Shown: positions 1 to 22,327 of the stretch, piece by piece
Numbering within the stretch: the stretch's first letter is position 1
How the letters are laid out: every line of letters begins with the position of its first letter
Virus record (IMG/VR): IMGVR_UViG_3300023278_002079
Span: 1 to 22,327 of that record
Length of the DNA: 22,327 nt
Origin: a virus
Reading direction: 5' to 3' (one strand)
Notes under the pieces: model-generated
The model's database searches: none
What the model was told of the DNA's origin: nothing
Seen by the model: the letters and a program-made list of their open reading frames with translations, nothing else
Made by a program: the position numbers and the translations under genes

Positions 1-647
1 AGGGTATCGGAATGGGCTTCACTGACCTTGAGCGCAGCTACACTGACTACGACCTCATCCAATTCCACGTTGAGCCTGCTGTTGCAGCCCTCGTTGACAA
101 GATGATCGAAGATGCACTTAGCTTGGCTGTCGTCGGTAACGTGGCTGATTCACAAGTCTCTACTGCTGCGGCTTTCGACGCTGACGCTGTTGCTGACTTG
201 GCTGAGGGACTTAGCACCCGCAAGGTCAGCACTGCTGGTCGCGCAATCATTATTCCTCCTAGCTACATGAACGGTCTGCTCAAGGACAGCGTTCTGATCT
301 CCGCTTCAAACAACGCAGAGGGACGCACTCCTCTTCGTGAGGGAATGGTTCGCCGAATCCACGGATTCGATGTCTACGAGTATAACGGCACGATCCCTGC
401 CAACTCTCGTAACATGACGGGTGTCGCTCTCCAGCCACAGGCACTTGCGATTGCTTCTCGCGTCGTTGCTGCTCCTGAGAACTGGAACGGTCAGGTTCGT
501 AACATTACCGATCCTAACAGCGGCCTCACGATCCAGCTTCGCCACTGGTATGACGACATTCAGCAGCGCACTGAACTCTCCGTTCTTTACGGCGTGAACG
601 CTGACAGCACGACTGGTTCAAAGGCTACTGCCATTGTTTCCGCTTAA
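1..647 (+). CDS. Major capsid (coat) protein, P22-coat-like, 5' end cut
   Basis: C-terminal part of a phage major capsid protein, the shell subunit of the head. The frame is open to the left window edge, so the ATG at 12 is probably internal and the true start lies upstream. The visible ~215 residues have coat-like features: a stretch stating a strand-rich domain (RRIHGFDVYEYNGTIP), a QPQALAIASR segment common near the end of phage coat proteins, and a final LYGVNA that resembles the LWYGVNA near the C-terminus of P22 gp5. It is followed directly by a strong terminator, as expected for a highly expressed head gene at the end of a transcription unit. The capsid role is fairly sure. The exact fold family (P22 gp5 versus another HK97-fold branch) is inferred from short motifs only. 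Confidence 0.78.
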   Translation, partial: GIGMGFTDLERSYTDYDLIQFHVEPAVAALVDKMIEDALSLAVVGNVADSQVSTAAAFDADAVADLAEGLSTRKVSTAGRAIIIPPSYMNGLLKDSVLISASNNAEGRTPLREGMVRRIHGFDVYEYNGTIPANSRNMTGVALQPQALAIASRVVAAPENWNGQVRNITDPNSGLTIQLRHWYDDIQQRTELSVLYGVNADSTTGSKATAIVSA

Positions 648-664
648 TAGCTGAAAAATAACTC

Positions 665-706
665 AAAAGGGGCGGGTGGTTCTAGCCGCTCGCCCCTTTT
701 TCTTTT
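665..706 (+). terminator. Rho-independent terminator after coat gene
   Basis: AAAAGGGGCG at 665-674 pairs with CGCCCCTTTT at 691-700. The bases between can pair further with some G-U pairs, closing on a short loop, and a T-rich tract (TTTTTCTTTT) follows. It lies 18 bases after the coat gene stop. Confidence 0.9.
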
Positions 707-742
707 ACCGGATACCTTAACGGAAAACAAAGGAAACCAATT

Positions 743-1087
743 ATGGAAAAAACATCACTTGTAATCGGATTTAACGGAGGCAAGGCCACCGTTATCACTT
801 GTGGAGACGTGGACGAATGTTCTGCGGCATACCGCAAAGAGATCGACTCTGACAAATTTGAATTTGTTGGAATGCTTCGCAAACCCTCTTGGTATAAGCG
901 CGGTAAACCCGGACTCGTCCAAAAGCAAAAGGAAGAAGCTCACGAGAAACTCACTCAGGAGCTTGATAAGGCTAACGAGAGGGCTGTCGAGGCAGTCGTC
1001 AAGGCAGAGGCTATTGAGGAGCAACTCAAGAAGGCTGAGAAGCCAGCCCCGAAGAAGAAGGCTGCCAAGAAGAAGGACTCCGAGTAA
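743..1087 (+). CDS. Small protein with coiled-coil and Lys/Ala-rich tail, unknown
   Basis: 114 residues, not recognised. The first ~55 residues look like a small mixed alpha/beta domain (starts MEKTSLVIGFNGG). Residues ~58-95 are charged and Glu/Lys/Ala-rich with heptad-like spacing, suggesting a helix or coiled coil. The C-terminus is a low-complexity tail (PAPKKKAAKKKDSE). AGGA lies 8 bases before the ATG, one of the few plausible Shine-Dalgarno sites in the late region. It sits alone between two terminators, so it may be transcribed from its own promoter or by read-through. Its position after the coat gene would allow a role as a capsid accessory or internal protein, but no motif proves this. 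Confidence 0.7.
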   Translation: MEKTSLVIGFNGGKATVITCGDVDECSAAYRKEIDSDKFEFVGMLRKPSWYKRGKPGLVQKQKEEAHEKLTQELDKANERAVEAVVKAEAIEEQLKKAEKPAPKKKAAKKKDSE

Positions 1088-1109
1088 AACAACACTTTTA
1101 GTGTGTAAT

Positions 1110-1154
1110 AAAGCCGCCAGTAGCCTAGAGGGGTTGCTGGCGGCTTTCTCTTTT
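1110..1154 (+). terminator. Rho-independent terminator
   Basis: AAAGCCGCCAG at 1110-1120 pairs perfectly over 11 bases with CTGGCGGCTTT at 1137-1147, loop 16 bases, followed by a T-rich run (TTTCTCTTTT). It closes the 743-1087 gene. Confidence 0.88.
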
Positions 1155-1157
1155 GCG

Positions 1158-1162
1158 TTGAC
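1158..1162 (+). promoter_or_regulatory. TTGAC box, 19 bases before start of 1177 gene
   Basis: TTGAC whose first T is exactly 19 bases before the ATG at 1177. The gene has no SD site. The same box at the same distance precedes the starts at 1957, 3973 and 4746. Its function is unknown. The -10 position expected for a sigma-70 promoter would fall inside the coding region, so it does not read as an ordinary -35 box. Confidence 0.6.
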
Positions 1163-1176
1163 GCTATCATAAAAGT

Positions 1177-1497
1177 ATGGGCAAAAACTTACTTCAAACG
1201 GAGATGGCTGACGCCGTTATCGAAATCGTTGATGACGCTGGGTTCGACATTGAATGGAAGGGGCAGGAATACAGAGCGATCCTCGACGACCCTCAGATCA
1301 TGGAGGAACTTGATATTGGCGGCTTTGCACCCGATGGATCATGGGTTCTTAAAGTCCCGCGAAATTATTTTAACACGGGAGATGGCCCATTCCCAGAAAT
1401 TAACGATAGAATCAAGATGGACGGTAAGGCTTACGTGGTAGTCGAGAATACCAATCGACCCTTCTCGCCTCTATTCGCGATGACCGTCAAAGCTTAA
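1177..1497 (+). CDS. Probable head-tail connector / head-closure-like protein
   Basis: 106 residues, soluble, rich in predicted beta strands (WVLKVPRNYF, DRIKMDGKAYVVVENTNRP). A short acidic N-terminal helix is followed by a beta-barrel-like body with a final strand ending in FAMTVKA. Size, strand pattern and position right after the coat region fit the small head-completion or head-closure proteins of siphoviruses. No family-specific motif is visible, so the function is inferred from synteny. The ATG at 1177 is preceded by the TTGAC box rather than an SD site. The stop is followed after 2 bases by the ATG of the next gene, so the two are probably co-translated. Confidence 0.72.
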   Translation: MGKNLLQTEMADAVIEIVDDAGFDIEWKGQEYRAILDDPQIMEELDIGGFAPDGSWVLKVPRNYFNTGDGPFPEINDRIKMDGKAYVVVENTNRPFSPLFAMTVKA

Positions 1498-1499
1498 TT

Positions 1500-1928
1500 A
1501 TGAACATGGGAATCGAAGAAACGCTCAAGAGTTGGCTTGAGCAGGATGGGGTCACAGCAACGGTCAACACTGGGCTGTCGTCCGAACAGATCGCTAGTGA
1601 CGATCAGACCGTGTTTGTGTCTGCTGAAAGCTCAGATCACCGCGTGGGGCCGCTACAGATGGTGATGACCAAGTTTATCGTCACTACACCCTCACACATG
1701 AACGAAGACGACGACGGCAATGCGGCTCTACAGTCGCATCAGGACTTATCTAGCCAAGTCAGGGGTTTGGTGGAGGGGTGGGACGCATCCAGCCTGAGAG
1801 CCACATTTGACAGCGAGAGGTCGCCTGATGAGTTTCGCGGGGCTTTCTTTGTCGGTGAGGAACCTACCGTGTCGGATGGCGGCTGGCTGACCACTCTCAG
1901 TCTCAACATGGGGGTGTTCAGAGGCTAG
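1500..1928 (+). CDS. Probable tail terminator / minor head-tail protein
   Basis: 142 residues. It starts 2 bases after the previous stop; an ATG at 1506 is an alternative start. The N-terminal helix (IEETLKSWLEQDGV) followed by strands (TVFVSAESSDH, MVMTKFIVTTPSH), a helix (LSSQVRGLVEGWD) and final strands (WLTTLSLNMGVFRG) resembles the alpha/beta layout of siphovirus tail terminator proteins. These sit at this point of the gene order, between head-closure and tail tube genes. No signature residue identifies it, so the role is an inference from size, secondary-structure pattern and synteny. Confidence 0.7.
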   Translation: MNMGIEETLKSWLEQDGVTATVNTGLSSEQIASDDQTVFVSAESSDHRVGPLQMVMTKFIVTTPSHMNEDDDGNAALQSHQDLSSQVRGLVEGWDASSLRATFDSERSPDEFRGAFFVGEEPTVSDGGWLTTLSLNMGVFRG

Positions 1929-1937
1929 GCGATGGGG

Positions 1938-1942
1938 TTGAC
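1938..1942 (+). promoter_or_regulatory. TTGAC box, 19 bases before start of 1957 gene
   Basis: TTGAC lies in the 28-base gap between two late genes, 14 bases separating it from the ATG at 1957. The gap contains no SD-like purine run close to the start. Confidence 0.6.
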
Positions 1943-1956
1943 AAACGGATTTTGTT

Positions 1957-2274
1957 ATGGCAGCACACATCGGAGTAACAGCTACAGACATCGCCACCCC
2001 TGCGGGTAGCTATGCCAATGAATCTTCCAAGTCAAAAAGCGTAAGCAGCGTGACTGTTCAGGATGAGGATGGAAATTATGTCGTAGCATCCACCACCAAG
2101 ACTGAGGAGATCACTTACACGCTCTCTGGCAAGGGAGACGCTGACCTTTCAAGCGTTGTTGCTGGCACTGCCTTCGCTGACGGAACATCAGTCATTACCT
2201 CTGCTCGCGTCACCGAGAACGCAGAGGACTTTCCTGACTTTGAGATCACCGCCAAGGAATACAAGTCACTGTAA
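1957..2274 (+). CDS. Small beta-rich tail protein (tail tube candidate), copy 1
   Basis: 105 residues, Thr/Ser/Ala/Asp-rich, with alternating strand patterns (VSSVTVQDEDGNYVVA, EEITYTLSGKGDADLSSV, SVITSARVTENAEDFPDFEI). ITYTLSGKGDADLSSVVAG lines up with INFTISGNGDLNAALVLG in the next gene, suggesting the two are diverged duplicates. An all-beta, repeat-forming protein in front of the tail chaperones and tape measure gene fits a tail tube or major tail protein, though it is shorter than most tube proteins. Role inferred from position and composition. Confidence 0.7.
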   Translation: MAAHIGVTATDIATPAGSYANESSKSKSVSSVTVQDEDGNYVVASTTKTEEITYTLSGKGDADLSSVVAGTAFADGTSVITSARVTENAEDFPDFEITAKEYKSL

Positions 2275-2311
2275 TTGACTCATAACTCAACACTCGACAC
2301 ACAATTTAGAC

Positions 2312-2656
2312 ATGGCAGTAACACTTGACGAAGTAGGCATCCAAAACTATCCAGCAGGAACATTCTGCGAATCCGTTGAATATGAGGCGGTCGTTGAGGA
2401 CACCTTTATCCCCGCTTGCGACTCTAGCTTTGGAGCCGCCGGAACATACGCCCGTATGATTAACTTCACGATCTCCGGCAATGGCGACCTCAATGCTGCT
2501 CTCGTGCTTGGGTCAGACGGTGGGTCTGCTGGAGCCATCACTGGTGTCACGGATGGAGCCGGAACGCGCCTGATCGTCTCTACGGAGGAGGGTGAGAGCA
2601 ATACTGGGTTTAACACATTCTCAGCTACCGGCGAACACTACCCCACCGCCGTTTAA
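2312..2656 (+). CDS. Small beta-rich tail protein (tail tube candidate), copy 2
   Basis: 114 residues, Gly/Ala/Thr-rich and all-beta in appearance. The central INFTISGNGDLNAALVLG resembles the preceding protein. Two cysteines (in FCESVEY and PACDSS) are absent from copy 1. The gene starts 37 bases after the previous stop, behind an A/C-rich leader (AACTCAACACTCGACACACAA) without an SD site. A TTGAC at 2275-2279 and a TCGAC at 2294-2298 lie in this leader. It is probably a virion tail component; which of the two would be the main tube subunit cannot be told. Confidence 0.7.
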   Translation: MAVTLDEVGIQNYPAGTFCESVEYEAVVEDTFIPACDSSFGAAGTYARMINFTISGNGDLNAALVLGSDGGSAGAITGVTDGAGTRLIVSTEEGESNTGFNTFSATGEHYPTAV

Positions 2657-2700
2657 TGCAATAGAGGCCCGCCATCGCCTAAAGATGGAACAAAAATCCC

Positions 2701-3210
2701 ATGAATGAATCAAACAGCCCTCTCAAGGGGGCGAAGCTAGAATTGGTGCGCGACAACAAGAAGCCCGCGCACTCCCCCAACACTAGGCTTGTCGCGTCTG
2801 CACTCGCCTGCGGGTTTAAATACGGCACAGACAAGCCGTTTATGGAAGCCTACGAAGAAGTGGATGGCGAGACTCAGGTGAGCGTCACTTGGCTAATGGA
2901 CGCCTCCACAAAAGTCCCTTTCACTTGGGTCGAGAATCAAGACGGTAAACTCGTGGCTCGCGAGGAGAGTATTAGCTTCGGTGAGTTCCGCTCGCGCTAC
3001 ATTGATCGCGAGTGGATTGAGGCTAACCCCGATCACCCGATCTCGTATCTGCGTGCTACGCACACACAGCACCTCTCGATGCTCAAAGTTATCTCAAAGC
3101 TGCCTAAGCACCACGTTATCCGCAAGGGTTCGTCCAAGGTGAGCATTCCTGACAACGCTACACCAGAAGAGCGAGCGTATTTTCTCAATCAACTGAACAA
3201 GCGCAGATAG
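2701..3210 (+). CDS. Conserved-looking late protein, unknown function
   Basis: 169 residues, not recognised. The N-terminal ~25 residues are polar and probably disordered. Residues ~28-90 look like a compact domain (ALACGFKYGTDKPFMEAYEEVDGE, VTWLMDASTKVPFTWVENQDGKLV). The C-terminal half is helical and basic, ending NQLNKRR, with two histidine-containing segments (RATHTQHLSM, KLPKHHVIRKG). It lies between the tail tube candidates and the tail chaperones, so a tail assembly role is likely but unproven. The start at 2701 is followed by another ATG at 2705 in a different frame; the 2701 frame is the long one. Confidence 0.68.
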   Translation: MNESNSPLKGAKLELVRDNKKPAHSPNTRLVASALACGFKYGTDKPFMEAYEEVDGETQVSVTWLMDASTKVPFTWVENQDGKLVAREESISFGEFRSRYIDREWIEANPDHPISYLRATHTQHLSMLKVISKLPKHHVIRKGSSKVSIPDNATPEERAYFLNQLNKRR

Positions 3211-3223
3211 CGCGGCCCTCACG

Positions 3224-3259
3224 CAAATCACACAAATCACACAAATCACACAAATCACA
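3224..3259 (+). repeat. Tandem repeat leader, CAAATCACA x4
   Basis: Four perfect copies of the 9-base unit CAAATCACA fill the leader of the tail chaperone gene. The last A of the fourth copy is the A of its start codon. No SD site is present. The repeat is unlikely to fold and probably keeps the start accessible. Confidence 0.9.
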
Positions 3260-3675
3260 TGGATTCAGAAGATATTTTACTAGAGGCGGGAAGCAAGACC
3301 TGTGGACTTGAATTGAGGCCATTCACCTTCGGCACGCTGCAACTGTGCCGCAAGCTGGGTCTAGATATTTTCACAGGAGAGCGCGAGGCCACAGAGGGCG
3401 AGGACGGCGATTTTGATGGCGACAGCATTCAGCAGATACAGACATTCATCTGGATTCAGTCTCAGCCAATCAAGGATGTTCTACGCGCAGTCAAGGATGG
3501 CACTTGGGAGGACGAGGTTATGGAGTTCTCTTTCGGGCTGGAGCTGTCTGACATGAATGATATTATGTCATCAATTAACGAGATTGGTGACGTAGCATCC
3601 ACGGCGGTAGACGTTGTGGAGAAGCCACAGCAGGAATCCTCAAGCAGTGAAAGTCCTCCTCCCCCAAACTTATAA
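3259..3675 (+). CDS. Tail assembly chaperone, short form (lambda gpG-like)
   Basis: 138 residues, acidic, with a predicted alpha/beta body (SKTCGLELRPFTFGTLQLCRKLGLDIF) and a disordered Ser/Pro/Glu tail ending ESPPPPNL. This is the place and style of the short tail assembly chaperone that coats the tape measure protein during tail building. Its last codons contain the heptamer C CCA AAC and it stops at TAA 3673-3675, 6 bases later. A -1 shift there opens a second frame that runs to 3944. Gene order (chaperone pair, then a basic protein, then tape measure) supports the call. The sequence alone does not show the family by a catalytic motif. Confidence 0.78.
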   Translation: MDSEDILLEAGSKTCGLELRPFTFGTLQLCRKLGLDIFTGEREATEGEDGDFDGDSIQQIQTFIWIQSQPIKDVLRAVKDGTWEDEVMEFSFGLELSDMNDIMSSINEIGDVASTAVDVVEKPQQESSSSESPPPPNL

Positions 3676-3713
3676 AGCCAGCGTGGGGGGTCGCGTTCCT
3701 CTATTCGCTGGCT
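3663..3713 (+). promoter_or_regulatory. Programmed -1 ribosomal frameshift signal
   Basis: Slippery heptamer C CCA AAC at 3663-3669, in the correct zero-frame phase, then a 6-base spacer (3670-3675, containing most of the zero-frame stop), then an 8-base perfect stem: AGCCAGCG (3676-3683) with CGCTGGCT (3706-3713). This matches the X XXY YYZ plus spacer plus stem layout of -1 frameshift sites in tail chaperone genes. Confidence 0.82.
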
Positions 3714-3944
3714 GATGGCAGGCCAACCAAGGAGCAGGAGCACTGGATTATGTGGGAACTCCCGCTGATCCGCGCCTTATCCTATCACCATTGCGTCCTT
3801 GCGGCCAATGACGAGTGGACTGTGCCTCTTGGCGGAAAGGCTGATCTTGCCGTCAAGATGAACGATCAATATCAAGGCTTGGTGGATGCTTCTGAGGCTA
3901 TGTCTGACGAATGGGAGGGTGAGGGTGCGTTCGCTGACTTCTAG
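3669..3944 (+). CDS. Frameshift extension of tail assembly chaperone (gpGT-like T domain)
   Basis: This frame has no good start of its own at 3669. An ATG at 3750 exists, but coding character (LIKPAWGVAFLYSLADGRP, then EHWIMWELPLIRAL) begins well upstream of it, right at the shift site. Read as a -1 shift product, residues 1-137 of the short chaperone continue into 91 residues of this frame, giving a ~228-residue long form. In lambda the long form (gpGT) contacts the tail tube protein through the T part and the tape measure through the G part. The same arrangement is inferred here. The conserved Trp/aromatic run (HWIMWELPL) is typical of such T-like segments in phages. Confidence 0.8.
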   Translation, partial: LIKPAWGVAFLYSLADGRPTKEQEHWIMWELPLIRALSYHHCVLAANDEWTVPLGGKADLAVKMNDQYQGLVDASEAMSDEWEGEGAFADF

Positions 3945-3953
3945 GCTGCTGGA

Positions 3954-3958
3954 TTGAC
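3954..3958 (+). promoter_or_regulatory. TTGAC box, 19 bases before start of 3973 gene
   Basis: TTGAC in the 28-base gap after the chaperone extension, with 14 bases between it and the ATG at 3973. No SD site accompanies it. Confidence 0.6.
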
Positions 3959-3972
3959 AGGCTCAGATTGGT

Positions 3973-4713
3973 ATGGCTGAGGAGAACTTACTCACACTCA
4001 AGAACGGTGCGGCGTGGGGCGCGGCCTTGGCTGTGGAATTAAAGCGACAGGTGAAGAAGAGCCAAGGGGAGGTTATGAGAGATTTCACTAAGAATCTCGT
4101 GTCGGAAATCATAGCATTAACGCCTCCACAGGCAGGTAAGCACCGCAGGGGCGTGGCTGCTAAGAAAAGGGGAGAGCGGACAACTGAGGTTCATATTCGC
4201 CGCGTATTTGAAGGCGTGACAAAGCGCAAGTTATCGCCCGCAAACCCATTGGCAACTGGAGCGCATACACAAAATCAGACGATTGCTTGGATGGCGGCTG
4301 CACACAAGAGAGCGCGTCGAAAGGGAAGGGTTGAGAGATCAAAGAGTCGCCACCGCCATAAGGTGATGAAGGGGCAGCTAAACAGATACATTCGTATGCG
4401 GAAGTCCAAGGTCGGCGCACTCGCCGCAGGGTGGCACGCAGCCGCAGATGAGTTTGGCGTCAGGGGCCGAAACTTCCCTGCGTGGATGAGGCGGCATCAG
4501 GGCAAGGTGGGCAGTAGTGCAAAAATTGTGATCCGTAAGGATAATATTCATATCAGGTTCTCCAACAGGGTTAGGTTCGCTGGTGATGTCGCAATTATGA
4601 AGCGCAGGCTGAGTTGGGCGATGGGAGTTCAGGCTGACAAGTCACTTCGCAAGAAGATGAGGAAGGGCTTAAAGGATGCCGTTAAGAGATCAAAGATTGT
4701 GGACTGGAAGTGA
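3973..4713 (+). CDS. Highly basic late protein before the tape measure gene, unknown
   Basis: 246 residues with many Lys and Arg, especially at residues ~55-145 (KHRRGVAAKKRGERT, HKRARRKGRVERSKSRHRHK) and the C-terminus (KSLRKKMRKGLKDAVKRSK). An N-terminal amphipathic helix is followed by LTPPQAGKHRRG. A central segment GALAAGWHAAADEFGV precedes a strand-rich part (AKIVIRKDNIHIRFSN). The layout recalls HK97 gp10-like minor tail/neck proteins, which have a helix, a TP-x-TG-LR-like turn and then strands, but the match is loose and the Lys/Arg content is unusual. Position between the chaperones and the tape measure gene suggests a tail component. Function not assigned. Confidence 0.7.
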   Translation: MAEENLLTLKNGAAWGAALAVELKRQVKKSQGEVMRDFTKNLVSEIIALTPPQAGKHRRGVAAKKRGERTTEVHIRRVFEGVTKRKLSPANPLATGAHTQNQTIAWMAAAHKRARRKGRVERSKSRHRHKVMKGQLNRYIRMRKSKVGALAAGWHAAADEFGVRGRNFPAWMRRHQGKVGSSAKIVIRKDNIHIRFSNRVRFAGDVAIMKRRLSWAMGVQADKSLRKKMRKGLKDAVKRSKIVDWK

Positions 4714-4726
4714 AACCAGCTAAGGA

Positions 4727-4731
4727 TTGAC
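4727..4731 (+). promoter_or_regulatory. TTGAC box, 19 bases before start of tape measure gene
   Basis: TTGAC with 14 bases between it and the ATG at 4746. A second TTGAC at 4735-4739 lies 11 bases before the start, making a near-tandem pair. No SD site is present. Confidence 0.6.
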
Positions 4732-4745
4732 AACTTGACAGATAT

Positions 4746-6545
4746 ATGGCCAATTCGCTTACCGCAGAGCTAAATCTGAACATCAGAAAGTTTACCGCCA
4801 AGCTCAATCGAGCAGAGCGGCAAGCCAAGTCTTTTGGTAGTAAGGGCGGTCGATCTGCTGGAAAAGCGATGGGCAAAGGTATTCGCGGCGGAGTCGCGGG
4901 GGCGATGCTGAGTATTTCCAAGACGATCACCAAGTCAATGGCTGCTATTGGACTTGCTGCGGGAGTAGTCTTCGCCAGAACCATCCAAAGGGCCGTCGCG
5001 GAGGCAGGGCAGGTGGAAGCCGCTGAAATGCGATTCAACATTCTCACCAGTGACGTGGAGAAGAGCAATAAGGTTCTAACCGTTCTGCGACAAACCGCCA
5101 TGCGAACGGGCATCACATTTGAGGCTATGGCAGGGAACGTAGGCAAGTTCATGGCGTTCGGATTCTCCCCAGAGAAAGCGATGGAGCTGAACAAAGGCAT
5201 TCTCGATGTGGGTGGTGCTGTGGGTATGACAAACACTGATATGAAGCTATTGGGTGTCGCTTTGTCTCAGGTTGCTGCCAAGGGTGTTGGCTCTATGGAG
5301 GAATTGAGGCAGCAGATTGCGGAGAAGGGAATCCCGATCTTCAAGGCACTGGAGGAGCAACTCGGTGTCACGGGAGCAGAGCTGAACAAGATGATTCAAG
5401 AGGGCAAGGTCAGCGCAGATGTTGTTCTAGGGTTGTTTACCGACGTGGCTAAGGGGAAAGGCCCGCTCAAAGACTTTGCTGGCGGTGCTGATAAGATGGC
5501 TACCACCTTCCAAGGTAAGGTGGGTAGAATGAGGGCGCATTGGGGTGAGTTCCTCAAGCGGTTCGGAGCACCTATAATTGAGGCACTCAAGCCGGTCATG
5601 GATGACTTGCTTGTGATTATGAAACGCATGATCCTTGATGCTGACTCATGGGGGTCGAGTATCGCTAATGCCATGTCCAAGATAGAGAATTTTACCAACC
5701 CTATTGCGACTATGGCAGATTCGCTTGATGGATTCTCGAAAGCGTGGGATGCCTTTGTTGACTATGCGGTTAGGTCTTTTGTGAATAAAATGATTACATT
5801 CTACGCGCTATTTAGGGTTCGCATGGAAAGCGAGATTGCGCTGTTAGGCATAAAGATTGTGGATGTCCTCACAACAGGCTTTCGCGATATGGATTTTTGG
5901 AGTGCTATTGTGATAGGTCAAGCGGAGTTCTTCTTAAATTTCACCGCATCGCTTACGAATGCAGCAACGGCATTCGTAAGGAAGATCGAGGAAGCCATCC
6001 CGCTCTTTGCTAAGCTGGAGCTTGGCGATAAAATGCAGGCCGGAGCAGAGTCGCTCGCAAGCGGGGCCGAGATTGCTGGGGATTTAAGTCAAGGATTTGA
6101 GGACGCATACAAGGGCAGGCAGCTTGAGAGAGCGTCTGTGAGAAGTCAAATCAATGATAAGGTCATTGAACAGATCAGGAGTGCTATAAATGGCCTAGAT
6201 TTGGCCGATGCCACGGGTAGCAGGAGACGACTTGAGGAAGTCCTAAAAGGCTTGACCAGCCGCCCTCGTGAGGAGGAGGAAAAGATGGGTCCAGCCGAGG
6301 ATGATAAGCCAACAGCTCCTAGTCCTGCGGCTTTCGCTGGACCCATGCTAAATGGGAGAGTGGACCAGATGAACAACGCCATAATGGGTCGCAGCGCGTT
6401 TTCCATTATTGCTATCGAGGCGCAGAAAGCCACGGCGCAGAGAGATAAAACGAACACACTGCTACAAGGCATCAAGGACGAGCTAATGGCAGAAAGCGAT
6501 GCTGAGTTCGTTGGTCCGCCAGCCTCTCTGAGTCAATTTGCTTAA
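4746..6545 (+). CDS. Tail tape measure protein
   Basis: 599 residues. It sets tail length and serves as scaffold for tail tube assembly, and is usually passed into the host at infection. Residues ~90-270 match the common tape measure N-terminal domain: EAAEMRFNILTSDVEKS, then GGAVGMTNTDMKLLGVALSQV, GSMEELRQQIAEKGIPIFKAL and FQGKVGRMRAHWGEFLKRFG. The first 60 residues are basic and helical (KLNRAERQAKSFGSKGG). A hydrophobic Ala/Gly segment sits near 65-80 (MAAIGLAAGVVFA), with further hydrophobic helices near 340-420. The C-terminal ~130 residues are polar, with a Pro/Glu-rich linker. The length is modest, implying a rather short siphovirus tail. The coding sequence contains a perfect 11-base hairpin at 5952-5980. 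Confidence 0.92.
   Translation: MANSLTAELNLNIRKFTAKLNRAERQAKSFGSKGGRSAGKAMGKGIRGGVAGAMLSISKTITKSMAAIGLAAGVVFARTIQRAVAEAGQVEAAEMRFNILTSDVEKSNKVLTVLRQTAMRTGITFEAMAGNVGKFMAFGFSPEKAMELNKGILDVGGAVGMTNTDMKLLGVALSQVAAKGVGSMEELRQQIAEKGIPIFKALEEQLGVTGAELNKMIQEGKVSADVVLGLFTDVAKGKGPLKDFAGGADKMATTFQGKVGRMRAHWGEFLKRFGAPIIEALKPVMDDLLVIMKRMILDADSWGSSIANAMSKIENFTNPIATMADSLDGFSKAWDAFVDYAVRSFVNKMITFYALFRVRMESEIALLGIKIVDVLTTGFRDMDFWSAIVIGQAEFFLNFTASLTNAATAFVRKIEEAIPLFAKLELGDKMQAGAESLASGAEIAGDLSQGFEDAYKGRQLERASVRSQINDKVIEQIRSAINGLDLADATGSRRRLEEVLKGLTSRPREEEEKMGPAEDDKPTAPSPAAFAGPMLNGRVDQMNNAIMGRSAFSIIAIEAQKATAQRDKTNTLLQGIKDELMAESDAEFVGPPASLSQFA
5952..5980 (+). repeat. Perfect 11-bp inverted repeat inside tape measure gene
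   Basis: CTTACGAATGC (5952-5962) and GCATTCGTAAG (5970-5980) are exact reverse complements around a 7-base loop. No T-run follows, so it is not an ordinary terminator. Confidence 0.85.
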
Positions 6546-6578
6546 CGAGTTTCAACACAAATATCACAATATCACACA

Positions 6579-7352
6579 ATGGCAGAAATAATCAAAACAG
6601 TAGGACAGTCGTTTTCAACAGACGACATCGGTGTAACAACTTGGACCTGTAAATACTATGTATCGTCTAAAGGCGACTACCACAAGGCGGGGTCCGATGC
6701 ACCTGTGGACGGTTTGATTGAAGTCAGTCGAGACGGCCAAGACCAGAAGGGTATGGGCGAAGATGGAGGCAAAGAGGGCATGATTGTTACGGTCACTTAT
6801 GAGGGAATCGTTGAACAAAAGCTCGCAGGAATCCAGAACGCACGAATTGAGTTTGACGCATCATATAGTGAGGAGCCGATTGACGCACACCCTAATATCT
6901 TGGGACTACGGGCTAATTTTGGTGGAGTTTTTGACGAGGAAAAGGGCAAGATGGTTTTCCCTCCAACAATCACGGATATTCCCGGCACAGGTAGCTTAAT
7001 GGAAACTTTCGGCCTAGAGGCGACTGGCCCCGTATCCGATGGCACTCAGGAGGTTAAAAACCCCATGTTCGGTGAGGAGACATTCCTATCTCTTGGTGCT
7101 GTATTCAGACGCACCTACGCCGTCAGCGAGATACCTGATTACATAGTAAACTTAATAGGGACAGTTTACCAAAAGCTACCCAATGAGTTCAGAAACTTGG
7201 ACCTACCTAGCGGCGAGCGAAACTGGATGCAGCAGCCGTTCAAGATGAGTAGAAGGGGCGGCGCATACGTCATAACCGACGAGTGGCTGCAATCACCTAT
7301 TGGTGGATGGAATGAGCCTCTATACAGAGTGTTACAGGTCAACGCAAGGTAA
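6579..7352 (+). CDS. Tail-tip/baseplate-type structural protein, unknown family
   Basis: 257 residues, mostly predicted beta (WTCKYYVSSKGDYHK, GMIVTVTYEGIVEQKL, ARIEFDASYSEEPID), with no membrane segment. It begins the block directly downstream of the tape measure gene, where distal tail and tail-tip genes normally lie. A glycine-rich loop (KGMGEDGGKEGM) and Trp-containing C-terminal motifs (GERNWMQQPFKM, TDEWLQSPIGGWNEPLYR) are distinctive, but I do not recognise the family. The leader is A/C-rich (CACAAATATCACAATATCACACAATGG) and resembles the repeat leader before 3259; no SD site. Confidence 0.72.
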   Translation: MAEIIKTVGQSFSTDDIGVTTWTCKYYVSSKGDYHKAGSDAPVDGLIEVSRDGQDQKGMGEDGGKEGMIVTVTYEGIVEQKLAGIQNARIEFDASYSEEPIDAHPNILGLRANFGGVFDEEKGKMVFPPTITDIPGTGSLMETFGLEATGPVSDGTQEVKNPMFGEETFLSLGAVFRRTYAVSEIPDYIVNLIGTVYQKLPNEFRNLDLPSGERNWMQQPFKMSRRGGAYVITDEWLQSPIGGWNEPLYRVLQVNAR

Positions 7353-7366
7353 GGGAGTATAAGATT

Positions 7367-8050
7367 ATGCCAAACATTCCGCGAGAGCTAAGGGTTAGAA
7401 GGGGCGACGACATCTCTAAGGCATTACGTGCGCTAGTGAGGTACGCTGAGGCCGCAGAGGTTTATACGTCCAGCAACGACAAAGACCTCAAGGTGACGCG
7501 CAAGAGCCAAGGCACATTGGTTAGCGCAAAGTTTGAAAAAAACTCATTCCTTCACCCATTTAAGATTAGGGGTGACATCAATGGATTTAGCGTATCCGAA
7601 GGGTCCGTTAATGGCGCAACGCCGTTCATCAAGGGCAGCGATGATAAATCAGTTTCAATCAGTGGCTATGATGAAAACGGTGAATTAGTTCAAGTTCCTA
7701 AGATCAAGGTGAAGAAGGAATCTGATGCCCTCAAGACTTACATTGCGATCAAGGTCACTATGTTTGCTGGTGGTGAGGCCGGAATAACAGAATCGCCAGA
7801 TTCACTCAGCGTGGTCCACGTCGAGGATTTATCTAATCGCTTTGCGCAGGGTGGTAGTCCGGTTCAGGAGGGTAACGATAGCAATGATCGCGTTGCTTAC
7901 TACCCATTAGCCAAGCTCTACTGGTCAAAGGATGGTGCATTCTTGAAGTTTCGCCAAATTGTCCATCACAATCTCAACCACCGATACGTGGCTGGCGGGA
8001 CCAATGCCGAGGGAAACGCGGCGGAACGCCACTACTTTTGGGCGGCATGA
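7367..8050 (+). CDS. Tail-tip/baseplate-type structural protein, unknown family
   Basis: 227 residues with a basic N-terminus (MPNIPRELRVRRGDD) and a strand-rich body (GDINGFSVSEGSVNGATPF, DKSVSISGYDENGELVQVPKIKV). The C-terminal part, SLSVVHVEDLSNRF then AKLYWSKDGAFLKFRQIVHH, looks like a receptor or beta-sandwich region. A plausible SD site (GGGAG, about 9 bases before the ATG) is present, rare for this region. Its stop TGA (8048-8050) overlaps the next ATG (8047) in an ATGA, so the two genes are translationally coupled. The HNLNH near its end resembles HNLFWNLNH in the next protein. Confidence 0.72.
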   Translation: MPNIPRELRVRRGDDISKALRALVRYAEAAEVYTSSNDKDLKVTRKSQGTLVSAKFEKNSFLHPFKIRGDINGFSVSEGSVNGATPFIKGSDDKSVSISGYDENGELVQVPKIKVKKESDALKTYIAIKVTMFAGGEAGITESPDSLSVVHVEDLSNRFAQGGSPVQEGNDSNDRVAYYPLAKLYWSKDGAFLKFRQIVHHNLNHRYVAGGTNAEGNAAERHYFWAA

Positions 8051-9162
8051 GCAGAGGGGCCACAAGAGGAATCCTGACTCGCTTAACGACTATAGGTGAG
8101 AAGCTGAGGCAGCGATATGAGATTAGCGCAGAGGACTTTAACTTCCTTGCGGAGCGCATTGTGACGAATATTCCACTTGAGGTAAAAGCAGTTAGGCGGG
8201 GAGGCTTTAAGCACCCTTGGCATACGACTGTGGGGTGGGATGAGCGAGACAGGGTTTTCAAAGCATCTGTTCGACCGGGATACGTTAATGCAGGGGACGT
8301 GGAGATCAAGATACCCGCAAAGGACGCGAAGCAAGAGACGCTAGACAGGTTAGGCATCAATGCTGTGACAGACAAGACTGGCCCTGTGATTGCGGAGCTA
8401 CATGAGAAGCCGCAGATAGAGATACTTAGCGCAAACCTTCGAAAGATTGGTTTTGACGCTGATCCCGTTGGCTTCAATGCTAATGTTGGGCTATCTGGCG
8501 GGTCATTCGCGTTTGAGCCTGTTCCTGCATACTTCGCTGAAAAAGGAGTCGAATCGGCCAGCCCACGGAGCATCTCTTTGTCTGGCGGGATACAAGAGCA
8601 GATCAAAGTCGGCGGGTTGCCCAGAGATGAGCGACGATACCTTCGCGCTATGGACATTGTTCTGACTCAGGAAAGACCGGCATCCAGAGGATTTTGGTCC
8701 GACACTACCACTGGTGGAGTGTCGTTTTCGATGGGCTACACGGGATCGTTTAACCCTGACGAAAACCGGGTATTTATCAGTAAGCGCAATAAGTTTGAGC
8801 CGCAAGAGGAGAGCTTTGACCCGCTGGAGGCAATCCGGGGTAACGCAGGGACCGATCCATTCGACAATATCCGCGTATGCACCATCTACTTGCTATCTCA
8901 ACCGGGCAAAGGTGAGGGCGAAGACCCTGATGACTCATGGACTCCTTATGTCCAGCACAACCTATTCTGGAACCTCAACCACGGAACCAACAGGCTAGAG
9001 GATCAAGTATTCAGTGATCCGCTCGTATTTCCCATCCCGCTGGCGGGTGGCGTAGGAAACGCACTCATAACTAACATACTTGCGGAAGCCAGCGAGAGGT
9101 TTTCTGAGCTTAATAACATAATAGATGCTAGTCAAGTGACTGGTAAATTCTGGACCACATAA
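8047..9162 (+). CDS. Tail-tip/baseplate-type structural protein, unknown family
   Basis: 371 residues from the ATG at 8047. A TTG at 8038 would add three residues, but the ATGA overlap with the previous stop favours 8047. The N-terminal ~60 residues are helical and basic (RGATRGILTRLTTIGEKLRQRYEI). The middle is beta-rich (GFKHPWHTTVGWDERDRVFKASV, GGSFAFEPVPAYFAEKG). Near the C-terminus come WTPYVQHNLFWNLNHGTN and a helical tail. Not recognised; order and coupling with 7367-8050 suggest the two proteins act in one sub-structure of the tail tip or baseplate. The stop overlaps the next ATG by one base at 9162. Confidence 0.72.
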   Translation: MSRGATRGILTRLTTIGEKLRQRYEISAEDFNFLAERIVTNIPLEVKAVRRGGFKHPWHTTVGWDERDRVFKASVRPGYVNAGDVEIKIPAKDAKQETLDRLGINAVTDKTGPVIAELHEKPQIEILSANLRKIGFDADPVGFNANVGLSGGSFAFEPVPAYFAEKGVESASPRSISLSGGIQEQIKVGGLPRDERRYLRAMDIVLTQERPASRGFWSDTTTGGVSFSMGYTGSFNPDENRVFISKRNKFEPQEESFDPLEAIRGNAGTDPFDNIRVCTIYLLSQPGKGEGEDPDDSWTPYVQHNLFWNLNHGTNRLEDQVFSDPLVFPIPLAGGVGNALITNILAEASERFSELNNIIDASQVTGKFWTT

Positions 9163-9413
9163 TGAGCACTCGACCTCCACAGATCAAAGTAGCAAGGGCA
9201 TCTGCTAGAACTCAGGGCGGTGCTCCGGCTGGGCTGTATCAGGGTGGTCTTGGTAGGACTCAGAAGCTGGTCGATGAGCGCGAAAAGCAGCGTGAGGAGA
9301 GGAAGCAGGATAACCGGCTTAACCCAAGGTTTCCGTATCGAGTTGTGCAGTTCGATCCATCCTTCTTCAATATTCCCGCAGCCCCTGTTGTAATATCTGA
9401 CGACGACGGCTAG
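9162..9413 (+). CDS. Small basic protein, unknown
   Basis: 83 residues, starting at the last base of the previous stop. N-terminus STRPPQIKVARASARTQGG; a charged helix follows (KLVDEREKQREERKQDNR); the rest is a short hydrophobic/Pro segment (YRVVQFDPSFFNIPAAPVVIS) with an acidic end (DDDG). No membrane segment or known motif. Tight overlap with the tail gene upstream suggests a real late gene, perhaps a small tail accessory or assembly factor. Confidence 0.6.
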   Translation: MSTRPPQIKVARASARTQGGAPAGLYQGGLGRTQKLVDEREKQREERKQDNRLNPRFPYRVVQFDPSFFNIPAAPVVISDDDG

Positions 9414-9433
9414 CAGGTTGACGGAATCGGACA

Positions 9434-9472
9434 ATGTATAGGCTTCAGCCTACCACGCTCAATATCGCATGA
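9434..9472 (+). CDS. Possible 12-codon leader ORF before the fibre gene
   Basis: ATG at 9434 encodes MYRLQPTTLNIA and its TGA (9470-9472) overlaps the fibre gene ATG at 9469 in an ATGA. A TTGAC box (9418-9422) lies 16 bases before it. It may be a coupling leader for the large fibre gene, which has no SD site of its own. Too short to support by coding statistics. Confidence 0.3.
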   Translation: MYRLQPTTLNIA

Positions 9473-12153
9473 ATACAAAAGGCTACCTTGATCTCTCTAC
9501 AGGGCAACTTTCCTCCACGCTAGGCGGCTCCGACATACAGTTCCCCAAGTTGCCCTTCGGGACAGAGGTTACGCTGGGGTTGAGGCTTTCCGAGCAGATT
9601 GAAGGACAGAGCGTTGAAGCTAATCGGACCGTCGACTCGTTCCGCGCTTCCGTTGGTCGTATTGACACCCGCCCAGAGTCGGGATCATTTAACCTAGAGG
9701 TCGGAATCGAAGCCACTCCAGACGTTACAGCGAACCTGACTTACGACGCCACCGCCCAAGAGGTTCAAGACGCAATTAACGCCATCTCATCGGCGCAGAT
9801 GACCGCTCTAGGTGCTGCGACCGTAGAGCTTCTCGATGAGAGCTTTATCGTCACTTTCGCGAACGAGACGACAGCCAGCTACGCGCAGCCGACAGAGATC
9901 ACCATTTACGACGAAAACAGCCTATTCCCCGTGTCCTTCCTGCGATCACGCGCATCGCGATTCAATGCCAAGTGGAGGCACGATCTGAGACTAATTCAGG
10001 CTCCGGTGGCAAGCACGAGCACCCTGACTACTAAGTTGCCTGACCCACCTTATGTCACGGAGGACATCGCCGGTTCTGACACGGGAGTTGGAGGCACGCT
10101 AACTCCTGAAATTCAAATTCTCCACGTTCCTCGCGACTTTCGCGCAGGATACCAACTCAAGCGCAACAGCATCCATAGCAACACTCTGACCCGCGCAGAC
10201 GGCGTAGGTCAGATTGAGGAGGCATTAGCACCACTCGCCGACGAGGGGGGAATCTTTAGGGTCGAGCAAGGATTGGATGGTCAGGCTTTGATCTCGTTTG
10301 AGGGCGAGATGGCTGGAATTGACCAAGACTTGATTGAGGTCGTGGTAGTAGGAGATGACTCTGGATACCTTACTTTCACGCTAGACTTCAATACTGCTGA
10401 ACTGGCTGCGCTGATGCGTGACGCTGAGGACGGTGAAATCACCCTCCCTTTCGAAATCGAAATGGAGATTGAAGACCCTGATAACGCGGCAATCACATAT
10501 AATCGCAAGGTTCATTCCAGCACACTTACACTTATTCGCACGCTTAATTGGGACGGGTTAGCCTCAGCCGCCAATGTGGACTGGCTGCGACCACCTATTG
10601 ATGAGGTCTACGGAGGTTTCGACTACAGCCAAGTCAGTAACGGACAACTACACTATTCCGACACAGTGGGTGATGGCGTGGCTACTACGTTCGTTGTCGA
10701 TCACAACCTCGACGTGAATGCTCATAACGTAATCGTTAAGCAAGTCTCTACGGGTAATCTGCTTGTCCTTGGGACTGATTTCTCGGTCACGGAGACAAGC
10801 AGCAACTCCCTCACTGTCACGGCCCTCTCAGGTGCTCCCGCGAGCGGTGACTGGCGCGTTACCGTTCTCGGCCTTGAGCTTACTAGTTTCTTCGACCCTC
10901 ATACCCACCCTATCTCTGACATCATTGGCTTGCAGGCCATTCTCGATGACTTGGGGCAGCGTTTGACAGACTTAGAGGATCGCACTGGCACTGGCACTAT
11001 AAAGGGAACCGACGACGACGGAGGGCAAGCGGCTCATTGGCAACTTCCACCGCTTTTTGAGGTATTCCCTAGTCGCGTGGCAATTCCCGATCCTAGCACG
11101 CGACTCGTTGATCTCGACACTTCTCAACTAGGGCGACCTCGCGGGCTTCTCGCCGCCGTGCACGATGCGCAAGTTGAAGACTTGCCGAGCACTGTGCCAA
11201 CCCCAGCGAGCGAATATGTCGGGCGCGTGTTTGAGAACAACACGGGCGGCACCGTACTGCTCACGGGCGGCAAGGGTATTCGATCAGCTCGACTAGACGA
11301 CGGCGGCTTCGCGGCTTGCGACGGGCGGCTTTGGTATCAGGTCGAGCGATACGGCGAGCACGCGAGTCCGGTTGAATTTACAACCGACTTCGCAAGCGAC
11401 GAAAATCAACTTGCGGCGACCGACAACGAATTTCCAGACGGCACGATTGTCACGGTGAACTCGACCGATACGCCGCCAGCACCGCTTGTTGCGGGCAGCG
11501 ATTACGAAGTGATAAATCGTGAAGATGATGCCATTGAACTCACGAGCGTAGGCGGCTCGACCCCGATTGCTCTCACCGATGATGGTGTCGGCACTCACAC
11601 TATTACCAAGAAAGCCGAAACGTCATACTATCCGAAGGCATTTGAGCGCGAGCTATTTCAGCTCCCCGTGAATGATCGACAACTTCGACTCAAGAGCCGC
11701 TTTGAGCTTCGTTTCGCGCTTGAACTCGCCGTGCTGAAGAGCAACACCGCCGCGCAATGGGCTGTTGCGATTGAAGTCGGCGAAAAGACGACTCTTGAAA
11801 CACCTTCAAAGACCGGTAAAAATATCGAGTCGATTGTATGGCGCGGAACGCCATTGCTTGAGCAAGCGATTGTCATTTCACCGATTTCGACGGTGCATAG
11901 GTTTGGCATGGTAGTCGAGCGCAAGCTCGTCGATGAAATCGACACTCTAACCGCAACGAGTCTCTTCTATGGCACGACCGAAGCGACGGTCGCACCGAAG
12001 AGCGCAAACTTCATTCTGCGTGCTCGCTTGATCCGATTTGACACTGAAGACGGTCAGAGCGATCCAAGCGGCTTTACTGCAATCAAGGGATTTACTATAG
12101 AAACTCCGGGCGTTCAAACGCCAGCAAGTGAGGGAACAGCATTCATTAACTAA
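9469..12153 (+). CDS. Large multidomain tail fibre/appendage protein
   Basis: 894 residues, beta-rich and acidic, with no signal or membrane segment. Several phage-fibre-type modules can be seen in order. Residues ~395-470 form a domain with VDHNLDVNAHNVIVKQV and a closing ASGDWRVTVLG, common in fibre and appendage proteins. Residues ~476-490 hold DPHTHPISDIIGLQ, the HTH-type segment found in phage fibre/collar proteins, followed by a helix (LDDLGQRLTDLEDR). Residues ~635-715 form a beta domain running from FTTDFASD through PLVAGSDYEVIN to GVGTHTITKK, a module found in many phage structural proteins. It is probably an adhesion or appendage protein. Codon use changes at about 11,090-12,060, suggesting a swapped-in C-terminal module. 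Confidence 0.8.
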   Translation: MNTKGYLDLSTGQLSSTLGGSDIQFPKLPFGTEVTLGLRLSEQIEGQSVEANRTVDSFRASVGRIDTRPESGSFNLEVGIEATPDVTANLTYDATAQEVQDAINAISSAQMTALGAATVELLDESFIVTFANETTASYAQPTEITIYDENSLFPVSFLRSRASRFNAKWRHDLRLIQAPVASTSTLTTKLPDPPYVTEDIAGSDTGVGGTLTPEIQILHVPRDFRAGYQLKRNSIHSNTLTRADGVGQIEEALAPLADEGGIFRVEQGLDGQALISFEGEMAGIDQDLIEVVVVGDDSGYLTFTLDFNTAELAALMRDAEDGEITLPFEIEMEIEDPDNAAITYNRKVHSSTLTLIRTLNWDGLASAANVDWLRPPIDEVYGGFDYSQVSNGQLHYSDTVGDGVATTFVVDHNLDVNAHNVIVKQVSTGNLLVLGTDFSVTETSSNSLTVTALSGAPASGDWRVTVLGLELTSFFDPHTHPISDIIGLQAILDDLGQRLTDLEDRTGTGTIKGTDDDGGQAAHWQLPPLFEVFPSRVAIPDPSTRLVDLDTSQLGRPRGLLAAVHDAQVEDLPSTVPTPASEYVGRVFENNTGGTVLLTGGKGIRSARLDDGGFAACDGRLWYQVERYGEHASPVEFTTDFASDENQLAATDNEFPDGTIVTVNSTDTPPAPLVAGSDYEVINREDDAIELTSVGGSTPIALTDDGVGTHTITKKAETSYYPKAFERELFQLPVNDRQLRLKSRFELRFALELAVLKSNTAAQWAVAIEVGEKTTLETPSKTGKNIESIVWRGTPLLEQAIVISPISTVHRFGMVVERKLVDEIDTLTATSLFYGTTEATVAPKSANFILRARLIRFDTEDGQSDPSGFTAIKGFTIETPGVQTPASEGTAFIN

Positions 12154-12164
12154 ACTTTTTTGCA

Positions 12165-13766
12165 ATGGCATCATCACCGACAATCGACACAAGGACCAGC
12201 ATTTTATCGGCAGAGGAGGGGGGTAGCATTACATTCCTTCCATCTGCAACAGAATCTCCTACATCTTGGAGCAGCACAACGCTCCCGCCCAACACTACGT
12301 TCAACACAAGCACTGGGCAATTAGACATTGCGCCTGTGGAGGGAGATTCCGGAATTTACAGTCTTACTATCACCGCAACAAATTCACATGGCAGTGACTC
12401 GTTGCCATTGCTTATTCCAATCTACCCTGCTCCAGCAGAAGACCCAGAACCCGAAGATCAAGAATACACTGGCGAGATTACAATTCCCATTACGGTAGAT
12501 ATTGTTACTGGAAAGATCGCCTTCGACGGTGCGGAGAGTTTCGAATTTGGTCCCGCCACTTCGGAGAAGCGGCAAGAGGGATACCGAAAGTCCATCTTTC
12601 TAGCGAAGGAGGGAGATCGCTTTCCGGTGGCGTTCAAATTTGTTCGCAATGGGGTCGCCCAAGACCTTACTTTGAGGAGCATTCGCGCATTTACTCAAGA
12701 GTTCGCCCCAGATCAGACGTATGACATTCTGGAATCGTGGAGTAAGGTCGGGACGGGAGAGGATACTAGATACTATTCAGTGATGTCCTTTCCTCAAGAG
12801 ACGTTTGAGGGAATCCTGTCCAACTATGAGGAGGATTCAGGAACATACCTTGATTCTTTGGCCGAAGTCGAATACACCGTTCTTGCTTCTTCCAGTGATT
12901 ACGACACCACTCTCGCTACGGCACTTGTTGACACCAATGATCCCAATCAGTATAATCGTGATTACACTTTTGAGTTTTTGTCTTTTCCGAAAGTCGAAGA
13001 TAACACAGAAGCAACTGTGACGTTGGACCTTGATCTGCAATCCGGTCCAGACATCCAACTTGTTCGCAACGGTAGCATAAAATGGGATGCAGACGCCGGA
13101 GTTTACGTTTTTTCAAGCTGGACTGGTGACACATCAAAGGATAACGATAACGCTCAGAATCAATCCCCTTGGACAACTACATTCAGTCACGTATCCGACT
13201 CGGGTGACTCAGACTCCCTCGACATTACGGTAAATGTAAATTCTGACGATCTCAACGGCATTAGCGTTATCCGTATTCCAATAGAGGACTTCGCGTATGT
13301 GAACAGCATCTCGGACGGATTTTTGAATCTGGACGCGTCGAATCCTACTGATACCTTTACCGTGGACGTTTACGATAATGACTTATCTACTGGTGCTGAG
13401 TTCACAGTAAACATCAATGATGGAGATGCGGGTTCAAGCATCAAGACAGCTTTCACCTCCTCCCATGAAGGAGCGGGAGCGGTTGGTGAGTTTGAAGAAG
13501 GATTCATGGTCAGCGTGGTCTTGGACGAAGAGGAGCAGGATATTGTTTTCTACGTCGATTTAACAAAGACTAAGACTAGGTATTCCTTCTCTGGAATCGG
13601 AGCAGATTCCGCTTCGATCACGGCCCCCTCTTCTGCGGACGACGTTTATATTTCTGGAGGAACCGTAAGCGCAACTCTGGAAGCAGATGCAGTCGATGAC
13701 ATCCATCGCAGGACCACGGAGACATTTATTTTCAGGATCGAGAAGGACAGAATTGAGGATATTTAA
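12165..13766 (+). CDS. Tail/appendage protein with N-terminal Ig-like domain
   Basis: 533 residues. Residues ~8-82 have an immunoglobulin-like, He_PIG-type pattern: SILSAEEGGSITF, then LPPNTTFNTSTGQLDI, GDSGIYSLTITATNSHGSDS and a closing strand PLLIPIYPAP. An acidic linker (EDPEPEDQEYTGEI) follows. The remainder is beta-rich and low in cysteine (AFDGAESFEFGP, TVTLDLDLQSGPDIQL), with several NVNSDD/VNINDGD-like acidic turns that could bind divalent metal. Ig-like domains on phage virions are known surface-attachment modules, so a role in weak binding to host or matrix polysaccharide is inferred. It starts 12 bases after the fibre gene stop behind a T-rich leader and lacks a clear SD site. Confidence 0.78.
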   Translation: MASSPTIDTRTSILSAEEGGSITFLPSATESPTSWSSTTLPPNTTFNTSTGQLDIAPVEGDSGIYSLTITATNSHGSDSLPLLIPIYPAPAEDPEPEDQEYTGEITIPITVDIVTGKIAFDGAESFEFGPATSEKRQEGYRKSIFLAKEGDRFPVAFKFVRNGVAQDLTLRSIRAFTQEFAPDQTYDILESWSKVGTGEDTRYYSVMSFPQETFEGILSNYEEDSGTYLDSLAEVEYTVLASSSDYDTTLATALVDTNDPNQYNRDYTFEFLSFPKVEDNTEATVTLDLDLQSGPDIQLVRNGSIKWDADAGVYVFSSWTGDTSKDNDNAQNQSPWTTTFSHVSDSGDSDSLDITVNVNSDDLNGISVIRIPIEDFAYVNSISDGFLNLDASNPTDTFTVDVYDNDLSTGAEFTVNINDGDAGSSIKTAFTSSHEGAGAVGEFEEGFMVSVVLDEEEQDIVFYVDLTKTKTRYSFSGIGADSASITAPSSADDVYISGGTVSATLEADAVDDIHRRTTETFIFRIEKDRIEDI

Positions 13767-13768
13767 TT

Positions 13769-14638
13769 ATGGCAACACCTAGCAAAGTGCGTCTAAAGCC
13801 TTCTGCTCTGGCGCACATGATTAGCGCGACTCGTGACACTATCACTAATAATGTTAGTCCTGTTGCGTCCGTTTATTCAGGAACTTACATTTTTTCTCCA
13901 GACGGAAGCGTTGTTGGCATTCGGTTAGCAAGCGGGGGGTCCGTTCCGGTAAGCCCACCGTGGAAGCCTGACACAACGACCGTAGCGAATGATAAACCAC
14001 TCGATTCGATTGGCAATAACCTATCGCGTCGTGGTGACGGAAGCTACACTGGAGTCAGCGGTCCGGCGGAATATTACGACGTAAACGCTCCGACAAATAG
14101 CAGGTCTAACACTGGATCGAGTGAGGGTGGAACTTTGGACTTTCAGAATCTTGAAAGTATAGTGAACGGGAATAACCTCATAGAGCTTGAACCATTGATT
14201 CCATTGATCCCAGATGATGTGTTCATCGAGTTCGACATTCACACGACCGATGACGAAATTCTGTTATACTACAATGCCAAGGCGACGTTCGACGACGGGG
14301 GGGGCGACTTTACTCACAACTTTTCAACCGCATCCTATTACGCGAGGACGACGGGAGTTCCGATCAGTCGAAGCAGTTGGAAGGAGGGTGAGCTATACAT
14401 ACAATGGATCACCTACGAAAACGGAGTGTGGTATTCCTACACCTCCGATGAGCGAAAAGTTATTGAGAACAACACGTTAAGTGAAGCCGATTATAGAGCA
14501 ATAGACTGGAAATTTCCAGACTCATGTAATTTGGTAGCAATTTCTCGACCCGCAATTCCCACCGATGCAGACGACAGCAATCAGTCCACAACTCCGACTT
14601 TCGACATCCAAAATCCTCCTTGCTCTGTATGGGGTTGA
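13769..14638 (+). CDS. Probable tail/appendage protein, unknown
   Basis: 289 residues, starting 2 bases after the previous stop. N-terminus ATPSKVRLKPSALAHMI, then a Ser/Gly/Asn-rich segment with low complexity (~residues 75-125), a strand-rich middle (DVFIEFDIHTTDDEILLYYNAK) and a Trp/Tyr-rich part (GELYIQWITYENGVWYSYTS). The C-terminus is polar and ends PPCSVWG. Composition and place at the end of the fibre block suggest a virion appendage protein. A run of eight G bases (14297-14304) encodes three glycines in the middle. The stop TGA lies inside the TTGAC box before the glycosyltransferase gene. Confidence 0.7.
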   Translation: MATPSKVRLKPSALAHMISATRDTITNNVSPVASVYSGTYIFSPDGSVVGIRLASGGSVPVSPPWKPDTTTVANDKPLDSIGNNLSRRGDGSYTGVSGPAEYYDVNAPTNSRSNTGSSEGGTLDFQNLESIVNGNNLIELEPLIPLIPDDVFIEFDIHTTDDEILLYYNAKATFDDGGGDFTHNFSTASYYARTTGVPISRSSWKEGELYIQWITYENGVWYSYTSDERKVIENNTLSEADYRAIDWKFPDSCNLVAISRPAIPTDADDSNQSTTPTFDIQNPPCSVWG

Positions 14639-14656
14639 CTTTGATCGCTGAGTGTA

Positions 14657-16009
14657 ATGCTTGCAGTTTTATCGTGTAATGTTCAAGAAAAGGATATACC
14701 CCGTATAATTCTGGAACTAAAAAAGGCCGGACAGAAGTTTGCTCTTTTTGGATATTCGCAATCGTTTCCAGACGCGCTCATTCAAGCGAATTTTACCCAC
14801 CCCTCAGTCGTTAAAAGCTATCTTGCCAAAAGGGGGCAGACTTGGGTGGACACAATCACTCTGGATGGATACGGTAATTTGAAAAAGGTTTCATTTATTC
14901 GTCCGGATAAAAGCAATCCGCCATCCCGACATCCTTACTCGTCAGGGTCGGGAGGGTCGTCCTGTTTCCCCTGTGAAGATTCTGTCAAATCTGGCTATAC
15001 CAATGACTACTCCACTCAAAAGGATTTACGGGAGTGCGATGTGCTAAGTATGTTCCAGCGGGCGTTCCCATCTTGGCTTGATTGTCGCGGGGTTAGGTTT
15101 GGAGAGTTTCTGGAGAAGCATGGAATCCTACACGATTACTATTTTACGAACCAACACAACGAAGTTCCTGCAACTCGTGAGGCCATCAAGGAGAGTGGTT
15201 GCTCCGTAGTTCTCATAGATTTGGCAATTATGCTGCCCGTATCGCTGGAGAAACTGGCGAACGAGTTTCCGGAAGTGACATTCATTCCGATCATGCACTG
15301 CTCTCCGAACTATCATCATGGAGGAAAGGCATGGTTCAATCGGACCATCGCGCAGCAAGCGATCAGTGTGCGATGCGAGAATGTGAAGTTTGGAACCGTA
15401 ATGGACAGGGATCGCTACGATGATTTCCACGGTGCAGATGTGATTTCACTTCCAAACTTTTTCGACATTCCCGAATTAGATTATGCGGTGAAAGATGCGG
15501 ACGCTCCACCCGTGTTCTCAATGGTTGGTCGAAACGACAACGTGAAAGGAGTTCCCGCATCCATTTCTATACTAGCAAGACTCCGCGAGGAAATGGAATT
15601 GCAGTGCATCGGCATTTCCACGCAGTTTCCCTCGGATCACCGTGCGAAACTCGCGCAAGCGCATATTCCTAGCTCCCTGATCCCGTGGACAACTTGGCAG
15701 AAGTCTCTGGAAATCATCGCGAGTTACGTCGATATTGGAATGCAATTATCGCAGTCCGAGTCTTTCAACCTCGTGTCGATTGAGCACATGGCACTTGGCA
15801 AGCCGATGATCGCAACCCCCGCCATCGAATACATTCCGGAAGAATGGCAGATCAACCCGCAGAATCCGCGTGAGGGAGTAGGGGTGGCGAAGCGAATTTT
15901 GGAAAACTACGAGGAGGAATCGGAGAAGGCGAGAATCGTCGCGCTTGCGGTCGGAACCCGTTGTAACGAAATACTTCTCGAAAACTTGATACCCCTAATA
16001 AAACGATGA
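14657..16009 (+). CDS. GT-B glycosyltransferase (GT4-like) with N-terminal insertion
   Basis: 450 residues. The C-terminal half has hallmarks of a GT-B retaining glycosyltransferase: SMVGRNDNVKGVP (residues 288-300, the VGR...KG nucleotide-sugar loop) and ESFNLVSIEHMALGKPMIAT (368-387), which contains the E-x7-E pair (E368, E376). The N-terminus begins like the first Rossmann strand (MLAVLSC) but carries an unusual stretch at ~45-115 (KRGQTWVDTITLDGYGNL, then a Ser/Gly linker and CFPC) before the donor/acceptor core resumes. The donor sugar and acceptor are unknown. It lies between fibre genes and a sulfotransferase that it overlaps by ATGA, so it may decorate virion proteins or a host surface glycan. 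The ATG follows TTGAC at 22 bases. Confidence 0.85.
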   Translation: MLAVLSCNVQEKDIPRIILELKKAGQKFALFGYSQSFPDALIQANFTHPSVVKSYLAKRGQTWVDTITLDGYGNLKKVSFIRPDKSNPPSRHPYSSGSGGSSCFPCEDSVKSGYTNDYSTQKDLRECDVLSMFQRAFPSWLDCRGVRFGEFLEKHGILHDYYFTNQHNEVPATREAIKESGCSVVLIDLAIMLPVSLEKLANEFPEVTFIPIMHCSPNYHHGGKAWFNRTIAQQAISVRCENVKFGTVMDRDRYDDFHGADVISLPNFFDIPELDYAVKDADAPPVFSMVGRNDNVKGVPASISILARLREEMELQCIGISTQFPSDHRAKLAQAHIPSSLIPWTTWQKSLEIIASYVDIGMQLSQSESFNLVSIEHMALGKPMIATPAIEYIPEEWQINPQNPREGVGVAKRILENYEEESEKARIVALAVGTRCNEILLENLIPLIKR

Positions 16010-16602
16010 CCTTCTTTATTTCTACAATAGGCCGAAGTGGTTCCACTTGGCTATCGAATGTCCTAAATCGCGGCGACCACGAAGTTTGTCACGAGGACGC
16101 AGAACCCAGCCCTCAACCTTATGTCCGAGCTTTTGGACGCTTTCCCATCGAAAGGTTTTCAAAATCAAAATATGGCGAGGTTCACGGATATTTAAGATAT
16201 AATCTTAGCCCGAATGCGGTGGGGCCGGAAATCCTAATTCAGAAGAGAGCAATCCTGCAACGCGACCCAAGAAGAGTAGTTACCAGTTGGATGAATCGCG
16301 ACAACAGAAGGATTGAGGAGTTAAGTGCCGTCTGCTACGAGGTATTGTATCAAAGACGAATACTTCAAGAGTGGGCTATGGCGACCGAAAGTCGGATTGT
16401 GGAGCTAGACGAAATATCCTCCAGCTCCAAATCCTTACAAGAACTTGTGAATTGGATCGGTATTGACTATGAGGTGAGCGATAGCGATTTATTGCCTCAA
16501 AACGCCAATGACAATGGGCGAAGAAGGATTTGGTTTAAATGGAATGAAGAGTCAGAGCGCGTGATGCAAACGACAGCATTCAGACAAGGAATAGATGTTT
16601 GA
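16006..16602 (+). CDS. PAPS-dependent sulfotransferase family protein
   Basis: 198 residues. The N-terminal STIGRSGSTWLSNVL (residues 6-20) is the 5'-phosphosulfate-binding loop of sulfotransferases, and ILQRDPRRVVTSWMNR (83-98) the 3'-phosphate-binding motif with Arg86 and Ser94. These bind the sulfate donor PAPS. The protein is shorter than most family members but both donor motifs are intact. His29/Glu30/Glu33 (CHEDAE) are candidate catalytic or substrate-side residues. The start overlaps the glycosyltransferase stop (ATGA at 16006-16009), so the two enzymes are co-translated and probably act on the same product, a sulfated glycan. The host would have to supply PAPS. Its TGA is part of TTGACACGTCAA, a palindrome. 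Confidence 0.85.
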   Translation: MTFFISTIGRSGSTWLSNVLNRGDHEVCHEDAEPSPQPYVRAFGRFPIERFSKSKYGEVHGYLRYNLSPNAVGPEILIQKRAILQRDPRRVVTSWMNRDNRRIEELSAVCYEVLYQRRILQEWAMATESRIVELDEISSSSKSLQELVNWIGIDYEVSDSDLLPQNANDNGRRRIWFKWNEESERVMQTTAFRQGIDV

Positions 16603-16610
16603 CACGTCAA
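16599..16610 (+). promoter_or_regulatory. Palindrome TTGACacGTCAA with TTGAC box
   Basis: TTGAC and its reverse complement GTCAA separated by 2 bases, overlapping the sulfotransferase stop. The TTGAC is 22 bases before an ATG at 16621, the same distance as the TTGAC before the glycosyltransferase start. It could be a regulator-binding site for the lysis block; this is inference. Confidence 0.4.
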
Positions 16611-16620
16611 CTTGAGCGCA

Positions 16621-16656
16621 ATGAGGCTTGCAATCTACCTCACACCATATTTCTAG
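16621..16656 (+). CDS. Possible 11-codon micro-ORF
   Basis: ATG at 16621 encodes MRLAIYLTPYF and then stops. The sequence before it, CTTGAGCGCAATG, is close to GCTGAGTGTAATG before the glycosyltransferase start, and both have TTGAC 22 bases upstream. It may be the stub of a decayed gene of the glycosyltransferase type or a leader peptide. Confidence 0.25.
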   Translation: MRLAIYLTPYF

Positions 16657-16663
16657 GAGGACT

Positions 16664-16723
16664 ATGACCTGCTGGGCGTCCCAAATAGATGGATACAAGC
16701 GGTTGTCATTGCTTGTTTTATAA
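16664..16723 (+). CDS. Possible 19-codon micro-ORF with strong SD site
   Basis: ATG at 16664 encodes MTCWASQIDGYKRLSLLVL. AGGAGG lies 3 bases before the ATG, the strongest SD site in the window, in a genome where such sites are rare. It sits in the 140-base gap before the lysis genes and could be a leader peptide controlling them. No protein family is visible. Confidence 0.35.
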   Translation: MTCWASQIDGYKRLSLLVL

Positions 16724-16742
16724 CACATAGACTAAAACTCAA

Positions 16743-17060
16743 ATGCTTACACTTACTATAATGCTGCTTGGTTCACTTACGGTCCTGTTGTCACTGTTTG
16801 CGGCACGAGAGTTTATGAAGGCAGCAGGATCGGTTGATGGGTCTGCGAAGCACGTTTCATCAGCTATATCTTGGCAGCTTTGGGGGGAAAGTGTGATTGG
16901 GCTAGGGACACTGATTTTTGCTACTGCCGCGCATTTCGATTGGCTATCTTCTTGGAGCCTTGCCATTCAGAGCAGTCTTCGCCTAACTATGTTCATCGCC
17001 ACGTCCGTAACCACAGCCCACTTGTGCTTTGTGGTGGTCAAGCTCAAGGGGTTGAAATAA
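16743..17060 (+). CDS. Small three-helix membrane protein, holin candidate
   Basis: 105 residues with three predicted membrane segments: ~3-21 (TLTIMLLGSLTVLLSLFAA), ~51-68 (VIGLGTLIFATAAHF) and ~79-99 (RLTMFIATSVTTAHLCFVVV). A short Lys/Gly end follows (KLKGLK). Size and topology match class I holins, which form lesions in the inner membrane at lysis time. It is the first gene of the lysis block and its stop lies 1 base before the next ATG. The leader is A/C-rich (CACATAGACTAAAACTCAA) and has no SD site. The holin role is inferred from size, topology and neighbours. Confidence 0.68.
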   Translation: MLTLTIMLLGSLTVLLSLFAAREFMKAAGSVDGSAKHVSSAISWQLWGESVIGLGTLIFATAAHFDWLSSWSLAIQSSLRLTMFIATSVTTAHLCFVVVKLKGLK

Positions 17061-17061
17061 T

Positions 17062-17433
17062 ATGAGTTATCTCGCCCCTATTGATACGGAACCCCTGTCA
17101 GCAGTGTCGGATTCTGAAGCGTTGTGGGCCGAGCATGGCCTGACTGGTCTGGTCCTATTCTCGCTTCTGTCTATAATCGTGATGTTCGTGCGGTTCAACC
17201 AGACGAAGAGTTATGAACACAATAATTTTGTAGAGAAGCTCCTTGAGGAGAGCATGGATGAGCGCAGGGAAATTCGCAATGATAATGCGAAGAACGTGGA
17301 CAAACTGTCTGCGGCTATTGACTCACTGACCGACTCAATCAAGAACACCACGAGAGTAGAGGTTCACAAGCCCGCCAGACTCAGTGATGAGATTGACGGC
17401 AAGAACGGCGGTGAGGGCCGATGCTGTGGGTGA
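17062..17433 (+). CDS. Single-span membrane protein with coiled coil, lysis-associated
   Basis: 123 residues. After an acidic N-terminus, one predicted membrane segment lies at ~27-44 (LTGLVLFSLLSIIVMFVRF), followed by a long charged helix at ~52-98 (EKLLEESMDERREIRNDN, DKLSAAIDSLTDSIKNT). The end is Gly/Cys-rich (GGEGRCCG). This one-span-plus-coiled-coil layout recalls BhlA/UviB-type holins and i-spanins. It starts 1 base after the preceding membrane protein gene and precedes a second holin candidate. Which lysis step it serves is not clear. Confidence 0.65.
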   Translation: MSYLAPIDTEPLSAVSDSEALWAEHGLTGLVLFSLLSIIVMFVRFNQTKSYEHNNFVEKLLEESMDERREIRNDNAKNVDKLSAAIDSLTDSIKNTTRVEVHKPARLSDEIDGKNGGEGRCCG

Positions 17434-17525
17434 TTGCCCTGATTGCGCTCAAATTCAATCGGCCTGTTCGATTGAGATCACCTCGAAACATATCAGCCCA
17501 AGTAGGCGTTGACGTAGAGCAATAA
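17421..17525 (+). CDS. Possible 34-residue ORF, doubtful
   Basis: ATG at 17421, 13 bases inside the end of the previous gene, with GAGGG 3 bases upstream. The protein begins MLWVIALIALKFNRPV, a short hydrophobic start, then is basic. It fills the gap before the next holin gene. It could be a tiny membrane peptide, but the length gives no coding proof. Confidence 0.3.
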   Translation: MLWVIALIALKFNRPVRLRSPRNISAQVGVDVEQ

Positions 17526-17555
17526 TTAGACAGGAATATAAAACCACACATTACA

Positions 17556-17735
17556 ATGAATAAAGAATCAGTTCTCGGCGTCCTTCGCCATATTCTCACT
17601 TTTGGCGGCGGTCTTGCTGTCGCTCAGGGTCACATCGACGAGGCTTCCATGATGGAGCTTGTCGGCGCGGTAATCACCATCGCTGGTGTTACTTGGTCGA
17701 TTCTTCAAAAGAAATCTCAGGGGAAGTCCGCGTAA
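17556..17735 (+). CDS. Holin, Pam3-gp28-like
   Basis: 59 residues (MNKESVLGVLRHILTFGGGL...ILQKKSQGKSA). N-terminal NKESVLGVLRHILTFGGGLAVAQGHID, then a second hydrophobic helix (MELVGAVITIAGVTWSIL) and a Lys-rich tail. The pattern, a short N-terminus with RHxLTFGGG, a turn with Asp/Glu, a second helix ending in W-S and a basic tail, is that of the small two-helix holins named for cyanophage Pam3 gp28. Holins perforate the inner membrane so that the endolysin can reach the wall. It is placed directly before the spanins and endolysin. Leader A-rich (GAATATAAAACCACACATTACA) without SD site. Confidence 0.8.
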   Translation: MNKESVLGVLRHILTFGGGLAVAQGHIDEASMMELVGAVITIAGVTWSILQKKSQGKSA

Positions 17736-17743
17736 GTCTGGAT

Positions 17744-17989
17744 ATGCCTTTTTTCAGGGCTTTGGCGGCTGCGCTATCTGCGTTAGCCGCCTTTCTTCGT
17801 CACGCTTACCCCGCAAAGGTTCTGCGGTCAATAAGCAGAGAAATAGAGGGATATGAAGATGAGATTTTCAATCTGGGCATCAGTGGCTCTGCTGCTGACA
17901 AGCTGCGCATCGAGGTTGTCTCAAAGCGAAAGCAGCGAGCGAATCAACAATTCGAATCTCTACGATCCTTCTACAGTGACCCTGATTAA
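17744..17989 (+). CDS. Probable i-spanin (Rz-like)
   Basis: 81 residues from the ATG at 17744, 8 bases after the holin stop. The longer frame from 17693 would overlap the holin and is rejected. An N-terminal hydrophobic anchor (FFRALAAALSALAAFL) is followed by a charged helix (VLRSISREIEGYEDEIFNLG, EVVSKRKQRANQQFESLRS) that would lie in the periplasm. This is the plan of inner-membrane spanins, which join with an outer-membrane lipoprotein to fuse the membranes at the last lysis step. The lipoprotein gene at 17853 lies inside and beyond it in another frame, the classic Rz/Rz1 arrangement. No strong sequence signature exists for the family, so the call rests on architecture. Confidence 0.65.
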   Translation: MPFFRALAAALSALAAFLRHAYPAKVLRSISREIEGYEDEIFNLGISGSAADKLRIEVVSKRKQRANQQFESLRSFYSDPD

Positions 17990-18089
17990 AGGGCGGGTCT
18001 ATCAGTTTAAGGAAGGCACACTCAAAGGGCGCGGTCAGAAAATGCACTCCGATCACTCTTACATGAGAGCTTTAGTCGCTGGGCAATGA
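17853..18089 (+). CDS. Probable o-spanin lipoprotein (Rz1-like), nested
   Basis: 78 residues. The start MKMRFSIWASVALLLTSC is a signal peptide ending in a lipobox LLTSC with Cys18 as the lipidation site. The mature part is Ser/Asn-rich and then STVTLIKGRVYQFKEGTLKGRG, without the usual Pro-rich stretch of lambda Rz1. The first 137 bases lie within the i-spanin gene in another frame and the gene runs 100 bases past its end. GAGGG lies 2 bases before the ATG. The nested position and lipobox support an outer-membrane spanin. A different small lysis lipoprotein cannot be excluded. Confidence 0.68.
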   Translation: MKMRFSIWASVALLLTSCASRLSQSESSERINNSNLYDPSTVTLIKGRVYQFKEGTLKGRGQKMHSDHSYMRALVAGQ

Positions 18090-18103
18090 TAACGCATTAA
18101 TCA

Positions 18104-19027
18104 ATGGGTGACTTGAGCGAAAATGAGAGGAAGCTGGCGTGGACAGAGGTTTGGCGATTGCAAAACAGCCATTACAGCGGACTTACCAGTGCGGAGAGGA
18201 GCCAGCTCATCTCAGTGTTTCACGACCTTCTGGGCTACGGCAAGTCTGAGCAGGTCAATGATGATTGGGCTGCTGCCGGAAGTTCTGATCCTGAGCGGTC
18301 TGCGGTTGATGCGAGTCCCGCAGCGGGGGCGCATCCATTACTAGACATTCACGACCCCAAGCACTACCTGTTCGGCGAGGGGAAGAAGTGGATTCCTTGG
18401 GCCAAGGACTGTAAGGGAGGCAGTAAGCGAGGCACTTACGCGGACGGCTACCCCAGAGGTATCGTGCTGCACTGGACAGCGGGACACCGCAACGGCATCG
18501 AGGCTGGCAACCAACTGATGCGCAACACGGGTATGTTGTATTTAATTGGAGATAAGGATGGCAATATCGGGCAATGTGATTCACTAGCCTATTGGGGCTA
18601 TCACGCGGGGAGGTCATCTCATCCTAGATGCAATGGTGGAGTCTCTGATGAGTTCTGCGGGCTTGAACTGCAAGCTGCCGGAACACTGACCAAGAAAGGT
18701 GATAAATTTTATTCATGGTTCAACACTGAAATACCGGCGGAAGAGGTTATGTTCAGCGAGACTCGCGGCAATATTGATCGCGGATTCTACCATGTCTTTA
18801 CGGAGGAACAGGTTCTCGCCACTCGCAAGCTCTGTTGTTGGCTCCACCTGAATAACCCTGACGTATTCAAGATCGACAATATCACCTCTCACGATGAAAT
18901 CAGCCCCGGTCGCAAAACCGACATCGGAGCATCAATGGTCGTTGATGGTAAAGCTCTTGAGATTTTAGAGTTCCGCGCACTCGTTGAATCCGATGTTAGC
19001 CGCATCCTAGAGAATAGAGACTCTTAG
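18104..19027 (+). CDS. Endolysin, zinc N-acetylmuramoyl-L-alanine amidase (Amidase_2)
   Basis: 307 residues. It cuts the bond between N-acetylmuramic acid and the stem peptide of peptidoglycan. The catalytic domain spans ~115-285: GIVLHWTAGH (zinc His123), YWGYHAG (Tyr166/His167), GLELQ, and TSHDEISPGRKTDIG (zinc His263, Lys271, zinc Asp273), the T7 lysozyme/PGRP arrangement. The N-terminal ~100 residues carry a helical segment (ERKLAWTEVWRLQNSHYSG) and then a linker. This N-terminal part may be a wall-binding or regulatory module, although it has no recognised domain. No signal peptide is seen, so release depends on the holins just upstream. Last gene before a terminator. Confidence 0.9.
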   Translation: MGDLSENERKLAWTEVWRLQNSHYSGLTSAERSQLISVFHDLLGYGKSEQVNDDWAAAGSSDPERSAVDASPAAGAHPLLDIHDPKHYLFGEGKKWIPWAKDCKGGSKRGTYADGYPRGIVLHWTAGHRNGIEAGNQLMRNTGMLYLIGDKDGNIGQCDSLAYWGYHAGRSSHPRCNGGVSDEFCGLELQAAGTLTKKGDKFYSWFNTEIPAEEVMFSETRGNIDRGFYHVFTEEQVLATRKLCCWLHLNNPDVFKIDNITSHDEISPGRKTDIGASMVVDGKALEILEFRALVESDVSRILENRDS

Positions 19028-19051
19028 GAAACCGTGAAACAATCAAAAAGA

Positions 19052-19086
19052 AAAGCCCCGCTCGCTGATGAGGCGAACGGGGCTTT
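19052..19086. terminator. Bidirectional terminator between convergent units
   Basis: AAAGCCCCG (19052-19060) pairs with CGGGGCTTT (19078-19086), extended by TCGC with GCGA. On the minus strand the stem is followed by TCTTTTTGATTG, a good U-tract. On the plus strand the tract is short (TTTCTTGT). It lies between the endolysin stop (19027) and the minus-strand SSB-like gene stop (19125). Confidence 0.85.
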
Positions 19087-19124
19087 CTTGTGCCAGTTTG
19101 ACATTGTGCGGAACGGGATAAGAC

Positions 19125-19547
19125 CTAGAACGGCTCATCCTCTCTCGCGCCGGATCGCTCGATAAAGTAGTGAATTGCAGGCCAGTTGCCAGTCCCGTCT
19201 TTACCGGGCTTGTGGTGAATCTTTGCCTTGAAGGTATCTCCGAGGACACTGTTAGCAGTCATCTCGACAGCCTCTCCAGCAGTAACTTCGTCACCGCGAG
19301 ATGCGCGATACTGGTCGATGCGCCAACCGGACTTCTCGGTGAAGTAGAGGCTTTCACGATGGATGTATTTCTTAGGTCCGTCAACGGTGTAACCGCCACT
19401 AACTACCGCGCACTCAAGCTCGATGTAGGGAGTCCGCTTGATGTCCGTCTCGCCCTCTCTGGCGTTCATAACTACAAAGTCATAAACTCCATCCTGAAGG
19501 TCTGTTGCCTCTCGTGTCTCGATTTCGCCACTAATATAAGTTGCCAT
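19125..19547 (-). CDS. Probable ssDNA-binding protein (DUF669-like), SSB-type acidic tail
   Basis: 140 residues, beta-rich OB-like pattern: GVYDFVVMNAREGETDIKRT, PYIELECAVVSGGY, a central DSLYFTEKSGWRIDQYRASR-like segment (read as ESLYFTEKSGWRIDQ), and FKAKIHHKPGKDGTGNWPAI. The protein ends EDEPF, close to the DDDIPF tip of bacterial SSB that docks host replication and repair proteins. The pattern is compatible with DUF669-type phage proteins, found beside recombinase or nuclease genes. It lies downstream of a Cas4/AddB-like nuclease, consistent with a DNA recombination/replication unit. The leader is a CAA-rich, SD-less sequence. Single-strand binding is inferred from tail and context, not from a proven domain match. 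Confidence 0.72.
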   Translation of the reverse strand: MATYISGEIETREATDLQDGVYDFVVMNAREGETDIKRTPYIELECAVVSGGYTVDGPKKYIHRESLYFTEKSGWRIDQYRASRGDEVTAGEAVEMTANSVLGDTFKAKIHHKPGKDGTGNWPAIHYFIERSGAREDEPF

Positions 19548-19582
19548 AATATTGTTGTTTTGTTTGTTGTTGTTTGTTTTTT
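19548..19582 (-). promoter_or_regulatory. CAA-rich unstructured leader of SSB-like gene
   Basis: Read on the minus strand, the 35 bases before the ATG are almost only A and C (built from CAA and CAAA units, ending AACAATATT). There is no SD site. G is absent, so it cannot fold, which should favour ribosome entry. Confidence 0.7.
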
Positions 19583-19653
19583 AGGGGGATTTTCCTCCTC
19601 ACCACTTACTTTGAGCAAGAAGCCATAAAGATCAAGTCCTTTTTTTATCTTTC

Positions 19654-19902
19654 TCACTCTTTCGATTGATTAGAGGGCATTAAATTTCTCACAAAATCAT
19701 TCTTCTCATTTTTAGCATACGTGGTTTCAAAAATAAGATCACCCTCTTCCCACCCCTCTATCTTAGCATAAAGACCTTCGCCTTTGTGATTTTTCAAGAA
19801 GTTATCGGCAGCAGTAAAATAAGCGAATACCCCAATTATTTCACTCGGCCTCTCATGGAGGTTAATAGTGACAATAAAGTGATATGGTTTCATTTCCTTC
19901 AT
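19654..19902 (-). CDS. Small protein, unknown
   Basis: 82 residues from the ATG at 19902 (MKEMKPYHFIVTINLHERPS...). The open frame extends to 20013 but there overlaps the nuclease gene, and its Ser/Ala/Leu-rich translation looks like a shadow. A second in-frame ATG at 19893 is also possible. The body has strand-helix-strand character (PYHFIVTINLHER, IIGVFAYFTAADNFLKNH, LYAKIEGWEEGDLIFETTY). No family recognised. It lies 34 bases after the nuclease stop and before the SSB-like gene on the same strand. Confidence 0.62.
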   Translation of the reverse strand: MKEMKPYHFIVTINLHERPSEIIGVFAYFTAADNFLKNHKGEGLYAKIEGWEEGDLIFETTYAKNEKNDFVRNLMPSNQSKE

Positions 19903-19936
19903 AGCCTTACTGGTCAGCGTGGGTGGGGGTAGGGGA

Positions 19937-21001
19937 TCACTTCTTAGCCAGATACTTGCTGCCGCCACCGCGCTTAAACTCGACCTGCGACTCAATAGAG
20001 TCGGCGTTCTCACCAGTAGCTTCTGTGGCGAACTTTAGGAATTTGCTCTTCGACGGGTTCCCAGCCAGAGATGCAACGTCGTGATTCTGGATATTGTTAG
20101 CAGTGATGAACTCAGAGAGTTGCTCGTTAGGTAGAGTCTCGTTGCCTTTACGCGCCACCATCTTGAAGCCGGGAACCTCCACGCCCTCGCTGATGTAGTC
20201 AACGCCCTTGGCCTTGGCTCGCCTGTAGAGATCGTCCAGAGCCTCTACTCCGGTCAGGAAGTCCGCTAATTCAATCGGGTCGTCGAGAATCGCATCAAAT
20301 CGCTCTGCCGTGTCAAGTGCAGCCATGCTGCGAGCTGCCATGTTTCTGCGCTCCTGACAAGTATCCTTGCTCCCGCACCAGCCGCAATACTGATTAACCT
20401 TGAGCTGCTTGTATGGGTCGAGCGTAGCCATTCGGATAGCCGCCACGATCCCCTGAGCCTCCTCAAACGTGAAGGTGTATTTCACGACGGTCTGACTGTC
20501 GAGGAATAACAGGTAGGTGTCGTATTCCTCCTCAAATCGGTCGTTCATCACTTCCATTGCGTAGGCTGCGAGTTGCTCCTTATAGTTTCTCACCATGCCG
20601 CTCTTGAGGTCGATGATGATCCGCTTATCCGGTATGTGGCAGTCCATAGTCCCGCTGCTGCTGTCTAGCATTGGTGTATTTACCGTTAGGCGATCTTCGT
20701 CAGTGATAATCTCGCAGCCACCAGCAAGCATCTTGGTGTAGTCAATAGCCCACTGGACTCCAGCCTTGGCGGGTGCTAGTTCAACGCCGCACTCCCCTGA
20801 CAATTCAGCGATGCGCTCGTCCATCTCCACGAAGTTGGTTGCGTCCTCGCCGATAGCAAAGTAGTCGCGGTAGCCCTCGTCCGTTATAGTTCCACGCATT
20901 GCTGGAGGGCCAGCCTTGAAGGGCGAATTGGTGTAGCCCGGACACTGCGCGAGTTTCGGCAGGCTGCTGGGTCGTAGTGTTGTGATCTTTTGGGTATCCA
21001 T
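19937..21001 (-). CDS. DUF2800 PD-(D/E)XK nuclease, Cas4/AddB-like
   Basis: 354 residues. The RecB/Cas4-type nuclease core is visible: SSGTMDCHIP (Asp120), IIIDLKSG (Asp131, Lys133) and KEQLAAYAMEV (Gln143, Tyr147), matching motifs II, III and QxxxY. Cys20 near the N-terminus and Cys206-x2-Cys209-x5-Cys215 after the core form the four-cysteine pattern that holds an iron-sulfur cluster in Cas4 and AddB. The usual early motif I His is not clearly seen; GTITDEGY is in that place. Such phage DUF2800 proteins probably resect or process DNA ends in recombination or packaging. The promoter at 21022-21049 lies just upstream. Confidence 0.82.
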   Translation of the reverse strand: MDTQKITTLRPSSLPKLAQCPGYTNSPFKAGPPAMRGTITDEGYRDYFAIGEDATNFVEMDERIAELSGECGVELAPAKAGVQWAIDYTKMLAGGCEIITDEDRLTVNTPMLDSSSGTMDCHIPDKRIIIDLKSGMVRNYKEQLAAYAMEVMNDRFEEEYDTYLLFLDSQTVVKYTFTFEEAQGIVAAIRMATLDPYKQLKVNQYCGWCGSKDTCQERRNMAARSMAALDTAERFDAILDDPIELADFLTGVEALDDLYRRAKAKGVDYISEGVEVPGFKMVARKGNETLPNEQLSEFITANNIQNHDVASLAGNPSKSKFLKFATEATGENADSIESQVEFKRGGGSKYLAKK

Positions 21002-21021
21002 TATTATGAAATGCTTAGATT

Positions 21022-21049
21022 ATTATACACTACGCGAATGCGGGGTCAA
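21022..21049 (-). promoter_or_regulatory. Sigma-70-type promoter for the nuclease gene
   Basis: Minus strand: TTGACC at 21049-21044, 16-base spacer, perfect TATAAT at 21027-21022. The start point would be near 21015, giving a leader of about 14 bases to the ATG at 21001 without an SD site. The promoter overlaps the 3' end of the upstream gene. Confidence 0.78.
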
Positions 21050-21578
21050 GGATCGTATTGAACCAAACCGGCGCAGGTCGGCCCTTGTTCCACTTCGCAA
21101 AGTCACGCTTATCGTGAGCGTAGTAGAGGCGATACTTGTCTACGACGGACGCGGATTCAAAGCGCGTATCTCGACGACACTGCTGTTCGTCGTTGATGGC
21201 GATGGAGAACTCGGTCCGGTCGCCCTCTGGCACAACGCAGTCGGCGACGTTGGCTGATGCCCACGAGATGAATGAGGAGCAGAAGTGCTGCTTGCCGTAG
21301 CGATACTCAAACTCTGCTACGAGCGCGTTAGCGTGGTCAATGAGCCAGCGCATATTGGCGAGTGTCTCGCGGGTCCAGAGGCTAGACGGGTGCTTAGGGT
21401 TGAAGTGCTTGCGTGGGTTGCCAGTCTGAGTGCGTGGACAGTCAGGCTCGGCTAGACGGTCAAGGGTGAAGCAGGTCGCGAGCAGTTGGGCGTATTCAAC
21501 GCACATTTTGGAGACGTGCTTATCGCACATCTCGATTGCTGCGGTTACTGGATTGTCGTTAAGGCAGAATATGTTCAT
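21030..21578 (-). CDS. Conserved phage protein of the MNIF...CDKHVxKM family
   Basis: 182 residues. Begins MNIFCLNDNPVTAAIEMCDKHVSKM, the typical start of a protein found in many phages and sometimes labelled pyrimidine-dimer glycosylase-like; I am not certain of that activity. Other conserved-looking parts are HPSSLWTRETLANMRWLIDHANALVAEFEYRYGK-like (in two pieces: HPSSLWTRETLANMRWL and LVAEFEYRYGKQHF), VVPEGDRTEF, and VVDKYRLYYAHDKRDFAKW with PAPVWF at the end. It has no membrane segment. The start is secured by the family N-terminus. The promoter at 21585-21612 puts the transcript start at or next to the ATG. Confidence 0.78.
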   Translation of the reverse strand: MNIFCLNDNPVTAAIEMCDKHVSKMCVEYAQLLATCFTLDRLAEPDCPRTQTGNPRKHFNPKHPSSLWTRETLANMRWLIDHANALVAEFEYRYGKQHFCSSFISWASANVADCVVPEGDRTEFSIAINDEQQCRRDTRFESASVVDKYRLYYAHDKRDFAKWNKGRPAPVWFNTILDPAFA

Positions 21579-21584
21579 ACCGGC

Positions 21585-21612
21585 AGTCTAGGTTGTGCTG
21601 CGGGTGTGTCAA
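21585..21612 (-). promoter_or_regulatory. Sigma-70-type promoter, probably leaderless transcript
   Basis: Minus strand: TTGACA at 21612-21607, 16-base spacer, TAGACT at 21590-21585. An A/T-rich stretch (AAAAAAATAATA) sits just upstream like an UP element. Only 6 bases separate the -10 box from the ATG at 21578, so transcription would begin about at the start codon. Confidence 0.65.
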
Positions 21613-21614
21613 TA

Positions 21615-21911
21615 TTATTTTTTTGCTTCAGCCTCAATTTCCTTCTGGAGTGCCGCCATCGCTCGCCAAGCGACTTTCGCGCTGTGACGCATACCATCAG
21701 TGTCTCTGGTTCCGGCCTCTATCAAATGTCTAACGAGCGCATCATGCTCATCTTTTGACTTGCTGCGATCCCAGCGCATAGGCTCGCCGGGGTTGTGTTG
21801 CTCGTTCGTGACCCAACTAAGATGGGCGACCTCCGCCATCGCGTCAGGGAAGTATTTGATGAAGCCCGAGAATACAGGGGTATTCTTTCGCTCTTTTGCG
21901 TCCGCTGTCAT
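21615..21911 (-). CDS. DUF5664-type dATP/dGTP diphosphohydrolase-like protein
   Basis: 98 residues. The family pattern is clear: PVFSGFIKYFPDAMAEVAHL (13-31), NEQHNPGEPMRWDRSKS (36-52), DEHDALVRHLIEAGTRDTDG (54-73) and MRHSAKVAWRAMAALQ (74-89). This all-helical, MazG-like fold binds a divalent metal with the acidic and His residues and hydrolyses purine deoxynucleotides. Phage members adjust the nucleotide pool, and some support base-modified DNA. The length is usual for the family. GGAAAG lies 2 bases before the ATG. It is downstream of an unknown gene across an 82-base gap with a hairpin. Confidence 0.82.
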   Translation of the reverse strand: MTADAKERKNTPVFSGFIKYFPDAMAEVAHLSWVTNEQHNPGEPMRWDRSKSKDEHDALVRHLIEAGTRDTDGMRHSAKVAWRAMAALQKEIEAEAKK

Positions 21912-21930
21912 GTCTTTCCGCCCAGCGCGG

Positions 21931-21965
21931 CAGAGGGGCTGCGAGGATGACTCAACAGCCCCTCT
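21931..21965 (-). repeat. 11-bp hairpin between two minus-strand genes
   Basis: CAGAGGGGCTG (21931-21941) and CAGCCCCTCTG (21955-21965) are exact reverse complements around a 13-base loop. No T-run follows on either strand, so it is not a standard terminator; it may attenuate, or protect or mark an RNA end, before the DUF5664 gene. Confidence 0.7.
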
Positions 21966-21993
21966 GTGCGGGGGTATGGGTATTGTGGGGGGG

Positions 21994-22327
21994 CTATCCG
22001 TTCAGGTCAGCGGTAAACTTCTTCACGGCCTGAATGAAAGCGTCAGGCCGATCAACGATTTGATCCTCAAGTGCTCTATCAAGGGTCTTGCCCTTGGACT
22101 CAAGCCATGTATCAACGGCCTCTTGTCCTCCCGCAGCATCAATAATTGGCGCAAGCTCGTCCATCGTATCGGGATTTATAGGTGCAACAGGCTCGCCTTG
22201 GGCCTGCGCTGGCTCCTGAGCGGCTTTTGGCTGCTCCGCTTGTGGTTTTGCTTGATGGGACTCTCCGCGCTTGTAGGCGAAGAGAGGAGCAAGCTCTGGA
22301 GGGAATACACCCTTGTCAGGCAAAGTG
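21994..22327 (-). CDS. Pro/Ala/Gln-rich protein, 5' end cut, unknown
   Basis: At least ~110 residues are visible and the frame stays open to the right window edge. A TTG at 22323 could only be the start if the gene begins at the window edge, which is unlikely to be provable here. An N-terminal part (FPPELAPLFAYKRGE) is followed by a disordered linker rich in Gln, Ala, Pro and Glu (QAKPQAEQPKAAQEPAQAQG). A helical C-terminus closes it (MDELAPIIDAAGGQEAVDTW, FIQAVKKFTADLNG). Family not recognised. The strand and neighbours suggest an early gene. Confidence 0.6.
   Translation of the reverse strand, partial: TLPDKGVFPPELAPLFAYKRGESHQAKPQAEQPKAAQEPAQAQGEPVAPINPDTMDELAPIIDAAGGQEAVDTWLESKGKTLDRALEDQIVDRPDAFIQAVKKFTADLNG

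Follow-up and report, generated by a model that had tools for sequence, protein, structure and literature searches.

Bacteriophage lambda makes its tail-assembly proteins G and G-T from a short gene that precedes the tape measure gene, carries an in-frame X XXA AAZ heptamer close to its end, and is extended in the -1 frame; the way in which gpG and gpGT work has been described (PMC5009743, in the portion considered here). The window analyzed in this study, by which we mean the whole stretch of 22,327 bases of a virus record, shares this layout. Lambda slips on G GGA AAG, the heptamer of one clade of the family described below, whereas the window itself carries CCCAAAC. In further contrast to lambda, an additional gene precedes the tape measure gene here, the downstream stem is strongly kept where the last heptamer base (Z) is C or A, and no homology to named chaperones was found by family and fold searches (as distinct from a direct gpG alignment). 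The g-t frameshifts in the portion of PMC5009743 considered here likewise include heptamers with Z = C and an X that varies between G and A, but, unlike the window, there is no C_CCA_AAC among them. Insertion sequence (IS) elements likewise program their shifts with Z = C heptamers, A_AAA_AAC and G_GGA_AAC, that have low efficiency in Escherichia coli (PMC4066793, in the part available), yet the products there serve transposition instead of tail assembly. In the literature searched, a set to which the slip-site list of Xu et al. 2004 does not belong, CCCAAAC was not found described as a slip site that tail genes use in nature.

We consider it very probable that two tail-assembly genes of the lambda G/GT type, from a previously unrecognized protein family, are expressed at the window locus through programmed -1 ribosomal frameshifting. 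The evidence is sequence based and consists of the signal, its conservation and covariation, protein conservation in both reading frames, and a tape measure gene linked to the pair. While the frameshift device itself is well known, the protein family and the C-rich slip site are new, and notable features include the C-type heptamer, the directly adjacent stop codon, the exchange of one slip site for another at an unchanged position, and in-frame fusions of the two genes.

The slip signal and its gene neighborhood

The zero-frame, G-like gene of the window (3259-3675, plus strand, as are all window features given here) encodes 138 amino acids ending in PPPPNL, and the slippery heptamer C CCA AAC lies at 3663-3669 in the X_XXY_YYZ phase of this frame, with the -1 frame open across it. 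The heptamer is followed by the 6-nt spacer TTATAA (3670-3675), which holds the zero-frame stop TAA (3673-3675), and then by a stem whose 5' arm AGCCAGCG (3676-3683) pairs with its 3' arm CGCTGGCT (3706-3713) over 8 bp with no mismatch, enclosing a loop of 22 nt. Both arms were read in the sequence and recovered by RNA folding, and the structure lies within the range of 5-9 nt after the heptamer. The T-like -1 frame (3669-3944, stop TAG at 3942-3944) contributes 91 amino acids after the shift, giving a joined G-T product of 228 amino acids. The in-frame heptamer, the 6-base spacer, the perfect 8-base stem, the frame running to 3944, and a product of about 228 residues had all been given in a preliminary description and are correct to the base. 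Its further suggestion, that a G6 run and a CCTC in the loop could form extra pairs, agrees with the RNA fold, which predicts an inner hairpin extension at 3684-3703 with seven more pairs (3684-3690 with 3697-3703) and an apical loop at 3691-3696.

Most ribosomes would read 3259-3675 and end at TAA, yielding the 138-amino-acid G-like protein. A minority would be paused by the hairpin, 6 nt past the heptamer, while their tRNA-Pro and tRNA-Asn sit on CCA and AAC. Both tRNAs would then slip back in tandem by one base, to CCC and AAA, respectively, and these ribosomes would bypass the TAA and continue to 3944 to make the 228-amino-acid G-T protein. The slip itself is inferred. By analogy with lambda gpG and gpGT, G would coat the tape measure protein, and the rarer G-T would recruit the major tail protein. 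For chaperones of the lambda type, one expects G to outnumber GT by far and to be missing from the particle.

RNAfold gives -23.2 kcal/mol for 3670-3720 (z = -2.96 against 200 dinucleotide shuffles), and the folding-energy z is -4.3 against shuffles in which the T protein was kept and synonymous codons were redrawn; by bare pair count under the same synonymous-codon null, the window stem is not significant alone (P = 0.06). Across the 22 plus-strand open reading frames (ORFs) of the window, 8 of 5,740 codon positions carry an in-frame X_XXY_YYZ in which Y is A or T, and 30 of 5,740 have a perfect stem of at least 8 bp at a spacer of 4-10 nt. Conservation, rather than single-sequence chance, is what decides whether the signal is real. 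No Shine-Dalgarno-like stimulator, an element that is optional in bacteria, is present within 20 nt upstream of the window heptamer, and a conserved upstream stimulator of this kind was rejected as a family feature, as it was found in only 24 of 43 representatives and is absent from the window.

The G-T pair lies upstream of a 599-amino-acid tape measure protein gene (TMP_3, PF20155; 4746-6545) with one ORF intervening, a basic protein of 246 amino acids (3973-4713) that has no family match and has positional counterparts in loci L124, L127, and L153. The same arrangement is seen in prophage loci, and a tape measure gene lies downstream of G-T in three of them (Chthoniobacter flavus Ellin428, L124, and G238). 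No clear match to a tail tube family, as would identify a major tail protein, was found in the tested ORFs upstream of G-T.

G and T of the window have no match in PHROGs or Pfam, none of the 19 T-alignment members has a PHROG match, and PDB profiles compared with the tested proteins gave nothing below an E value of 0.4. The AlphaFold2 model of G is of middling confidence (pLDDT 71), and fold searches with it returned nothing convincing (best PDB Z score, 2.5; best BFVD hit, an unnamed phage protein at an E value of 0.024). The model of T (pLDDT 65.8, pTM 0.35) is too poor for a fold search. The name tail chaperone, which the preliminary description had already used, is consistent with gene order and frameshift design but finds no counterpart in Pfam, PHROGs, or the PDB, and the putative chaperone role is accordingly one that we draw from gene position and frameshift design, homology having gone undetected. 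That the frameshift is real but its product is something other than a tail chaperone is a reading to which the lack of homology to named chaperones and the extra gene between T and the tape measure gene would lend some weight. We regard it as unlikely, since a position just upstream of a tape measure gene recurs in the window and the three prophage loci, and a short G with a -1 extension is the design of tail chaperone genes.

Relatives and the position of the slip site

Close to moderate homologs were found on four viral contigs, one identical in G and T (L005, a record identical to the window over both genes), one at 98/99%, one at 78/81%, and one at 39% in G, and the in-frame CCCAAAC and the open -1 frame are kept in all four. 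Between the window and the 78% relative (L004), differences at the first, second, and third codon positions number 28, 10, and 67 in G and 12, 4, and 30 in T, while the stretch covering slip site and stem shows 6 differences in 56 nt. By this pattern both frames evolve as protein, with third positions taking most changes.

A wider scan with the T alignment gave 95 relatives, of which 80 were kept for analysis. In all 80 of these viral T loci, a heptamer of the form X XXA AAZ ends exactly at the start of T homology (in L080 the match begins at T residue 4, and the T start is extrapolated by three codons). The T query covers only sequence past the heptamer, so that the search did not select for its presence. 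The G scan returned 29 loci, comprising 17 on contigs with T loci, 11 on new contigs, and L036; all 11 new contigs carry a slippery heptamer, and L036 ends at the contig edge. In named genomes there are 17 loci, all of them from Verrucomicrobiota by title (the genera and families concerned belong to this phylum), including C. flavus Ellin428 and Verrucomicrobium sp. BvORR106, and 15 of these loci have a slippery heptamer. The window virus is a virus of Verrucomicrobiota bacteria. A first genome scan with the G alignment gave no match, and among 50,697 records of isolated phages, tblastn found nothing similar to G or T of the window or to the T proteins of L081 and L023.

Counting the window and its identical record L005, a heptamer is found at the homologous place in 107 of 109 G-T loci, namely GGGAAAG in 54, CCCAAAC in 29, GGGAAAC in 16, CCCAAAA in 5, and AAAAAAC in 3, with none in the remaining 2. 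The stop codon of G lies 1 or 4 nt past the heptamer in 105 of the 107 (the exceptions are L080 at 40 nt and L035 at 28 nt), whereas the mean stop-to-heptamer distance is 26 nt in one set of phages and 36 nt in another (PMC10885494, in the part consulted). Our results add an unrecognized, tail chaperone-like family in phages and proviruses of Verrucomicrobiota, whose hosts include two strains with records that are not marked as metagenome-assembled genomes (MAGs), Ellin428 and BvORR106.

These data also bear on whether T could be a separate gene, expressed from its own start or by coupling, with the heptamer incidental. An ATG at 3750 does open an ORF of 64 amino acids (3750-3944), but the family conserves T as protein ahead of this codon, starting with its first residue; the junction holds a slippery heptamer in all viral T loci and all new G-found loci; and three loci encode G-T as one chain. 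A separate T gene has, in our view, very little chance of being the correct explanation.

The downstream stem and slip efficiency

The helix common to the family, scored at a constant distance from the heptamer (nt 8-16 past it, paired with nt 35-43), corresponds to 3677-3685 with 3704-3712 in window coordinates. Among representatives with Z other than G, 22 of 24 form 6 to 9 of the 9 pairs (L042 and L080 form 2), and 9 GGGAAAG representatives form 3 to 5. Covariation was assessed in an ungapped alignment, not fitted to structure, of 24 sequences, which are the representatives with Z other than G minus L080 and plus L006. In this set 90.7% of cells are paired versus 80.4% after shuffling, and 24 cells are changed on both sides versus 6.5 (standard deviation [SD], 2.0), a count reached in none of 500 shuffles; controls in which the helix was slid have 29.2 to 44.4% of cells paired. 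The pairs that show a double change are not unusually numerous in themselves (5 versus 3.8; 113 of 500 shuffles), and RNAalifold recovers the same helix unaided. The preliminary description had looked to an alignment of the site in related phages, and what that alignment reveals is in its favor, as the heptamer is kept in nearly all G-T loci, and in the window's set the stem is kept with compensatory changes.

Against a null in which synonymous codons were redrawn, 33 representatives with Z = C or A had 8.09 of 9 pairs versus 6.02 (SD, 0.19; 0 of 2,000), and the 20 with CCCAAAC had 8.25 versus 6.06, whereas 10 with GGGAAAG fell below expectation (3.90 versus 5.00). Pairing where Z = C or A exceeds what protein constraint explains. 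Mean folding z scores against dinucleotide shuffles are -3.78 for CCCAAAC (14 sequences), -4.23 for GGGAAAC (6), -4.08 for CCCAAAA (2), -2.36 for AAAAAAC (2), and +0.18 for GGGAAAG (9). A heptamer without a clear stem is found in L042, L080, L136, L141, L143, L147, L148, and the whole GGGAAAG clade.

The kept stem also argues against the frame being shifted by transcriptional slippage rather than by the ribosome. The AAAAAAC of a few relatives could permit polymerase slippage, but the runs in the window are five C's and three A's, and those of the family are mostly CCC-AAA or GGG-AAA, which are short for slippage of this kind; we find this explanation scarcely credible. That the frame change reflects an assembly or sequencing error or a decaying gene, for which nothing beyond the frame change itself speaks, is refuted by third-position-biased change in both frames and by the recurrence of the frame change, always at this position, in over 100 loci drawn from many metagenomes and genomes, and can be dismissed.

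The rate of slipping may be set by tRNA modification. The preliminary description had called a C-run slip site less common and its efficiency informative. The C-run in itself is not weak, as C_CC.A_AA.G was the most efficient of 64 heptamers in E. coli, reaching 54% with the IS3 pseudoknot, while A_AA.A_AA.C and G_GG.A_AA.C were of low efficiency (PMC4066793, in the part available). It is the final C that is the low-efficiency feature; AAC in the A site belongs to the E. coli low-efficiency class and predicts a low efficiency. As heptamers with Z = C are of low efficiency in those data, a strong stem might be expected where a moderate rate is needed.

Changes of the slip site were traced on a tree of 43 representatives built without the last residues of G or the beginning of T, where the stem is encoded. 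The heptamer changed at least 10 times and the X triplet at least 9 times (among CCC, GGG, and AAA), always within a slippery heptamer, although weak deep branches and the very long branches of L080 and L136 make these counts approximate; strongly supported branches alone force 2 changes for CCCAAAC and 2 for GGGAAAC. GGGAAAG forms a single clade, so the link between Z = G and stem loss represents one event. A general rule that a weak heptamer needs a strong stem was set aside on this account, although it holds in the main family, and the distant Z = C loci L141, L143, L147, and L148, which have no strong stem, also speak against it. The same shift, kept with several heptamers and two stem states, provides a natural series for the tuning of slip site and stem to a required ratio.

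Distant loci, fused genes, and further observations

Of 387 genomes searched from the phylum to which Ellin428 belongs, 12 gave a match, Ellin428 included. Among the 11 distant loci, the heptamer is at the expected place in L141 and L143 (CCCAAAC), L146 (GGGAAAG), and L147 and L149 (AAAAAAC), while L144 and L145 have AAAAAAG 9 nt upstream of it, L142 is an in-frame fusion, and L150 and L151 are without a clear state. L148 has GGGAAAC and a kept T with no long G frame directly upstream and may be a copy that has been broken or rearranged.

Most surprising among our findings are the in-frame fusions. The two loci without a heptamer among the 109 are L124 and L127, both from the MAG SSF29, in which G and T share a single uninterrupted frame of 216 amino acids (L124, 1120-1770; L127, 998-1648) that is followed by a 217-amino-acid ORF and then by a 504-amino-acid ORF, the latter matching tape measure families in L124. 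No free G was found elsewhere in the SSF29 genome. In genome G238 (L142/L153), a diverged G-T fusion of 214 amino acids (L153, 3884-4528, minus strand) is followed by a 260-amino-acid ORF and a 582-amino-acid tape measure protein, and no other G was found in that genome. These fusions show that both parts can function within a single chain and that loci can abandon the shift. The fused loci could be gene transfer-like or inactive elements, and fused members would provide a test of the need for free G.

A bolder reading is tentative and less likely than not to hold. The slip site of the verrucomicrobial family would be selected for slipperiness itself, with the X triplet swapping wholesale among CCC, GGG, and AAA at a fixed place; slip strength at the last base would trade off with stem strength, the stem being lost where Z = G; and some proviruses would have dropped the shift and would build tails from a G-T fusion without free G, contrary to the rule that G must greatly outnumber GT.

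In Ellin428, the gene order is major head protein, head closure (a weak match), G-T, an ORF, and tape measure. Within L129 (5887-8524), the post-T gene and the tape measure gene are separated by a minus-strand ORF of 320 amino acids, and the tape measure coding sequence looks split over two frames; this prophage may be partly decayed.

Two other candidate slip sites in the window were rejected. A GGGAAAC at 8011-8017, near the end of ORF 7367-8050, is in frame, and the -1 frame runs from it without a stop into the gene that follows, but it is not kept in a 91%-identical relative and is therefore probably due to chance. An AAATTTC at 5936 would add only 23 residues in the -1 frame and has no counterpart in L003 or L004; it lies in frame in the tape measure gene and is followed 9 nt on by a perfect 11-bp hairpin, the two together spanning 5936-5980. 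No tRNA genes were found in the window. In the tail region, an ORF of 894 amino acids (9469-12153) has no Pfam match and a weak PHROG match to head decoration over residues 395-467.

Follow-up and report, generated by a model that had tools for sequence, protein, structure and literature searches.

A predicted glycosyltransferase (GT) and a divergent, predicted PAPS-type sulfotransferase (ST) form, together with the two fibre genes lying directly 5' of them (F533 and F289), an exact four-gene block that, as judged from sequence comparison, moved as one cassette between two distantly related phages. The DNA analysed, hereafter the window, is IMG/VR virus record IMGVR_UViG_3300023278_002079 over its full length of 22,327 bases. 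It carries, in this order, a major capsid gene, tape measure and tail genes, a set of three large fibre-like genes (9469-14638), GT, ST, a holin-like gene and an amidase endolysin (Table 1). The GT gene starts 18 nt behind F289, within this tail-to-lysis gene run, and no convincing promoter or terminator was seen between the two.

Table 1. Coordinates of the cassette, its genes and motifs, and the flanking genes in the window.
Feature	Position	Strand	Remarks
F894, conserved backbone tail-fibre protein	9469..12153	+	5' of the cassette, outside the transferred block
Transferred cassette, F533 + F289 + GT + ST	12162..16607	+	blastn against L007, 88.7%
F533, Ig-domain (He_PIG-like) fibre protein	12165..13766	+	
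F289, presumed distal fibre protein	13769..14638	+	position conserved, 40-89% identity in sister contigs
GT, predicted GT4-type (GT-B) glycosyltransferase, 450 aa	14657..16009	+	PF13692, 6.6e-8
GT donor-site motif VGRNDNVKG	15524..15550	+	VGR-x4-KG, residues 290-298
GT E-x7-E motif (ESFNLVSIE)	15758..15784	+	E368, E376
ATGA stop/start overlap of GT and ST	16006..16009	+	sequence
ST, predicted divergent PAPS-dependent sulfotransferase, 198 aa	16006..16602	+	
ST 5'-PSB loop GRSGSTW	16030..16050	+	G9-R-S-G-S; invariant except T14 in three members
ST 3'-PB motif	16261..16287	+	R86-x7-S94; R86 and S94 invariant in three members
Gene-start remnant (MSAMRLAIYLTPYF), cassette 3' edge	16612..16656	+	43 nt at 93% to L006
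Holin-like small hydrophobic protein, first of the lysis genes	16743..17060	+	maximal Kyte-Doolittle 2.19
Amidase	18104-19027		3' of the holin-like gene

Pattern scans of IMG/VR returned GT or ST in just two other contigs, 3300021958_000843 (L007) and 3300040807_002848, the identical pair for both proteins. This GT/ST form was thus seen in three contigs, window included; such scans reach close relatives best, so that distant copies of GT and ST may exist. Both sister contigs keep the order F894-F533-F289-GT-ST, with a 4-nt overlap between the two enzyme genes. In blastn, window positions 12162-16607 align with L007 at 88.7% nucleotide identity over 4450 alignment columns, whereas the flanks give scattered short matches only. 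At the protein level, identity to the same contig is 86-93% inside the block and 32-52% outside, and the F894 proteins share 52-58% amino acid identity with those of the two sister contigs. The block ends 3 nt 5' of the F533 start codon and 5 nt 3' of the ST stop. Given this contrast between block and flanking proteins, we conclude that the four genes were transferred together, the unit being exchanged against a diverged backbone as in a mobile fibre (host-range) cassette. The initial annotation had linked the enzyme pair to the adjacent fibre genes, and had named homologues always standing apart among unrelated neighbours as the finding that would speak against it; the pair lies together behind fibre genes in all three contigs, and the order is conserved even in the third.

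The GC content of the cassette is 47.7%, against 51.3-51.7% in the window flanks and 48.1% in L007, pointing to the lineage of the window as the recipient. An assembly chimera is an unlikely origin of the block, because the two copies differ by 11%, with dS of 0.3-0.7, and its ends coincide with gene borders. All four genes are under purifying selection (dN/dS of 0.126 for F533, 0.170 for F289, 0.109 for GT and 0.095 for ST), so that GT and ST are maintained by selection. Note that dS is higher for GT than for the fibre genes (0.67 versus 0.32), so the history of GT may be more complex than a single event. At the 3' edge of the cassette, the remnant of a gene start runs into a stop after 14 codons in the window; the corresponding 144-aa ORF is open behind ST in L003 and L006. 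At positions 8441-8468 of L007, F533 is 33 residues shorter at its end owing to a 1-nt difference near the 3' end, either a frameshift or an assembly error.

The assignment of GT is firm for a sequence-based prediction. It scores above the curated cut-offs of two Pfam models, PF13692 (E 6.6e-8, 33.4 bits, cut-off 27) and PF00534 (E 7.7e-7, 29.3 bits, cut-off 26.4), and the V, G, R, K and G of VGR-x4-KG as well as both glutamates of E-x7-E are invariant in the three family members. The catalytic-domain match and the E-x7-E and GR...K motifs expected of a retaining GT4/GT-B glycosyltransferase are thus both present, as the initial annotation had read from the motifs, and GT is predicted to transfer a sugar.

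ST is more divergent. Its sole Pfam matches are two sulfotransferase models, both below the curated cut-offs: PF13469 (E 0.0043, 17.8 bits, cut-off 27) and PF00685 (E 0.03, 14.1 bits, cut-off 22). The best family member reaches E 0.0013. Only three PDB entries, all of them cytosolic sulfotransferases, match the single sequence up to E 10, and the alignments lie at the PSB loop (E 0.17-1.3). A profile was built from 53 Verrucomicrobiota sulfotransferases encoded in host-order genomes. With it, hmmsearch gives E 2.5e-4 for the window ST, compared with 28 for the best shuffled control, but no significant match to the L003 member; hhalign covers the full length of ST at 94.3% (E 1.9e-8). Both loops of the donor site, the 5'-PSB loop (RSG[ST]) and the 3'-PB R-x7-S, are conserved, the latter with the spacing of 8 that is found in SULT enzymes. 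An AlphaFold model built from the three available sequences was too poor (pLDDT 38) and was discarded. Profile, hhalign, PDB matches and motifs taken together make the prediction of ST as a divergent PAPS-dependent P-loop sulfotransferase well supported, and the claim of a PAPS-type enzyme with both donor loops stands, for a protein below the Pfam cut-off. The ATGA coupling of the two genes, also claimed at the outset, recurs as a 4-nt overlap in L003 and L004. No clear membrane span was found in GT or ST. Homologues were found among INPHARED phages for neither protein and, for ST, in none of 388 sampled host-phylum genomes besides the starting genome.

F533 matches He_PIG at E 0.012 in the window and 2.1e-11 in the L003 orthologue, and the L020 protein occupying the F533 slot matches a PHROG tail family. 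A Ser/Thr-dense stretch of F533, considered as an O-glycosylation site, is Ig-domain-like sequence and for that reason was not counted as evidence. The C-terminal part of F289 (residues 184-248; window 14318-14512) carries a weakly Tad2-like motif (PF11195, E 0.22, below cut-off), which it shares, at E 0.22-0.25 overall, with fibre-tip proteins of L009, L011, L020, L022, L028, L029 and L036.

Relatives of F894 were found in 14 IMG/VR contigs and 11 genome contigs. Ten of the latter are labelled Verrucomicrobiota and one Microbacteriaceae, and from these labels the virus probably infects Verrucomicrobiota. The Microbacteriaceae-labelled contig (L024, RFQD01000144.1) is 4.3 kb long and possibly misbinned. 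The fibre domain was present in only 2 of the 388 sampled host-phylum genomes. PF13469 sulfotransferases occur in 25 of 57 sampled genomes of the host order (the order of one F894-bearing genome), which indicates that PAPS is probably available in the host.

The slot behind F894 was examined in related loci. Between L018 and L019 (L018 13496-22170), identity is 93-97% as far as the F894 equivalent extends, the fibre genes 3' of it are unrelated or strongly diverged, and identity returns near the lysis genes; by this second exchange, the slot is an exchange site more generally. L020, L022 and the IMG/VR contig L036 have the order F894, F533-like, F289-like and then a two-part protein of ~644 aa, which in L023 lies directly 3' of F894. 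In L020 and L022, its start codon and the stop of the F289-like gene share an ATGA; the start is at the same place in L036, where the protein is cut by the contig end. The first part is GT-A-like, with a DxD-type 'LLDADI' motif, and the second has VRSWGT, HNHT, RDPREVLVS and SSSPGW at sulfotransferase-like spacing. At the level of motifs, this protein, found with four of the fibre relatives, has putative GT-like and ST-like parts; neither part was confirmed by any profile, the C-terminal one having no Pfam match, an hhalign probability of 0.3% and an hmmsearch score within the noise of the ORF set. An AlphaFold model reached a pLDDT of 50.8, and the Foldseek PDB matches of this poor model, to NDP-sugar and glycosyltransferase enzymes at a TM of about 0.1, were uninterpretable. 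An N-terminal domain common to GT and the 644-aa protein, suggested by eye, was rejected as well (hhalign 0.3%, shuffles scoring equally). Homologues of the 644-aa protein were found neither among INPHARED phages nor, the starting genome aside, in the 388 host-phylum genomes. In another related phage, L014, a DUF6734 protein (PF20508, 9e-11; 16586-17413) lies between two fibre genes.

That the four genes were transferred as a unit points to enzymes in the service of the receptor-binding tips. The explanation we favour, and hold to be somewhat probable, is that GT and ST supply the modification in a mobile receptor-binding cassette and place a sulfated sugar on fibre proteins. In the cytoplasm, GT would glycosylate newly made F533 and/or F289 with a sugar taken from a nucleotide-sugar donor; ST would then transfer sulfate from host PAPS onto the added sugar. 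The fibre tips of the virions would thus bear a sulfated glycan, with an effect on adsorption or on tip stability. The initial annotation had proposed either virion proteins or host surface glycans as the target, with a possible role in seawater or mucus. As the enzymes have no clear membrane span and no flippase or lipid-carrier partner adjoins them, a cytosolic protein acceptor is the simplest. Support comes also from the late position of the genes, the translational overlap, the co-transfer with exactly the two upstream fibre genes, the purifying selection on all four genes and the same order in the third, diverged contig; further from the 644-aa protein in the same slot, with its motif-level resemblance, from the DUF6734 gene of L014, from the PF13469 enzymes of the host order and from the cyanophage linkage described below.

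The main weakness of this explanation is that the co-transfer would be equally expected if the enzymes changed the receptor that the fibres bind. By receptor masking or superinfection exclusion, GT and ST could change the glycan that the fibres recognise on the host surface, or a precursor of this glycan, and so block other phages or the trapping of progeny on debris. We regard this as rather unlikely, but as a serious rival and the strongest of the alternatives. A precedent is llp of phage T5, which adjoins the receptor-binding gene of that phage. Sulfotransferases are, as seen above, common in the host order, and Verrucomicrobiota isolates producing sulfated glycosaminoglycan-like exopolymers have been reported (PMC7356697). 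Against this, genes placed late, between those for fibres and lysis, leave little time for surface glycans to be renewed, the enzymes have no clear membrane span, and the pair is accompanied by neither a lipid-carrier glycosyltransferase nor a flippase. Temperate phages that glucosylate the O-antigen do so with gtr clusters made of a flippase, a bactoprenol transferase and a polytopic transferase. Like the window, these clusters encode phage glycosyltransferases, theirs altering surface glycans, but none of the three components is present at the window locus, where the neighbours of the pair are fibre and lysis genes.

A function as auxiliary metabolic genes is less likely still. Their product would then serve host physiology, as a small sulfated metabolite, a lipid or an exopolysaccharide precursor, and the linkage of the two enzymes to the fibre genes would reflect the chance of where the cassette ends. 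This is how phage sulfotransferases are usually classed (PMC8290583), and the function of the PF13469 sulfotransferase encoded by OM43-type marine phages has been called unclear (PMC10580990). Those enzymes are phage-encoded, as is ST, which matches PF13469 below the cut-off, but they were reported without a glycosyltransferase or fibre link, whereas the order behind the same fibre genes is kept in three of three contigs here and the co-transfer is exact. Modification of a DNA base or nucleotide as protection from restriction is highly improbable: phage glycosyltransferases often act on DNA (cited in PMC12619734), but GT and ST are located in the fibre module and no base-modification gene was found among the ORFs tested in the 22 kb, an absence that carries little weight in a record that is a fragment.

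Phage sulfotransferases and phage virion glycosylation are already known; what is new is a GT-ST pair co-transferred with two fibre genes as an exact four-gene block. We found no such pair inside a mobile fibre cassette in the literature searched, largely outside subscription journals. Sulfotransferases had initially been taken as uncommon in phage late operons. Among phage isolates they are indeed uncommon (no INPHARED match to ST, and three records with a cellular ST as query), but not absent from phages: at least 31 cyanophage-type contigs in IMG/VR (L105-L135) carry a sulfotransferase like that of cyanophage S-SRM01, with the GT2-methyltransferase gene within about 4 kb in 30 of 31. In S-SRM01 itself, a PF13469/PF00685 sulfotransferase lies beside a GT2-methyltransferase in a cluster that also holds a 228-aa protein, an epimerase and RCC1-repeat and LamG-domain proteins. 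As in the cassette, sulfotransferase and glycosyltransferase are linked and near a lectin-domain fibre-like gene, but the sulfotransferase is of another family (phrog_27463), the glycosyltransferase is GT2 and not GT4, the cluster is larger, with its sugar-nucleotide epimerase, and the host is cyanobacterial. By sequence and gene order, sulfotransferase and glycosyltransferase thus lie near fibre-like genes in at least two unrelated phage lineages, or three if the 644-aa protein is what its motifs suggest. Mycobacteriophage glycosyltransferases glycosylate capsid and tail tube proteins (Freeman et al, 2023, as cited in PMC12619734). They are likewise thought to act on virion proteins, with other acceptors and other glycosyltransferases, whereas the window pair sits in a mobile fibre cassette. 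We know of no sulfotransferase in the mycobacteriophage systems.

It is possible, and we put this forward tentatively, that phages of Verrucomicrobiota and, independently, cyanophages make a sulfated glycan on their fibre tips with enzymes that travel with the tip genes, virion sulfation then being part of a host-range module that can be exchanged and that may imitate or engage the sulfated exopolymers of the host. Sulfotransferase genes have so far been recorded in phages with no role known for them; since ST was co-transferred exactly with a GT and two fibre genes, its likely targets are few and testable. To our knowledge, few phages of Verrucomicrobiota have been described, and the cassette offers a handle on them. 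If this reading is confirmed, the sulfoglycan on the virion would be of the phage's own making and would account for the movement of such enzymes with receptor-binding genes.
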